Source: Chitinispirillaceae bacterium (GTDB taxonomy: Bacteria > Fibrobacterota > Chitinivibrionia > Chitinivibrionales > Chitinispirillaceae). Taken from it: a stretch of 64,000 bases of DNA. How positions within the stretch are numbered: position 1 is the first letter of the stretch; each line of letters begins with the position of its first letter. The DNA is taken from assembly GCA_016929595.1 (NCBI GenBank), contig JAFGIN010000089.1:1-64000 (forward strand), given 5' to 3'. The position numbers were made by a program, and so were the translations under genes. Of this stretch, positions 1 through 64,000 are shown piece by piece. The notes beneath the pieces were generated by a model. That model saw only the letters and a list, made by a program, of their open reading frames with translations, did no database searches and had not been told where the DNA came from.

Positions 1-184
1 GTGCCAAAGGCGGATGGGGGAACGCGAAAACTGCGAAAAATGTAGTGCAACAAAATATTCACTTTTGACCCGTCTGCAGTATATAATACTGAAATCCGTA
101 AGAGAGTTTCCGAGGTCTCCTTGTCAAACTGCTGCAGTTTTCAGGATTACATAGAGTGTATCTTACATCTCAAGACTGGTAAAG

Positions 185-724
185 CTATTTTTCGGTTTCC
201 GGTTTAATTTTTTTTTCAGCTTTAGCATCAGAAATCTTTCTTATCGCAGATCGGATTTTATGTATTCCTTCAAGTTCAAGTCCGGAAGGAAGTGTTTTAT
301 AAATCTGAAACGTTATGGATTTACCGAAATTCTCCCGAACCCTTTCAGACGGCAATGCAGCTATTGACAGACATGCAATCCATACGATCATAAATGATTT
401 GAATACTCCCACGAGTGCTCCCAGAAGTCTGTCAAGCCACCCGAGGAGGGTAAAGTGGATAATTTTTTTTGCAAACCATCCGGCAGTAATAAATGCAGCA
501 GCCGTTAAAACGTAGGTAAGAAGAAACGAGATGCTGTTTTGTATCTGGATGGGTAATTTACCCAGAGGTAGTAATTGTCTGATATCAGGGAAGTACAGGA
601 ATGCAATTATGAAACCGGCAATCATCGCTGCAAATCTGAAAATTTCGATAATAAAGCCTCTTTTGATTCCTATTAAGACAAAAAGGCCAATGATAACAAG
701 GGAAATAATATCAAAGGTATGCAT
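185..724 (-). CDS. CvpA family membrane protein
   Basis: A 179-residue protein with four hydrophobic segments. The first 25 residues are hydrophobic with an Ile/Leu-rich stretch, followed by GIKRGFIIEIFRFAA and further segments near residues 35-50, 65-85 and 100-125. The C-terminus is charged and Lys/Glu-rich. The short 'G..RGF' after the first helix and the four-helix layout fit the CvpA family (colicin V production-type inner-membrane proteins). The biochemical role of CvpA is poorly defined; it is linked to envelope homeostasis. It has no close partner on either side. I see no clear ribosome-binding site before the ATG at 724, so the start is less certain than the family call. Confidence 0.85.
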   Translation of the reverse strand: MHTFDIISLVIIGLFVLIGIKRGFIIEIFRFAAMIAGFIIAFLYFPDIRQLLPLGKLPIQIQNSISFLLTYVLTAAAFITAGWFAKKIIHFTLLGWLDRLLGALVGVFKSFMIVWIACLSIAALPSERVRENFGKSITFQIYKTLPSGLELEGIHKIRSAIRKISDAKAEKKIKPETEK

Positions 725-1101
725 TAATCGTTTTTCTGTTTGTTTTTAAGGTGGTCATGCAATCAAATTATTTGTATCAGTTGAAAAATACCAGCATATT
801 CCTGACTCCGTCCCGAACGTGGGAGCTTGTGAGCAGTTTTCCGACGCGCAAATCGCATCTGAAGCTCACTCTCTCCACCCTGAAGACGTCGTGATTTAAA
901 AAATCATCGGAACAAAGGATGGATAGTTGTTGAATAATTACGCTGGAAGGAATATTTTGAACGATGCTTATTCCGTTCAGTAATACATATTAGTTTTAAC
1001 TTAGTTTTAACCTATAAAAATAAAACCGGGAGTGGGCGGGTAGTAGGAGAAAATGATGCGAAAAAAAAAGCGGATCACTCCGCTTTTTACATGTATCTGA
1101 T
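725..1101. other. Intergenic region with a short unsupported ORF
   Basis: No convincing gene. A 45-codon plus-strand ORF (757-894) follows an AAGGTGG-like sequence, but it resembles nothing I recognise and I do not call it. A short direct repeat of 'agttttaacct'-type sequence lies near 993-1013. The minus-strand terminator of the downstream lipoprotein gene occupies the right end. Confidence 0.5.
1065..1088 (-). terminator. Rho-independent terminator
   Basis: The stem AAAAAGCGGA / TCCGCTTTTT closes over a TCAC loop. Read on the minus strand it ends in a run of more than five T. It sits 14 bases after the stop of the lipoprotein gene and should end the STAS-lipoprotein transcript. Confidence 0.8.
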
Positions 1102-1440
1102 TTATTTTTCCGCTTCGAGGATTCCTACAACATGACGATCTTCAATAACAAAGATTTTCTGATTTTTTCTTTTGTACTTCCATTTTTCCTGCAGGGCCCA
1201 CGGCTGTTTTACTGATTCTTTTTCAAATGGCTCACCAAGAAGAAAGAACAGGGTTTCCTGAGTAATTCCGATTTCAAAGCGACCGTCGTAGATACAGGAT
1301 TTATCGATTTCCGGAAGATCCGGATGAGTCTGTATATACGCATCGATCTCATGCTGTTCCGGTTTTATGAAATCCTTGTTCGTACAGCTTGCGAGCAAAA
1401 TGGCAAAGATAAAACCTAAATTAAGCAGCCTGAACTTCAT
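1102..1440 (-). CDS. Small lipoprotein, BamE/SmpA-like motif
   Basis: 112 residues. The N-terminus is a lipoprotein signal (hydrophobic stretch followed by LLASC, lipidated Cys at residue 19). The segment GITQETLFFLLGEPFEK (about residues 58-75) resembles the 'G(M/I)T..EV..LLG.P' turn of BamE/SmpA-OmlA folds, followed by a basic WKYKRK strand and a final FVIEDRHVVG strand. That fold is typical of small outer-membrane lipoproteins, but the protein is too divergent for me to call it BamE. The gene starts 20 bases inside the 3' end of the STAS gene, so the two are probably translationally coupled, and it is closed by a terminator. Confidence 0.7.
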   Translation of the reverse strand: MKFRLLNLGFIFAILLASCTNKDFIKPEQHEIDAYIQTHPDLPEIDKSCIYDGRFEIGITQETLFFLLGEPFEKESVKQPWALQEKWKYKRKNQKIFVIEDRHVVGILEAEK

Positions 1441-1765
1441 TTTCGAACTCCTTCTCGGTGGAAAATATTTTTACAAGTTTGTTTAATCCAACAACCTCAA
1501 GTACATCTTTGACATATTCATTTGGTTCGATCAGAACCAGATTGCCACCTTTTTTGCTTAATGTATTATGACTGTATATCAGTACATTAAGAGCACCGCT
1601 ATCCATGTAGGTGACTCGGGCTAGATTCATTGCTACATTGTTCATATTCCGTTCGAGGAGGGTATTAACATACGACTTTAAAACAATAGAATCTTTCAAC
1701 CGATCAATTTTTCCAACAATATCGATAATGTGATAACAGCTTTTGTCCCTTCCACCAATATCCAT
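1421..1765 (-). CDS. STAS domain protein (anti-anti-sigma type)
   Basis: 114 residues making one STAS domain. The diagnostic segment YMDSGALNVLIYSHN (about residues 52-66) matches the DSxGL-type loop, and the Ser is the residue phosphorylated by anti-sigma kinases in SpoIIAA/RsbV proteins. The C-terminal helix before FSTEKEFENEV is also typical. It probably works in a partner-switching pathway or as a small scaffold. No cognate serine kinase or phosphatase is adjacent, so the target is unknown. A GGAG sits about 9 bases before the ATG at 1765. The downstream lipoprotein gene overlaps its end. Confidence 0.85.
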   Translation of the reverse strand: MDIGGRDKSCYHIIDIVGKIDRLKDSIVLKSYVNTLLERNMNNVAMNLARVTYMDSGALNVLIYSHNTLSKKGGNLVLIEPNEYVKDVLEVVGLNKLVKIFSTEKEFENEVQAA

Positions 1766-1878
1766 CGCTTAATACTCCGAGAATATTATTATTTAGATTC
1801 GTTTATTTCACAGGCTTTAATATAATATTCACAAGAAAAATTTAAAATAGAAGAATGCACTTAAATCAGGATTTCAGA

Positions 1879-2715
1879 TTAATTTACTGCATAAACGCTG
1901 TTTCGTGCTTGTTTTTTTCCATTTTCGAGCGTTATTTCCAGATGTTTCAAAAAGGTTGTTGATGTTTCCTCGTTTGCACACTGCCCGACCGAGATGGTTA
2001 CAGTAACGCCATCATTTAGACCTTCGATTCGTTTTGTTCTGTCCTGCACATTCACCCGGAGTCTTTCTGCTAGTTCCAGAGCTTCACGTTTGTTTGTGTT
2101 GGGTAATATAAGCAGGAATCTATCACCGCTGTAACGGGTTAATATATCGACGGTTCTAATAGTTTTTTTCAGTATTTTAACGATAAGAATGAGAATCTTG
2201 TCGCCACCTTTATAGGTAAGCGTGTCATTAACCTTTTTAAAATTGTCAATATCAAGCATCAGGGTGGTTAAGGCATGCTTATATCGTCTGGCACGCAGCA
2301 TCTCTTCCTTCAATTTCTCAAGATGATAGCCTGGAGCATAAATTTTCTCCAGCCACTCTTCTCCACCTGTTTCCGGTTTCATTTTATCGGGCAATTGTTC
2401 ACCTCTGGAAACCGATTTTGTATCAGACCGCTGGTCAAAGTAATCGATTGCAGCAGTTTGAATGTTCACAGACCTTGCAAGCCTCTGTTCAAGAGCCTGC
2501 TTATTTTCGAGAATATGTCGCCAGGAGGTAAGAGCTTCTTTGTGTTGCTGTATTCTCCCAGTTAACTTTTGTATGAGAATTCCAAACGGATTTGTCGGAG
2601 GATGCCTGCATTCGATAAAGATCTTTTTTATCGAGTTCAGTGATTTGGGATCAGTCGTTTCGAGCGGCTTTTGGATAAATTCGTGAAAACCGTTAAATGG
2701 AAGTTCTGAGCTCAT
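1879..2715 (-). CDS. Degenerate GGDEF-domain protein (probable c-di-GMP receptor)
   Basis: 278 residues. Residues 1-110 are mainly helical with no recognised sensor domain or membrane segment. Residues 125-275 form a GGDEF domain: MLDIDNFKKVND carries the first metal Asp (155), and the active-site loop reads SGDRF (196-200) instead of GGDEF/GGEEF. The Glu of the fourth position is Arg, which normally abolishes diguanylate cyclase activity. Five residues upstream is RTVD (187-190), a perfect RxxD inhibitory-site motif placed exactly as in c-di-GMP-binding GGDEF domains. I infer a c-di-GMP-sensing rather than c-di-GMP-making protein, probably cytoplasmic. It is monocistronic, with a 113-base gap to the STAS gene. 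Confidence 0.85.
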   Translation of the reverse strand: MSSELPFNGFHEFIQKPLETTDPKSLNSIKKIFIECRHPPTNPFGILIQKLTGRIQQHKEALTSWRHILENKQALEQRLARSVNIQTAAIDYFDQRSDTKSVSRGEQLPDKMKPETGGEEWLEKIYAPGYHLEKLKEEMLRARRYKHALTTLMLDIDNFKKVNDTLTYKGGDKILILIVKILKKTIRTVDILTRYSGDRFLLILPNTNKREALELAERLRVNVQDRTKRIEGLNDGVTVTISVGQCANEETSTTFLKHLEITLENGKKQARNSVYAVN

Positions 2716-3145
2716 ATTTCTTAATTGAATACTCTATATAAGTGATCAATATGTTTCTATATACCTGAATTACTTTGAGGCCAACAATGTACCCGGAAAT
2801 GTTATTTAAACGTTTTTATAAATTTTAATAATAACCCAGATTAAAAATAATATTCCGATTCATGTAATAGTAGGTAAAACTATAATTAAATAAATTTCTA
2901 ACATATTTAGCGATACATTTCATGTTTTACTCTTAACTTTATTTTTACCCTGAATTTAATAAGTTCCCAGACGTAATAAACGCAAGATTTGTGCCGTCAG
3001 TTTTAATTTTTTTAAATGCCGATTGAGATTTTTTGACACTAATGTATTTTATTACCTGCCCTGTGCATCAGATTGTGTCCGGTATATACCGGGTTCTATG
3101 ATAAATTAAGCAGGTTTTATTATTCAACCCGACAGGAGATGTGCA
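2716..3145. other. AT-rich divergent intergenic region
   Basis: 430 bases between divergent genes with no ORF or RNA gene that I can support. It is strongly AT-rich (2820-2960) and must hold the promoters of both neighbours. A TTGACA at 3033-3038 lacks a well-placed -10 hexamer. AGGAG at 3134-3138 is the ribosome-binding site of the next gene. Confidence 0.5.
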
Positions 3146-3433
3146 ATGGATCTGTTAGAAATAAAATGTCCTATCTGCAAGGGTACTCTGAAAGTAAACA
3201 CCGCAAGTGGAGAGGTTGTTGAGCATATCAACTACGAACCACCTAAAGCGAGTTTTGAAGACTTTCTGAACTCCAGAAAAAAAGGTGTTGCCTGGGATGA
3301 TAAGCTCAAAAAAGCTAAGGAAGAACAGGCAAGACGCAAAGCTGAAATTGAAATGAAGTTTAAACAGGCGAAAGAGAATCCGGAAACACCTGATCTCTCA
3401 GAGCCATTACGAACACCACTTGATTGGGATTGA
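3146..3433 (+). CDS. Small protein with zinc-ribbon-like Cys pair and coiled coil
   Basis: 95 residues, preceded by CAGGAGATGTGCA. The N-terminus has [13 protein letters not shown] (one CxxC knuckle, Cys 9 and 12) followed by a beta-strand pattern. This resembles half of a zinc ribbon; there is no second CxxC, so metal binding would need a dimer. Residues 50-80 are a Lys/Glu/Ala-rich helix likely to form a coiled coil, and the tail is acidic. I do not recognise a named family. It lies 11 bases upstream of the peptidyl-prolyl isomerase gene on the same strand, suggesting a shared transcript. Confidence 0.75.
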
Positions 3434-3444
3434 GGGAAATTCAG

Positions 3445-4446
3445 ATGAAAGGAAAAATTACTGCCATGTTACTCTGTACCGCGATTTCTTGTTCTTCAGA
3501 TAAGTATCCTGAAGGAATGTATGCAGAAATGGCTACAACCAAAGGGAAAATTGTGGTTTCGCTGGAGTTTGAAAAAGCACCACTGACCACAGCCAATTTT
3601 GCCGGACTGGCTGAAGGGAAAATAAAGTCGTTAAAGGGAAATGTAAAATTTTATGATAATCTTACCTTTCACAGAGTTGTACCAGGGTTCGTAATTCAGG
3701 GTGGAGATCCTGAAGGAAGTGGTCGTGGGGGACCTGGATACCAGTTCCCAGATGAATTCGATCCATCACTGAAGCATACTGGCGCTGGAATACTCTCAAT
3801 GGCTAACGCTGGTCCCGGAACTAATGGCAGCCAGTTTTTTATAACTCTTGATGCTACTCCTCATCTTGATGGTAAACATTCAATATTTGGTAAAGTTATT
3901 GAAGGTATGGATGTTGTAAAAAGTATAACACAGGGCGACAAAATTCAAACCCTCAAGATTGTACGGGTTGGCGCAAAAGCTGAGGCTTTTAAGGCTGATC
4001 AGGCACAATTTGATGAGCTTATCAACAAGAAAAAAGAAGTTGAAATGGCAAAAAGGAAAGAAGAAATGGATAAACAGCAGAATACATTAAAAGAAAAATA
4101 TCCCAATGCGAAAGTCACTGCATCAGGGCTTATGTATGTTGTAGAAAAGGAAGGCACCGGGGATGCCAAACCAGCTCGCGGAGCAAACATTACTGTTCAT
4201 TATACCGGAACGCTTCTTGATGGAAGAAAATTTGACAGCTCACGTGACAGAGGAGAACCATTCCAGTTCCAGGTCGGTGTAGGTATGGTTATTCCCGGAT
4301 GGGATGAAGGGTTGATGGATATGAAAAAAGGCGAACGTCGTACGTTGATTATACCGCCGAATCTGGGTTATGGCGCACGTGGAGCGGGTGGAGTCATTCC
4401 TCCAAATGCAACACTGATTTTTGATGTTGAAATGATTAATTTTTAA
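3445..4446 (+). CDS. Cyclophilin-FKBP fusion peptidyl-prolyl isomerase, lipoprotein
   Basis: 333 residues from the ATG at 3445, which follows GAGGGAAATTCAG; an in-frame TTG at 3424 is less likely. Residues 1-16 are a signal peptide ending AISC, a possible lipobox. Residues 20-180 are a cyclophilin domain: [15 protein letters not shown], the substrate-site segments [16 protein letters not shown] and [11 protein letters not shown], and the catalytic Arg in FHR. Residues 185-225 are a charged helical linker. Residues 228-333 are an FKBP domain: [25 protein letters not shown] and [18 protein letters not shown]. Both domains look catalytically complete. The protein probably folds envelope or surface proteins in the periplasm, tethered to a membrane. 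Confidence 0.92.
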
Positions 4447-4447
4447 T

Positions 4448-4535
4448 GTAACTATTCCGCACTCCGCCCACCCTTCGATCCCTGGCTCGGGATCAGGATG
4501 AGTGGAATCGCGATGTTATATACCCGAATAGTTAC
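4448..4535. repeat. Palindromic intergenic element, copy 1
   Basis: The 10-base terminal arms GTAACTATTC (4448-4457) and GAATAGTTAC (4526-4535) are perfect inverted repeats. Inside lies a second palindrome, GATCCC-TGGCTC-GGGATC. Related GAGCTCGGGA cores recur near 8855 and 11413, each within an inverted-repeat block. It begins 2 bases after the stop of the isomerase gene and may also stop transcription, although there is no T-run. Confidence 0.6.
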
Positions 4536-4644
4536 TTATTAATTTGAGTATTCTCCATTGTCCTGATGGAGAATGCCATCAATCAGCTTCACTTTATTTT
4601 ATAATGCCAATATATCGGAATTCTTTGTCTCAAGGAGTATGATC

Positions 4645-6519
4645 GTGAAAATCGCCTGCGCACAGATGCGGGTTGTCCCAGGTAGGCCGGATTCTAATTA
4701 TTCTACCATGTGTAACTACATAGCGTCGGCTAAGGAGCGGGGTTGTTCAATCATTGCCTTCCCTGAAATGTGTGTAGGAGGGTATCTTTCAGGTGACCGG
4801 TGGACAGAAGAACGCTGGTGCAGTTATCTTATGTCATTTAATGAAAAACTGCGGCAGCTTTCAGATGATATTCTTATTCTGTACGGAAATGTGTATATCG
4901 ATTATAAGCGGCCCAACAAGGATGGACGCGTAAGAAAATTCAATGCGGGCTATGCCTGGTATAACAGGGAACCTCTGAGAGGATCTCCACACTTGCCCGA
5001 TGGTATCTGCATAAAAAGTTTATTTCCCAATTATCGCATTTTCGATGATGAACGTTACTTTTACTCGCTTCTGGAATTAAGTACAGATCTTGGTGTAAGC
5101 ATGGAGGAACTGTTACAACCGCTTAAATTCACCATTGATGGTACTACCGTCGGGGTAGGGGTTGAAATTTGTGAAGACCTCTGGTTCAACGATTATTGTT
5201 ACTCGCAAAAACCCCTGAATATATCACAAATATTAATTAATAATGGTGCTGACTATCTTTTTAACCTTTCTGCAAGTCCTTGGACTTATGGAAAAAATCG
5301 TGCGAGAAACAACAGAATAAGAGATGCATATACCATTGCCGGGCGTTTTAAACCTTTTTTTTATGTAAATTGTACAGGCGTTCAGAACAATGGAAAAAAT
5401 TTTGTTACTTTTGATGGTGACAGTACCATTTACAATGAAACCGCACAAGTCATTTGCGAAGCACCGGAACCGTTTTGCGAAACGATGCTTGTTTACGATT
5501 CAACACAACAGTATCCTCCCATACAGAAAAACCATGCCGGACCTGTTGAAAGTAAATTCAATGCGGCAGTTGAAGGTATGCGCGGGCTTGATGAGCTTAT
5601 GGGCAGAAGCGATTACCCTTTAATAATCGGGCTGAGCGGAGGAATCGACAGTGCACTTGTGGCCTGCATTGCAGAAAAGGCACTTGGTAAAGAACGTATT
5701 ATAGGATGCACACTTCCAAGTCGCTATAACAGTCTCCAGACAAGGAAAACCGCAGAACAGGTCGCTGAAATGCTGGGCATTACATTTCATACAATTCCAA
5801 TCGAAGGACTGGTACAGGAGCATGAAAAGGCGCTTGCACCATTTTTACCAACGGAATTTCATAAGGAGAATATTCAGGCAAAAATCAGAGGTACATCGAT
5901 TCTATCCAATATTGCCGGGATCACCGGTGGAGTTATGACAAATAACGGAAACAAAGTAGAGGTGGCTCTGGGATATGCGACGCTTTATGGAGATGTAAAC
6001 GGGGCAATTGCACCAATTGGCGATATGCTCAAAACAGAGGTGTTCGAGATTGCAAAATACCTCAACAAAACTGTTTATGGATGTGATGTTATCCCGGGGA
6101 TGTTATTACCCGATGACCTCTTTGAATTTGAAGTACCTCCATCGGCTGAACTTAAATCTAAACAGGTTGATCCGATGAAATGGGGGTACCATGATGCGCT
6201 TGTGCGGCTTTTTACAGATTATCGCAAGGTAAGTTCTGAGCAGATCCTTGAATGGTACTGCGAGGGTACAATCTGTGAAAATCTTGAACTTAGTGAACAG
6301 CTATACAAAAAATATAATCTTGACAATCCGTCAGCGTTTATTACCGATCTCGAATGGGTTGTAAATAGTATGCAGCGGGCGGTATTCAAACGGATACAGG
6401 CACCACCCATTATAATACTAAGTAAAGGTAGTTACGGGTATGATATCCGGGAGAGCCAGCTTCAGGTACACTATACAAAAAATTATCTGAAACTTAAGAA
6501 CAGAATTTTAGCACTGTAA
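4645..6519 (+). CDS. nadE: Glutamine-dependent NAD+ synthase
   Basis: Converts deamido-NAD to NAD using ATP and glutamine, the last step of NAD synthesis. About residues 1-280 are a nitrilase-type glutaminase: FPEMCVGGY carries the catalytic Glu and VEICEDLW the nucleophilic Cys. The rest is the synthetase: GLSGGIDSALVA is the PP-loop, followed by TLPSRYNS and the GAIAPIGDMLKTEV segment. The length, 624 residues, fits the two-domain bacterial form. AAGGAG at 4632-4637 lies only one base before the ATG at 4639 but seven before the GTG at 4645, which then gives VKIACAQMRVVPG, the usual nitrilase opening. I therefore prefer the GTG; upstream in-frame ATGs (4573, 4639) are alternatives. Confidence 0.95.
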   Translation: MKIACAQMRVVPGRPDSNYSTMCNYIASAKERGCSIIAFPEMCVGGYLSGDRWTEERWCSYLMSFNEKLRQLSDDILILYGNVYIDYKRPNKDGRVRKFNAGYAWYNREPLRGSPHLPDGICIKSLFPNYRIFDDERYFYSLLELSTDLGVSMEELLQPLKFTIDGTTVGVGVEICEDLWFNDYCYSQKPLNISQILINNGADYLFNLSASPWTYGKNRARNNRIRDAYTIAGRFKPFFYVNCTGVQNNGKNFVTFDGDSTIYNETAQVICEAPEPFCETMLVYDSTQQYPPIQKNHAGPVESKFNAAVEGMRGLDELMGRSDYPLIIGLSGGIDSALVACIAEKALGKERIIGCTLPSRYNSLQTRKTAEQVAEMLGITFHTIPIEGLVQEHEKALAPFLPTEFHKENIQAKIRGTSILSNIAGITGGVMTNNGNKVEVALGYATLYGDVNGAIAPIGDMLKTEVFEIAKYLNKTVYGCDVIPGMLLPDDLFEFEVPPSAELKSKQVDPMKWGYHDALVRLFTDYRKVSSEQILEWYCEGTICENLELSEQLYKKYNLDNPSAFITDLEWVVNSMQRAVFKRIQAPPIIILSKGSYGYDIRESQLQVHYTKNYLKLKNRILAL

Positions 6520-6564
6520 GCATGCATTTGGATCGTTACTTAATGATCATGTGATTCCATGCCC

Positions 6565-6576
6565 GGGGGGGGGGGG
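6565..6576. repeat. Poly-G tract (G12)
   Basis: A run of 12 G directly after CCC, in the gap between the convergent nadE and pseudouridine-synthase genes. It lies outside both reading frames. Long G runs are slippage-prone and also error-prone in sequencing, so the exact length is uncertain. Confidence 0.8.
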
Positions 6577-6687
6577 ATGGTGTGCCTTTTCAGCAATCAG
6601 ACCATCATCTGATTCGATAGTGTAAATTTACTGCCAGGGGTGACTGCTCCGCACGACCTGTGTTTATCCCAATCGGTATGCTGCTCA

Positions 6688-7374
6688 TTAAACATACTCG
6701 ATATCTTTCCAGCACCCCTCTTTAAGGTCTTCAACGTCCCATTCTGCAAATTTTTCACGGTGAAGTTTTCCAACGGTGTATCCCTGTGATCCAAACATGC
6801 GCTTTACCTGATGGTATTTACCTTCGTCAATTATTAAACGAGCACTGCGCTGATCGATGATCTCCATTGCAGCAGGCAGGCATGGTTCCTTTTCACCCTT
6901 CAGCATGAGGGTGCCTGAGGCGAATAGCTCAATAAGATGATCAGAAAGATTTTTATCAACGGTTACAAGATAAACTTTAGATATATGCCGGGTTGGTGAT
7001 GTCAGACGGTGCACGAGCTCCATCCGGTTGGTGATCAACAGCGCACCGGTTGTGTCTTTGTCAAGACGGCCGATAGTGGTTGGTACTGGTGTGCGATTCA
7101 TCCATTGCGAGGGGAGAAGATCATAGACAAGCGGGCCCTCGGTAGAATCATGCGAGCATACACACCCTGCAGGTTTATGTAAAAGTATCAAAATACCATC
7201 CGGATGATCAACTGGGTAACCATCGATCAGGATTTCACGGGCTGTGGCTTTCTGTGATGTTTTTAAAAGCCTCGTGCCATTTAATAATGTAATGTGATGA
7301 CTTTTTAAAAAGAGATCTGCTCCGCGACGGCTGCAGAATCCATGATTAGCGAGAATTTTATCGAGTCGTTCCAT
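6688..7374 (-). CDS. 16S rRNA pseudouridine synthase, RsuA/RluB/RluF family
   Basis: 228 residues. Residues 1-60 are an S4 RNA-binding domain (RLDKILANHGFCSRRGA). Residues 60-220 are the pseudouridine synthase domain, with the catalytic Asp in GRLDKDTTGALLITN and the C-terminal KYHQVKRMF motif typical of the RsuA class. Size and domain order match RsuA (16S position 516 in E. coli), but members of this family differ in target, so the exact base is inferred only. It is transcribed convergently to nadE. The small-heat-shock operon lies upstream on the same strand, separated by a strong terminator. Confidence 0.88.
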   Translation of the reverse strand: MERLDKILANHGFCSRRGADLFLKSHHITLLNGTRLLKTSQKATAREILIDGYPVDHPDGILILLHKPAGCVCSHDSTEGPLVYDLLPSQWMNRTPVPTTIGRLDKDTTGALLITNRMELVHRLTSPTRHISKVYLVTVDKNLSDHLIELFASGTLMLKGEKEPCLPAAMEIIDQRSARLIIDEGKYHQVKRMFGSQGYTVGKLHREKFAEWDVEDLKEGCWKDIEYV

Positions 7375-7388
7375 AGAGAAAAAATAAT

Positions 7389-7419
7389 AAAAAAGCCCGG
7401 AAGAGATCCGGGCTTTTTT
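7389..7419 (-). terminator. Rho-independent terminator of the Hsp20 operon
   Basis: The stem AAAAAAGCCCGG / CCGGGCTTTTTT with a 7-base loop overlaps the stop codon of the downstream Hsp20 gene. The sequence beyond the stem on the minus strand is T-rich. It separates the heat-shock operon from the pseudouridine synthase gene 15 bases further on. Confidence 0.9.
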
Positions 7420-7817
7420 TAAATTTTAATTTCGATCTTACGGGGTTTTGCCTCTTCCCGTTTTGGTATTGTAATTCTCAGAAGACCGTTTTCAAGTTCA
7501 GCTGATACTTTATTCTTATCGTAATCATCAGACAGCTGGAATGCGCGGTAATAGTTACCTGTATTAAACTGCCGTAGCACACAGTTTTCCGGTTCTTTTG
7601 CAGTCGCTTTGGCATTTATTATCAGCGAATTGCTTTCGTCAAACTGGATAGATACATCTCCTTTTCCCACACCCGGGAGATCTACAGCCATAAAGAGCGC
7701 ATCTTTGGATACATATATATCGACATCGGGACTGAATGCCGGACCATTGTTCTCGAGTTTTTCTGATGCTGTGGTCCCGACTTCCTGTTTTTCTCTTTTT
7801 TCAAGTTCTGTTGCCAT
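7419..7817 (-). CDS. Small heat-shock protein, Hsp20/alpha-crystallin
   Basis: An ATP-independent holdase for unfolding proteins. Residues 30-132 form the alpha-crystallin domain: DIYVSKDALFMAVDLPGVGKGDVSI, the A-x-x-x-n-G-v-L signature ELENGLLRITIPK, and a short C-terminal tail KPRKIEIKI (IxI motif). The N-terminal arm is short and charged. GGAGGA lies two bases before the ATG at 7823 but eight before the ATG at 7817, so I take 7817 (MATELEK). It follows the second Hsp20 gene by 18 bases. The pair probably forms hetero- or homo-oligomers under one promoter. Confidence 0.92.
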   Translation of the reverse strand: MATELEKREKQEVGTTASEKLENNGPAFSPDVDIYVSKDALFMAVDLPGVGKGDVSIQFDESNSLIINAKATAKEPENCVLRQFNTGNYYRAFQLSDDYDKNKVSAELENGLLRITIPKREEAKPRKIEIKI

Positions 7818-7835
7818 AATCATATCCTCCCCTTA

Positions 7836-8258
7836 TTAACGTGCGTTAACAGTTATTGTTTTTGGTTTTGCTTCTTCAGCCTTAGGCAATTTTATGGACA
7901 ATACGCCATTTGTGAATGATGCATCAATTTTTTCCGCAGTAATCTTTGAAGGGATGCGGATCGTTTTTTCAAATTTGCCTCTTGAGCGTTCCTGACGGAT
8001 AACAGACATTGTACGGCTCTCATCACAAAGTTCCAGATTGCCGCTGATAGTAAGTGCATTATCCACAAAGGTAATGGAGATTTTGTCTTTTGTCATACCC
8101 GGGAGTTCTGCAGTAACAATTACGTGCTCACTGTCATCGTACACGTTCAGCAGTGGATATGTCGCATTTGTGCTGCTTCCAGGATAGGAAGAAAACAGGT
8201 TATTCATCTCTCTTCGCAGCCTGTTCATTTCGTGAAGAATATCGGTGTTCCAGAACAT
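7836..8258 (-). CDS. Small heat-shock protein, Hsp20/alpha-crystallin
   Basis: 140 residues. The N-terminal arm MFWNTDILHEMNRLRREMNN is the helical start common in bacterial HspA-type proteins. The alpha-crystallin domain spans about residues 37-135, with VIVTAELPGMTKDKISI, SRGKFEKTIRIPSKI and the signature SFTNGVLSIKLPKAEEAKPKTITV, including a C-terminal IxV motif. Sequence and order match the next gene, so the two are tandem paralogues. AAGGAG lies before the ATG. It is downstream of a small acidic protein gene (44-base gap) in what looks like one heat-shock transcript. Confidence 0.93.
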   Translation of the reverse strand: MFWNTDILHEMNRLRREMNNLFSSYPGSSTNATYPLLNVYDDSEHVIVTAELPGMTKDKISITFVDNALTISGNLELCDESRTMSVIRQERSRGKFEKTIRIPSKITAEKIDASFTNGVLSIKLPKAEEAKPKTITVNAR

Positions 8259-8302
8259 ATCTGACTCCTTTGTTGTTAATAATGTTAAGGTATAGTAATA
8301 AA

Positions 8303-8485
8303 TTATTTTATCAGCTCAGAAATCGTTTCATTTTCACTGACAAAATCTCCAAGTGTAGATTTGACAAACAATGGATTCTCGAAATCAATTTCCTCTTCAG
8401 AACTGGAAATTGTATCGAACTCATCGATCGAGTCAACATCCATCAGGACTTCATCCGGATCATAATCATCATACATCAATAACAT
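8303..8485 (-). CDS. Small highly acidic protein, first gene of the Hsp20 operon
   Basis: 60 residues from the ATG at 8485. AGGAGG is six bases upstream; the ATG at 8491 abuts the ribosome-binding site and is unlikely. The protein is extremely acidic: MLLMYDDYDPDEVLMDVDSID, then SSSEEEIDFENP, with almost no basic residues. There is no signal peptide or membrane segment. I recognise no family. A strong ribosome-binding site and its place ahead of two Hsp20 genes argue that it is real. It could be an Hsp20 partner or regulator, but nothing in the sequence proves that. Confidence 0.65.
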   Translation of the reverse strand: MLLMYDDYDPDEVLMDVDSIDEFDTISSSEEEIDFENPLFVKSTLGDFVSENETISELIK

Positions 8486-8515
8486 GGTCATCCTCCTTTT
8501 GTTACTGGTGTTTAT

Positions 8516-8547
8516 TTTATAGTTTGTGTCTTAACCATCGTTGTCAA
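8516..8547 (-). promoter_or_regulatory. Candidate promoter of the Hsp20 operon
   Basis: On the minus strand there is a TTGACA (8542-8547) and a TATAAA (8516-8521), about 30 bases upstream of the acidic-protein start. The 20-base spacer is longer than the usual 17, so this is only a candidate. I found no CIRCE sequence here. Confidence 0.3.
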
Positions 8548-8820
8548 AGAGTGTAAGCATATTCCTTGCCAAAAAAATGAATTGTAGCGGATTGTGGTAT
8601 TTGTATAAATCCCGACTTCAGTGGTGACGAAATTAAGTGCTGACAGGAACCTTATGTTTCATTTTAAAATAAAATGCTGTATGAAAATGAGACTGCTGAA
8701 ACAGTTCCCGGGAAGGACAATGATTCCCTGGTCTCTGCTGAATAAAGGATCTTCAGGGGTTGGATAATAAACTGAGATACCGGAACGAAATAAAAACCGT
8801 TAACGAAAAAACAGATAATT

Positions 8821-8914
8821 TGTTACCGCTCAGGAGCCAGAATCCAGAATTCATCCCGAGCTCGGGAAGAAGAAAGACAATAACAAATGTATTATTCTTC
8901 TGGTGTAACGGTTA
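8821..8914. repeat. Palindromic intergenic element, copy 2
   Basis: Contains the perfect 14-base palindrome TCCCGAGCTCGGGA (8855-8868), an AGAAGAA...TTCTTCT stem after it, and outer TTACCG / TAACGGTTA-type arms. The segment CTCAGGAGCCAGAATCCAGAATTCA matches the CTCAGGAGTCAGAATTCA arm of the element at 11291. This marks a dispersed family. Confidence 0.55.
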
Positions 8915-8931
8915 AGTATATTTAATTCAGT

Positions 8932-9008
8932 ATGAATTATGAATTATGAATTATGAATTATGAATTGTGAATTGTGAATTGTGAATTGTGAATTGTGAAT
9001 TGTGAATA
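8932..9008. repeat. Heptanucleotide tandem array
   Basis: Five perfect ATGAATT units (8932-8966) are followed by five perfect GTGAATT units (8967-9001) and a partial one. The array ends about 55 bases before the methyltransferase start, within promoter range. A 7-base unit cannot keep frame, but here it lies outside coding sequence, so changes in copy number would alter promoter spacing rather than a protein. Confidence 0.9.
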
Positions 9009-9062
9009 CCTGCCGGGTAGCAACAAATAATAGAGCCATTTTCCTTAAGGGCTGGAGGGACA

Positions 9063-9866
9063 ATGAAAAAAGACTATGTACATGGTTATTCAGACAGGGA
9101 GTCAATCCGTCTTGAAGATCAGGCTGAATGCTTGAGTGAGATTCTTCATCATGACTCAAATTTTCCACAGAAGTCATTAATTTTAGAAGCTGGTTGCGGT
9201 GTTGGTGCCCAAACAAAAATTGTTGCTCCAAAAAATCCGGATTCAAAGCTTATTTCAATCGATATATCCGAAGATTCTCTTAAGAAAGCAAAGGAAACAA
9301 TCGTATCTCAAGAGATTGGAAATGTTGAATTTCAGCATGGCAATATTTTTGATCTTCAGTTTCCGGATGAATACTTTGATCATGTCTTTGTGTGCTTTGT
9401 TCTGGAACATCTGCCAGACCCCCTTCGTGCGCTCAGTGCACTGAAACGCGTTCTCAAGAGTGGCGGGACCATTACTCTGATAGAGGGGGATCACGGGTCA
9501 ACCTACTTTTATCCTGAAAGTAACTTTGCTCAAAAAGCAATTAATGCACTCGTTAAACTCCAATCGGGAAACGGTGGAAATGCCCTGATTGGAAGACAAC
9601 TGTATCCACTTCTCGTTACTGCCGGTTTTAAAAATTGCACAGTTTCTCCCCGGATGGTGTATGTGGATTCCAGCAGGCCGGCTCTGGTGAGTGGATTTAC
9701 AAAAAATACATTTATCGCTATGATCGAAGGAGTCAGAGAAAAAGCGGTCCGGGATTCTGTAATCGATAAGGAAGAAATTGATAAGGGAATATCTGATTTG
9801 TATCTGACAACTCAGGATGATGGTGTTTTTTGTTATACCTTTTTCAAAGGTGTCGGGTATAAGTGA
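9063..9866 (+). CDS. SAM-dependent class I methyltransferase
   Basis: 267 residues. The Rossmann SAM-binding motif I is ILEAGCGVGAQTKIVA (about residues 40-55). It is followed by ISIDISEDSL (motif II, ribose contact), HGNIFDLQFPDEYFDHVFVCFVLEHL (motifs III/IV) and LKSGGTITLIEGDHG (motif VI region). This is the Methyltransf_11/25 pattern of small-molecule methyltransferases acting in the cytoplasm. The substrate is not evident. It stands alone, directly downstream of a heptanucleotide repeat array and upstream of a decayed rtcB. GGAGG lies four bases before the ATG. Confidence 0.88.
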   Translation: MKKDYVHGYSDRESIRLEDQAECLSEILHHDSNFPQKSLILEAGCGVGAQTKIVAPKNPDSKLISIDISEDSLKKAKETIVSQEIGNVEFQHGNIFDLQFPDEYFDHVFVCFVLEHLPDPLRALSALKRVLKSGGTITLIEGDHGSTYFYPESNFAQKAINALVKLQSGNGGNALIGRQLYPLLVTAGFKNCTVSPRMVYVDSSRPALVSGFTKNTFIAMIEGVREKAVRDSVIDKEEIDKGISDLYLTTQDDGVFCYTFFKGVGYK

Positions 9867-9909
9867 AATCCTGATACTGGTAGATCACTTAAGGTTATGA
9901 AATTACAAT

Positions 9910-10600
9910 TCAATAATTATGGTTATCGGGATCTAAAATATCAACTTTAAACTGATTTGTTGCCAGTATATTTCCAAATCCCCTTGAACCGTAATGTGAT
10001 AAAAATGCTACCGAATCGTTTTTAAGCCCGAATACATCTGCTGTTGTCGCATTGATTTCCTGTTTTTAATTAATACAGCTTCACATTCTCCAAAATGGTT
10101 TCCACCTCCATACGAGCCAAGCTTCATCAGTTTTCCTTCAGGTCACTGAACACTTCAAGCTTTATCAAGTGGTTAAGTCTTGAAGATAATGCATCTACTG
10201 ATCCGTTATGTCCACGATGATATGCGTCCTCACATCTCTGCGACCTGGATGCCGGAATTCCCAGAGTCTCACAAACCTGTTGTGAGGCACCATCAGTAAC
10301 AGCCCGAATTACGTTTTCGTACGGATCCTGCACGATTTTCTTACATTACATTGCGCTGTCCCTGTCCAGCGCCGGTTGGTGTCTGTTCCGTAATCGCATT
10401 GATCAGATCACGCATGATCCTCTTATCGGAAATCTCCGAAACCGGAAGATCAAGCTTTAACAGGCTCATAGAACATCTAATATCGGGGACCTGCAGGATG
10501 GGCGAGATTTTAAGACAACGCAACAGCGTGCTCGTATTGCCCCACCCACAATTGAACTCATTGGAAAACATGGGTTACTTTTCAGCGGTGTAAGCCACTT
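9910..10600 (-). pseudogene. Decayed RtcB-type RNA ligase gene
   Basis: Three minus-strand reading frames together spell parts of RtcB. 10341-10571 gives FNCGWGNTS and DIRCSMSLLKLDL with TPTGAGQGQ, matching the GVGxDIxCG/RLL region. 10127-10333 ends in VDALSSR, the segment before the GNH loop. A second frame gives KLGSYGGGNHFGECEAV, the RtcB metal-binding GSGNHF loop. A third gives VAFLSHYGSRGFGN, the HSGSRG motif. At least two frameshifts and a stop at 9910 well short of the normal C-terminus show that the gene is dead. RtcB seals RNA 2',3'-cyclic phosphate or 3'-phosphate ends; no intact copy or RNA cyclase is in the window. Confidence 0.8.
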
Positions 10601-11520
10601 ACCGGAAAACAAACGGAAGAGTCACAAACAAAGATACTCTTTTCGTTAAGCATGAACAGTTGATCAAATATTACGATATTAACAAAAAGGGTCACTGATT
10701 GGGAGAGTGTTCATCCTGATCCACTTGGGGATTAATTGGTTGGCGGAGTGGTAACAATGCTCATGCTTCTCCCCTCTGCGGTTATAATACGAGAGGTCCG
10801 GTAAACATTGACGTCTATATATCTGAATCTGAATAGTTACAATGTTTCAAAGATTAAACGTTAGGCTTTATATTAACTATGTATATTACAAACAGGGAAA
10901 GTAGTCACTGTTCTTTGGTAACTTGAGGTGCTGATTAAATTATTAGATTGAATAATGCTTTAGATTTTTTTTTATATTTTCTATTTGCATATTGGTAATT
11001 ACAAATATGTATATTAGATAAAAGAGAATATCGTGAATGCAGTGTCCCATTAGGTTAATATGTAAAAGTTAATATTATACGACTATTTATGCTTGTTTTT
11101 ATATCGCAGAGTCTATATGAAAACTTTTTAAATCAAAAAGATTCAATGTGTTAAAATCGGCAAAAAGTTGTTATATCTGTTGGATCTCATAATTTTTCGG
11201 GTATATAAAAGTGTTTCATGTAAAATTGATATGTAAATAGATAAAACCTATTAAGTATTGTAGAGAAGTATCTTAATCGTAAAAAAAGAGTACTACTCAG
11301 GAGTCAGAATTCAGTAGAGAAAGAGTAAGAAAGAGTGCATTTTTATCATGATGTAATGATTTACTACATATTTTCTTTACTTTTTCTCTTATTCTGACTC
11401 CTGACTCCTTCGCGAGCTCGGGATGCATACCTGATGAGTAGTTGCAAAAAAAGTATCTATTGCAGATTTCTCTGAACTCGTAAAAATATGTTATATTATG
11501 TATTAATAGGGGAGGGCCCG
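10601..11520. other. Long gene-free AT-rich region
   Basis: No gene that I can support. 10601-10850 holds fragments of mixed composition that may be further rtcB debris, and a GAATAGTTAC at 10831-10840 identical to the arm of the element at 4526. 10860-11280 is very AT-rich with no ORF. An inverted-repeat element lies at 11291-11443. GGGGAGGG just before 11521 is the ribosome-binding site of the radical SAM gene. I looked for a short precursor-peptide gene here and found none with a ribosome-binding site. Confidence 0.55.
11291..11443. repeat. Palindromic intergenic element, copy 3
   Basis: A long imperfect inverted repeat. The left arm, ACTACTCAGGAGTCAGAATTCA followed by GAGAAAGAGTAAGAAAG, is mirrored by the right arm CTTTACTTTTTCTCTTATTCTGACTCC and an outer TGAGTAGT. 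The right arm carries the inserted GAGCTCGGGATG core also seen at 8860 and 4485. It looks like a non-coding mobile or REP-like element about 85 bases upstream of the radical SAM gene. Confidence 0.65.
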
Positions 11521-12753
11521 GTGAAGATCAAATTTATTGACGCTGAAACATTCATATGTCAAATAATCGATGAAACAGCATTGAAAGCCATTTCTTTTCT
11601 GGAAAATGAAAAGTATACACGAGAAACTATAAAGGATAAAATATTTATAAATGGTGTGCTTCCATCATTTCCCGGAGAATCATGGAATCGCTTTTTTACA
11701 AATTGTTATGGTATTTCCAATTTTAAACGTATTCCTTTATGGACAGATATTGTATGCACGGGGAGATGTCATTGCAATTGCTGGCACTGCTTTCGATCGA
11801 AACATAAAAACAATGAGGATCTGGAGTTAGATATAATTGCATCCGTAATGCAAGACGCTAAAGAATGTGGTGCTGTAATTATTGGGGTAACTGGTGGGGA
11901 ACCTATGTTACGGAACGATATAGTCGAAATCATCAATTGTATTCCAAATGGTACTGAAGGACAGTTGTACACTACAGGTATCAATATAAACGATCAGTTT
12001 TACAAAAAAATTGAAAATTCAAATCTCACACGTTGTGTAATAAGCCTTGACCACTATAATGAGACGATTGTAAATCAACGTAGAAATTACAAGAATGCGT
12101 ATTCGGATGCTATACGGGCAATATCAATTCTTGCCGATACACCTCTATATGTTACAGTCACCTTGTGTCTGACAGAAGAATTATGTTCTGAAACAGAGCT
12201 GAATAAGTATCTTGAATTTGTTTGCAAACTGCGTGCTGATGAAATACGGATCATTCTTCCGGTTCCTCAAGGCAATCTTGAAAATAAGGATAACAAGCGT
12301 CTTTATATTGATGCGATAAATTTGTTACGAATTTTTAAGAAGAACACGCTTTTTGATACCGAATTGCCATCAATTCTTCTTTTTTGCGACTATGAAAGCA
12401 GATATTGTCTGGGTTGTGGTGCCGGAACACACATCCTTTCTATAAATAATGATGGGAATGTGAGTCCTTGTGTCGCTTTACCTTTATCGTTCGGTAATGT
12501 CAAAGAAACAAAACTCAAAGAAATATATACAAACATGGAACCTTTTTTCAAAACATCATGGCCTGTCTGTTATGGTAAACAAATGAACGGGTTTTTAGTA
12601 AGAAATGGTCTTTTTAAAGAGAGTTATCCCTATTCGGTCGATTTCTCCCGTTATATTGCTTCGCAGTGTTCAAATGGTACGAAGCAGGGAGCGTTTTTTA
12701 AAGCTCTTACGTCTACAGAACAAGTTAAACCGGTTCTTGCATATGCAAACTAG
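11521..12753 (+). CDS. Radical SAM enzyme with SPASM-like C-terminus
   Basis: 410 residues from the GTG at 11521. GGAGG at 11511-11515 sets this start, and the upstream ATG at 11488 lies before the ribosome-binding site. Residues 1-75 form a small N-terminal domain, possibly PqqD-like but not certain. RCHCNCWHCF holds the radical SAM CxxxCxxC (Cys 83, 87, 90), followed by GVTGGEP (SAM contact). The C-terminus has CLGCGAGTHILSINNDGNVSPC and a later PVCYG, a SPASM-like auxiliary cluster pattern. Such enzymes modify peptides or small molecules. It heads a tight cassette with a KAS III-like gene (9 bases on) and a flavodoxin-ferredoxin, a possible electron source. The substrate is unknown. Confidence 0.88.
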   Translation: MKIKFIDAETFICQIIDETALKAISFLENEKYTRETIKDKIFINGVLPSFPGESWNRFFTNCYGISNFKRIPLWTDIVCTGRCHCNCWHCFRSKHKNNEDLELDIIASVMQDAKECGAVIIGVTGGEPMLRNDIVEIINCIPNGTEGQLYTTGININDQFYKKIENSNLTRCVISLDHYNETIVNQRRNYKNAYSDAIRAISILADTPLYVTVTLCLTEELCSETELNKYLEFVCKLRADEIRIILPVPQGNLENKDNKRLYIDAINLLRIFKKNTLFDTELPSILLFCDYESRYCLGCGAGTHILSINNDGNVSPCVALPLSFGNVKETKLKEIYTNMEPFFKTSWPVCYGKQMNGFLVRNGLFKESYPYSVDFSRYIASQCSNGTKQGAFFKALTSTEQVKPVLAYAN

Positions 12754-12762
12754 AGGAATACT

Positions 12763-13815
12763 ATGATAAAAGCAAACATTACAGGGATTGGCAGATATAC
12801 TCCACCGTTGGTTACAAATGAAGAAATTATAAACGTTTATGGAAAAAAAGCCCGTATTTTAGCTGAAAAAATTCATCATAAAACCAGGTACTGGGCAATA
12901 GATGTAATAACTGGCAAGACAGATCTGACGAATACCGATATGGCTTGTGAGGCATCAAAACAGGCATTGCTCATGGCGGGAAGAGATGCCAATGACATTG
13001 ATTTGATCATATATTCTACGGCAACTCCCGATTATCCGCTTCCGCCATGCTTTACAATTCTTCAGGAAAAACTCGGTATAAAAAGGTGCACAGGGTTTGA
13101 CATCAGGTCTGGTTGCTCCGGTTTTGGCAGCGCATTGATTACCGCACAGCAGTTTATATCAAACGGAAATGCAAAAGCCGCTTTGGTGATTGGAGCTGAT
13201 CTTAATACAACAAGAGGAAGTTTTCATTATCTCAATATGGATAAGAATGAAGTTCCACTTAAAATCCTTTACAATATAATGTTGTTTGGTGATGCTGCAG
13301 GGGCGGTTGTTCTTGAAGCTTCTCATGATACAGAGTATGGCATTTTCGGATATAATATGGGATCATCAAAAGCTCACATGCCATTTGGTTCAGTAATTCA
13401 AGTAGGTGGATCCAGGTATCCTTTTCCGTCTGAAACCTTGCAGAATGAAGATTGGGTAATTACACAGGATGGAAAATTAACCGAAGAGCTGATTGTTGAG
13501 GTTCTATTTGAATCTCTGAAGGAATTCAAGGAAAAATTTAATATACGTCTTGATTTTTTTGATACAATAATATTTCCGGTAGATATCCCTGGTATTCAGG
13601 AAAAAGTTGAAAAACATTTCGCCGATCTTAATCCGGAAAAAATCGTCAGTATTGGATCAGAAGGTGGAAGCCTTGCAAATGCTGCGATACCACTATCGCT
13701 TTATAAAGCTTATGAGACAAATTTACTCAAAAGAGGAAATAATATTTTGATTTATACAGCAGAGAATACACGCTGGCAATTTGCACTTATTGGAATGAAG
13801 TGGGGGAGGGATTGA
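12763..13815 (+). CDS. KAS III (FabH/thiolase-fold)-like protein with altered active site
   Basis: 350 residues aligning end to end with beta-ketoacyl-ACP synthase III: an IIYSTATPDYPLPP region, the nucleophile loop RSGCSGFGSA (Cys118), and LFGDAAGAVVLE. The other catalytic residues are gone. Where FabH has VPHQAN, this protein has FPVDIP (Val273 for His); where FabH has GNTSAAS, it has GGSLANAA (Ser303 for Asn); and the glycine-rich GGGFTWG is replaced by AENTRWQ. A Cys-only KAS III cannot run normal decarboxylative condensation. It may be an acyltransferase, thioesterase-like or acyl-carrier enzyme. It lies between the radical SAM gene and the flavodoxin-ferredoxin gene, with 9 and 11 base gaps. 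Confidence 0.85.
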   Translation: MIKANITGIGRYTPPLVTNEEIINVYGKKARILAEKIHHKTRYWAIDVITGKTDLTNTDMACEASKQALLMAGRDANDIDLIIYSTATPDYPLPPCFTILQEKLGIKRCTGFDIRSGCSGFGSALITAQQFISNGNAKAALVIGADLNTTRGSFHYLNMDKNEVPLKILYNIMLFGDAAGAVVLEASHDTEYGIFGYNMGSSKAHMPFGSVIQVGGSRYPFPSETLQNEDWVITQDGKLTEELIVEVLFESLKEFKEKFNIRLDFFDTIIFPVDIPGIQEKVEKHFADLNPEKIVSIGSEGGSLANAAIPLSLYKAYETNLLKRGNNILIYTAENTRWQFALIGMKWGRD

Positions 13816-13826
13816 AAAATTTAATT

Positions 13827-14672
13827 ATGAAAACTGCAATTTATTACTATTCAGGAACAGGAAATACCAAATATGGGGTTGAATACCTGAAAAAATGTTT
13901 TGAAAAACATAACAATACATGTGAGTTGATTTCCATTTGTGATAAACCATCTTTTGAACCTGAACATTATGATTTAGTGGGATTCGCTTCACCAGTATAC
14001 CATGGCTATCCTGCAAAGGTAATGATTGATTTCATAGAAAAAATTTCATGTTGTGCAATGGAAATACCCGCGTTTACCATTCTCTGTCCCTGTTTCAATT
14101 TGTTTGAACTTGGTTATTGGGGAGCAAAGGAACATTTCTATGGAATGCTGGCTAAAAAAAATATCAGAGTAATTACTGAATCTGGCTTTTTTGGTGAAGC
14201 CAGCCATCCGGTTATCCGAACCTTCTTTTTAGGGCCATTTTTTAAATTTATTGGTACACCATATTTAAGTAAAGGGCGTCCAGACAGTCGTGACACTTCT
14301 GCTATTTCTGATTTTTCAGAAACAATCACAAAAAATTTTAACAACTACAAATCCGGCATAGTCCCAAAGCTACCCCACAGTAAGATAAAAAAATGGATTT
14401 CAACTAACGTAGTATTTTCTTTTGTTGAGTATTGTAACAAACACTTTCTGATAAAAAAAGTTAATAAAAATGAATGTACAAAATGTGGTGCATGTTTCAA
14501 TGTCTGTCCGGTTAATGCAATTGTTCTCAATGAGTATCCGGTATTTCAATCATCGTGTATTCATTGTCAGAATTGCATTAATATCTGTCCAAATGGTGCC
14601 ATTGAGTACAATACATTACGTAAGGTCAATCCATACAGATCAGCTTATGGAGCACATCAATCAGATATATGA
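13827..14672 (+). CDS. Flavodoxin-ferredoxin fusion (EFR1-type)
   Basis: 281 residues from the ATG at 13827. In-frame GTG (13800) and TTG starts exist, but the domain begins at MKTAIYYYSGTGNTKYG, the FMN-phosphate loop. Residues 1-190 are a flavodoxin-like domain (VGFASPVYHGYPAK is the second FMN loop). Residues 215-265 are a two-[4Fe-4S] ferredoxin: CTKCGACFNVCP and CIHCQNCINICP. Such proteins move electrons between ferredoxin and flavin. In this cassette it is a natural reductant for the radical SAM enzyme or for reducing a bound product. The KAS III-like gene ends 11 bases upstream. Confidence 0.9.
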   Translation: MKTAIYYYSGTGNTKYGVEYLKKCFEKHNNTCELISICDKPSFEPEHYDLVGFASPVYHGYPAKVMIDFIEKISCCAMEIPAFTILCPCFNLFELGYWGAKEHFYGMLAKKNIRVITESGFFGEASHPVIRTFFLGPFFKFIGTPYLSKGRPDSRDTSAISDFSETITKNFNNYKSGIVPKLPHSKIKKWISTNVVFSFVEYCNKHFLIKKVNKNECTKCGACFNVCPVNAIVLNEYPVFQSSCIHCQNCINICPNGAIEYNTLRKVNPYRSAYGAHQSDI

Positions 14673-15097
14673 GATAGTACTGAACTAAAAGAATGTCATA
14701 ATTGACCTAATGCGCACTGCTATACTTAAATAGCTTATGGGTAATCAAAATCGTATCTGAGAGATGCCCAGAGGTAACGGCTATGGTAACCTGCTATATT
14801 CTGGAGCGTGTAGCAGGTGATGCTCACACATCAAAACGGTTTTTCACAAGACTGCAATTCAGCATCTGATAATCTATCTTTATGGTACCCTCTGGAATGT
14901 TCGCGGAGATAAAGATCTGCGTTTTGTAAGGCTAAGTACGGTACATTGTATCTTCCTTGAACAGAAATTGATCTTTCCGTTAAGTTTTTTCAGTTTTTCT
15001 ATCAAACTGTATAAAAAGTATTGAAATACCCTCTGGTTTAACTGTATTTTTTATCCAAATGGTTAAACCATATAGATAAATAATTTGGTTAATAATT
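14673..15097. other. Intergenic region before the efflux operon
   Basis: 425 bases separating the radical SAM cassette from the TetR-led operon. No reading frame with a ribosome-binding site or recognisable product. The right 80 bases are AT-rich and hold repeated GGTTTAAC/GGTTAA motifs (see the operator entry). I see no terminator hairpin with a T-run after the cassette, so read-through is possible. Confidence 0.5.
15059..15071. promoter_or_regulatory. Candidate TetR operator
   Basis: ATGGTTAAACCAT is a 6+1+6 inverted repeat 26 bases before the TetR start. Related half-sites CTGGTTTAAC (about 15033-15042) and TTTGGTTAAT (about 15083-15092) flank it. Its position over the probable promoter and the direction of the operon suggest autoregulation, as is usual for TetR repressors of efflux genes. 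Confidence 0.45.
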
Positions 15098-15739
15098 ATG
15101 GAACTTACTACCGAACAGATAATCATTCAAGCTGCCCGCAAAGAGTTTATAGAAACTGGTCTCGCTGGTGCCAGAATGCAAAAAATTGCAGAACGGGCTG
15201 GCGTTAACAAAGCATTGTTGCACTACTATTTTCGATCGAAGGAAAAACTATACGAAGCATCATTTAAAGATTCGGCGTTCACTTTTTGGGATGCTGTTGA
15301 AAAACAAATTCCGGAGATTGAAAAATCAGGTAATCTCAGAATACTTATACAAACCGTTGTAAGTACCTTTTTTAGGGTGATGAGTGCTAATCCAGATTTC
15401 CCCAAAATGATTATCAGAGAGATAGCTGATGGAGCAACAATTATCCCGGTTCTTGGAAACAGCGTTTATAATCGATTCCGCTCTCTTCTTCCGAGGGTAC
15501 AGAAGATAATCAGGGAAGAAGTGGCACAGGGAAACGTGTATCCGTTTGATCCGTTTCATCTCTTATTAAATATTACCGGTATGTGTGCAATATCAGTGAT
15601 GATTGAGCCTGTTGTGAATGTAATAGCAGCAAAGATTGGTAAAACGACAAATTTTGATGAATCCTACTATCAGAAAAGAATCAACTCGATTGTGGAGCTC
15701 ATATCTCATGGCGTTTACATGGAGGAAAAACAGGGGTGA
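15098..15739 (+). CDS. TetR/AcrR family transcriptional regulator
   Basis: 213 residues. The N-terminal helix-turn-helix is typical: ARKEFIETGLAGARMQKIAERAGVN then KALLHYYFRSKEKLYEA (residues 12-50). The rest is a helical ligand-binding domain of the size seen in YbiH/CecR-like regulators, which control the related ybhG-ybhFSR efflux genes of E. coli. It is first in a six-gene export operon: its TGA overlaps the GTG of the outer-membrane-factor gene. It probably represses its own operon until a substrate binds. Confidence 0.92.
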   Translation: MELTTEQIIIQAARKEFIETGLAGARMQKIAERAGVNKALLHYYFRSKEKLYEASFKDSAFTFWDAVEKQIPEIEKSGNLRILIQTVVSTFFRVMSANPDFPKMIIREIADGATIIPVLGNSVYNRFRSLLPRVQKIIREEVAQGNVYPFDPFHLLLNITGMCAISVMIEPVVNVIAAKIGKTTNFDESYYQKRINSIVELISHGVYMEEKQG

Positions 15740-17016
15740 AAAAATCTTCTTTACTGCTAGTTTTGATCGGGTGTTCTTTTGGCGGTGATGTAGTATCATT
15801 GCATGATGCACAACGGTTAATGTTTGAAAACAACAGTGATTTGAAAGCTGCAGAGCTTGAGATTAATAAAATGCAGCAAATATTAAAAGAAACAAAATCT
15901 TCACTTTTCCCGTCCCTTGATCTTTCTGCGGGTATAAGTTATCAGACTGAAAAAGGTGAAGTAACTATTGATATACCGCCTATTAGAACAACTGTTGAGA
16001 CAAGTAGAAACGATCGTATTGAAACCGGTATCGACTGCAGCTACCTGATTTTCACCGGTTTTTCACGTGCGAATGCAATTAAAGGAGTACGTGCTGCAAT
16101 CATTCAGAAGGAAGCATCACTCCGTTCAGGCAGGAACAGTGCATCATTTTCCCTTGCTTTTATGTATTGCCATATGACTTACTTTACAAGAAAGCTTTTA
16201 ACTATTAAAAACCATATTACTACTTTGGAAAAATATTATTTACATGTGAGAGGGATGTGGGGTAGCGGTCTTATTACAAAGACAAAAGTACTTGAAGTAG
16301 AAAGTAAGCTAAAAAATACAGAGGTAGATCTGGCTGAGACTTTTCAGTCTGTCGATTCTCTCAGGCGTGAAATTATAAATCTTATCGGCATCGATGACAG
16401 TCTCTGTATGCCGGAGGAAAATGTCAGTTACTTCGACACTGTTTCATTACCTTCAGTAATTGACACATTACGTTCCGAGTTACAATCTCTAAACGCATCG
16501 AAACAGCAACTGATATCATCTCAAAAAGTTATTGGTGCTAAAAGATTACCTGTCGTAGCCGCAACTGCAGGTTATAGATATGGTAGGCCCGGGCTTAGTG
16601 GTAATTCTGATGAGTTTATGGGATATTTCATTGCTGGTGTTCAGGTTAAATTTAATCTGTTTGATGGATTTAAAACGATATCGCAGCTTCATCAGATCAT
16701 AATAAGCCAAAAAATTCTTGAAACAAACAGGGAAGCATCTATCGATACATGGGAAAATGCTCTTTTAACATCAAAGAGGCAGCGAATGTTTCTGGATAAA
16801 AAAATCGAAGCTGCCGGATTTTCGATAGAGGCAGCCAGCGCACTGGTGCAATCATCAAAGGAACAGTATGAAGCCGGACAGCTTACCCAGATAGAATACC
16901 TCAATGCTATGGATAATGATGCGCTTGCTCGGCTGCGACTCGAGCAGGTGCGCAATGAACGACGATTGATAATCTTAAAAGGATTATATCTATCCGGTAT
17001 TGATCTGAAATTTTAA
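15736..17016 (+). CDS. TolC-family outer-membrane efflux protein
   Basis: 426 residues, GTG start overlapping the TetR stop (GTGA). The signal sequence ends LVLIGC, possibly lipidated. Two repeats of the outer-membrane efflux domain are visible: helical region LHDAQRLMFENNSDLKAAELEINKMQ, strands LFPSLDLSAGISYQTEKG, a second helical hairpin, then RLPVVAATAGYRYGRPG and QVKFNLFDGFKT, and the closing YEAGQLTQIEYLNAMDN typical of TolC family C-termini. It forms the outer-membrane channel for the adaptor and ABC transporter encoded downstream. Confidence 0.9.
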   Translation: MKKSSLLLVLIGCSFGGDVVSLHDAQRLMFENNSDLKAAELEINKMQQILKETKSSLFPSLDLSAGISYQTEKGEVTIDIPPIRTTVETSRNDRIETGIDCSYLIFTGFSRANAIKGVRAAIIQKEASLRSGRNSASFSLAFMYCHMTYFTRKLLTIKNHITTLEKYYLHVRGMWGSGLITKTKVLEVESKLKNTEVDLAETFQSVDSLRREIINLIGIDDSLCMPEENVSYFDTVSLPSVIDTLRSELQSLNASKQQLISSQKVIGAKRLPVVAATAGYRYGRPGLSGNSDEFMGYFIAGVQVKFNLFDGFKTISQLHQIIISQKILETNREASIDTWENALLTSKRQRMFLDKKIEAAGFSIEAASALVQSSKEQYEAGQLTQIEYLNAMDNDALARLRLEQVRNERRLIILKGLYLSGIDLKF

Positions 17017-17042
17017 ATGTGATCTTTTCAGGAAGGTTGATT

Positions 17043-17942
17043 ATGAAATGGATGGTGATTGTTCAATGTATAATATTGTTGTCGTATTTTGTACAGTGTA
17101 CAAAAACAGATGATACAAATTTTCTTGGCTCCGCAGTGATTGAATCTACAACAATTCAGGTTGCGACGACTGCACAGGGATTTATTGCTGCTCTTTATAA
17201 GGATGAGGGTGAACAAGTAAAGATGGCAGAAAGGCTTGCGATAATCGATACCGTTCCCCTTGTTCTTAAAAAAAGAGAAATGTTGGCAAGTAGAGAGGAA
17301 TTGTTTTCATCTGTAAGAGCTAAGCGGCAGGAGATCGAATCTATCAAAAGTGATCTCGAAGGAATCAAACGTGAGTATAAACGTATTGAATGGCTGGCGA
17401 AAAGTGGTGCAGTTCCAACTCAGCAACGGGATAATCTTGAAACACAGATTGAATCGACTCAACTGAAGTTAAATGCTCAACAGGAGGTCCTGAAATCAAT
17501 AATGGATAAGGATGCCGTGATTATAGCCAGGATCGAACAACTTGATGATCAATTAAACCGTTCTTATGTAACGGCTACAAAAAACGGATTTATCTGCACT
17601 CGTTATCGTAATGTTAATGAAATTTACGCACCAGGTAATCCTCTCTATGAACTATGTACATATGATACTGTTTATGCAGACTTTTTCGTTTCGCAGGTGG
17701 TTCTTGGATCGCTTAAACTGGGCCAGGTACTCAGAGTGAGAGTTGATATGCAAAAAGCTGGGGATAGTAGTGCCGTATTTATTCCCGGAACTTTGACATG
17801 GATTAGTGAACAGGCGGAATTTTCACCAAAAAATATTCAAACCCGTGAAAGCCGTAATGAATTGGTTTTCAGAATACGCTCTACGATTGCAAATACTGAT
17901 AGAACGTTGAAACGTGGTCTTCCGGTGGAGATCTGGAGGTAA
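17043..17942 (+). CDS. HlyD-family periplasmic adaptor, lipoprotein
   Basis: 299 residues from the ATG at 17043, preceded by AGGAAGG. The signal ends YFVQC (possible lipid anchor). The biotinyl-lipoyl half GFIAALYKDEGEQVKMAERLAIIDT is followed by a coiled-coil hairpin (residues about 75-165: REELFSSVRAKRQEIESIKSDLEG and the returning helix), then ATKNGFICTRYRNVNEIYAPGNPLYEL and a beta-barrel domain. This layout is that of YbhG/YhiI adaptors, which join ABC-2 type exporters to TolC channels. It lies directly between the channel gene and the ATPase genes. Confidence 0.9.
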   Translation: MKWMVIVQCIILLSYFVQCTKTDDTNFLGSAVIESTTIQVATTAQGFIAALYKDEGEQVKMAERLAIIDTVPLVLKKREMLASREELFSSVRAKRQEIESIKSDLEGIKREYKRIEWLAKSGAVPTQQRDNLETQIESTQLKLNAQQEVLKSIMDKDAVIIARIEQLDDQLNRSYVTATKNGFICTRYRNVNEIYAPGNPLYELCTYDTVYADFFVSQVVLGSLKLGQVLRVRVDMQKAGDSSAVFIPGTLTWISEQAEFSPKNIQTRESRNELVFRIRSTIANTDRTLKRGLPVEIWR

Positions 17943-17945
17943 GCA

Positions 17946-18881
17946 GTGTCGATTGTGATTGTAGAAAATCTCTCAAAGAATTATTCTGGGGAGCATGCCC
18001 TGAGAACTGTTTCTTTTTCAGTAAAGAAAGGTACGATATACGGTATTATAGGTGCTGATGGAGCAGGTAAAACCACTCTTATGCGTATCCTTACGACCTT
18101 AATTCCCGCAGATTCCGGTACCGTATCCATTATGGGTTATCATTTCAAGAAAGATGTTCAGTCAATTCGGTCATCAATTGGTTATATGCCGCAGCGGTTT
18201 TCATTGTATCAGGATCTTTCTGTAAAGGAAAATATTCTTTTTTTTGCAGATGTTTTCGGAATTTCGGGAACGGAACGTAAAGAAGGAATTCAACGGTTAC
18301 TTTCATTTTCACGTCTTGAAAAGTTCAAAAACCGCCGTGCTGCGCATTTAAGCGGAGGAATGAAACAGAAACTCGCACTTTGTTGCGCTCTTATCCACAA
18401 GCCGCAGGTACTTCTGCTTGACGAACCGACTACGGGAGTCGACCCTGTCTCCCGCAAGGAGTTCAGTGAGATTCTTTTTGACCTCAAAAAACAGGGAATA
18501 ACCATTCTGGTTTCAACACCATATATGGATGAAGCTGATATGTGTGATGAGTTGATGATTATACATAAAGGGTCTGTTTTACGAAATGGATGCCCGGATT
18601 CACTCAAGATGGATCTTCCCTACAGAGTTTATCAAGTTGAAAACAGACAGCAAACGGTTCACTGCCCCCCTGCGGTTATAAAAAGAAAAGGGATCAGGAT
18701 GGTTTACCCATCAGCAGGTACTATACATGTTATGGCCGATCCTGAGCAAATCAACGCTGAGGAAGTTTTTGAATTTACTTACGCAGCTTTTTCCGGTTTT
18801 GAAACAGTAAAAGAGGTTAACCCTTCTATTGAAGACCTTTTTTTTTACCTCGTATTTTCAACTGATGAGCTCAAACCATGA
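17946..18881 (+). CDS. ABC transporter ATP-binding protein
   Basis: 311 residues, GTG start with GGAGG upstream. Walker A GADGAGKTTLM, Q-loop GYMPQRFSLYQDLSV, ABC signature LSGGMKQKLALC, Walker B LLLDEPTTGVDP and the H-loop position replaced by STPYMDEA, where the switch His is Pro. The C-terminal 80 residues are an extension typical of drug-export ATPases. It is one half of a two-ATPase set (with the next gene) equivalent to the two nucleotide-binding domains of E. coli YbhF, here as separate polypeptides. Its stop overlaps the next start (ATGA). Confidence 0.92.
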   Translation: MSIVIVENLSKNYSGEHALRTVSFSVKKGTIYGIIGADGAGKTTLMRILTTLIPADSGTVSIMGYHFKKDVQSIRSSIGYMPQRFSLYQDLSVKENILFFADVFGISGTERKEGIQRLLSFSRLEKFKNRRAAHLSGGMKQKLALCCALIHKPQVLLLDEPTTGVDPVSRKEFSEILFDLKKQGITILVSTPYMDEADMCDELMIIHKGSVLRNGCPDSLKMDLPYRVYQVENRQQTVHCPPAVIKRKGIRMVYPSAGTIHVMADPEQINAEEVFEFTYAAFSGFETVKEVNPSIEDLFFYLVFSTDELKP

Positions 18882-19633
18882 GTGCTGCAGATAGTGTTAT
18901 TGAAACCACTAATCTTTCTAAACGGTTTGGCAAATTTACTGCTGTCAACAGTATAAGCTTTTCTGTACAGCGTGGGGAAATTTTTGGGTTTCTCGGAGCA
19001 AACGGTGCCGGCAAAACAACAGCCATAAGAATGCTGTGTGGTTTATTGATACCATCTGGAGGCTCTGGCAGGGTAGCAGGATATGACATCAGCACCCATG
19101 CTTCAAAACTACGATCTCATATTGGTTATATGTCTCAGAGGTTCAGTTTATATAATGATTTTCTTGTTAAAGATAACCTGTTTCTATACGGATCAATTTA
19201 TGAACTAAATAGAATAAATTTAAATAATCGGATAGATGAGATCTCTTCGTTGCTTGGACTTAAAGAGTTACTTTCAAAAAAAACCGGCACTCTTCCGTGG
19301 GGCTGGCAACAACGCCTCAGTTTGGCATGTGCAAATCTTCATCAACCAGATATCCTCTTTCTTGATGAACCCACCGGTTCTGTAGACCCTGTGAGCAGAA
19401 GAAACTTCTGGGACCTTATTATCTCGTTGTCAGAAAAAGGAACTACCATTTTTATCACTACCCACCATATGGATGAAGCTGAATATTGTCATCGTATTTC
19501 TATAATGGTACAGGGTAGGATTGCAGCGATTGACACACCACAACAGTTGAAGTTGTCGACAGATTCTTTAACTCTTCAGGATGCATTCATTAAAATTATT
19601 TCTGCTCCTGGTTGCAATGGAGCAGAAAAATGA
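18878..19633 (+). CDS. ABC transporter ATP-binding protein
   Basis: 251 residues. Walker A GANGAGKTTAIR, Q-loop GYMSQRFSLYNDFLV, Walker B ILFLDEPTGSVDP and H-loop TTHHMDEA are intact. The signature motif reads LPWGWQQRLSLA rather than LSGGQ, so one composite ATP site in a dimer with the upstream ATPase is non-canonical. The upstream ATPase has a standard signature but lacks the switch His, so the pair is asymmetric and probably works only as a heterodimer. The ATG overlaps the previous stop, and the next permease starts at its own stop. Confidence 0.92.
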   Translation: MSAADSVIETTNLSKRFGKFTAVNSISFSVQRGEIFGFLGANGAGKTTAIRMLCGLLIPSGGSGRVAGYDISTHASKLRSHIGYMSQRFSLYNDFLVKDNLFLYGSIYELNRINLNNRIDEISSLLGLKELLSKKTGTLPWGWQQRLSLACANLHQPDILFLDEPTGSVDPVSRRNFWDLIISLSEKGTTIFITTHHMDEAEYCHRISIMVQGRIAAIDTPQQLKLSTDSLTLQDAFIKIISAPGCNGAEK

Positions 19634-20736
19634 TTCAGCGTCTTTATGCGATAGTCCTGAAAGAACTCAGACATATCCTTCGTGATAACCAGACCTTATT
19701 TATTATACTTGCAATGCCTGTTATCATGATGTTTCTTTATGGATACGCTCTTACTATGGACATTATTGACGCCCCAATACTGATTATCAATCCAAATCAT
19801 GATGCTTATGTTAATGAATTAACTGCCCGCATTGATGCTTCTGCCATGTTTAAAGTCTGTGGCACTATTAAAAGTTGTTCAGACATCCAGGCCCAGTTTC
19901 GGAGGCATCACGTGAAAATCATCTGCAGATTTCCCGCATCATTCTCAATAGATCTCAATAATGGTGGTACTGCGGCTCCGGTTCAGGTACTCATTGACGG
20001 ATCTGATCCAAACACTGCGATTATCCTGAAAAACGCCTTTGAAGGGATACTTTCTTCTATCACACTAGACATGATGGGGATCAAGCCTGCGGATATTATT
20101 ATTGTTAATCAGCGAATCCTGTATAATCAGGAACAGAAAAGCGCACTTTTCTTTGTACCAGGTCTCATGGCGATAATTCTCCTCATGATAAGCGCTTTAC
20201 TTACATCACTAACTATTACACGTGAAAAGGAACTTGGTACACTTGAACAGTTACTCGTTTCCCCTTTACACCCTTTTGAAATAATTCTTGGCAAAATTAT
20301 ACCTTATGTCATACTGTCGGGTATCGACGGAGTCCTGATTCTTATCACAGGAAACCTTGCATTTGGAGTGAATGTTGCCGGCAGTTTAACATTTCTTGCG
20401 TTAACAGGTACAATATATATATTCGCTTCATTGTCAATTGGTATGTTGATCAGCACTGTTGCCACTACCCAGCAACAGGCAATGATGATGGTAATGCCTA
20501 TTACCATGCTGCCAACGATAATACTTTCAGGCTTTATATTTCCACTGTCGAGTCTACCCATTGCACTTCGTTTGGTTAGTAATATTGTTCCGGCAACATG
20601 GTTTCTCCAGATTATTCGCGGTATTATTCTTAAAGGTACCGGCATTAGAGAGCTCTGGCTTCAAATGGCAATATTATGTGGTATTTCTTTTTTTCTGATA
20701 GCGGTATCTGTGAAAAGATTCAGGGGGCATCTATGA
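19630..20736 (+). CDS. ABC-2 type permease
   Basis: 368 residues from the ATG at 19630, which overlaps the ATPase stop (ATGA). One N-terminal membrane helix (LFIILAMPVIMMFLYGYALTM), a large extracytoplasmic loop of about 140 residues, then five helices from FVPGLMAIILLMISALLTSL onward, with the cytoplasmic EKELGTLEQLLVSPL segment between. This is the ABC2_membrane_3 layout of YbhS/YhhJ. It pairs with the following permease to form the membrane channel. Confidence 0.92.
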   Translation: MIQRLYAIVLKELRHILRDNQTLFIILAMPVIMMFLYGYALTMDIIDAPILIINPNHDAYVNELTARIDASAMFKVCGTIKSCSDIQAQFRRHHVKIICRFPASFSIDLNNGGTAAPVQVLIDGSDPNTAIILKNAFEGILSSITLDMMGIKPADIIIVNQRILYNQEQKSALFFVPGLMAIILLMISALLTSLTITREKELGTLEQLLVSPLHPFEIILGKIIPYVILSGIDGVLILITGNLAFGVNVAGSLTFLALTGTIYIFASLSIGMLISTVATTQQQAMMMVMPITMLPTIILSGFIFPLSSLPIALRLVSNIVPATWFLQIIRGIILKGTGIRELWLQMAILCGISFFLIAVSVKRFRGHL

Positions 20737-21860
20737 ACCTGTTCCGGCTTATGATATGGAAAGAATTCATGCATATACGGGAAGACAAGTTCTCTATCCG
20801 CCTGATGATAGTAGAGATAGTAGCACAACTACTGATCATGGGATATGCTTTAACAACTGAAGTTAAAAATACTCCAATAGGCATTTATGATCAAAGTAAT
20901 ACTCAGTCAAGCAGGTCCCTGGTTGCATCCATCCGCGCAAACAATCTTTTTAAATATATGGGTGATTATGATAACTATGATAATCTGATCAATGCGATAG
21001 AGGAAAGTAAACTGAGTCTGGCACTGATCATTCCATCCGATTTTCATAAACAAATCTATAGTAAAAATGGATGCAATATACAGCTGCTTGTAGATGGGCA
21101 GGATGCAAACTCTGCAAATGTCTCTTCGGGTTATATAAATGCTGTTGTCAATAGATGGAAAACAGCTTTTATTTCCTCACAATATAATAAAAATGGAACC
21201 AGTCTGGAAACAATAGTTCCTGTTTCTGCCAATATGACCATTCTTTACAACCCGCTTCTTAAATCAACCTGGTTTATGGTTCCTGCGCTTGTTGTACTGT
21301 TGGTTACGATGGTGACAAGCCTGCTTTCGGGGTTATCTATAGTAAAGGAACATGAGGCCGGTACACTGGAACAACTGCTGGTCACACCAATCAGTACTTT
21401 CCATATACTAGCAGGTAAAACAATACCCTATTTTATCCTCGGGTTTGTTGAACTTTGTATTTTCCTTCTTTTTGCACAACTCTGGTTTCGAATTCCGTTT
21501 CGTGGAGATTTTTTTACAGTAGCACTTTTTGGCTTCATTTACATGCTCTCATCTATAGGTATTGGTATTTTAACATCGACTTTAGCGCGTACTCCGCAGC
21601 AGGTTCTGCTTCTTATCTGGTTTACTTTACTTTTTTTTATGTTATTAAGTGGCTTTTTTATTCCAATTGAAAATATGCCCACCTGGGTTCAGCATGTTAC
21701 TATCATAAATCCTGTCAGATGGTTTATGCTGGCTGTTCGAGAGATCTTTCTTAAAGGATCTACCCTTTCAGAACTCTGGTATGAAGCAGTTGTCATGTTA
21801 ATTACAGGAGTTATCGTTTTTGGCTTTTCAATTCTGTTCTTTCATCGACGGGTACAATAA
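20733..21860 (+). CDS. ABC-2 type permease
   Basis: 375 residues from the ATG at 20733, overlapping the previous stop. Same topology as its neighbour: N-terminal helix after WKEFMHIREDKFSIR, a large external loop, then helices starting FMVPALVVLLVTMVTSLLSG, the conserved EHEAGTLEQLLVTPIS segment and the GFFIPIENMPTWVQ motif near the end. It is the second half-permease (YbhR-like) and last gene of the TetR-to-permease operon. No terminator with a T-run is obvious after it. Confidence 0.92.
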   Translation: MNLFRLMIWKEFMHIREDKFSIRLMIVEIVAQLLIMGYALTTEVKNTPIGIYDQSNTQSSRSLVASIRANNLFKYMGDYDNYDNLINAIEESKLSLALIIPSDFHKQIYSKNGCNIQLLVDGQDANSANVSSGYINAVVNRWKTAFISSQYNKNGTSLETIVPVSANMTILYNPLLKSTWFMVPALVVLLVTMVTSLLSGLSIVKEHEAGTLEQLLVTPISTFHILAGKTIPYFILGFVELCIFLLFAQLWFRIPFRGDFFTVALFGFIYMLSSIGIGILTSTLARTPQQVLLLIWFTLLFFMLLSGFFIPIENMPTWVQHVTIINPVRWFMLAVREIFLKGSTLSELWYEAVVMLITGVIVFGFSILFFHRRVQ

Positions 21861-22005
21861 AACCTGAATTCGATTCCTTTATGTGATCTATTTCGAATCG
21901 GATGGTATCGGGGTTTGCATACCTAACTTTGCGCACTGGTTGCCTCAAATTTATTGGTTGAGAACTGCATATTCTTTCAACTTCCATTATCCAACGTCTC
22001 TTATG

Positions 22006-24312
22006 TCAGAACAAACTCATCTGGCCTGAAACTATTGAATCAAAGTCGTTTCCGGTAAGCGGAAGAATTGTATCTGCGACAGGTCTCAATTGTGCATCGA
22101 TATAATGAGAATAGTCAAGAGGTGCGGTCAGCTTTTCAACCGGCTGGGGACCATTTACCGTAATATAATAACGTACTGTATGTGGAATGGTGTCGAGAAG
22201 TTTTGCAGCTTGAACATGAGGTGGAATATTGACCGTATACTCCATCAGGTCTTTTCGTAGCCTTTTTTTGTAAATAAGTTTATCATCCATTTTTTTCATT
22301 TTTACTGATGATACAGTTTGTCTGATGTAATCATCAACCGGTTTACGTTTAAAAAATCTCAGGATCAGCTCATGCTGGAACTCTTTGGCAAGATCTGTCC
22401 AGTCTGAGCGGGCAGACTCCATACCTTTAAATACCAGTTTGACCTCTCCGGATTTCTCGATACTGCCACAATAATGTTTCTTACTTCCGTGCGATGCCCC
22501 GCGTACCGGGGGAATGAGGAAATGACGAAAATGGTCCTGATATTCAAGATACAGTTTTGAATCTACATCAAACGTCTCATGAAGATGTTGTGCAAGGATT
22601 TGTGTAAGATCCAATGCAAGTTTCTCTCCGATTTTGGTTGCATCGGCTGTTTTGTCAGGTCCCAGCAGGACAAAAAGGGAATCTGTATCGCCATAAAGGA
22701 CTTGATAAGGTGTTGTCTCAGGAATACGGTGTATCATCTCTTTCAGTATGTATTGTCCGGTCCGTGTAATTGTCGTAGCGATATCGGGATTAAAGAATCG
22801 GCACCCCTGAGATCCAAGAACGCCGTAAAAACTATTCATAAGAATTTTTATAGCCTGTGAAAGATGCGGATTATTCTCTTTTTTAGCTTCGGCACGGGCA
22901 GACATCAGTTTCCCGATGATTTCAGGGAGCAGGGGGTAGTCGCGAGAGAATGTTGTACCAGCCGGAGTTTTATTTCTTTTTCCAGATTTAATATAGTAGG
23001 CGAGTGGATCGATACCGAATGTCATTATAATCGACGGGTAAAGACTTCTGAAATCCAAAACGATTACATTTTCATAAATTCCAGGTACTGGTTCAAGAAC
23101 ATAACCTCCCGGTAATGGTGCATCGCTTTTTCTGGTGTCAATAATATCAGAGGCGATATATCCTTTACGGTGAATGACCGGAAGGTACAGGTAATCAAAT
23201 GCCGCGACACTGCCTCCCGGTCTATCAAGAAGTCTTCCTGATCGTCTGGTACGTTCGACAGCGTTGGGAAGTATACCCGCTTTATTAAAAATTTCAAGTG
23301 TGAGATGCGTATCGGAGAGATTATACCTGGCCAGTTCAATTTTATTGAATGCAAAAAGATGATTGATTTCTGCTACTTTTTCTTTTCCGGTGAGCTCGAT
23401 GATTTTAGTTTTCCCAAGCATTTCACTGGCAACAAAATTAAGAGAGTATTCCTCAAATGTATGAAAATAGGATCGAAGCATCAGCGGCACATCCATAACA
23501 ACTCTGCCGGGGATTCGCGCTGTTGCGTTCTGCCCGGTTGTCCGGTTGAAAATTTTTGCTCCGTTATCTCTGCCAATCGTAAATGGAATGCTATATAGTT
23601 CGCAACGGTTCTGAATGGTAAGAAGGTCAAAATCGATAACACTCCACCCGATGATGACATCAGGATCACAACTTCTTATATAGGAAAGAAAATTTTTAAG
23701 GAGCTCTCTTTCATCACTGCACCAGACAATGTTATTGTCAACTGATTCTTTTCCAATTAAGAATACTTTATCTTCGATCCCGCTGCAAGCGATACTGTAT
23801 ATGGAACCTTGCAGGCCGTTTGTTTCAATGTCAAGGGAGAGTACCTTTAAATGAGGGGTTACTTCACAGCCCTTGATATGCGGGTTTTTATAGAATAATC
23901 GATTGCCGGATTCAACTGCAACTCCATTGACCTCAAATCCACCGCAGACGAACCGTTCCATCAGAAACCGTTCTACCGGATGGACATCTGATTCGTACAC
24001 TTGAAATGCTGCAGAGCGCAGTCGTGCACTACATTCCTGGTAGTGCGATAACGTGTTAAAATACAGACAGTCTGCAATTGTACCCTCCATCGATCTGAGT
24101 TCCAGAGGTTTGCGCTCAACGGCAAGAGTCGTAAATGATGCCGGAGTTGTGCGGGAGGTAAAAAAGAGAGGACGGAAATTGGTTATTTCAATCCTGACCG
24201 GTTTGCCGGATTCGGTTACTGCATGAAGGATAATTTCGAAACGGTCCTGGAAATGGTCCCGGGATGTGTAGTTCAGCAGAAAACAGCGCTGCGGTCCGAT
24301 TATCGTGTTCAT
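22006..24312 (-). CDS. polB: DNA polymerase II (family B)
   Basis: 768 residues from the ATG at 24312, close to the 783 of E. coli Pol II. An in-frame start at 24447 would give 813 residues and overlap the divergent HD-GYP region. The 3'-5' exonuclease has LSLDIETNG (Exo I) and VIIGWSVIDFDLL (Exo II). The polymerase has DFRSLYPSIIMTFGIDP (motif A), a KILMNSFYGVLGS segment (motif B) and YGDTDSLFVLLG (motif C), so both activities look intact. Pol II is a repair/translesion polymerase, LexA-controlled in E. coli; I did not identify a LexA box here. Confidence 0.92.
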   Translation of the reverse strand: MNTIIGPQRCFLLNYTSRDHFQDRFEIILHAVTESGKPVRIEITNFRPLFFTSRTTPASFTTLAVERKPLELRSMEGTIADCLYFNTLSHYQECSARLRSAAFQVYESDVHPVERFLMERFVCGGFEVNGVAVESGNRLFYKNPHIKGCEVTPHLKVLSLDIETNGLQGSIYSIACSGIEDKVFLIGKESVDNNIVWCSDERELLKNFLSYIRSCDPDVIIGWSVIDFDLLTIQNRCELYSIPFTIGRDNGAKIFNRTTGQNATARIPGRVVMDVPLMLRSYFHTFEEYSLNFVASEMLGKTKIIELTGKEKVAEINHLFAFNKIELARYNLSDTHLTLEIFNKAGILPNAVERTRRSGRLLDRPGGSVAAFDYLYLPVIHRKGYIASDIIDTRKSDAPLPGGYVLEPVPGIYENVIVLDFRSLYPSIIMTFGIDPLAYYIKSGKRNKTPAGTTFSRDYPLLPEIIGKLMSARAEAKKENNPHLSQAIKILMNSFYGVLGSQGCRFFNPDIATTITRTGQYILKEMIHRIPETTPYQVLYGDTDSLFVLLGPDKTADATKIGEKLALDLTQILAQHLHETFDVDSKLYLEYQDHFRHFLIPPVRGASHGSKKHYCGSIEKSGEVKLVFKGMESARSDWTDLAKEFQHELILRFFKRKPVDDYIRQTVSSVKMKKMDDKLIYKKRLRKDLMEYTVNIPPHVQAAKLLDTIPHTVRYYITVNGPQPVEKLTAPLDYSHYIDAQLRPVADTILPLTGNDFDSIVSGQMSLF

Positions 24313-24486
24313 ATGCGTCAAAAATATGTTCTGAAATTCTGAATTGGTACTGGAAATCTGTTTAAAGTTCGCCCTTTTGCATGAGAAAATTGTTGTATCA
24401 GGCCATAAATCAACAAACGCTCCGGATTGATAATGGGCTGGATTCAATTATTTGCCCAAATTCAACAGTTGTTGTATAATAAAAAA

Positions 24487-25920
24487 ATGGAAACCTCAAA
24501 TCAGCAGGAACGGGATCATGAGAAATCTCGGAACGGGAACATCTACAATGCAAAACTCTTTTTAAACTATCCATGGGAGTGCATTGCCCATGAAAATGGA
24601 ATCCTGATTTGCAGCACGCAAGGGTGGGGTTCAAAATCCGATACCGAAAAATTAGAATCAACCATTGATGATGTAATCGGTGTTATGGACTGGATAGAAA
24701 AACCCTGGGTACTGATTTATGATTGCTCAAAGCTGCCGGGTATGGATATAGCCGCACGTGGCAAACTGATAGATCTGTTACTGTCACTTAAAAACCTAAA
24801 GTGTGTTGTGTTCAGCTCTCCTTCACACCTGATCAGATCACTTTTTCAGCTTTTTGAGACGTTTTACAATCCGAAATTTCGTTTTTGTATGTGCAATGAC
24901 ATCAATGAAAGTTATCGGAAAGGCTGCGAATCTCTTGGTTTAATGGTTGAAACTTCATCACAAAATGGTTTTCAGGAAAGAATCGAAAAAGGAGTTGATG
25001 AAAATGGAAATCAGGATATTAATGCTGTACTGAAGATATTGTGCAGTGTCCAATGGAACAAACCTGGTATAAAATCCCTGGAAGATGTTTCCCTGCATTC
25101 ACCATGGAAGCCATTCCTGAACATAATAGCAATTATCAAAGGTGATCTTGATGTTATGCTGCAAAAGCGGGAGGAACGTTTTGCGCAACTGGAACAGAAA
25201 AATCTGGAAGAGGTTGCACTTCAGCAAAAAATGAGCGAAGCCCTTGAAGCATCCCGAAATGCAAAAAACATTTTTGAACAGGAGTCACGCCGGAATATAA
25301 TGTTGACAAGAGTCGTTGTCGATACTCAGAAAGAGATACTCTTTTCAATGGGTGAAATCATCGAGTCACGTTCAAGAGAGACGGCGAATCACATACGAAG
25401 AGTTGCAGAGTACAGCTCATTGCTGGGAAAACTGTATGATTTAAGCGAACGGGAACAGCTGCATTTACTTCATACATCTCCAATGCATGATGCCGGAAAA
25501 ATTGCTATACCTGATACTATTCTTAACAAACCAGGTAAACTTACTGATGAAGAATTTGCAATTATGAAAGAACATGCCAGAATCGGGTGGCAGATGCTGA
25601 AGGGATCTCAACTGGAAATTATGCAGCTTGCTGCTGTAATAGCAAATCAGCATCATGAGAGATGGAACGGTAAAGGGTATCCCGGTGGGTTGAAGGGAGA
25701 AGGGATACATATTTATGGTAGAATTGTAGCCCTTGCAGATGTTTTTGATGCACTTGGATCCGACAGGTGCTATAAAAAAGCATGGGCTATGGATAAAATA
25801 CTTGAATTATTGTACAACGAACGCGGTGAACAATTCGATCCTGCATTGATAGACCTTTTTCTCTCTAATATTGATAGCTTTATTGCAATCAAAGAAAGGT
25901 TTCCCGATGCAGCGTCTTAA
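24487..25920 (+). CDS. HD-GYP domain protein (probable c-di-GMP phosphodiesterase)
   Basis: 477 residues from the ATG at 24487; upstream ATGs (24427, 24433) would overlap the 5' region of polB. Residues 1-150 hold a domain with WVLIYDCSKLPGMDIAARG and SSPSHLIRSLFQLF, also found in the neighbouring paralogue. Residues 170-290 are helical/coiled coil. The C-terminal HD-GYP domain is complete: SPMHDAGKIAIPD (HD), KEHARIGWQML, NQHHERWNGKGYPGGL (HHE plus GYP) and LADVFDAL. It should hydrolyse c-di-GMP. No membrane segment. Its 3' end overlaps the next gene by 14 bases. Confidence 0.88.
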   Translation: METSNQQERDHEKSRNGNIYNAKLFLNYPWECIAHENGILICSTQGWGSKSDTEKLESTIDDVIGVMDWIEKPWVLIYDCSKLPGMDIAARGKLIDLLLSLKNLKCVVFSSPSHLIRSLFQLFETFYNPKFRFCMCNDINESYRKGCESLGLMVETSSQNGFQERIEKGVDENGNQDINAVLKILCSVQWNKPGIKSLEDVSLHSPWKPFLNIIAIIKGDLDVMLQKREERFAQLEQKNLEEVALQQKMSEALEASRNAKNIFEQESRRNIMLTRVVVDTQKEILFSMGEIIESRSRETANHIRRVAEYSSLLGKLYDLSEREQLHLLHTSPMHDAGKIAIPDTILNKPGKLTDEEFAIMKEHARIGWQMLKGSQLEIMQLAAVIANQHHERWNGKGYPGGLKGEGIHIYGRIVALADVFDALGSDRCYKKAWAMDKILELLYNERGEQFDPALIDLFLSNIDSFIAIKERFPDAAS

Positions 25921-26305
25921 CATATTACCATGGGAAAAAAATCACCCACTGAATGGTAATCCTTGTCCGGTTACAGGAAGAATGGTTTACATTGAGAACA
26001 ACTGGAAAATAACCCGGTCTGATTATCGCTTGAAAACAGGAATATTGGAGAGAGGTGTTATTCTGTCTCTGCCGGTAGGCTATACAAAGATCGGTGATAC
26101 TGAATCTTTTTTTGAAATTATGCATCAAATTCTAAAGAGTTCGCTACTGAATGCAGAACAGTTTGTATTGATTGAAGATTATACATTTCATACCGGATCA
26201 GACTATGATGGGAGAATCACGTATATTAAACGTATGATCGATGAAATTCATCCACTCGGTATAATTTTTATTACGAGATCAGTAAAATTGGCGAATGTCA
26301 ATTAA
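25907..26305 (+). CDS. N-terminal part of a frameshifted HD-GYP-like protein
   Basis: 132 residues from the ATG at 25907, which overlaps the preceding stop. FVLIEDYTFHTGSDYDGR and then IHPLGIIFITRSVKLAN match, position by position, the N-terminal domain of the intact upstream paralogue. That paralogue continues unbroken where this frame stops at 26305. The continuation (SIKFGRALYLSPF) is in the next frame, starting at 26295. This and the following ORF therefore look like one gene split by a single frameshift near 26295-26305, either a real mutation or a sequence error. Translational coupling through the ATG at 26295 remains possible. Confidence 0.7.
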   Translation: MQRLNILPWEKNHPLNGNPCPVTGRMVYIENNWKITRSDYRLKTGILERGVILSLPVGYTKIGDTESFFEIMHQILKSSLLNAEQFVLIEDYTFHTGSDYDGRITYIKRMIDEIHPLGIIFITRSVKLANVN

Positions 26306-27707
26306 GTTCGGAAGGGCACTTTATTTATCACCATTCCCGATAAAGTGTGTCTCATCATATCGGGACGCATTTAAGACAGGTGCGGAGATATTGAAAAGAC
26401 CAATCGCAGGAAGTGGCAGAAAAAAAACACCTTATACTATTGACAACATCCATTTTGCTGTTACTCTTGATATTAAGTCAACCAGTCTCGTTTGTGTCAG
26501 ATATAACGGCTGTCCACAGGTTGAAGATCTTTCATCCATAACGGATTTGTACCTGAGCTTATCAGTGAATCCAAAACTGATCAGGGGCTTCAGGACAGTT
26601 CATGATCTTTCATTAATGACACTACCGAAGGCAGCGGTATTATACCGACTGGTACAGATGGTGTTATCCAGACAGTGCAATAACGGGATCGAAAGATATA
26701 TTGTTATTGGTGAATCAAGGACACTGATGTTACTGATTCTCCTGGGCAGAATGTCTGGCAGGGATCGAATAAAGGTCTGGTTGTTTAAGTCCATTGAAGA
26801 TGCTTATAGTAAAATGGGGCCGGGGAGCTGTCAGAACAAAGAGCAATTGGGTGTGCTTCAGATGGCTGCAATCACAATCCTGGAAACTATTGTCTGGGAC
26901 AAACCGGGGGTTTACGAATTCGAGAGAGTAAATGACCCGGAACTTAAGCCTCTGGCACTGATGCTTGGAGCGATTAAACAGGATATCGATTATTATCTTG
27001 AACAGCGTCAGAAAGAACTGAAAAGACTTGAGGATGCACACAACCGTGCACGAAAGATATCGGCTGAAATTGACCTGGCACTTCAGCGTTCGGAAAAGGA
27101 TCGGATCAATTCTGAAGTATTATCAAATGAAAATCTTTCATTGACGACGGAGATCGCGAAGGCACAGAAGGAGGTTTTTCTGGTACTTTCCGATTATATT
27201 GACAGAAGAGCGCATATGGCAGCCGGTTCAACCAGGAGACTTGCCCGATTTGTTTCGAGTCTTGCAGAATTATTTGGATATACAAAAGAGGAGCGCACCC
27301 GCCTTCACGATGCAACACTACTGTACCATGTTGGTTACCTTGCAGTAGGGGAAGATGAACAGAATCGTGAGTTACATTGTACGGTTGGCAGTGAGGTTTT
27401 GAGTAATATTTATACTTTTATAATGCAGTACGCCGCTCATATTGCTCATTATCATCACGAAAAGTGGAACGGAATGGGATTTCCTGACCGTTTAATCGGA
27501 GACCAGATTCCGCGTGAAGCACAATTGATAGCCATTACAGAGTTTCTTTTGTCATGTGAAACTGAACAAATTGAATACAGTTTGACAAGAGAATCGGGAA
27601 TGTCTTTTGATCCGGAGATGGTAAAAGTTATTCTCATGAACCGGGAAAAAATGGTAACCTTTTTAGAGTCTGAAAAACCTGATCTTGGGGATAACCTTGC
27701 AGAATAA
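26295..27707 (+). CDS. Degenerate HD-GYP-like protein, C-terminal part
   Basis: 470 residues. It completes the first domain of the upstream fragment (SIKFGRALYLSPFPIKC), then carries a second copy of that domain type (about residues 50-170, VCVRYNGCPQVEDLSSI and SRTLMLLILLGRM), the VWDKPGVYEFERV linker shared with its neighbour, a coiled coil and an HD-GYP-like domain. The catalytic HD is lost: MHDAGKIAIPD is LYHVGYLAVGE here, and LADVFDAL is ITEFLLS. HHEKWNGMGFP keeps only part of the GYP region. A phosphodiesterase is unlikely; c-di-GMP binding or protein interaction are possible. Its end is convergent with groEL across a shared terminator. Confidence 0.78.
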   Translation: MSIKFGRALYLSPFPIKCVSSYRDAFKTGAEILKRPIAGSGRKKTPYTIDNIHFAVTLDIKSTSLVCVRYNGCPQVEDLSSITDLYLSLSVNPKLIRGFRTVHDLSLMTLPKAAVLYRLVQMVLSRQCNNGIERYIVIGESRTLMLLILLGRMSGRDRIKVWLFKSIEDAYSKMGPGSCQNKEQLGVLQMAAITILETIVWDKPGVYEFERVNDPELKPLALMLGAIKQDIDYYLEQRQKELKRLEDAHNRARKISAEIDLALQRSEKDRINSEVLSNENLSLTTEIAKAQKEVFLVLSDYIDRRAHMAAGSTRRLARFVSSLAELFGYTKEERTRLHDATLLYHVGYLAVGEDEQNRELHCTVGSEVLSNIYTFIMQYAAHIAHYHHEKWNGMGFPDRLIGDQIPREAQLIAITEFLLSCETEQIEYSLTRESGMSFDPEMVKVILMNREKMVTFLESEKPDLGDNLAE

Positions 27708-27854
27708 TGCGGAATTTATCTTTGTTACACCATATAAAGCGCAAACAATATTCCACCTGAACCGGATATTTTCTTACGCGTGCTCTGTTTTGCATCTTTG
27801 GTATCCCGGGGAAGTTCCGGATGCTCAGATAATAACAGATGTTGGACAAAATAA

Positions 27855-27884
27855 AAAAGCGAAACAGTTACCTGTTTCGCTTTT
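27855..27884. terminator. Bidirectional Rho-independent terminator
   Basis: The 13-base perfect stem AAAAGCGAAACAG / CTGTTTCGCTTTT with a TTAC loop is flanked by A- and T-runs on both sides. It lies between the convergent HD-GYP-like gene and groEL and can serve both. Confidence 0.9.
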
Positions 27885-27914
27885 AAAGAACAAAAGAAAA
27901 ATGTACGATATGAA

Positions 27915-29561
<1,647 letters not shown>

Positions 29562-29590
29562 TTATTTTTTATGGTAAGTTACTGGATATA

Positions 29591-29875
29591 TTAGAGGATT
29601 GCTAGTACATCACTTTCACGAAGAATCAGGTAATCCTGCCCATCAATGCTGATCTCTGTACCGGAGTATTTTCCGTAAAGAACTTTGTCACCTTTTTTAA
29701 GAGACATTTCGATTTTCTGACCCTTATCACTCGTTTTGCCGGGGCCAACTGCGATAACTTCACCTTTTTGTGGTTTTTCTTTAGCATTATCAGGGATGAT
29801 AATTCCACCAGCGGTCTTCTGATCTGCTTCCACAGGCTTGAGAATGATTCGATCTTCGAGCGGTTTTACGTTCAT
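29591..29875 (-). CDS. groES: Co-chaperonin GroES (10 kDa)
   Basis: 94 residues from the ATG at 29875, preceded by TGGAGG at a spacing of seven; an upstream in-frame start (29905) would add ten non-family residues. [15 protein letters not shown] opens the protein, [28 protein letters not shown]-type sequence covers the mobile loop and following strands, and [17 protein letters not shown] with [13 protein letters not shown] closes it. It caps GroEL. It is first in the groES-groEL operon. No CIRCE (TTAGCACTC-N9-GAGTGCTAA) is present upstream; a different palindrome is. Confidence 0.97.
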
Positions 29876-29921
29876 TATAAACCTCCATATAATAGTTAAA
29901 GACAAACAATATGTATCTCAA

Positions 29922-29935
29922 ATTTGCATGCAAAT
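29922..29935. promoter_or_regulatory. Palindrome upstream of groES
   Basis: ATTTGCATGCAAAT is a perfect 14-base palindrome about 47 bases before the groES start, in promoter range. It could be an operator for heat-shock control in place of CIRCE. This rests on position and symmetry only. Confidence 0.35.
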
Positions 29936-30072
29936 AAAGCAATTACTGTGCCGTAATATTGGAACGGCGAATTTCTTATGATTATGTCGGGCGAGTGTCT
30001 TATTTGTATGAAACTGATCTATTTTGGTGTTTCAAAATAGAACAGTATTCCGAATTCGAACAGGGCAGAAAT

Positions 30073-30906
30073 CTATATCAACTTTAAATACTCAGTAAGG
30101 GCAAATTCAATCCCACCGTCACCATTTTCTTTTGTGATAAATGCAGCACGCTTTTTGAGCGATTCATGTGCGTTTCCCATCGCAATACAATTTTTGAATT
30201 GTGTAAACAGGTCAAGGTCCGGAGTGTCATCACCGAAAACCGCAGTCTCGTCCGGTGATATTCCATACAACGAAATAAGTCTCAACCCCGCAACTCCTTT
30301 ACCGGTGTGGCGCGAGATCATGTAGATACAGCAACATGAATCCGCAAGGCTGATGTTTACAAGATGACCATATTGCAGCAGAAGTTGATCGTACAATGCA
30401 GTAATATTTATCGACATTCTTGAAAAATCAGAGCCGTTAAAAATCATAATTTTTGTTGCAGTTTTTTTGGATGCAGTTGAAAAATCTACAAGTTCATTCT
30501 CCTCAAAACCCCATCCTGCAAGGTCATCAGGGCTCGGTAACATTCTAAACGAATGGTATTCTTCATCATGCTGCAATGCGATCTGAAGATCATTACTGAA
30601 TTCAGATACCGTTTTTACGACACTATTTACAACACTACCCGGGATTGGAGTGTGCTGATAAAATGCTTTTTCATCGTCGACAATAGTGCCACCATTGTAA
30701 AAAATACCTCTTTCGAGGAGGAACGAGTGCTCACCAGGTATAGTTCCATCGGGGAATACCAGACGTCCTGCACGTGCCGTTGCGACAGAAAGCAGAATGC
30801 CTTTGTTGCTGCACTCCCTGAATGCTTCGAGGGTTGATTCACTCATGACCCCCTGCGGAGTAAGTATTGTTCCGTCAATATCAAAAATCAAAGCTTTAAT
30901 TGACAT
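30073..30906 (-). CDS. HAD superfamily hydrolase, Cof/subclass IIB type
   Basis: 277 residues. Motif I IFDIDGTILT (nucleophile Asp 9 and acid Asp 11), a C2-type cap in the middle (about residues 85-190), the Lys of motif III in the HTGKGVAGLRLISLYGI region and motif IV FGDDTPDLDLFTQFK, followed by GNAHESLKKRAAFIT, the family's usual end. Cof-type enzymes dephosphorylate sugar phosphates, flavin or nucleotide monophosphates in the cytoplasm; the substrate cannot be read from sequence. It lies 46 bases downstream of the glycosyltransferase gene and may share its transcript. Confidence 0.9.
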   Translation of the reverse strand: MSIKALIFDIDGTILTPQGVMSESTLEAFRECSNKGILLSVATARAGRLVFPDGTIPGEHSFLLERGIFYNGGTIVDDEKAFYQHTPIPGSVVNSVVKTVSEFSNDLQIALQHDEEYHSFRMLPSPDDLAGWGFEENELVDFSTASKKTATKIMIFNGSDFSRMSINITALYDQLLLQYGHLVNISLADSCCCIYMISRHTGKGVAGLRLISLYGISPDETAVFGDDTPDLDLFTQFKNCIAMGNAHESLKKRAAFITKENGDGGIEFALTEYLKLI

Positions 30907-30951
30907 TATACGATCTCTCGGATTTGGGTGAAAAGCGAAATGTCTAATTGC

Positions 30952-31647
30952 TTATCTTCTGAACATCTTTTTAATTGAAAAAACAAAAAGCTGTTTTAGA
31001 AATAGAAAATATTCTTTACTGTTTAGTTTACTGACACTGTGTTCACGCGTGCGAAACCTGAATGGGATCTCTCTGGTTTTTGAATAGGTTCCTTTTACAA
31101 GTATTTCGAGAAGAATTTTATAACCCGGTGAAGTAAGACTGACTTTGTCAATGACTTTTTTGTGTAGAATGAAATACCCTGACAGAGGATCTGCTGTTTT
31201 TGTCAGTTTTTTGGCAAGCCAGACACCGGTTACCGAAATGAGCTTCCTGTCCAGTCGCCAGTTTTCCACTGAACTTTCGTTATTGAATCTGCTTCCTATT
31301 GCGATATCTGTATCTTTCAGAGAGTAAATCATTTCGGGAATAATCATTGGATCATGACTCAAATCTGCATCCATTACCCCTACAATCTCCCGATCTGAGA
31401 GTTTAAATCCCTCCATCACCGCACTGCCAAGGCCCATTTTTCCAGCTCGATGAATAACTTTAATGGGGTATTTTGACGAGAGCTCATCAGCAACCCGGCC
31501 AGTACCATCCGGAGAATTATCATCAACAATTATGAGCTCAAGATCAATGTCGGGGTGTTTTGAAATTAATTCAAACAACTCTGCGGCGAGTTTAGGAATA
31601 TTTTCCTTCTCATTGTAAGTGGGAGTGATCATCGATACTTTAAACAT
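30952..31647 (-). CDS. GT2 glycosyltransferase, polyprenol-phosphate mannosyltransferase-like
   Basis: 231 residues, the size of the soluble DPM1 class without membrane tail. MITPTYNEKENIPKLAAEL opens the GT-A fold; LIIVDDNSPDGTGRVADEL binds the nucleotide; VGVMDADLSHDPMIIPEM carries the DxD; and SGYFILHKKVID plus EIPFRFRTREHSVSKLNSKEYF are diagnostic of dolichyl/polyprenyl-phosphate mannose synthases. It would load mannose from GDP-Man (or another hexose) onto a polyprenyl phosphate. It is downstream of the UbiA/reductase operon on the same strand (120-base gap), which fits an isoprenoid-lipid context. Confidence 0.9.
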   Translation of the reverse strand: MFKVSMITPTYNEKENIPKLAAELFELISKHPDIDLELIIVDDNSPDGTGRVADELSSKYPIKVIHRAGKMGLGSAVMEGFKLSDREIVGVMDADLSHDPMIIPEMIYSLKDTDIAIGSRFNNESSVENWRLDRKLISVTGVWLAKKLTKTADPLSGYFILHKKVIDKVSLTSPGYKILLEILVKGTYSKTREIPFRFRTREHSVSKLNSKEYFLFLKQLFVFSIKKMFRR

Positions 31648-31767
31648 GCCTGCTTCCTGCTTCAGTTCGGGGACACAGTAAATTAGAATCTCTGAAAATA
31701 AAAAGCGCTAAGCACTATTTCAATCATATAGCTTCAATTTAATGATTCAGTATGCTAAATTTAGAAA

Positions 31768-32937
31768 TTATTTAAAAACCTGGACGGTTTTGAGCAGTAA
31801 CCAGGGATTTTTAGCAAACGTGCGGGTAAATACCCGTAAATAGTTCATTTTATCGGGATTTTCTCTTAAAAGAGAGTGTGCAATACGGTCAAGAAACTGG
31901 TCATTTCCATATTTTAATAAAAACTTTTTTAAACTATAGGAACGGTCCTGCTGTTTTCCGAAATTTTTCTTCCATTCTTTTTCGTATCGCCTGAGAATCG
32001 AATAATTAACGGAACTGCCCGAAACAGCCTGAGCTGCATATGTCCCGGCTGTTTTTCCTGCGTACAGCGAATAGCCAATCCCGCCGCCACTCAGGCAGTT
32101 AACCTGACGGGCTGCATCACCGATAACCATTACGTTTTCTTTTACAAGTGGACGTAACCACCGGGCGACCGGGACCGCTCCGCAATGAAGATGTAATGTT
32201 TTTGATGCTGGAAATTCTTTGTCAATAAACTTCTCAAGCAGTTCTTTTGCCTTTCCAGACTCACTGCTTTTTCCGCATATACCAAGTCCGACATTAGCTT
32301 CTCCTGCACCACGGGGAAACACCCAGGCGTATCCACCAGGAGAAAAACGGGATCCAGTATAAAAAAAACAGACCTCTTTTTCGATTAATGGTGATACAAC
32401 ACGGGCAAAAGCACAAGTCTCGATATCTGCCATGTCAAGAGTAGTGTTCCATCCGCACTGACGAGCCAAACGGGATTCCACTCCTTCTGCAAGAATGACA
32501 CAGCGGCCATTTACCGTTCGATCACTGCTTTTACAATCGTATGTACCATCTGTACAACGTGAGAGTGTTTCCACCGCAAAGTTGTTTCTGTATATCGCAC
32601 CGGCCTTAATCGCATCCTGCACAATTTCAGCATCAAACTTTTCCCGATCGATAATGTAACTTTCCGATTCCCCGCCAATATACACTTTGAGACCCGAAGG
32701 GGATACCATGCAATATTTTTTAAGAATTGATTTGACCCATTCCTGACGGATGACGCCTCTATGGCTAGTCAGGCTTTTTACACCGACACCCTCACCACAG
32801 CGTACCGGGATCCCAACCTCATTTTTTCTTTCAAGTAAACAAACATTTCGACCGTTTTTTGCCGCGTGAAGTGCAGCCATAGATCCTGCCGGACCTGCAC
32901 CAATGATTACAATGTCGTATTTATGAGTTTCAGCCAT
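31768..32937 (-). CDS. Geranylgeranyl reductase family FAD-dependent oxidoreductase
   Basis: 389 residues. Residues 8-24, IVIIGAGPAGSMAALHAAK, are the FAD-binding GxGxxG fold. RCGEGVGVKSL and SYIIDREKFDAEIV follow the digeranylgeranylglycerophospholipid/chlorophyll reductase pattern, AWVFPRGAGEANVGLG is the family's YxWxFPxGx(3)vG signature, and VMIGDAARQVNCLSGGGIGYSLYAGKTAG is the second FAD contact. It saturates isoprenoid double bonds. It starts two bases after a 2[4Fe-4S] ferredoxin gene, the electron donor type used by archaeal homologues. The substrate may be a product of the two UbiA enzymes upstream. Confidence 0.92.
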   Translation of the reverse strand: MAETHKYDIVIIGAGPAGSMAALHAAKNGRNVCLLERKNEVGIPVRCGEGVGVKSLTSHRGVIRQEWVKSILKKYCMVSPSGLKVYIGGESESYIIDREKFDAEIVQDAIKAGAIYRNNFAVETLSRCTDGTYDCKSSDRTVNGRCVILAEGVESRLARQCGWNTTLDMADIETCAFARVVSPLIEKEVCFFYTGSRFSPGGYAWVFPRGAGEANVGLGICGKSSESGKAKELLEKFIDKEFPASKTLHLHCGAVPVARWLRPLVKENVMVIGDAARQVNCLSGGGIGYSLYAGKTAGTYAAQAVSGSSVNYSILRRYEKEWKKNFGKQQDRSYSLKKFLLKYGNDQFLDRIAHSLLRENPDKMNYLRVFTRTFAKNPWLLLKTVQVFK

Positions 32938-32939
32938 TT

Positions 32940-33110
32940 TTATTTTTCCATTGTTAATGCACCAAATGGGCAGATTTTAACGCATTTTCCACATCTCAGG
33001 CAGGTCTGATTGTTTATTTTCAGTACATCTGTCAGTATGAGTGAATCTGACGGACAGATACTGATACAACTTCCACATTGATCACAGTTTTTTTCATCAA
33101 CTTTCAACAT
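32940..33110 (-). CDS. 2[4Fe-4S] ferredoxin (56 residues)
   Basis: A 56-residue gene easily missed for its size. MLKVDEKNCDQCGSCISICP gives Cys 9, 12, 15, 19, and CLRCGKCVKICP gives Cys 37, 40, 43, 47: two perfect CxxCxxCxxxCP cluster motifs, hence a bacterial-type 8Fe ferredoxin. Its start lies 14 bases inside the end of the TPR gene, and the reductase begins two bases after its stop, so it is firmly part of the operon. I infer that it supplies electrons to the geranylgeranyl reductase; archaeal reductases of this type depend on ferredoxin. Confidence 0.93.
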   Translation of the reverse strand: MLKVDEKNCDQCGSCISICPSDSLILTDVLKINNQTCLRCGKCVKICPFGALTMEK

Positions 33111-34113
33111 TCTGCGTCCGCTCCAGTAATCGCTGGGTATCTTTTCTTACTGATTTGTATTTATTTAAATCCGGTTCACTCAGAATAGCTTTGCATAATA
33201 TAATTGCATTTTCTCTCTGCCCTGCACTTGTATGCATGTGTGCGGCTTTGTTTTTAGTCATAAAGTAATTATGACGTCCTTCGCTTGTTCTGTTGTATGA
33301 TGCCGCGAGTTTTTCATAGCTTACAGCAGCTTTTGCATAGTCTTTCAATGCCTCAAAATATTTGGCTCTTGACCACAGGACGAATCTGCTTTCGGGGTAC
33401 ATTTGTTCAAGATGAGAGAGCAGTGAATCTGCCTTGTCCAGCATTTTCTCTTTAATGTACACCTCAGAGAGTGATAGTGCGGCTGCAGTTCCAGTGATTG
33501 TAGATTTTCGACTGCAAACACTAAGCCGTTCAAATCCCCTGTTTTTATCACCTGGATACCAGAACAGAACCCACCAGAGGCGGCTGCGTAACTCCGCACG
33601 GGCGAAATCGTACAATCCCAGAAAAAAATAGACCTCCGTATTAGTGGAATCCAGCTCAAGAGCTTCTTTAAGGAACTCCAGCGCCTCAAAACCATTCTGT
33701 AATCCCGAAACATACGCATTGCTTCTGAGAAAGAAAGCTGAATACATCGATTTGTTAAAACCTGCAAGCATTCTGCTGTAACTGCTCTTCCCATGATGCT
33801 TCTCAAGAGAATCTATGAGAAGCGCAGCTTTCTTATTCGTTGATACAATGAGCGCAGAATCAATACTACGTTCAAAGTCCATATCACGCATTCCAAGAAC
33901 AGTAAGTTTTAGAATATAGGGAAATGGATCTCTCGAATTAGTTTCAATGATTGAATCCGTAAGCGCAAGAGCTTCCTTGAAGTCGCAATTGATCATAGAC
34001 GGAATGACCAGCCGGGAACTGGCTACGCTTTTTTCTGGAAGTGAGAATCCAAAGCAGAGTGAGGCAACCAAAAGAACCCAGGCAAGACTGAAATGTATTT
34101 GAGATGTATTCAT
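33097..34113 (-). CDS. Secreted TPR-repeat protein
   Basis: 338 residues. A hydrophobic N-terminal signal (SLAWVLLVASLCFGFSLPE) suggests export to the periplasm or membrane. The rest is helical with tetratricopeptide repeats: NGFEALEFLKEALELDSTNTEVY..LGLYDFAR, KADSLLSHLEQMYPESRFVL and DYAKAAVSYEKLAASY. Residues 165-185 (RLWWVLFWYPGDKNRG) are hydrophobic and aromatic. No catalytic motif is visible. Its ATG overlaps the stop of the upstream UbiA gene and its end overlaps the ferredoxin start, so it is co-translated with the lipid-type enzymes. It may be a scaffold; the role is unknown. Confidence 0.8.
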   Translation of the reverse strand: MNTSQIHFSLAWVLLVASLCFGFSLPEKSVASSRLVIPSMINCDFKEALALTDSIIETNSRDPFPYILKLTVLGMRDMDFERSIDSALIVSTNKKAALLIDSLEKHHGKSSYSRMLAGFNKSMYSAFFLRSNAYVSGLQNGFEALEFLKEALELDSTNTEVYFFLGLYDFARAELRSRLWWVLFWYPGDKNRGFERLSVCSRKSTITGTAAALSLSEVYIKEKMLDKADSLLSHLEQMYPESRFVLWSRAKYFEALKDYAKAAVSYEKLAASYNRTSEGRHNYFMTKNKAAHMHTSAGQRENAIILCKAILSEPDLNKYKSVRKDTQRLLERTQNVES

Positions 34114-35072
34114 TTAACCGGCATTAGTGAAGGATAGTGAACATTGTGACGTATTTGAAAATACAGTTTTGTAGAAATAAAAACAATGATTCCTGCAACA
34201 AGTATCACAGGAAGAACCATTGATGCACAGATCATGACCAGAGCGCCTCCAGCTTTGTAGGTGGATTCCATGAAAAACGAGTTTGGTTTTACCATGTACC
34301 CAATATAGAACGGTGCAGGCGCAATCGCACAAATTAGTGATAGAACGTCAAATCTATAAATAGAAGTAATTAAAGCGCATAACAGTAGTGCAAATGCCAG
34401 CTGGTTTGCTCTCTCATTTCCCAGTGCCACGGCAGTTGTGTTTTTTCCTTCAGTGAGATCTCCATCACGATCAGGCATGGTGGAACTTATCGATCCGGCA
34501 CACATAAGGAGGAAATAGGGCAATGATGCCTTCAAAAATGTGTTTGCCTGTAAAAGATTGTTGCCACTTAAATACCATCCGGCTGCAAATGCAATCACTC
34601 CATATCCCAGGGCATTTGAGACAAAATCAAGCAATGGCCTTCCGGAGTAACATGTTGGCTTGAAACTGTAGAGTGCTCCGAGGACAACGGATGCAAATGA
34701 GAGGAGGGCCAACTGAAAGTTACCCGCACTGATGGGTATTAGAACAGAGGCCAGGAAAAGGATGAATGCACATGTCCAGGCTGATGACACCTTGACAATT
34801 CCTGATGCCAGCAGGGGAAGACCGCCGTTTTTTTTATCAACATCAATATCTGCGATCTGATTCAAAATATATACAGATGCAACAGAAAGTGAAAAAACCA
34901 GTATGCCAATGTATACTGTTATCGGTGTTGATAATGAAAAAAGGGTAAACGAGCCTGTTGTAGTATAAACTCCGCATCGGTAACCGAATGCACAAAAACC
35001 CCATACAGGGATAAGCAGCACCGGGCGGGTCAGAAATAAAAGATCAAAGATATATTGTATTATTCGTTTCAT
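34110..35072 (-). CDS. UbiA family prenyltransferase
   Basis: 320 residues, about eight or nine membrane helices. The first Asp-rich motif is NQIADIDVDKKNGGLPLLASG (NxxxDxxxD form, about residues 68-88) and the second MPDRDGDLTEGKNTTAVALG (about residues 200-220). Both bind the prenyl diphosphate through Mg2+. UbiA enzymes include quinone, heme O, decaprenyl-phosphoribose and digeranylgeranylglyceryl phosphate synthases; sequence alone does not tell which. The operon with a geranylgeranyl reductase and ferredoxin favours a saturated prenyl-lipid product. It overlaps both neighbours by four bases (ATGA). Confidence 0.88.
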   Translation of the reverse strand: MKRIIQYIFDLLFLTRPVLLIPVWGFCAFGYRCGVYTTTGSFTLFSLSTPITVYIGILVFSLSVASVYILNQIADIDVDKKNGGLPLLASGIVKVSSAWTCAFILFLASVLIPISAGNFQLALLSFASVVLGALYSFKPTCYSGRPLLDFVSNALGYGVIAFAAGWYLSGNNLLQANTFLKASLPYFLLMCAGSISSTMPDRDGDLTEGKNTTAVALGNERANQLAFALLLCALITSIYRFDVLSLICAIAPAPFYIGYMVKPNSFFMESTYKAGGALVMICASMVLPVILVAGIIVFISTKLYFQIRHNVHYPSLMPVK

Positions 35073-36115
35073 TTTGACTTGAAAGTCGGGTATTCGATAC
35101 CGAAACGGTTACGATAGTAGATTCTGCTTCCGAAAAAAGTAGCGAAGATCAGAATCGCATACTCCGGAATATATACCGCCACGGTAGCGGAGAGCAAAAA
35201 TACCGGCCATTTGAAAACCTGAAATGCCATCTCTTTTTTTGTTGAGAAGGTGAAGATCAGAAACAGCAGAAGACTGATAAGGGTTGGAACAATCATAACC
35301 CATTGATTAAACTCAATAAAAAAAGAAAATATCAGAGCGAGTGCACAAAATACTACCGCAGTTCTGGCTGTTGCTTTTTCCCCATATTTGACACAGAACG
35401 TTTTTTTGCCTGTGCGTGCATCACCTTCCGCATCGGGTATAGTTGTGGCAAGGAAAACAGCACCATTTGCGAATCCGGCAGCTGCGGAAGAGAGTAGACC
35501 CGTTAGAAGCAGATCTGTAGAAAATGTGAAAGCCTCTTTACTTAAAAACCAGCCAATAAGAAATGTCAGGATACCATGGCCAAGTGAATTTGAGATAACT
35601 CCACCCCATGCATGGTTTTTTAATTCAAAGGGAGGAAGGTCATAGAGAAATCCAATAAAAAGCCCTGTCGCAAAAAGAACTACAAAAACCACCCCGAGAA
35701 AAGATGCTATTAACATTCCGGAAACAGCGCAGAGTGATGCCAGTACCCAGGCGGTTCTGATTGAGATAATTTTATGTGGAAGAAGAAAAAGTTTGTGGTT
35801 AATTCTGTCACTTTCGATGTCTGCAATCTGATTAACAACGTATATTGATGCAACAATGAGGGAGAACCCGAGAATTCCCAGCCATAAAAATCCAGAATCA
35901 GACCAGCTGAGCATCCGGGTAAAAACGCCACCGGGAGAAGCATGCTCCTTTCCAGAGATCCACCCGAGAATTAAGATGGTCCAGACTGGCGCAAGCAGAG
36001 GGATTCTGAGGAGAAAAAAACAGTCGATGGCTTTTTGCAACGATTTTTGCACACTATTTTCCGGAATTGACTCGTTTATGGCGCCTTTAGCTGATCTGAT
36101 ACTATCTACAGACAC
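35069..36115 (-). CDS. UbiA family prenyltransferase
   Basis: 348 residues, the first gene of the operon and a paralogue of the next one. A 25-residue polar N-terminal extension precedes FFLLRIPLLAPVWTILILGW. Asp motif 1 is VNQIADIESDRINHKLFLLPH, and motif 2 is TTIPDAEGDARTGKKTFCVKYGEK. Multiple membrane helices fill the rest, ending in FGSRIYYRNRFGIEYP, a tail also seen in the partner (FQIRHNVHYPSL). Two linked UbiA proteins could act on successive steps, such as two prenylations of one head group, or form a pair. The substrate is not known. Confidence 0.87.
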   Translation of the reverse strand: MSVDSIRSAKGAINESIPENSVQKSLQKAIDCFFLLRIPLLAPVWTILILGWISGKEHASPGGVFTRMLSWSDSGFLWLGILGFSLIVASIYVVNQIADIESDRINHKLFLLPHKIISIRTAWVLASLCAVSGMLIASFLGVVFVVLFATGLFIGFLYDLPPFELKNHAWGGVISNSLGHGILTFLIGWFLSKEAFTFSTDLLLTGLLSSAAAGFANGAVFLATTIPDAEGDARTGKKTFCVKYGEKATARTAVVFCALALIFSFFIEFNQWVMIVPTLISLLLFLIFTFSTKKEMAFQVFKWPVFLLSATVAVYIPEYAILIFATFFGSRIYYRNRFGIEYPTFKSK

Positions 36116-36235
36116 ATTTTTCCGTTTAAAAAATGTACTGAAAACCTGGTATCAGAAAACTTAAATATACTAATTTGCCTTAGAATATCATATCTGCACT
36201 TGAATTAAAACAACGAACAGTAATCATACCGATTT

Positions 36236-37291
36236 TTAAATCGGGTAGGAGGGACCCACAGGAAAAGGGTTTGAATAGATCCAGGCTTTCGATTTTCTGG
36301 TAACTTCGATCCTGTAGACCCCGTTTGATTCTACTTTAAATTGTGCTTTATTTCCGTGTGTTGTTTTTTCGTGTTTTCCGTTTACAATAAAATGTATATC
36401 GGCTTTTTCCGGGAGGACAACATTTATTACGGCTGGCAATTTTCCGCTCCGGGATTTTCCCGGTACATCAGAAGTACCATCTTCATATTCGATAAAGAAG
36501 AGAGAACCACGCGCATCACCACGTCGGAAATTACTGATAAACCCCCGTCCGTCACGTACGGCGTTCTTAATTAATGACTGAGACAATACATAGTCATTTT
36601 TGTCGAGCGTGTTTTCTAAGTAGAGATGGGTCCTGATCCCTTTGAGCATCACTTTTATTGGGAAGACAATAATGGCAAAAACTCCAAATCCTATCCTGAA
36701 AGAGTGCGCATCAACACCGCCTATGCCACTGACCATGCGAATTCGATTTAGCGAATCCCATTTCTGAAGAGCTTTTTCCGGAGCAGCGCCAAGAAACCTT
36801 CGGGGGTACACTATTCTGATCACACTCAGCCATGATTTGAGCTGCTCAACCCAGTCTGACATCTGATTCCAGATCTCGATCCCATCAAAGGCATCATTGC
36901 TCCAGTCTGTCCAGGGGTAGGGTGGGAGATTACCAAAATAGTGACGACACTCTTCCGGATGGGCTATGAATCCAATTCCACCAGCGTTTTTGATCTCTTG
37001 TGTGTATACTGAGGCGTGTTTTTTATTCCCGGCTACATTTTCGGTCCCCAGCGCCAGGTAATGATTCAATTTGTTTTTATCGTGGTGTTCATAGCCGATA
37101 AGCACACATACATCTTTTTTGAAGCCTTCATACCCATCTTTCTTTCCACCCAGTGTCATATGGTCTGTTACCACCAGGTAGTCAAGACGCAGTGATGCCG
37201 CTGCATCAATGAGCTCCTCGTAGGAAACCCCACCATCAGAGTAATTCGTATGCAGATGTATTGCGCCGCAGATTTCGTGTGTAAATTTCAT
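36236..37291 (-). CDS. PHP-domain phosphoesterase-like protein
   Basis: 351 residues. Residues 8-50 hold GAIHLHTNYSDGGVSYEELIDAA and DYLVVTDHMTLGG, metal motifs I and II of the PHP superfamily. IGYEHHDKNKLNHYL (motif III region), GFIAHPEE and VDAHS complete the metal ligands. The last 90 residues are a beta-rich domain (RIEVTRKSKAWIYSNPFPVG), as in PHP-type hydrolases that act on sugar or polymer phosphates. No signal peptide. It lies three bases after the giant surface-protein gene on the same strand, so the two are probably co-transcribed; why is unclear. Confidence 0.85.
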   Translation of the reverse strand: MKFTHEICGAIHLHTNYSDGGVSYEELIDAAASLRLDYLVVTDHMTLGGKKDGYEGFKKDVCVLIGYEHHDKNKLNHYLALGTENVAGNKKHASVYTQEIKNAGGIGFIAHPEECRHYFGNLPPYPWTDWSNDAFDGIEIWNQMSDWVEQLKSWLSVIRIVYPRRFLGAAPEKALQKWDSLNRIRMVSGIGGVDAHSFRIGFGVFAIIVFPIKVMLKGIRTHLYLENTLDKNDYVLSQSLIKNAVRDGRGFISNFRRGDARGSLFFIEYEDGTSDVPGKSRSGKLPAVINVVLPEKADIHFIVNGKHEKTTHGNKAQFKVESNGVYRIEVTRKSKAWIYSNPFPVGPSYPI

Positions 37292-37294
37292 TTT

Positions 37295-40200
37295 TTATCG
37301 GAAAAATGTTAATCGTGAATCAAATTTATATTTAACAGAACCTTTATCATCCAGAACAGAAAATACGATTATGTACATTCCTGATGTAATTTTCTGACCG
37401 GCAAGGTTTGTGCCAGTCCAGATCAGTTTGTGTTCCCCGGCATCAAGTTGCTCGCTGATCTGTTTTTTCCAGACAAGTCTCCCCATGGGATTGTAAATCG
37501 AAAAATTAAGTTTTTCTCTGGAACTTAACGGAATCGAATACCGGATTGTAGCAAATCCGCGTGCAGGGTTGGGGTAAACCGGATGGAGCCGGAATTTAAA
37601 CGCGCTTGCTTTATTATTGAAAAGTGTTATGAAATCAGCGGTACCTGTAACAAACCACCTGTATTCACTGCTGTGTGGTCCGACAGTAACAGAACCTTTT
37701 GTCTGCCATCCTGAAGTTGCGGGATTATAAAGTGATGTAGTGTAGTTTTCCGGCATATTCCCAATTTTTTCAAGAGTATAGATGAATGTCACCGGAGTTT
37801 CTCCCGTATTTTCAAATACAACCTCTTTGGAAATTCCTTCGCTTGTTATTGCATCGACGAAATGACCGAATGCACAATTATCCTTACTGTCGTATAATTT
37901 TACTTTTGAAAGACCGAACGTCGGTGATAACGGATACCGGCAGGGTTGCTCTTTTTCGACCGAAAATCCGCAGTAGATATCAGGTAATGCAGTATTATCT
38001 TTGAGATGTGTTTTTAATGCACTCCACCAGCTGTTATTCGCTTTTGCCTTTTGAATTGCTGGTTGTTCTGCAAATTGAGCTGGAATTGGCGGAATCCGGA
38101 TGATAACCGGTAATGGTGTAGAGTTGTAAATTGTAAAGGAACTGTCTTTGTGCATGAGCATACCTGGTGTTGGCAAACCCTTTGCATACATTAATGATGC
38201 TCTGTAAAAACCCGCAGTATCAGATGACCACTGGTAGAAGTGAAGATTTTCGGCTCCAGGACTTATTGCAATGATCTGGTTGATCGATGTTGAAAATTTG
38301 TAAGGAAGCCCCATATCGGTCCACTCTCCGGGAGGTAATGTCATCTCAAAGGTGTCTTTTAATGAGAGTGTTTTCCCTGGGCTGAAATGATATGCATGCT
38401 GATCACTTGCTTTCAACCAGATAAGAGCGCCGGGATTGAAACTGAAGTAAGGGGCGGTAGTGTCTGAATACTCAATCCATTTATAATCTGGTCTTGATTT
38501 ATTATAATCAGTAGGCTGCCATCGAAACATCAGTAAACGGCGCTTGTCATAAAATGCACTGTCTGTAGGATTTTTCTTAAAATAAGGGAAGAGTTGCTGA
38601 GATGTTTTGTCGTCGAGTTCTGCAGTTACAGAGATCGGCCGCCATTTTAATTTCGGCACCACGCCTTCATCAGATTGTGCCCTGTAGACACTTCTTGATG
38701 TATTGACGATTTTAGAGTTTCTTCCATCTGTGACTTTAATACTGGCTCTGACACCGGCTGTTGTAGTAATGACTGATGCCGGAATATCCAGAACAATACT
38801 GCTGCCGTTTGAAATAACCCTCTTATCATTACGCGCTTCATCTATGACTGTATCTCCCCTGCAATAAAAATGAAGTACCTGCGGGTTGGCAATATTGTCC
38901 GAAATGTTAAGACTGTCGGCATATGCGATGTTGGGCTGCCAGGCACTGGTTGTGTCTGAGAGGATCGTTATTGCGGGTGGAAATGTGTCGATCAGTGGTA
39001 TGACAGGATCACTTAAATCCCGAACGTGAATAGAAATGATCTTGTTGAGTGCGTCTATTTTATTGTCGGGTATCACGTAAAGAACGCCGTTGGAATAACG
39101 GTAAAGTTGAACATCCTCATCCGTATAAGGGGCAGGGCAGTTGTAACGTAATCCCATAAAGAATGGAATGGGGGTTTGTCGTTTTACAAATTCGATGGCC
39201 TGACCGGCAGACACCATCCCTGGAAACTGGGTTGTCGTATTAAATGCCTGAACCGTATCATAGATAATATTGTCATAGGAACGCGCTTTGTCTCTCCAGA
39301 AAAGAATTGAGTTGTTATTGATACTAACTGTGTCAATACCCTCCTCAAACAGAGATACTGATTGACGAGTGAATTTCGGTGTCTTGAAAATTCTCCGGGA
39401 GTTTTCAGTTGGCTCAGCCCATGGTCCATTTTTTTTACGAATCCAGATTGAAATGTAATATGTTGTGTCGAACAGAATCGACTGCCGCGTACGGACTGTT
39501 GAAAACGAACATCTTTCTGTTACACTGATAATTTGCGGGTCGTAAATAAGTATCGGAAACTGTTCGTTGGAATGCGTTATCCCAATCTCAAGATCTGTTA
39601 TGGCAATTACAGAATCTGAAATACACCAGTTTAAGTTTATTTGTGAATTGTTACTGAATGAGACATCAAGAATTGAAATACTGTTTTCGATAACATCATC
39701 AATTGATGGAGCATGCGTCGAAACTTTTACAAGCGATTGAGCTGTAATGGGAGACCATGTGAAGGTGTTGTCTTCATTTCGTTTGCGAACCTGTGCTCCG
39801 AAGTAATACATCGTGCTGCTGTTGAGAGTAGAAACGGTAATAACCGTATCACTGGTTCGTGGTTTAAGTGTATCCATCGGAAAAACAGGATATACCATAC
39901 CAACAGGTATCTCATTGATCGAATAAAAAATTCTGATGTCCGTCACTGTCGGATCGGTAACCTTTCTCCAGTAGAGTTGAATACTGGATGGACTTAAAGG
40001 GTTTGCCTGGAGAGATATCGGGTTTATTTCGTTTGATCCTGCTGTATAAAAGGATGACACTTTTGATGGAGCTACTCTGCCGTTTTTTCCCTGCACAGAA
40101 AGAAAAAAGTAAAATTTTGCGTTTTCGGTTAAAAACAGCGGGTTTCTAAGTATCGCAGAAAATGGAACGTTTTCGGTCAGAAGAGCCAGAATATCGGATA

Positions 40201-43200
40201 TCCGGTATTTTGTAATACTGAGTCCCGATTGAAAAAGACTGTCAGGTGAATAGGTTATAAAAACCGAGTCTGAAATGCTAATGTCAATTTTATCAATGTG
40301 ATAGATGCTGAATCTCACAGAATCTCCTCCAAGATAGGTGGATTGCGCCGTGAGCGGATTGGATGGTGTTGTGGTATCTTTAAGAAAAACGTATGTACCA
40401 TTAATTGAATCGGTTCCTCTTATTTGTTCGTCGTTGTAAAAAAGACCGGTAATAAGTCCGATAAGGGTGTCCTCTCCCGGTAATGCGAATGTGTCCCTGT
40501 AAATACCTGAGGGCGATGAGAATATCGATTTTGGATATACCAGAAAAGCCTTATTTGTTAAGGAAGGAATTGCTCCGGATGCAAACCATAAACCTATTGA
40601 ATCCGCATATGGCAACGGACTGCTCGTATCAACTTCGGAGAGATTGGAATAGGTAACAGCAATATTTCTGCCCGAAAGGTACTGAGCCGATAGCTTCACC
40701 GGATTGCCTGATCGTGGGTAGATTGTAATGAAATCAGGTTTTGTGATTGAATCGCTTTGTGTACCGTCTTCTCCTGCTGCCTTTAGACTGACCGGGTAAA
40801 TGCCAGCTTGTGTATATAAATGAACTGGATCCTTTTCTGTTGATGTTTGACCATCTCCAAAAAACCAGGTATACGATTTTGCCGGTCCGGAAGACTGGTT
40901 TGTAAATGTTACCAGGGTTGACTCCGGTCCTGATACGGGCGCTGCATTGAAACGTGCTGTCGGTTTGAAAATTACTCTTAATGACACTGTGTCGCTTGAA
41001 ATTGTATTTATACTGTTTGAAACGATGCAAAATGCATAAGACAGTGTGTCGGTGACTCCCTTGAGAACAAGCGTTTTTGATTGCGCACCAGTGACCGGAG
41101 ATCCTTTCCAGTACCATTGATATTGTGGCGCAGGGTTACCTGATGCGTCAATAGAGAAAACTGCGCTGTCACCGACCGTGATTTCTGAAGATAAGGGTTT
41201 TCTGGTAATTGCCGGAGCGGAAGGGGGATCAACAACGTTGAGCTGCAAAGTATCAGAAATCGCCTCTCCCAGATCATTTTTAGCTATGCAGAAATAACGT
41301 CCGTTATCTGAAACTGCCGCAGTATCAATTGTTAATGTATGATTCTGATATGAAAAAAGGGTGTCACCAATTTTCTTCCATGTAAAAGTCAATGGCTTTG
41401 TGCCAATAGCTGCCACGGGAATGGAATAATTACTTCCAGTATTGATGGTTAGTGTTTCTGGCGGATGGAGAGTAAATTTCGGTTTTATTAATCCTACATG
41501 AAGCATCACCGTATCCGAAGATACGCTGCCTTTTGAATTTGAAACTACGCAGAAGTATAGGGCACCGCTATCAAGTTCAGAATTCATATCTCTTAAAATA
41601 AGGGTATCAAGAGTATCAATCGGTGCACTCAGGCCAACTCTGAACCAACTGTACTTTATTGGAGGGGTTCCCCTGGCCTTTGCAAAAAAGAAACCGGTGT
41701 CATTTACTGATATTGAAAGTGGACGGGGCTGTACGGTGATCTCTGGTGCGCTTGTTTGTACTTTGAGCGTAGCTACTATGGATGTATCTGATCCATGGCT
41801 GTTTATCACTACACAAAAAAACTGGGAGTTACTGTCGGTTATTGATACGGGTGGCAAATCCAGTTTGGGTGATGATATTCCGATCTGTATACCGTTTCTG
41901 AACCATTTGTACGTAAGTGGGGGAGCCCCTGCAGCTGAGAGACTGAAATGGGCAGAATCCCCTTCCAGAACGCTCTGGTCAACAGGTTCGGTGGTAATGT
42001 CAGGCAATCTCAACACATGCAGACGCGCCGTGCTGCTGCGAACTGATCCGGCTTCATTGCTGACAACGCACCAGATTGAATCTCCGCTGTCTGAGGATGT
42101 AACATTGGTAAGCGTCACGGTATTTTCTGTACTGGCGATAGTATCTGTTCCGTTACGAACCCATTTATATTTCAGGTTGAGACCTGTTGCTGATATACTG
42201 AAAGAGACAGGTTTATTTTCAGCGGTTTGTGTGTCAGAAGGTTGCACCGTGATAACAGGTATGGCAATGACGGTGAGTGTGCATAATAATGATGTGTCCG
42301 AGCCAAATTGATTTGATACAACGCAAAAAAATGTTTCTTTATCCAGAGCTTGAGGCACATTTGCTAAAATCAGCTGTGCACTGGTGCCCTGTTCACTTGA
42401 AACACCAGTTCTGAACCACCTGTAAGAAAGCGTACCTGGACCATCTGCCGTTACCGAAAACGATGTACTTTTATTCACACCGACTGTTTTGCTTGCAGGA
42501 TCAGTGGTGATTCTGGGCAGGGCCCCAATATTAATAGTAAATTGTTGGGCCGCGTTGTTGTTATCGGTATCCCTCGCGTTAACTCTGATGGAGTACTGAG
42601 ATTTGGTCTGATAATCAAAAGATATCCCCGCCAGCAATGAATCACCCTGAATAATGAATGACCCGTTGTCGGTACTTCCTGTACCTGAAACTTTTGAATA
42701 CACCACAGGTGAAGCCGGGTCATCAATATCGACAATCGAAAATCTGCCAATAAGCGTTCCTATGGGTCTTTTTTCGAGGATACCTGAATTGGAAAGGGTA
42801 ATGCCGGTATGTGGTTCGTTTACGTTCGATACAAAAAGTGTACAAAGTCTCTGAATCGAAGCCTTTCCATCACTGCTCTGAAGGTTAATTATGTAAGATC
42901 TTTTGGTTTCATAGTCAGCGACGATTTTTGTTCTCAACGTGGGCCCATAAATTTCAAACGAATCATTGTCGGGGCCACCGCTGACAAGAGTTTTTGTGTG
43001 AAGATCCCCTGCGTCTTCATCGGTTGTTCTAAGAGTGCAAATAACAGTGGCAACAGGTGCATTTTCAGGAAATGTTGATCTGGTCAGAATAATTGCACCT
43101 GGTGGATCATTAACATTGGTAATGGTGATTGGAAATGTCTTATGATAAGAAAGGGAATTGCTGTCAGTCGCTCTGATTATAATTGTGTATGATGAGTCAC

Positions 43201-44371
43201 TTTCGTAATTAAAAAGCTGGTTTGTAACCAGTGTGTTACCAGAAATTGCAAAAGCACTGCTGTCTGCACCACCCAGCGTCAATATGTGTGAGCCGACATC
43301 GTTGGAGTCGTGTACGGTAATAGTAGCGATGGTAGTGTTCAGTGGTTTGTTTTCAGCTATGGATGATGCACTGAGTGTAATGTTGTATGGTGGCTCCACA
43401 TACTCCCATGCTCCAATGTCTGGTGAAAAACGTTGCCTTCCAGCTATATCGTATTTCGTTCCATTGGTGAGAGCTTTATCAATTGCACGGGAATTACTCT
43501 TTGGTTTAAAATTTGAAAAAGGAGGAGGATCAGCAACAGTTAAAAAGTCGGGGTTATCCGGAAAAATACAACCTGCACCCCAGTCACTTTGTGGTTCTGT
43601 ATTAGGAACGAGACAATTGGTGTAGAGTCTTGTAATTTGTGCATCTGCTTTGATAGTGTTTGATCGTGAAAGAATCGAATTAGAAACTACAATAAACCTT
43701 TTTTTAGCTATATCCCCTGCTGCGTCACTGTCCAATCTGTGGTTATTAATATAATTATTTTGAGAAAATGTACAATTGTTTACAATTCCATAGGGGCCGT
43801 CAGGACTGCCAGAGTGAGTATAGATGTCTGGAAACACATTATTATTGTTTTTATAAAAGATACTGTTTGTTATAAATAGTAAGGAATCGTCCAGCTTGGC
43901 ATTTTCAATAATAAAAATGCTGCTGTTGAAATTTTCAAAAATACAACGGTCTGCAACAAAATATTTTCCGGCAATAATGCCCAGCTTTATTGATTGGCAA
44001 TTGTTGAACCGGACTCTTTCAAATCGAATCATTCCTGAATTGTTTGCCCACCAGGTATCCCAGTTGAGTGTAAGAACCGGGAAACTGTCCGGGTTGGATG
44101 ATGCACCAATAATGGTTATGTTGGTCTGGTGAGCGTTTGTCAAATCCCCAGTATAGGTGTCAATGTCTGTGCCTGTGATCAGAACTGTATCTCCGGCACT
44201 TGCGTTAGTTGTTAAACAGGCTTGTTGAAGAGTGGTAAAAATGCCGGTTCCGCCGTCCTGGTCAAGGAGATTTGTTTTTGCAAAACTCTGTATTGCCAGC
44301 GACATCAGAATAAATGCTGGAAGGAAAAGATTTCGCGTGAGGGTACTTACAACTGGTGCAGGTCTATTCAT
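37295..44371 (-). CDS. Giant secreted multi-domain surface protein
   Basis: About 2,358 residues from the ATG at 44371, with AAGGA upstream; the TTG at 44377 is an alternative. A signal peptide (residues 1-32) is followed by a right-handed beta-helix-like region (40-320) and three cadherin-like repeats (330-670), each ending in the ITNVNDPP/VSNVNEP pattern. Six Ig-like domains (670-1190) repeat an 'I..P....V..G....F...A.G.....Y.W...G' pattern. A PKD domain follows (TWFFGDGQTSTEKDPVHLYTQAG), then fibronectin III-like modules and a C-terminal FlgD/CHU_C-like Ig domain (VYPNPARGFATIRYSIP, GQKITSGMYIIVF). I infer an adhesin or cell-surface scaffold. The C-terminal domain may be a secretion signal in this lineage, but that is unproven. 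Confidence 0.9.
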   Translation of the reverse strand: MNRPAPVVSTLTRNLFLPAFILMSLAIQSFAKTNLLDQDGGTGIFTTLQQACLTTNASAGDTVLITGTDIDTYTGDLTNAHQTNITIIGASSNPDSFPVLTLNWDTWWANNSGMIRFERVRFNNCQSIKLGIIAGKYFVADRCIFENFNSSIFIIENAKLDDSLLFITNSIFYKNNNNVFPDIYTHSGSPDGPYGIVNNCTFSQNNYINNHRLDSDAAGDIAKKRFIVVSNSILSRSNTIKADAQITRLYTNCLVPNTEPQSDWGAGCIFPDNPDFLTVADPPPFSNFKPKSNSRAIDKALTNGTKYDIAGRQRFSPDIGAWEYVEPPYNITLSASSIAENKPLNTTIATITVHDSNDVGSHILTLGGADSSAFAISGNTLVTNQLFNYESDSSYTIIIRATDSNSLSYHKTFPITITNVNDPPGAIILTRSTFPENAPVATVICTLRTTDEDAGDLHTKTLVSGGPDNDSFEIYGPTLRTKIVADYETKRSYIINLQSSDGKASIQRLCTLFVSNVNEPHTGITLSNSGILEKRPIGTLIGRFSIVDIDDPASPVVYSKVSGTGSTDNGSFIIQGDSLLAGISFDYQTKSQYSIRVNARDTDNNNAAQQFTINIGALPRITTDPASKTVGVNKSTSFSVTADGPGTLSYRWFRTGVSSEQGTSAQLILANVPQALDKETFFCVVSNQFGSDTSLLCTLTVIAIPVITVQPSDTQTAENKPVSFSISATGLNLKYKWVRNGTDTIASTENTVTLTNVTSSDSGDSIWCVVSNEAGSVRSSTARLHVLRLPDITTEPVDQSVLEGDSAHFSLSAAGAPPLTYKWFRNGIQIGISSPKLDLPPVSITDSNSQFFCVVINSHGSDTSIVATLKVQTSAPEITVQPRPLSISVNDTGFFFAKARGTPPIKYSWFRVGLSAPIDTLDTLILRDMNSELDSGALYFCVVSNSKGSVSSDTVMLHVGLIKPKFTLHPPETLTINTGSNYSIPVAAIGTKPLTFTWKKIGDTLFSYQNHTLTIDTAAVSDNGRYFCIAKNDLGEAISDTLQLNVVDPPSAPAITRKPLSSEITVGDSAVFSIDASGNPAPQYQWYWKGSPVTGAQSKTLVLKGVTDTLSYAFCIVSNSINTISSDTVSLRVIFKPTARFNAAPVSGPESTLVTFTNQSSGPAKSYTWFFGDGQTSTEKDPVHLYTQAGIYPVSLKAAGEDGTQSDSITKPDFITIYPRSGNPVKLSAQYLSGRNIAVTYSNLSEVDTSSPLPYADSIGLWFASGAIPSLTNKAFLVYPKSIFSSPSGIYRDTFALPGEDTLIGLITGLFYNDEQIRGTDSINGTYVFLKDTTTPSNPLTAQSTYLGGDSVRFSIYHIDKIDISISDSVFITYSPDSLFQSGLSITKYRISDILALLTENVPFSAILRNPLFLTENAKFYFFLSVQGKNGRVAPSKVSSFYTAGSNEINPISLQANPLSPSSIQLYWRKVTDPTVTDIRIFYSINEIPVGMVYPVFPMDTLKPRTSDTVITVSTLNSSTMYYFGAQVRKRNEDNTFTWSPITAQSLVKVSTHAPSIDDVIENSISILDVSFSNNSQINLNWCISDSVIAITDLEIGITHSNEQFPILIYDPQIISVTERCSFSTVRTRQSILFDTTYYISIWIRKKNGPWAEPTENSRRIFKTPKFTRQSVSLFEEGIDTVSINNNSILFWRDKARSYDNIIYDTVQAFNTTTQFPGMVSAGQAIEFVKRQTPIPFFMGLRYNCPAPYTDEDVQLYRYSNGVLYVIPDNKIDALNKIISIHVRDLSDPVIPLIDTFPPAITILSDTTSAWQPNIAYADSLNISDNIANPQVLHFYCRGDTVIDEARNDKRVISNGSSIVLDIPASVITTTAGVRASIKVTDGRNSKIVNTSRSVYRAQSDEGVVPKLKWRPISVTAELDDKTSQQLFPYFKKNPTDSAFYDKRRLLMFRWQPTDYNKSRPDYKWIEYSDTTAPYFSFNPGALIWLKASDQHAYHFSPGKTLSLKDTFEMTLPPGEWTDMGLPYKFSTSINQIIAISPGAENLHFYQWSSDTAGFYRASLMYAKGLPTPGMLMHKDSSFTIYNSTPLPVIIRIPPIPAQFAEQPAIQKAKANNSWWSALKTHLKDNTALPDIYCGFSVEKEQPCRYPLSPTFGLSKVKLYDSKDNCAFGHFVDAITSEGISKEVVFENTGETPVTFIYTLEKIGNMPENYTTSLYNPATSGWQTKGSVTVGPHSSEYRWFVTGTADFITLFNNKASAFKFRLHPVYPNPARGFATIRYSIPLSSREKLNFSIYNPMGRLVWKKQISEQLDAGEHKLIWTGTNLAGQKITSGMYIIVFSVLDDKGSVKYKFDSRLTFFR

Positions 44372-44377
44372 TATCAA

Positions 44378-44953
44378 AATCCTTAATCTTGCGATGGATA
44401 AATGTACTCAGCTCTTTTCGAAGGTATAACTCTGGTAATTGCACAAACACTGGTATCATTTTGAATTTGTAAAACAATGTAAAACGAATTTGTTACTGTC
44501 AATAAAACCGGCTGTATATTCTGAAGATATCCGGACATTTTTCTTTAATATTTTTTAATATAACATTTTTCGAAAAAATTAGATGAATTCAAGCCGATTA
44601 TTCACTAATATAGTATATCGTTTAAGTATTTAAAAATACTACGAAAAAGTCGGCGGGTCTTTTTTGAATGCTCAATATTAGCCTACATTTTCATCCTCTG
44701 GAAAAGTGTTCAGTCTGGTTCACAATCACGCATCCGATAGTAGCGTAAAGAGAGTAAGAACGGGAGTTTTTCTATTGTTTTAAAAATCATTTGAGAAAAA
44801 TTTAAATCATGGTATACTCGAGAGTCATGGTACTATTTAATAAAAGCACCTTCCCGTATTTAGATCGCTTATTCACTGTCATATGAGTGACAGTGCCAAA
44901 CAACCTGCACTAATTTCGGAATTTGTTTTGTTAACCTTCTAAAAGGAGAAATT
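44378..44953. other. Divergent intergenic region
   Basis: 576 bases between the surface-protein gene and the CheX-like gene. No gene is supported. It is AT-rich at 44520-44660 and 44770-44850, likely promoter areas for both directions. AAAAGGAGAAATT before 44954 is the ribosome-binding site of the CheX-like gene. Confidence 0.5.
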
Positions 44954-45418
44954 ATGGATGTATCAGCGAAAGAAACACTGGTTAGTACGGCTTCGCGTGT
45001 GTTTGAACAGGCTGCATTTGTATTCGCTGATGTGGTTGATACGCTTGATTGTGAACCTACAATTGGTGTTTCATTGTCGTATGATGGTGATAACAGCGGT
45101 TCAATCGAATTGTGGACGATAAGAGAACTGGCCCTTACCATCGCTGACAATCTGCTCGGAGAAACGGATTCTCTACCAGAGGAACAACTTCAGGCCAGAG
45201 AGTCAGATGCATTAAAAGAGATGCTCAATATGATCGCGGGAAATCTAATAACTGACCTCTATGGGACCGCGCCTGTTTATAATCTGAATATTCCGGCTAT
45301 CATGGAAAACCCGCTGAATCTTCAGGAGGTACCGGATTCTGCAGTCAGGTTACGTGTCGAGGGGTTTCCGGTTCTTTTGCTGATGCGCATTTCAGAATCA
45401 AAACTTGATTATTTATAG
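44954..45418 (+). CDS. CheX/CheC-like chemotaxis phosphatase-family protein
   Basis: 154 residues. The helix DALKEMLNMIAGNLITDLYG (about residues 88-107) matches the ExxNxxxGN signature of the CheC/CheX/FliY phosphatases; here the Glu, Asn and Gly-Asn are kept. The flanking strands and the C-terminal beta-sheet fit CheX, which dephosphorylates CheY-P. It stands alone with a strong ribosome-binding site, 140 bases from the convergent response-regulator gene, its most likely partner. No flagellar or chemoreceptor genes are in the window, so the output need not be motility. Confidence 0.75.
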   Translation: MDVSAKETLVSTASRVFEQAAFVFADVVDTLDCEPTIGVSLSYDGDNSGSIELWTIRELALTIADNLLGETDSLPEEQLQARESDALKEMLNMIAGNLITDLYGTAPVYNLNIPAIMENPLNLQEVPDSAVRLRVEGFPVLLLMRISESKLDYL

Positions 45419-45558
45419 TTGATGATTCTGCGGTTGTTCCTCAGATATCCATCACTGAATCACCAAAAAAGTTACGCATATTGAATTCGTTACAACCGTA
45501 CCCGATACCTGTTTGGATAATCGTTGAAACTTTTTGATTTGCTAACTAAACAGTATTC

Positions 45559-46023
45559 TCAGGTCAATTTTGATTCAGTTTGAGATGCCATCCTTCTTAC
45601 TGTGGGTGTTTTTTTAATTGAACGACACTTTTTTCCTGAACGATCCTTATCTTTTTTTACTGGAAAATTCATTGTTTTTATGAGTTTAAGCAGTTTTTTA
45701 AAAAAATCAGGATCTCCTTTGTCTATAACCTTAATGTCGGCGGGAATATCCTCAATTGAGGCTGTATTACCAGACATAATCACCGATTTCACCTTTTTGA
45801 GTGTGGAAACAGCCGAATTCAGAAATTCAAGACCATTGAGATCGGGCATGTTAAAATCAGATATGATAATATCCGGTTTTACTCCCTGATCTATTTCATG
45901 AAGCGCCCGCAGAGGACAGTCAAACGTATGTACGTCCTTGTATCCTGCGCTGGTGAAAAGTAATTTCATAATTTCTAGCGTTGATGTCATATCATCAACA
46001 ATCATAATAGTTTCCTGCTGCAT
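45559..46023 (-). CDS. CheY-like response regulator, receiver domain only
   Basis: 154 residues. The receiver domain has MIVDDM (acidic pair), DIIISDFNMPDLNG (phospho-acceptor Asp about residue 57), VIMSGN (switch Ser) and VIDKGD (invariant Lys). There is no DNA-binding or enzymatic output; residues 122-154 are a basic tail (KKDKDRSGKKCRSIKKTP). It could act by protein contact, as CheY does. The convergent CheX-like gene may encode its phosphatase. No histidine kinase is nearby. Confidence 0.88.
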   Translation of the reverse strand: MQQETIMIVDDMTSTLEIMKLLFTSAGYKDVHTFDCPLRALHEIDQGVKPDIIISDFNMPDLNGLEFLNSAVSTLKKVKSVIMSGNTASIEDIPADIKVIDKGDPDFFKKLLKLIKTMNFPVKKDKDRSGKKCRSIKKTPTVRRMASQTESKLT

Positions 46024-46221
46024 AATCGGTCCCCTTTTTTACAATATGGCAGCGAATAATGGTGTTTACGTGTTTTGTAAAACATACATGTCACTAATCT
46101 GACACACAGAAAACCCGTTTTCAAAGATCGAACGAATTGAAATCACTCATCAAAATATATGCCGTCCAATACCTAATAGTGGTTGATTTTTTGACTGAAG
46201 TTCAAAAATAAAGGAGACAAA

Positions 46222-47238
46222 ATGCAAGAAGCATTTCTTTATGAAAAATGTGCTGATGGAACTGTCTGTTGCAATCTCTGCGCCCACCGATGTCACATTT
46301 TCTTAAATAAATCAGGGTTTTGTGGTGTTCGAACCAATAATAACGGAGTGCTTTACACAACTGCTTATGGCAATGTAATTACATCTGCTGCAGACCCGAT
46401 AGAGAAAAAACCACTGTATCATTTTTTCCCAGGAAGTAAAACGTATTCAATTGCTCTTCCTGGCTGCAATTTCAGATGCGGATTTTGTCAAAACTGGGAA
46501 ATATCTCAAATTAAAAAGTTTAATAACGGTCGTGGATGCCGGCATCCTCTCGAACCAGCGATGATTGTTGAGTCTGCAATCAAATCCCAATGCGACAGTA
46601 TATCGTTTACTTATACAGAACCGGTAATTTTCATGGAATATGCCTTTGAAACAGCCCGGATTGCCAGAGATGCCGGATTGAGGAGTGTTTTTGTTTCCAA
46701 TGGCTATTTAACAAAAGAAGCACTTGAGCTTATTGCACCCTTTCTTGATGCCTGCAATATTGATCTGAAAGCATTTACTGATGCTTTCTATATTAAACAC
46801 TGTAAAGCCCATCTTCAACCCGTACTGGACTCTATCGAAAGAATATATAAGAAAGGTATCCACATAGAGGTGACAACTCTTGTTATTCCTGGTGAGAACG
46901 ATTCCAGTGAAGAGCTTGGTGGAATTGCCGATTTCATCTGTGGGATAAGTCCCGATATTCCCTGGCATGTATCACGTTTTTTTCCCCGATATGAATTTCT
47001 TAACCATACGGTAACACCTGAAAAAACGGTTATGGACGCAGTTAAAACAGGTCTGGAAAAAGGTCTCCATTATGTTTATGCGGGAAACATTCAGGGACGT
47101 GGCAACAGTACCCTTTGTTTCAAGTGTCAAAAAGAGCTTGTTAACAGAAGTGGAAATAGTTCTACCAGGCCTGAGGTCAAAGACGGGAAATGCCCTTCAT
47201 GCGGGACAGATATTTACGGGGTATGGGGTACTGTATAG
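46222..47238 (+). CDS. amrS: AmmeMemoRadiSam-system radical SAM enzyme
   Basis: 338 residues with AAGGAGA upstream. The N-terminus carries CNLCAHRCHIFLNKSGFCGVR, a Cys-rich segment typical of AmrS. LPGCNFRCGFCQNWEISQ is the radical SAM CxxxCxxC cluster, followed by SFTYTEPVIFMEYAFE. The C-terminus ends with CFKCQKELVNR and CPSCGTDIYGVWG, zinc-ribbon-like pairs. Length and features match AmrS proteins, which usually occur with AmmeMemo proteins (AmrA/AmrB) whose reaction is not settled; these are not next to it here. It is convergent with the SprT-like gene, one base apart. Confidence 0.92.
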   Translation: MQEAFLYEKCADGTVCCNLCAHRCHIFLNKSGFCGVRTNNNGVLYTTAYGNVITSAADPIEKKPLYHFFPGSKTYSIALPGCNFRCGFCQNWEISQIKKFNNGRGCRHPLEPAMIVESAIKSQCDSISFTYTEPVIFMEYAFETARIARDAGLRSVFVSNGYLTKEALELIAPFLDACNIDLKAFTDAFYIKHCKAHLQPVLDSIERIYKKGIHIEVTTLVIPGENDSSEELGGIADFICGISPDIPWHVSRFFPRYEFLNHTVTPEKTVMDAVKTGLEKGLHYVYAGNIQGRGNSTLCFKCQKELVNRSGNSSTRPEVKDGKCPSCGTDIYGVWGTV

Positions 47239-47239
47239 A

Positions 47240-48028
47240 TTAAAAAAAAAGGTTCTTTTTTCTACGCCTCATCTCTTTGAGAATCAGTTTAAGGTCATTA
47301 TTCTCCCATGCCCGCCATTGTTCAAAATGGGGAAACAGCTTTTCTGCAGCCTTAAACTCTTTCCCATGAATGACATTTTTTCCGTTTTTCCTGTAAGGTG
47401 GAATAGCTATGTGAAGCATTTCGTGAAACATCACTGATTCAATAGCAAACAGAGGAATACGTGGATGATTGTAAATATCCGCGATAGTGATCAGATTCCA
47501 GCAGGAGCCGTCTTTCGAACGTCGCACAGTCTGATAAGAGGTTGTAGATCCTGGAGTTCCCCAGCGAAGATACGCTTTGATTTTATTATCAAAATAAGAG
47601 GCGTTTATTCTTGTGTAAATCTCTTTGAGGTCAAATTTATTACCTGCCGTTTTATGCGAAAGTTTTTCACGGTCAATTCTACTGATCGATGGTTTCAACA
47701 GGCCGCGTTCACTGAGATGACTGTAAATGTATTCTTCAATGTGCCTGCGGCGCTGTTGCTCCTCTTTTGACCTGCTTCGTTTTTTGTCAATAGGAAGTAA
47801 TGCCCATGCGATAAGTGCCATTTTTACGGGCACAGGAGCATTGATCAGAAACATCGGGATTGTCAGAGTTCTTCTGCCGGTTACACGGTTGATGGAAATA
47901 TTCCATCCTCTCACCAATCTGCTGCTGGATCGGACTGTGAGGCGCTCTGATATATTTTTTAATGCTATGAGCTGATCAAAGGTAGCTTCCGGGAAAAGAC
48001 TTAATTTCTGCTGTTCACACTGTTCCAT
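47240..48028 (-). CDS. SprT-like zinc metalloprotease domain protein
   Basis: 262 residues. SVMFHEMLHIAIPPYRKNGKNVIHGKEF holds the HExxH zinc motif (about residues 202-206) and a third His ligand downstream, the SprT-like arrangement. YTRINASYFDNKIKAYLRWG is the conserved opening strand of the domain. Residues 1-130 are a basic N-terminal extension (RSRSKEEQQRRRHIEEY), possibly for nucleic-acid binding. SprT/Spartan-like proteases cut DNA-protein crosslinks in other organisms; that role here is inferred. It follows the kinase gene (36-base gap) on the same strand. Confidence 0.82.
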   Translation of the reverse strand: MEQCEQQKLSLFPEATFDQLIALKNISERLTVRSSSRLVRGWNISINRVTGRRTLTIPMFLINAPVPVKMALIAWALLPIDKKRSRSKEEQQRRRHIEEYIYSHLSERGLLKPSISRIDREKLSHKTAGNKFDLKEIYTRINASYFDNKIKAYLRWGTPGSTTSYQTVRRSKDGSCWNLITIADIYNHPRIPLFAIESVMFHEMLHIAIPPYRKNGKNVIHGKEFKAAEKLFPHFEQWRAWENNDLKLILKEMRRRKKNLFF

Positions 48029-48064
48029 TTACTTAAGATCGAAATAAATTACCCTGGATTGCTG

Positions 48065-50143
48065 TTATTGTATGGACGCCAGTTCTCTATTAGCAATTTT
48101 AAAACGCTCATGGTCTGGAGTCGAACTATAGGTTCTTTTTACGATATTCCAGGCATTCAGTGCCTGGATACGGGTATCTGAACCCGGATTGCTCTTGTAC
48201 TGGTCACTCCATAGCTTAGCTGTACCGAAGAGAGCATCGTTCCTGATAGCATTCCTGCTTCTGATGATGCTTGGCTTTGTAAGAGAACTTTGATAATAAT
48301 CAAGAGCCTGTTTTGTTTTTCCCATTTTTTCATAAAGTTTGCCGCATAAGTAATCATATTGGGCGTCGGTCGGGGACTCACTGTTGGCGATAAACAGTGC
48401 ATCTTTATTTCGACCTGTTTCAATGTATGCCTGAAACAGTAACAATGTTTTCATCCGTGCGTCCGGGTGATTATCCGGAGTGCTCTCAAGAGCAACAATT
48501 GCGTCCTGAAACGCTCGTGCATTTATTGCACTTTTTCCAATTGCAAGTGGATCTGAATTACCATATTTTTCCTCCAGTCGTTCCAGTGGTGACTTTTGAA
48601 CTGCCGTAACGGCCGGAATGTCAGGTTTTGCGGGAATCGGTTTTGGATCCGGTTTTTTATCGCTGGTCTCACCACCAGGAGTTGGTCTTGGTTTTGGCCT
48701 TGGCCTTGGATTAATTGGACCTGGTCTGGGATTAGTTGGACCTGGATCAGTAGGCCTTGTTTCTGTACCTACGACCCTGACCGTATCTGGCTTCCGGGCG
48801 CCCCCGGTTGAATCAGTCGGGGATGGTTCAACCCCCTTTGTTGTATCAACAAGTGCAACCGAATTAATCGGTTCTGTATTCTCTGGAGCGGAGATTGTTC
48901 CAAAATCCGGATTTGTGAGGAGCAGGTAGGCAACCACTGAGGATAAGGCTATCAAACCTGCAATCGGGACCAGAAATTTTGAAGAAAAAATGAAGTGACT
49001 TTTCTTGTTTGAATTTTTGTAACTGTCAGGGTTACTGATATAATTTTTCAGCACACGGCCTGGCGTTTCATTGGTAATTGATCTGTGAACGTTTTCCAGT
49101 TCCCTCAACAATGATTCGACATTCGGATAACGGTCTTCCTTGTTTATCTGAAGGCACTTCTGCGAGATCTTTGAAAGGCCTGGTTGAATGTCAAAGTCAA
49201 AATCATTAAATTTCCGATACTCATTCATAATCTTCTTTTTCATCAGATTTGTGATAGTATCCTGAGGGAAGGTTTTTGTACCTGTCAGCATTTCGTAAAG
49301 TATCGCACCGAGAGAATAGATATCGGTACGGCCATCGATATCGATTCCATCCATCTGTTCAGGTGAAAGATATTGCATTGTTCCAACAATGTTACCCTCA
49401 ACTGTATGAAGGCTGGCTTCGGTAGGTCTGGCGATACCAAAATCCATCAGCGTAACCTCACCATTACCAGAAATCATGATATTGGCTGGTTTGAGATCCC
49501 TGTGGATTATTCCATGATAAGATTTACCATAGATCAGGACCTCCTGGCTATGCGCGTAAGAAAGAGCTCGTGCAACAAAAATTGCTATACTGCTGCATAC
49601 TGCGGATGGTAACGTACCATTCTTATGTATAAAAGACTCCAGTGAGTCTCCATCAATAAATTCCATCTCAAGATAAGGGAGATTATTCCATTCGCCAACA
49701 TTATAAATTTCAACAATATTGGGATGGTGGAGTTTCGCAGTGATTTTTGCTTCTGTATCGAAACGGTTTTTAAGGTCTGCCTGTCCTGGAATCAATATCT
49801 TTACAGCTCTGAAAACTTCAAGCTTTTCATTCCAGATTTTGTAAACGCGAGCCATGCCACCCGCTCCGAGCTGGTTGACAATTGTACCTGATCCCAGTGG
49901 GATTGGATCATTGCCCGTTGGAAGCATATCAGCGTTCATGGCACCAGTCATACCGGTTTGCGTTCTTCCGGTTGGAACCCGGGTATACGGGTTGACTCCA
50001 CTTGTTGATGCAGATGGAATCCTGGTTCCTGGATGTAAATAAGGATAGGGTTGCTGTACAGGGGTGTCCCCTTCAATAAAGGTCTGATCAAACCTGGGGG
50101 GCTGCTGATTCTGGTTTCTTTGGGGGTCTGATGGTGTATTCAT
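48065..50143 (-). CDS. Membrane Ser/Thr protein kinase with TPR-like C-terminus
   Basis: 692 residues. A Pro/Gln-rich leader (1-85) precedes the kinase domain (about 85-350): GAGGMARVYKIWNE (Gly loop), AVKIL (Lys), IIHRDLKPANIMI (catalytic loop), LMDFGIAR (DFG) and LSPEQMDG (APE-like). All catalytic residues are present. One membrane helix (VPIAGLIALSSVVAYLLL, about 395-412), a Pro-rich spacer (PGPTNPRPGPINPRPRPKPRP) and helical TPR-like repeats outside the membrane follow. The gene is 30 bases downstream of a PEGA-domain gene, and both are divergent from tssK-tssL-tssM. A PpkA-like role in controlling the T6SS is plausible but inferred. Confidence 0.92.
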   Translation of the reverse strand: MNTPSDPQRNQNQQPPRFDQTFIEGDTPVQQPYPYLHPGTRIPSASTSGVNPYTRVPTGRTQTGMTGAMNADMLPTGNDPIPLGSGTIVNQLGAGGMARVYKIWNEKLEVFRAVKILIPGQADLKNRFDTEAKITAKLHHPNIVEIYNVGEWNNLPYLEMEFIDGDSLESFIHKNGTLPSAVCSSIAIFVARALSYAHSQEVLIYGKSYHGIIHRDLKPANIMISGNGEVTLMDFGIARPTEASLHTVEGNIVGTMQYLSPEQMDGIDIDGRTDIYSLGAILYEMLTGTKTFPQDTITNLMKKKIMNEYRKFNDFDFDIQPGLSKISQKCLQINKEDRYPNVESLLRELENVHRSITNETPGRVLKNYISNPDSYKNSNKKSHFIFSSKFLVPIAGLIALSSVVAYLLLTNPDFGTISAPENTEPINSVALVDTTKGVEPSPTDSTGGARKPDTVRVVGTETRPTDPGPTNPRPGPINPRPRPKPRPTPGGETSDKKPDPKPIPAKPDIPAVTAVQKSPLERLEEKYGNSDPLAIGKSAINARAFQDAIVALESTPDNHPDARMKTLLLFQAYIETGRNKDALFIANSESPTDAQYDYLCGKLYEKMGKTKQALDYYQSSLTKPSIIRSRNAIRNDALFGTAKLWSDQYKSNPGSDTRIQALNAWNIVKRTYSSTPDHERFKIANRELASIQ

Positions 50144-50173
50144 TTATTTTCCTGTACAAAAGCGCTGAAAATG

Positions 50174-50944
50174 TTAGAAAAATGCTGTGATTTCAAGGCC
50201 GAGAAGACATAGAGAACCTCCGATAATTCCCAACGTCCTCATAACTCCGGATTTTGTCCTTTCGTTTTCCCATTTGGTACGTTTTCGATCACGTTCAATG
50301 GTGGTTATGTAATTATAATTGTTGATCTCGTCTAATTTGGTGTCCCAGGATTTATAATCACCTTGTTTAATGATCGCCCAGACTAGTCCGCCTGCAGTAC
50401 CTGCACCGAGTAAAAGACGGAGCTTCGCCTTACCATCCAGTATTTTTCTTTTTTCGAATGTTTTCGATATGGTAACGGCCTCCCCTCTGGGAATTGTAAC
50501 ATCTTCCATTACACTTTTATACAATTTATTCGGATGGCGAAGTTCAATCCGGTATTTCCCCGGATTCATGAAATTATTTGAGACCGGGGTGTTACCTAAA
50601 TCACTGGAAATATACACTTGTGCGCCCTCAGGTGCAGAATTAATTTTCAGCGTTCCGAATTTGGATTTTATGGTTTTCTCTATGACCGTCGTTTCTCCAT
50701 CCTGAATAAAAATCTCTTCAATCGTGCTGGAATGCTGGATTGGATCAACAAGCTTAAGTGAATAGCGTCCAGGTTTCAACTTTTTGTCCATGAGCGGGGA
50801 ATCACCAACAAACTGATCATCAAGCCAGATCTCAATACCTTCAGGGTCGGTTTTTACTGATAACATACCATCTGCAAATGTCGCCAGAATATGAGCGAGA
50901 ATTATCAATCCCGCCTGAAATAGTTTTAAATGATGTCTGCTCAT
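50174..50944 (-). CDS. PEGA-domain secreted protein
   Basis: 256 residues from the ATG at 50944, with CAGGAGA eight bases upstream. A signal peptide (LFQAGLIILAHILATFADG) is followed by two PEGA domains: residues about 22-95 (LSVKTDPEGIEIWLDDQFVGDSP and KPGRYSLKLV) and 96-170 (GTLKINSAPEGAQVYISSDLGNTP and NPGKYRIELRHP). There is a C-terminal membrane helix (SLCLLGLEITAFF) and one near 178-195. PEGA domains are found in envelope proteins near polysaccharide or secretion systems. It shares a likely promoter region with tssK (171 bases, divergent) and probably works with the kinase. Confidence 0.87.
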   Translation of the reverse strand: MSRHHLKLFQAGLIILAHILATFADGMLSVKTDPEGIEIWLDDQFVGDSPLMDKKLKPGRYSLKLVDPIQHSSTIEEIFIQDGETTVIEKTIKSKFGTLKINSAPEGAQVYISSDLGNTPVSNNFMNPGKYRIELRHPNKLYKSVMEDVTIPRGEAVTISKTFEKRKILDGKAKLRLLLGAGTAGGLVWAIIKQGDYKSWDTKLDEINNYNYITTIERDRKRTKWENERTKSGVMRTLGIIGGSLCLLGLEITAFF

Positions 50945-51115
50945 AAGTGTTTCTCCTGAAAACAATTAGAAGTATATTGAAATAAATCACGCTATTTAGA
51001 CAGTCGCGAAGAAATATATATTATTTTCTAACATTTTGTTAGATATCTATAGTAGTTTTATATTTTTCATCCCCTATTCAGGGATTCTGAAGCCAATTTT
51101 TATCCGGAGGTGGGT

Positions 51116-52468
51116 GTGTCAGATAATAACAGGGTCTTGTGGAAAGAGGGAATGTTCCTTCAGCCGCAGCACTTTCAGCAGGAGCAACGATACGTTTTAA
51201 ACACGATAAACACACGGATTGCCGCTTACCAACCCTACTATTTTGGACTGACTGAAATACAGATTGACCGTGATGCACTTTCAAATGATCTGATTACTCT
51301 GGTTCGTTGTTGCGGAGTATTGCCTGATGGTACAAATTTTTCAATCCCTCGTGAAGACGGACAACCCGTATCACGTTCGTTTTCTGATCATTTTACTCAC
51401 GATCAGCAGTATCTTGATTTTTTTCTTGCATTGCCGCTTATGGTAGAAGGACGGGCTAATGTTATTGGCTCGGGAGGTGGAGAAAATCTGCCTTGTCGAT
51501 ATAAAAACAAGGTTGTGCCGATTGTCGATGATGTCTTTGGTGGACAACGTAAAGAGATTGACGTAGGTGGGGCAAACTATTGCATTCTTTTCGGGGATGA
51601 ATCACTTGATAGCTATTCAACTTTACAGATCGGTCGCCTCAAACGAACGCCAAATGGACAGGTGGAGCTTGATGGCAGTTTTATACCGGCATTATTACAA
51701 ATCGGAACATCAGCGCAACTGATGAATTATCTCCGGAGCCTGATGGAATTGCTTCTGGCCAAATGCAGTTCTCTTGGACAGGGTAGAAAACAGGTTGAAG
51801 GTGGTTTTGCTGAGTTCAGCGGTGGCGAAGAGACGGCTTTCAGGTTATTGGGTACTATAAGCACCTTTACACCTCTTCTCAATAATATTCTTTATTCGCC
51901 TCTCATTCATCCTTATGAGCTCTACACTACAATGACTATGCTGGCTGGAGGATTGAGTACTTTTTCCGCTGATATATCGGTTAAAAATTTTCCACGTTAT
52001 GAGCATCTCAATCCAATGCTGACTTTTGGTTCGCTGATAAAAATTATCAGACGCATCCTTGAAGCGGATATTTCTGCCGGATGTCTCAGTCTGACAATCA
52101 GTCAGATTAATCAGGCTACCTATACCGCAGAGGTTCCCGATCCACGCTTGTTAACATCTGCAAAGTTTTTCGTTGGTGTCTCAGCAAAAGTACCGGAAAA
52201 AGAACTTATTATCGGTGTTCTACAACGAATCAAAATGTGCTCACGTGACCGGATCGATCTGCTTATATCCTCTGCAATGCCGGGATTACAGCTGTTTCAT
52301 ACATCGCATCCTCCCGAAGGATTGTCAACGAAACCGGGATTTGTCTACTTTTCACTTGACCAGCAGAGTCAGTTCTGGAAAGTGATGCAGAGTTCGTCAA
52401 GTATTGCATTTTACTTTCCTAATAATTATCCGGAACTTAAGATCGAGATGCTTGCACTCAAAGATTAG
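51116..52468 (+). CDS. tssK: T6SS baseplate-membrane connector TssK
   Basis: 450 residues from the GTG at 51116; CGGAGG at 51105-51110 is five bases upstream, which argues against an earlier in-frame GTG. VLWKEGMFLQPQHFQQEQRY is the unmistakable TssK N-terminus, and YELYTTMTMLAGGLSTF with YEHLNPMLTFGSLIKIIRRI and the C-terminal WKVMQSSSSIAFYFPNNYPELKIEMLAL are conserved family segments. TssK trimers link the baseplate to TssL/TssM. It starts a three-gene unit with tssL and tssM, in the usual tssK-L-M order. Confidence 0.96.
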   Translation: MSDNNRVLWKEGMFLQPQHFQQEQRYVLNTINTRIAAYQPYYFGLTEIQIDRDALSNDLITLVRCCGVLPDGTNFSIPREDGQPVSRSFSDHFTHDQQYLDFFLALPLMVEGRANVIGSGGGENLPCRYKNKVVPIVDDVFGGQRKEIDVGGANYCILFGDESLDSYSTLQIGRLKRTPNGQVELDGSFIPALLQIGTSAQLMNYLRSLMELLLAKCSSLGQGRKQVEGGFAEFSGGEETAFRLLGTISTFTPLLNNILYSPLIHPYELYTTMTMLAGGLSTFSADISVKNFPRYEHLNPMLTFGSLIKIIRRILEADISAGCLSLTISQINQATYTAEVPDPRLLTSAKFFVGVSAKVPEKELIIGVLQRIKMCSRDRIDLLISSAMPGLQLFHTSHPPEGLSTKPGFVYFSLDQQSQFWKVMQSSSSIAFYFPNNYPELKIEMLALKD

Positions 52469-52497
52469 TATTTTTCTACCATAAGGAGCGATCAATT

Positions 52498-53244
52498 GTG
52501 GGTGGTTCATTTGTTGATACAATAGCCGGACAGACGATGAATCTTGATCTTACCAGAACTCTTGGTGGGGTCAAGGATCTTCAGGGGCTCTGTACCGACC
52601 TGTTTCTTATCGTTATAAGAATGCGTGAGGCGGAAGATCTCGGAGATCCTGCATCATTGCGTAAGCTCATAGGGTATTTTCTTGGACTTTTTGAAAAAAA
52701 TTGTAAAGCTCTCAGGATTCCTGATGATTCTATAAATGATACCAAATATGCACTGGTCGCCTTGATCGATGAAACCGTTTTGAGTACGGCGAGTGTCTGC
52801 CGTGATTACTGGTTCTCAAGGCCACTGCAGCTTGATCTTTTTGGTGATAATATCGCAGGTGAAGAGTTTTATCATAAGCTGGAGAAGATGCTCGTTTCGA
52901 TCGAGACAAAAAAAGATGTTCTCGAAATATACTACATCTGTTTATCGCTGGGTTTTGAAGGACGTTATAAAATTTTTAACGCAGAAGAACGCCTGTCGAT
53001 TATGGATGACTTAGGACGCAAAATACGACGCACCCGGAGACGGGCCTTTCCAGGGCTCTCTCCTCATGGAAGCAGAACCGATAAACCAGGAAAATTCAAG
53101 CGGGGTGCATTTCATTTTCCTGTCTGGCTGACGGCTCTGATGTCTCTGGCAGGGATTGTCGGAGCATACCTGTTTCTACAGTATCTTAATGTAATAGAGG
53201 TTGCAGGGATTATGGATATCCTTGACAAAATGACATTTAAATGA
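52498..53244 (+). CDS. tssL: T6SS inner-membrane protein TssL (DotU/IcmH-like)
   Basis: 248 residues, GTG start with AAGGAG. The cytoplasmic DotU domain (about residues 20-175) includes KYALVALIDETVLST and RPLQLDLFGDNIAGEEFYHKLE, then LEIYYICLSLGFEGRYKI, all diagnostic. One membrane helix near the C-terminus (FPVWLTALMSLAGIVGAYLFLQYL). There is no C-terminal OmpA-like peptidoglycan-binding extension, so this is the short form. It sits between tssK and tssM and forms the trans-envelope complex with TssM (and TssJ, which is not in this window). Confidence 0.95.
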   Translation: MGGSFVDTIAGQTMNLDLTRTLGGVKDLQGLCTDLFLIVIRMREAEDLGDPASLRKLIGYFLGLFEKNCKALRIPDDSINDTKYALVALIDETVLSTASVCRDYWFSRPLQLDLFGDNIAGEEFYHKLEKMLVSIETKKDVLEIYYICLSLGFEGRYKIFNAEERLSIMDDLGRKIRRTRRRAFPGLSPHGSRTDKPGKFKRGAFHFPVWLTALMSLAGIVGAYLFLQYLNVIEVAGIMDILDKMTFK

Positions 53245-53279
53245 CTTGATAGAATTTCTGTGATATATAAGGGACCGTT

Positions 53280-56200
53280 ATGAAAAAACCGACAGCGTTG
53301 TCTATTGTGATGTGGATTATTTTATTTGTTCTGGGAGTTGCAAGCATGCTTGTTGGACTGCTGACTTCAATTCCCGATTATCCTATGTGGTTGACCGCTT
53401 CGGCTTTCTGGTTAGCGGTTGTGATCTGGATTCCACTTGCTCTTGTATCCAGGGGGAAAAAAAAGGGGAGAGCCAGTGGAAGAGCATTTATGGGGAACCA
53501 GCAGATCTATCAACGTGTGCTAAAAGAAACCGAGGAAGCAGTTGCACGATATACTGATGCAGTAAATCGTAAGGGGCTTCTTAAGGGGCATGCCCTTTAT
53601 GAACGTCCGTGGTTTCTCCTGTGCGGTACCAGCAGATCTGGAAAAAGCTCTTTGCTTAAAGGGTCGGGGCTTCATTTTCCTTTGAAATATCCTTCTGAAA
53701 AAGACGGGCTTATAATCGAAGGGGCAAATCAGGCTCAATGGTACTTTGCAAACGAAGCTGTCTGGATCGATACACCGGGTTCGTTTATGGAGGAGAGTTG
53801 CGCAGATGACTGGTCTGCGCTTGTTGCCGCTTTGAAAAAAGTCCGACCAGTCAATCCTGTCGATGGGATAGCGGTCGTTGTCGATACAAAAGAAGTACTT
53901 AATACAGATGATCAGGGGATAAAAGATATTGCCAGAAAACTCCGGGCACGAATCGATGATCTCATTGCGCAATGGGGTATCGAATTTCCGGTTTATTTAC
54001 TGTTCAACCGCACTGATGAAGTCCCAGGATTCAATGAGTACTTTGGTGAGCAGCTCGAGCGTGGTCAGGATCAGATTTTTGGTGCCACACTCAATGCCAA
54101 ACCACAGCAGGCAATGCCGAGGATCGCGTTTGTGGAGGAATTCAATTTACTCGTCAAATCTCTGACCGATCTGAGGCTCGACAAATTATGTAAGGAACGG
54201 AGTGAACCGAATAAACGGATGATTTGCCGCTTTGTAATCCACTTTGAAGGCATTCAGCAGAAACTGGGTGCCCTGGTCGCAGAGCTTTTCAAACCTTCCA
54301 ATTATGAAGGAAAGCCCATTTTCAGAGGGTTTTATTTTACAAGTTGCTACGAAAAACTTCCTGAACCGGCACCCGGAGCTCTCCCTGCCGCTTCAGGGCC
54401 GGATCTCAGTCAGACAATTTTCAATCATCCTCTCAATCCAAACCGGGCTCTTAATAAACAATCAGTATCAGGAAAAAGCGGCATTTTACGTTCTCCATCA
54501 TTGTCAAAAAACACTGGAAAATCGGTATTCGTATTACCCCTTTTCAGGGAGATAATGGTGCTTGACAAGACTCTTGTCAAATCCACTCAGAAGCGTACCC
54601 GACGTGAACTATTGCAGCATTATACGGTCGTATTTTCGATTCTTCTCGTTGCGTCGTTAGTTGGTCTTTTATTCTGGTATGTTCAGAACAACGCTTCACG
54701 GTTCCATAAAGAGATTACTACAATACTTAATCAGTTGCCCTCTGAACAGGCGCCGCTGATGGAACAGTACCAGGCGCTGGAAATGGTCAATAGTGCTATT
54801 GTTAAGCTGCAGCATTACGAGGAAAAAGGGGTGCCGTTAACTATGGGGATGGGGTTCTATAAAGGAAAGCCGATGATAGATACGCTCAAAAAGAGTTACA
54901 TTTACCGTGTCAGACGCTTTATCGTTACGCCATCGGTAAAGTACCTCGAGTATGATATCAGGGAGAGATCTGGTACCTACGGTGAGCTTGCCGGAGATTC
55001 CTATGACAGTCTTTACCGGTCGCTCAAAGCGTATCTTTCAATGTCAGAAGCTGCTCCTAAAGATCTTCGTGAAATAGATACTGTTTTCCTCGGTGCAATG
55101 ATTTTTGAAGGGATCAAGAAATCCATTATGGCAACAATAAATGCATCAAGGCTTCCTGTGCAGGTGGAAACGATACTGCGGGACAATATCAGTATGTATA
55201 CAAGATATCTTCTCAAGGGAGAGTTTCCGCAGATACAGGAAAACCAGCGTCTTGTGGAAACCGCCAGAAAAAGGCTGAGCAGATTACCAAGTGCAAGTGC
55301 TCTCTATCAGGCAGTCATGGATAAACTAAATGTAGAGGCTCCACAGATTACACTGAATCAGGTTTTGAAAAGTGAAGGGGAAGGAATTCTGCATTCTGAT
55401 GCGACAATCAGCGCCCTGTACACACAGGATGGATGGCAGCAGTTTGTGTCGGATGCGATCACTGATGCTGCGAAAAATCCTTTCCGTGTCGATTGGGTCA
55501 TCGGTTTGGCTAAAGATGAAATGTCGCAGTCAAGGTTCGATACGAAAAAACTGCGTTCAGATATGATCAACGCATATCTTGATGATTATAAAGCTCAGTG
55601 GCTTGGTTTTATTGGTGCTATACAGCTCGATCCGTTTGGAGATATCAGGCGTTCTTCAAGGTTACTTGTCAAACTCATGGGAGAAAACGGGGAACTGCCA
55701 AAGCTTCTTGCAACTGTTGCTGAATATACACTGTTAAAAGATGAATCCGTGGCTGAAAAAGCCGGAGGGGACGCACTTGCTGTTGCAGCAAAAGTAAAAG
55801 GACTCAAAAAGACGCTTAAACAGGTACAAAAAATTGATAATACATTATCAGTCTCGGACAGGTTTGCCTCGTTTTCATTAGGCAACAAGTCGGTATTTGA
55901 CAACCACAACGCATTTTTTGATCATCTGAGAACGTTTACCCGTTCAACTGGTGGATCCATGTCCGGATTTGAGGGGTACAAGGATAAGGCGTTGACACTA
56001 GCCGAAAAGCTTTCTCAGATTGAAGCTCAGGGTGAACAGCAGGCCATTGTGCTTTTTAATGGTAAAGACAAAGACCCTTTATTAAGTGGCTGGAAACATA
56101 CGCAGAGTGTTCTGAACGCCATGCCTGAAGAGTTGGCATCTGCAATACGTAATCTGCTGATCTGGCCTTTTGAATATGCCGGACTGGCAGTATCTGAAGT

Positions 56201-56951
56201 GCTTACAAAGACACTGACTGCACAATGGAAAAATGAAATAATCAAACCGTACACCAGTCGTTTTTCCGGGCGCTTTCCATTTCAGCTCAGAGGTGAAGAA
56301 GCATCGTTCAATGATGTAATGGATTTTTTCAGGCCGGTGACCGGGACGTACTGGGGTTTTTATGAAAGAGTCCTCTCATCATATATAATCAAGACTGAGA
56401 AAGGATGGGCTGTTCGTCCTCTTGGCAGCCTGAAACTTAATTTCAATAAGGAAATATTCTCATCAATCAATTCTGCTGAACGTGTCACTCATATATTTTT
56501 CAAACAGGATGGTAAGCTCAGAACGATAGATATCTCCATAACTCCATCAGCATCTAATAAAAACACTGCAAAAATCGAAATCGGCGGTCAGAAACTTGAT
56601 CTTACCCCAGGGGGAAAGACTGTACGGATGCGTTGGCCTGTCGAGCAGAATCCAACAGCAAAATTAAGTGTCATTGCTGGAAAGGATTTTACGCAGGAGA
56701 TCGTTCAAAACGGCGCCTGGGGATTCATGAAGCTGCTTCAGTTGGCACGTGTCAATAAGATGAACAATAATACGTTCATGGCAAAATGGCAGATCAGCGT
56801 GCAGAATATGTATATGGTTTACATTGATGCAAAAGTACAGGTCGCCGGCAATGACCATCCGTTCGGCGAGCCGGTTTTCAATAAGTTTACCTGTCCCACG
56901 GAGTTGCTGCTGCCAATAGAGACGAGTGCTTCCTCTGCGAAGACGGAATGA
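53280..56951 (+). CDS. tssM: T6SS inner-membrane protein TssM (IcmF-like)
   Basis: 1,223 residues, within the TssM range. Two N-terminal helices (residues 7-30 and 37-58), an NTPase domain with Walker A GTSRSGKSSLLKGSG and IDTPGSFME (switch-like), IAVVVDTKEVLN and YLLFNRTDEVPGF, a third helix (VVFSILLVASLVGLLFWYV, about residues 455-475) and a large periplasmic part with the IcmF/VasK C-terminal segments (RFPFQLRGEEASFNDVMDFF, MRWPVEQN). It is last of the tssK-L-M unit. No other T6SS gene follows; a gene remnant and the opposite strand come next. Confidence 0.95.
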   Translation: MKKPTALSIVMWIILFVLGVASMLVGLLTSIPDYPMWLTASAFWLAVVIWIPLALVSRGKKKGRASGRAFMGNQQIYQRVLKETEEAVARYTDAVNRKGLLKGHALYERPWFLLCGTSRSGKSSLLKGSGLHFPLKYPSEKDGLIIEGANQAQWYFANEAVWIDTPGSFMEESCADDWSALVAALKKVRPVNPVDGIAVVVDTKEVLNTDDQGIKDIARKLRARIDDLIAQWGIEFPVYLLFNRTDEVPGFNEYFGEQLERGQDQIFGATLNAKPQQAMPRIAFVEEFNLLVKSLTDLRLDKLCKERSEPNKRMICRFVIHFEGIQQKLGALVAELFKPSNYEGKPIFRGFYFTSCYEKLPEPAPGALPAASGPDLSQTIFNHPLNPNRALNKQSVSGKSGILRSPSLSKNTGKSVFVLPLFREIMVLDKTLVKSTQKRTRRELLQHYTVVFSILLVASLVGLLFWYVQNNASRFHKEITTILNQLPSEQAPLMEQYQALEMVNSAIVKLQHYEEKGVPLTMGMGFYKGKPMIDTLKKSYIYRVRRFIVTPSVKYLEYDIRERSGTYGELAGDSYDSLYRSLKAYLSMSEAAPKDLREIDTVFLGAMIFEGIKKSIMATINASRLPVQVETILRDNISMYTRYLLKGEFPQIQENQRLVETARKRLSRLPSASALYQAVMDKLNVEAPQITLNQVLKSEGEGILHSDATISALYTQDGWQQFVSDAITDAAKNPFRVDWVIGLAKDEMSQSRFDTKKLRSDMINAYLDDYKAQWLGFIGAIQLDPFGDIRRSSRLLVKLMGENGELPKLLATVAEYTLLKDESVAEKAGGDALAVAAKVKGLKKTLKQVQKIDNTLSVSDRFASFSLGNKSVFDNHNAFFDHLRTFTRSTGGSMSGFEGYKDKALTLAEKLSQIEAQGEQQAIVLFNGKDKDPLLSGWKHTQSVLNAMPEELASAIRNLLIWPFEYAGLAVSEVLTKTLTAQWKNEIIKPYTSRFSGRFPFQLRGEEASFNDVMDFFRPVTGTYWGFYERVLSSYIIKTEKGWAVRPLGSLKLNFNKEIFSSINSAERVTHIFFKQDGKLRTIDISITPSASNKNTAKIEIGGQKLDLTPGGKTVRMRWPVEQNPTAKLSVIAGKDFTQEIVQNGAWGFMKLLQLARVNKMNNNTFMAKWQISVQNMYMVYIDAKVQVAGNDHPFGEPVFNKFTCPTELLLPIETSASSAKTE

Positions 56952-56996
56952 CCAATAATTCCGAAAAATGCCTGGACAGCAGATAGGGCGTTTTTT

Positions 56997-57128
56997 ATGA
57001 TGAGCAAAATTGGCAACAGAAGAGTAGATTTCTTTGTTGAAAATAAAGAGATGGTTGAATTGAAAGCTTCAACAAAACTGGAGGAAGTACACTGGGCACA
57101 AACGATAAACTATCTCGAAGCATTTTAA
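56997..57128 (+). pseudogene. GxxExxY-family protein remnant
   Basis: 43 codons: RRVDFFVENKEMVELKAS then LEEVHWAQTINYLEAF match the central-to-C-terminal part of GxxExxY (PD-(D/E)XK-like) proteins, which are normally about 125 residues. The first two thirds, including the GxxExxY motif, are missing, so this is a truncated remnant. It directly follows tssM. Confidence 0.7.
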
Positions 57129-57187
57129 TTATACTACAGGAAAACAGGATAAAAAAATCAACTCACCGTTTACCCGCTGATTAAGAG

Positions 57188-58603
57188 TCATTCTATGAAA
57201 TCTACAAATTCATAATCGTAGTCTGGTAAGAATCTCAGCATACACTTCACCTCTCCGCTTCTAAGCAGTCGATGGGAGAGTACCTGTTCAATCAGGGGCG
57301 ATTCCCAGAACATAGCAGATTCACTATGAACAGGTTCTTTACTGTAAGAGCTTGAATGTTCCCTTAAATCTTTAATAGACATTATATCAAATGCAAATTC
57401 CCATGGAAAATCATATTGGGAGACCCTATCAAGTATTTCTTCTCTGGTATGTCTATTCCGGAATTCATTTACAAAATTATAATATAGCCATGTTTTGGCA
57501 GCGAAGCTTGTTGAAAAATTATCAAAAACATAGAGATATTTCCACTTGTATTCTTCAATACGGGGATTGGGAACCAGCATCAGATAATTATTTGCTGCCC
57601 ACTCAACTTCTCTCCAGTGTTCAGTATCTAAGGTATCCGGATCATATAGGGGTAACTTTTCAATCTCTCTTTTTATCTTTTTTTTAGAAGTCAAAAATGA
57701 CAAACGAAAATATGGTGCGACGTCCTGAAAAAAGTCTTCATTTCCATAACGTTTAAGGAGTTCTTTTCTACTTTTTTTACTTCCAAATCGAAGTATGTAG
57801 CAAAGGTCAAGAATATTGGTACGGTATTTAACGGGATCAGATATTGTGTCATAATATACTGGATTCAATATAGAATCATATCCTTTCAAACCACTGCTTA
57901 GAATCAGTTTAAGAACATGTTCCCGGTCTTCTTCGAGTGCGCCGTTAGCTATCAGCCAATCCAGGAAAAATTTTCCGTTGTCTTCGAGGCCACTAATTAC
58001 ATCACGCAAATCAAATCCATCCTCCTTTTCACCCATCTGTATCAATTGGTTTACAATGGCATAAAGCGTATCTGGTGAAGTCCCCCCCTCTTTAAAAAGT
58101 CTATCTGTAGTAAGACCAGTCTGATTCATCTGCTTCATTATATTCATATGAAAGAGCATCATAAAAAGGTACTTGAGCTGCGGATCATTGCTTTTTCCAA
58201 TGAGTGAGAGCGCATGCTGGAGTTGAAGCTGTTTTGAATCTTTTTCTCCTTTGGAAAAAATTACCGCTTCAGCAAGACCTGGTGCGAGTTGAATAATTGT
58301 TTCAGCGTCAGGGCGTTTCTTCCAGACAGTTTCAAAACCAAAGGCACAAGCCGGTGCCAGGTGGTTGCATCCCCAGGCAGGATTAAAAAGGGAATAAACG
58401 AAAGAATCTATAAATGTATCATTTCTGGATAGGTAAAAATCAACCTGCTTCAGAGCTGATGAGTCTCCAAGACATAATCCATAAGTAAGTAATCGACTGT
58501 TTTCAAGCTCCATCCCAGTAATACAGAAATAGCTCTTCCCAGCCTCCGGTGCCAGCCTTTCGGGTTTCAGCTGCAAAAACACCGAATCTTCCAGCATGGT
58601 CAC
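57188..58603 (-). CDS. Hypothetical protein, C-terminal part of a broken gene
   Basis: 471 residues as an open frame, but its first 30 or so residues overlap a better-looking frame (58503-58883). The natural protein probably joins from that frame by a frameshift near 58540-58600. The body is helical and rich in aromatic and charged residues (FFQDVAPYFRLSFLTSKKK, YKWKYLYVFDNFSTSFAAKTWLYYNF), with no motif I recognise, no signal peptide in this part and no membrane segment. I cannot assign a function. With the upstream fragments, the intact ancestor would be about 680 residues with an N-terminal signal. Confidence 0.55.
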   Translation of the reverse strand: MTMLEDSVFLQLKPERLAPEAGKSYFCITGMELENSRLLTYGLCLGDSSALKQVDFYLSRNDTFIDSFVYSLFNPAWGCNHLAPACAFGFETVWKKRPDAETIIQLAPGLAEAVIFSKGEKDSKQLQLQHALSLIGKSNDPQLKYLFMMLFHMNIMKQMNQTGLTTDRLFKEGGTSPDTLYAIVNQLIQMGEKEDGFDLRDVISGLEDNGKFFLDWLIANGALEEDREHVLKLILSSGLKGYDSILNPVYYDTISDPVKYRTNILDLCYILRFGSKKSRKELLKRYGNEDFFQDVAPYFRLSFLTSKKKIKREIEKLPLYDPDTLDTEHWREVEWAANNYLMLVPNPRIEEYKWKYLYVFDNFSTSFAAKTWLYYNFVNEFRNRHTREEILDRVSQYDFPWEFAFDIMSIKDLREHSSSYSKEPVHSESAMFWESPLIEQVLSHRLLRSGEVKCMLRFLPDYDYEFVDFIE

Positions 58604-58883
58604 TTGGATAGAATCCCACGTAACGCCCAGTGTCAGCTGTTAATGTATCAGAATAGATACAAAACATGGAATCCGCCCCAATTTTATACAACCCAAATGA
58701 GCACCGGGGATGGCCGATCGCAATACATTCATTACCAACAATGGATATTGCTCCTGCTATATCTTCATTAACATAAAAAGAGTGTGTCTTGCCTTTTTGA
58801 TAAAAACTGCAATTCTTAAATTCCCATAATGAGATTAATAACAGTGAATCTCCTTTGCTGTGTGCAATTACCAGAAGCGAATC
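58503..58883 (-). pseudogene. Middle segment of the broken hypothetical gene
   Basis: The codons following the TAA of the 58884-59225 ORF continue in the same frame for about 120 residues without a start near their beginning: DSLLVIAHSKGDSLLLISLW, then ISIVGNECIAIGHPRCSFGLYKIG, alternating beta-strand patterns. This strongly suggests that the upstream ORF once read through this point. The frame then ends at 58503, inside the ORF at 57188-58603. Confidence 0.6.
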
Positions 58884-59225
58884 TTACCCGATAAAGATTT
58901 TGCGTGCAACAGGAACTCCATTGTAATCATATACTACATGGATACTGTCTTTGTCTGAATAACCTGATGGTAAAGGAGGTGGTGTACACTGCAGATAATC
59001 CCTTGACATATAATTCCACAGTTTAGCATCTTTTTCTACCCGGTAAGAGTATTTCTCATTGAGAAAAGAATACAAACTATCTGCATAACTTTTTTGTTGC
59101 TTATTATTTTCTGGTAAAATCATTTCCTTAAAAAAATTTTCGTGATGCTGATTCAGGTGTTCGCAGAAAACAGAGATGCACAGTGCAATAACAAAATAAA
59201 TGCTCTGAATTAATTTCTTATTCAT
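58884..59225 (-). CDS. N-terminal part of the broken hypothetical gene
   Basis: 113 residues. A hydrophobic N-terminus (LIQSIYFVIALCISVFCEHL) is a signal peptide or anchor. A helical stretch and a beta-strand end (SIHVVYDYNGVPVARKIFIG) follow. The stop TAA falls in the middle of what looks like a beta domain that continues in the same frame in the next segment, so I read this as the start of one gene interrupted by a premature stop. No known family. A short perfect hairpin, ATGGTA-TAC-TACCAT, lies 30 bases upstream (59256-59270). Confidence 0.5.
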   Translation of the reverse strand: MNKKLIQSIYFVIALCISVFCEHLNQHHENFFKEMILPENNKQQKSYADSLYSFLNEKYSYRVEKDAKLWNYMSRDYLQCTPPPLPSGYSDKDSIHVVYDYNGVPVARKIFIG

Positions 59226-59595
59226 GGGCTACCTTAAATTGTAAGGGAAATATTCATGGTATACTACCATATACAATATGCGAAGTATTCAATTACAATG
59301 ATTTTTTCATCAGTTCTGGTTACAGCGGGTCCAGAATCGGGCCTCCGACACCAAATAATATTAAAATACAACAAAATTGCCTGAACAGTACCACGAAAAA
59401 TCAATGACTTGCAGTATAATTCAATAATAATAATAATGCAGCTCGAATCCATAGATACCATTGCACAAGTTTTCTTACCTCAATTTTACTGCTACGTTGG
59501 GTTACACAAAGAAATTAAGATGTAATACTCCGTTTCTATTTTCACCCTTCTGTAGGAAGATTGAAGTGAGAAGCCAGATTGAAATTCCTCATTCC
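59226..59595. other. Intergenic region
   Basis: 370 bases with no supported gene. It contains an ATGGTA/TACCAT hairpin at 59256-59270, a short AAT trinucleotide run near 59424-59438 and an ATTCCTC direct repeat near 59585-59600. No terminator is evident. Confidence 0.5.
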
Positions 59596-60537
59596 TCATT
59601 CTCCAAAAACTTCCCCCATCAACCGCTCATATTGATCTACTCTGGTTACTTTCAGAATATTTTTAAGCAGTTTCGGCTTCTCCGGAAATGATTGCGCAAG
59701 GTAGGACCACAGTTCTTTCATTTTGCCAAGAAGATGTGCAGGGCCAAACAGTATCTCCCGGTTTAATTTGTAAATATCATTATGAAATGCATGCAGTCGT
59801 GCAACATCTCTTTTGTGTGTACCGGTCCTGATAGCTCCAAGAAGAAACGGGTTTGCGACTACCCCTCGTCCGATCATCCAGCCATTAACTGATTGGAACC
59901 GTTCGGTAAGAGTTTCGAAAAATGAGAGCGAAACGATATCACCATTATAGATTATTCTGTGGTTAGATAGAGAGCTGCACTTCTGGAATTCATCCAGTTT
60001 TACCACACCGTTATACATTTGTACACCGGTTCTTGCATGTACAGTGATTTCCTGAAGCGGGTACTCATTGAAAAGCGGCATCAGCTTGAGTAGATCCTGT
60101 TCTGTTTCGTAGCCAAGTCTGACTTTAAGAGAGAGTGGGCATCTAAGGTGGGGGAGTACAGAATCCAGAAACCATTTTATGGTATCGTAATGAGGAAGCA
60201 GCCCGGATCCCCGCATCTTTCGCACGATTTGGGGAGAGGGACACCCGAGATTCCAATTCACCGTCTGGTATCCGCGATCAAGAAGAGCATGTGCAAGAAT
60301 TAAAAATTGAGCCGGATCGTTGCCGATGATCTGAGGGATAACCCGTGTGCAGTCATTTTGTTCGGGTAAAACATCACGGATGTGTGATGGATTAACGATC
60401 GTCCCTTTCACTGTTGGGATAAAAGGCGTGAGCAGAAAGTCGAAGTTTCCAAAATAGTGTTCGAAAACGTTCCGGAATATCGAATCGGTAACCCCTCTGA
60501 GGGGAGCGAGATAAATTTTATGCTGATTGAGATTCAT
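59596..60537 (-). CDS. tRNA-dihydrouridine synthase
   Basis: 313 residues. IYLAPLRGVTDSIFRNVFEHYFG opens the FMN-binding TIM barrel. VNWNLGCPSPQIVRKMRGSGLL has the catalytic Cys and the family's Lys/Arg loop. LSLKVRLGYE, ITVHARTG and IYNGDI contact FMN and RNA, and WMIGRGVVANPFLLG is the phosphate-binding end. It reduces specific uridines in tRNA with NADPH. The short length and the R-G-x-L-P-H loop fit the DusB/DusC range; I cannot choose the subclass with certainty. Monocistronic. Confidence 0.92.
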   Translation of the reverse strand: MNLNQHKIYLAPLRGVTDSIFRNVFEHYFGNFDFLLTPFIPTVKGTIVNPSHIRDVLPEQNDCTRVIPQIIGNDPAQFLILAHALLDRGYQTVNWNLGCPSPQIVRKMRGSGLLPHYDTIKWFLDSVLPHLRCPLSLKVRLGYETEQDLLKLMPLFNEYPLQEITVHARTGVQMYNGVVKLDEFQKCSSLSNHRIIYNGDIVSLSFFETLTERFQSVNGWMIGRGVVANPFLLGAIRTGTHKRDVARLHAFHNDIYKLNREILFGPAHLLGKMKELWSYLAQSFPEKPKLLKNILKVTRVDQYERLMGEVFGE

Positions 60538-60659
60538 AATGAGGTCGAAAATACATTATGGCTTAGGGAATGAGGACTTTGGTGCATTCTCTTTTTTCAA
60601 GATATTAACCACGAAATACACGAAATACACTAAAAAGATATATATCAAAAATAAACCTC

Positions 60660-61034
60660 TCAACCTTCTTCAATCAACGTGTCCTTTATTATTGAAATCA
60701 TAGAAATATTCGTTAACAAAAGACATATCTTTTCCGGTAACACTGTCCTTGATAGCTTTTTGTCCGGTTGTAAGTAGTTTAAAAAAGTACCAGTCACCAT
60801 ATTTATCAAATTTATGCCTGCATTTCTTATCTTTGCCAGATTTCTGCTGTCATCACTGATTAATTTTGCGCCTGACCTGGTAGCTATTTCACCTGTGCGA
60901 TCAGTACACCTGTTAAGAACAACAATTACTTCTGGATTAATCTTGAAATGAGTGCATTGCTCAAGTATTGATTTTATACAAGTTTCAATAAATTGTTCCT
61001 CATTATGAGCAGGGATTACAATAGATAAATTCAT
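60660..61034 (-). pseudogene. Internally deleted GT2 glycosyltransferase gene
   Basis: The first 75 codons are a good GT2 start: SIVIPAHNEEQFIETCIKSIL and EVIVVLNRCTDRTGEIA, ending NLAKIRNAGI. After that the open frame is meaningless, but the next frame reads HKFDKYGDWYFFKLLTTGQK and SFVNEYFYDFN, the normal C-terminal end of this glycosyltransferase group, finishing at 60674. The DxD catalytic centre between them is absent. A deletion of roughly 80-120 codons plus a frame change explains this. It is non-functional. Confidence 0.75.
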
Positions 61035-61127
61035 AAAAGTATATCTTCTGAATTCTGGTTATCTGGTTATCCGCTTTCTGAACGTAGTTTGTTTTAATAA
61101 AGGTCTCATCATTATCGGCATAGAAGT

Positions 61128-61210
61128 TATCGGGGTCGCTGTCGGTATCGGGATCGATTCTCGATTACTATGCTTTCGATACCGATACCGATTGCGATCC
61201 CGACCCCGAA
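61128..61210. repeat. GGTATCG-rich hairpin element
   Basis: An imperfect inverted repeat of about 30 bases per arm: left TCGGGGTCGCTGTCGGTATCGG, right TTCGGGGTCGGGATCGC on the opposite strand, over an AT-rich loop (GATTACTATGC). The arms are themselves built of TCGGTATCG units. It lies in a 286-base gap between the GT2 pseudogene and the glycoside hydrolase gene. Confidence 0.65.
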
Positions 61211-61320
61211 ATGAAAGCCACTACATGGTACTTTAAGACAGTTAAAAAATAATATCTTTCATGACATAAGATAGGTTGCTGTGGTCACTACATCTGCATA
61301 GATTCCCTTCCTCTTACCTC

Positions 61321-64000
61321 TCACTTCGAAAAGCTAACATCATACACCAGCGTTCTTCCATCCTCCGGGTTAAAAACGAAATTCCCGGAACTATCCTTTT
61401 TTAAGGATATCGGCTTACCTTTCGATCCCGATACTGAAAGCGGGGTGACTGTGGCTTTTGGGTATGATTTGTTTGTAAATGAAATGGTTCCCTTGATCAC
61501 CTGCGCGAGGACCGGCAGTTTTCCGGGATCTTCAAGTGCACTGCGGGATGCATTATAGCGCTGTCCGGACATTTTAACCGGACCGGCAACAACGAGGAAA
61601 AAAGATGGACTCTTTGCAAGGGTTTCACTGCTTTTTGCTACCGCATATACAGATGCATTAGAGTTTGCCAGGTTACACGAAAATGCAGGAAGGGTGATCT
61701 TTTCATTTGCAATAAACCCACTCGCACCCTGTACCCGTTGTGTGTTGATTTTCAATATACCTTTTTTGGCATCAAGCATGAGTTCACCGGTTTCGCTTGT
61801 CATTATTGCATTTTTTTCATCATAATATTTCTTGTACTGCTCCGGTTTCCCTGATGCTTTGCCGGAAAATGTCTTTTGAACACGGGTTACATAAGGGAGG
61901 TATGAATATTTTTCGAGGAAGTCAGAGTAATTCGGAAGTGAATGTGCCATTGAATCGGTTACCTGTTCAACAACCTGTCCTGGTGCAGTCTTTACATCAC
62001 TACGTAAAAACAGGGGAGCTCCCATGACCCACAGAGCGACATGTTCGGGTGCAACTGATAAAGTGTAATTGCGTACCCGGTCTTTACCCACTGATTGCAG
62101 ATTGAAATCGAATTGAAGAACACCGTCCCACCCCTGAAGCGCACTGTAAGCTGCAACCAGGGGTACCGCTTCGAGTATCTGTTCGTTAGGGTAGCAGTGG
62201 TTCCACTCTGTAATGATAAAGGGTTTCTGGTATACCTTGTAATACGATTTTGCAAATACAGTATTACGTGCCGGGCTCTTGAATTGAGAACCATTGTGGA
62301 AGGGTGAATAAAGGACACGGTCCCAGTTATTACCGATTTTCCAGATTTGCGGATGATCCCAATAGTCATTGTTAATAGTAAAATCCATGATGGAGTTGTT
62401 TTTAAGGGAACCAAGCAGCGGCAATGGCATATTACTTCCTGCAAGAGGATACTTCACACCAATCGAACGTAAATGAGTTGCCATCTCTTTGTAATACGCA
62501 CTCTCAAGTGATGAAAGAAAGGTCATGCTTTCAACAATATTGCCGGAACCTGCGTTTTTAAGGACGGTGCGTTCCGGCTGCCAGTCGGGAACGAAATACG
62601 CAAGTGTTTTATCTTTGTAAGGTGATTTTTTCCAGAGTGCTTCCAGTTCGTCCTTGTATGTTCCATTAATAAAATTTTCAGAAAAATGGGTAAAAATAGT
62701 CGATTCGTTGATAATCTCCGATCCGATGATCGCTGGTTCATCCTTGTAAGCTACCTTTGTATACTCGTTGACATGATTTAGAAGCTGTGTGGCATATTCT
62801 TTCTGGAGGTCGATTAATTTCCGGGAATACATACCGACCTGTTTGGCGCCAAGCTCTTTGGGTTTTTCAAAAACACTGTCTTCAGGAGTAAATTCACGGT
62901 GAACAAGCAGATCAAGAAACAGGTAAATTCCTTTTTTCTTACATTGAGCGATAAGATAATCAAGCTGTTTCAGTGAGGTTGACGAGAGTGATCGGGTACT
63001 TTTTGCCTTGCCGAAAATATTCCGTTCTGCCCAGGGTGCATCCAAATGGTGAAGGCGCAGGAGATTGCATCCCATTCTGGCAAGACGAGTGGTAACAGAA
63101 TCGATTTCAGCATTTGATGCAAAACAATCTTTTTCGACAAGATTAGTCCCCCAGAACTTTGCAGGGGTTCCATCTTTGAAGAAAAACCTCCCATTCTTAA
63201 CTGTCAGGAAACCGTGCTTTCCTGCTGGAGCATCAAGCAGTGATGACCAGTCAACATAATGGCCTCCGGATGCAGTGTTGTCCTGCTCGAGTGGATACCA
63301 CTCTCCTTCATCCATGGGGCCGCTAAGAGCACCGGCATTTTTCAGCTGTTTGTCATTCTTATCGTGAACAAACAGTGAAAGATTATCAAAATAAGCAGTT
63401 CCAGTAGCATTACCAAGTGCTGCCTGTACTTTGATACTTTTCGCACCCTGCGGAACCATATAATCCATTGTAACCTTTTCCCACTTCCTGGTGCCAACCG
63501 CGCTGCCGGTAACTGGTGGATATCCGCCTACCAGCGCTCCTTGATTGTCAAGAAATTCGATGCCGATCCGTGCTGTTTCCCAATCCTCTTTACCCTTTAC
63601 AACATTTTCAGCCCTGATCCAGCCTGCGATGACCACCTTTGATGCATTCTCCGGTAGAACCACCACCTGTTCCGCACCGCTCCAGGCTGGGATGGCGTTT
63701 TTCACCATAACTCCATACTTTCCTGCATGGGCTGTAGCGCTTACTGAAGCGCCGAATATATTCCATCCCAACCCATCCTGTTCAAAACCAGCATCAGTAA
63801 GAAGATTGCCGCTGGTGTCGACGGCCGGGATCATTGACTTAATCTGTGCTGCCGAGTAGTAACTGCAAATGAGATCATCGAAATAGGCTTCACCGGTACA
63901 ATTGCCAAGTGCAACTATTATCTTGACATTTTTTGAGCCCTTATGAACCTGATATTTCTTTCTGAACATGGTCCATCCGGTGGTTCCATCAACCTGCCCG
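61321..64000 (-). CDS. Secreted clan-A glycoside hydrolase with CBM4/9-like modules (partial)
   Basis: The frame stays open to the window edge (GQVDGTTGWT precedes the Met at 63969), so the N-terminus is missing; at least 892 residues are present. From the edge: the end of one carbohydrate-binding module (VKIIVALGNCTGEAYFDDL), a second complete one of the same type (about 50-200, LLTDAGFEQDGLGWNIFG to VQAALGNATGTAYFDNLSL), then a TIM barrel starting NGRFFFKDGTPAKFWGTNLV. IIGSEIINES carries the Asn-Glu acid/base and PFIITEWNH the probable nucleophile Glu, the clan GH-A pattern (GH5-like). A beta-rich C-terminal domain follows. It probably cuts a plant or microbial polysaccharide outside the cell. 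The GH subfamily is not assigned. Confidence 0.85.
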   Translation of the reverse strand, partial: GQVDGTTGWTMFRKKYQVHKGSKNVKIIVALGNCTGEAYFDDLICSYYSAAQIKSMIPAVDTSGNLLTDAGFEQDGLGWNIFGASVSATAHAGKYGVMVKNAIPAWSGAEQVVVLPENASKVVIAGWIRAENVVKGKEDWETARIGIEFLDNQGALVGGYPPVTGSAVGTRKWEKVTMDYMVPQGAKSIKVQAALGNATGTAYFDNLSLFVHDKNDKQLKNAGALSGPMDEGEWYPLEQDNTASGGHYVDWSSLLDAPAGKHGFLTVKNGRFFFKDGTPAKFWGTNLVEKDCFASNAEIDSVTTRLARMGCNLLRLHHLDAPWAERNIFGKAKSTRSLSSTSLKQLDYLIAQCKKKGIYLFLDLLVHREFTPEDSVFEKPKELGAKQVGMYSRKLIDLQKEYATQLLNHVNEYTKVAYKDEPAIIGSEIINESTIFTHFSENFINGTYKDELEALWKKSPYKDKTLAYFVPDWQPERTVLKNAGSGNIVESMTFLSSLESAYYKEMATHLRSIGVKYPLAGSNMPLPLLGSLKNNSIMDFTINNDYWDHPQIWKIGNNWDRVLYSPFHNGSQFKSPARNTVFAKSYYKVYQKPFIITEWNHCYPNEQILEAVPLVAAYSALQGWDGVLQFDFNLQSVGKDRVRNYTLSVAPEHVALWVMGAPLFLRSDVKTAPGQVVEQVTDSMAHSLPNYSDFLEKYSYLPYVTRVQKTFSGKASGKPEQYKKYYDEKNAIMTSETGELMLDAKKGILKINTQRVQGASGFIANEKITLPAFSCNLANSNASVYAVAKSSETLAKSPSFFLVVAGPVKMSGQRYNASRSALEDPGKLPVLAQVIKGTISFTNKSYPKATVTPLSVSGSKGKPISLKKDSSGNFVFNPEDGRTLVYDVSFSK

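Follow-up and report, generated by a model that had tools for sequence, protein, structure and literature searches.

A radical SAM and KAS III-like gene pair shared between two phyla, with a putative electron donor, in a Chitinispirillaceae bacterium

Introduction

Three closely spaced genes of a Chitinispirillaceae bacterium raise the question of whether they form one system, what kind of chemistry such a system would perform and whether the exporter encoded beside them belongs to it. They lie on the forward strand of the window, by which we mean the whole analysed stretch of 64,000 nucleotides, and encode a radical SAM (rSAM) enzyme with a SPASM-like C-terminal region, a KAS III-fold protein (KAS) and a flavodoxin-ferredoxin protein. 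An earlier note, made from the sequence alone, had read the three as one cassette standing beside its own exporter.

Results

Layout of the locus

The rSAM gene is placed at 11521..12753 (PF04055, PF13186). Its open reading frame begins at ATG 11488 and ends at 12753, but GTG 11521, with the Shine-Dalgarno-like GGGGAGG just 5' of it, is the likelier start. The non-canonical KAS gene (12763..13815, PF08545) follows after 9 bases and the flavodoxin-ferredoxin gene (ATG 13827..14672) after another 11; an alternative in-frame GTG at 13800 would make the latter overlap the KAS gene. The exporter genes open with the ATG of a TetR gene at 15098, 425 bases past the end of the trio. When open reading frames and Pfam matches were checked, the genes, strand, gaps and motifs described in the earlier note all proved correct. 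GC content of the three genes is 36, 38 and 34%, compared with 38-45% in the neighbors, so that the trio is below most of them.

The surroundings upstream have some features of their own. An AT-rich stretch just upstream of the trio contains a decayed gene (9880-10620, minus strand) with frameshifts and stops, whose fragments, SYGGGNHFGECEAVLIKN and ADVFGLKNDSVAFLSHYGSRG among them, are presumably the remnant of an RtcB RNA ligase. An inverted repeat at 11299-11409, just 5' of the rSAM gene, has the arms AGGAGTCAGAATTCAG and CTGACTCCTGACTCCT with 79 bases between them, and its exact core occurs once in the window. Further upstream, at 8933-9006, a 7-base tandem repeat (TGAATTA/TGAATTG) precedes a methyltransferase gene at 9063.

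Recurrence of the rSAM-KAS pair

When the KAS was compared by tblastn with 72,556 plasmids, one match stood out, on plasmid pHIC of the deep-sea bacterium Haliovirga abyssi (Fusobacteriota), with 53% identity and an E value of 2e-111, while the next best match reached ~30%. The gene preceding it on the same strand encodes an rSAM 45% identical to that of the window, and pHIC was again the only near-full-length match when the same collection was searched with the rSAM. These two plasmid genes, RDY08_RS11020-RS11025, annotated as a radical SAM protein and a 3-oxoacyl-ACP synthase III C-terminal domain protein, thus have the same order and strand as their counterparts in the window and are, to our knowledge, unstudied. 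The window and pHIC are the only known occurrences of the pair. Their settings differ: in H. abyssi a TetR gene is divergent and upstream, no EFR1-family flavodoxin-ferredoxin gene adjoins the pair, and a 70 aa ORF and EamA transporter, DUF1302, MMPL and LolA-like genes lie downstream. The EFR1 protein of H. abyssi is encoded 11.5 kb from the pair on the opposite strand and is 26% identical to that of the trio, which places EFR1 outside the conserved unit. Recurrence, which the earlier note had offered as a check on a three-gene cassette, is therefore seen for rSAM and KAS and not for the third gene. A second LolA-like/MMPL set on the H. abyssi plasmid (L015:27536-31002, minus strand) has an EFR1 gene adjoining and no rSAM-KAS pair.

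Searches closer to the window's genome gave a different picture. Among 168 genomes of its phylum, no other genome contained an ortholog of the KAS at E<=1e-30 or of the trio's EFR1 at E<=1e-18, and the closest relatives of the rSAM had 29%, 28% and 26% identity; those of their loci that were inspected have other contexts, one of them adjoining a methyltransferase gene. A scan of the genome contigs for more KAS genes returned only a FabH-like protein at 25%, in a Chloroflexi genome, and no KAS with rSAM was present in the viral contigs or phages. The KAS was also absent from a 400-genome sample of the phylum of that Chloroflexi genome, a search that is weak since it had no positive control. One related rSAM/SPASM protein (L027:5786-7950, genome G005), the start of which overlaps the end of a methyltransferase gene, has an N-terminal PPFPG..F.R.F motif in common with the rSAM of the window.

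That a second phylum has rSAM and KAS genes adjacent and identically ordered is more than would be expected by chance, and judging from these comparisons the pair has travelled between phyla. Because it is present in Haliovirga while the 168 genomes of the window's own phylum gave neither KAS nor EFR1 orthologs and only distant rSAMs, it appears to be a mobile unit on which selection acts. All three genes were probably gained together, since the relatives of the rSAM in the phylum are not only distant but, where inspected, located elsewhere, and the trio has the look of a single recent acquisition by the window's genome.

The neighboring exporter

According to Pfam matches, the exporter operon (15098..21860, plus strand) consists of genes for a TetR regulator (15098-15739), a TolC-like OEP (15736-17016), an HlyD-like MFP (17019-17942), two ABC ATPases (17946-18881 and 18878-19633) and two ABC-2 permeases (19612-20736 and 20676-21860), all on the same strand. 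MFP relatives are present in 26 of the 168 genomes of the phylum, that is, in 25 besides the one studied here, and none of these 25 carries the trio's KAS or EFR1. Six larger regions from several families were inspected; the order TetR-TolC-MFP-ABC-ABC-permease-permease is intact in five, while the sixth yielded neither a TetR nor a TolC-like gene at the threshold used. The co-occurrence of exporter and biosynthetic genes that marks a dedicated export cluster was not found, and the transporters of H. abyssi are different. Since the operon is conserved in the phylum without the KAS and EFR1 of the trio, it is by this synteny an older neighbor beside which the trio landed, unrelated to it by descent. 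Membership of the exporter in the trio's system was rejected on these grounds, and with it the earlier claim that the cassette stands beside its own exporter. Use of the adjoining exporter by the product is possible at best.

The active site of the KAS III-like protein

The KAS matches PF08545 with 62.5 bits, over the Pfam cut-off, but remains under every NCBIfam cut-off, its best score for the curated KAS III model being 145 bits where 249 are required. It shares with E. coli FabH the fold family, ~25% identity and the nucleophilic cysteine, Cys112 of FabH being retained in the alignment as C118 within SGCSGF. His244 is replaced by V271, Asn274 by S303 and the GGG loop by AENTRW, a 12-residue insert precedes FGD, and the gene is situated outside any fatty acid synthesis cluster. 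The H. abyssi protein has isoleucine in place of the histidine, serine in place of the asparagine and the same AENTRW loop, so the loss of both residues is conserved and the Cys-His-Asn triad is incomplete in both. In the same alignment this triad is complete in six FabH-like comparison proteins and in the protein of a viral contig; FabH of E. coli, of the window's own genome and of Monoglobus retain all three residues. The lone catalytic cysteine of the earlier note is thus borne out by the alignment columns. It is known that the histidine and asparagine of FabH serve decarboxylative condensation. Their loss makes condensation unlikely, and the KAS is probably not a condensing enzyme; the residues in the catalytic columns led us to reject a FabH function.

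In a small maximum-likelihood tree a branch with support of 100/99 separates canonical FabH-like proteins from a set of four, in which the proteins of the window and of H. abyssi stand together with PDB 5by7 (deposited as 3-oxoacyl-ACP synthase III) and with OG782_RS00365, a biosynthetic-cluster protein of Streptomyces sp. NBC_00876, although the rows of the last two are long and their exact placement is unsure. All four share the insert before FGD, the lack of a histidine at the FabH position and an altered C-terminal loop, where 5by7 and OG782_RS00365 have in common with the KAS the pattern E-x-[ST]-[RK]-[WY] in place of GGG. These two are however only ~27-28% identical to the KAS of the window, and no rSAM gene adjoins OG782_RS00365 in the Streptomyces locus. 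Searches of papers for 5BY7 found nothing.

KAS III-fold proteins that transfer acyl groups are established, namely CerJ, ChlB3 and PtmR (PMC9573744). They have the fold and the cysteine nucleophile in common with the KAS and perform acyl transfer instead of condensation, and by analogy a putative acyl transfer is our best guess for its function. CerJ and ChlB3 differ in possessing a Cys-His-Asp triad, of which the window's KAS has the cysteine but no histidine at the FabH His and Asn columns, and CerJ is absent among its phmmer matches. The sole histidine invariant between the window and H. abyssi proteins, H39, is far from the FabH position. Another KAS III protein is encoded in the same genome (L029:3768-7057, contig C120, minus strand); it is fused to an N-terminal biotin/lipoyl-type domain and overlaps an E1 dehydrogenase/transketolase-like gene, and this unusual fusion suggests direct hand-over of an acyl group from a lipoyl arm.

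The rSAM enzyme and its putative electron donor

With 53.5 bits for PF04055 and 33 bits for the SPASM family PF13186, both past the Pfam cut-off, and with the CxxxCxxC motif C94-C98-C101, the first protein belongs to the radical SAM superfamily. Cysteines invariant relative to H. abyssi are these three and C310, C328, C361 and C394 (all numbered from ATG 11488). The full seven-cysteine SPASM motif, which would hold two auxiliary clusters, is not present, and the four conserved C-terminal cysteines would suffice for no more than one complete auxiliary cluster. All NCBIfam scores are far below cut-off, so no specific function is assigned there. By sequence, SkfB and PqqE are the closest proteins with a solved structure, and no PqqD match, such as an RRE would give, was found at the N-terminus at E<=5. 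AlphaFold models of the rSAM (pLDDT 34) and the KAS (pLDDT 49) were both too poor for use.

The third protein belongs to the EFR1 family (NF038196), with 108.4 bits against the NCBIfam cut-off of 75 and with Flavodoxin_5 and Fer4 above their Pfam cut-offs. It has the flavodoxin and 2x[4Fe-4S] architecture of that family but is a divergent member, at 108 bits compared with ~130-257 for the other EFR1 proteins of the phylum. The suggestion of the earlier note that it supplies electrons fits this membership, and from operon position and domains we infer that it is a putative electron donor to the rSAM.

Discussion

The pairing of the two genes, their lateral distribution and the loss of KAS active-site residues are most simply brought together if the trio is a laterally acquired cassette for tailoring a small molecule, a reading to which we give a probability of about 0.4. 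EFR1 would deliver low-potential electrons to the [4Fe-4S] clusters of the rSAM, which would modify a small substrate through a 5'-deoxyadenosyl radical. Cys118 of the KAS could take up an acyl group supplied by housekeeping acyl-CoA or acyl-ACP, to be passed on to an O, N or S nucleophile of the substrate, as in CerJ, ChlB3 and PtmR, with no decarboxylative Claisen condensation. Export, if any, would proceed through general pumps or unrelated ones nearby. Both the acylated product and the small-molecule nature of the substrate are what we infer from the parts; the surroundings of the trio showed no sign of a substrate or product, nor any acyl carrier protein or precursor peptide. Against this reading count the unlinked EFR1 gene in H. 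abyssi, the Cys-His-Asp triad of CerJ and ChlB3, which is not evident in the KAS, the small number of instances of the pair and the low confidence of both structural models.

The H. abyssi locus lends itself to other explanations too. The DUF1302, MMPL and LolA_like/DUF1329 genes after its pair resemble those of envelope lipid transport, and the rSAM weakly matches the model of the tetraether lipid synthase Tes, so that the rSAM might act on a thioester-held acyl chain, with the KAS as thioester-binding or acyl-transfer partner and a modified envelope lipid as product. We consider this unlikely, given that the Tes match is limited to the rSAM core and far under cut-off, that no such transport genes adjoin the cassette in the window and that the other LolA-like/MMPL set of H. 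abyssi stands without the pair. Somewhat less probable still is maturation of a ribosomal peptide, in which the rSAM would modify and the KAS acylate a RiPP-like precursor. SPASM-bearing rSAMs commonly mature peptides, SkfB and PqqE are the nearest solved structures and a 70 aa ORF directly follows the KAS gene in H. abyssi; yet no PqqD/RRE-like N-terminus was detected in the rSAM, its set of SPASM cysteines is incomplete, and by eye no small ORF is common to both loci and no candidate precursor was recognised. Neither a Pfam domain nor a plasmid-encoded relative was found for the 70 aa protein, which was rejected as carrier or precursor on these grounds.

The other two explanations concern the neighborhood itself, and we regard both as improbable to a similar degree. 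A single biosynthesis-export system with a dedicated TetR-controlled ABC exporter, as the earlier note proposed, would accord with the common strand and adjacency, and the H. abyssi pair too is near a TetR gene and transporters, but these transporters are of unlike types and the operon keeps its order in genomes of several families that lack the KAS and EFR1 of the trio. Alternatively, three functionally unrelated genes could have been acquired laterally and come to lie together by chance. Lateral DNA does adjoin the pseudogene remnant at 9880-10620, and EFR1 proteins are common in such anaerobes; what speaks against chance is the same gene order in another phylum at 45-53% identity and the gap of 9 bases.

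Returning to the tailoring cassette, the two-gene core is real and modestly novel, and the protein accompanying it is likely a reductase. Searches brought up no account of the rSAM-KAS-EFR1 combination in the searchable papers, a body that excludes most subscription journals. What is new is the pairing of rSAM with KAS and the stripped active site, while the component parts are of known kinds. That anaerobes use a mobile core of a reduced-SPASM rSAM and a cysteine-only KAS to make metabolites of a new class, both acylated and radically modified, is a more speculative proposal, which we hold to be doubtful. If true, a compact mobile pathway would join radical chemistry to a KAS III fold that retains only its nucleophile, the known uses of this fold in acyl transfer would be widened, and a minimal gene pair would be at hand for locating related clusters in anaerobes, which have been little mined for natural products.

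A separate group of genes in the window (31768-36115, minus strand) includes two adjoining UbiA prenyltransferase genes, near which a geranylgeranyl-reductase-like flavoprotein and a TPR-match protein are encoded, and is possibly an isoprenoid lipid cluster.
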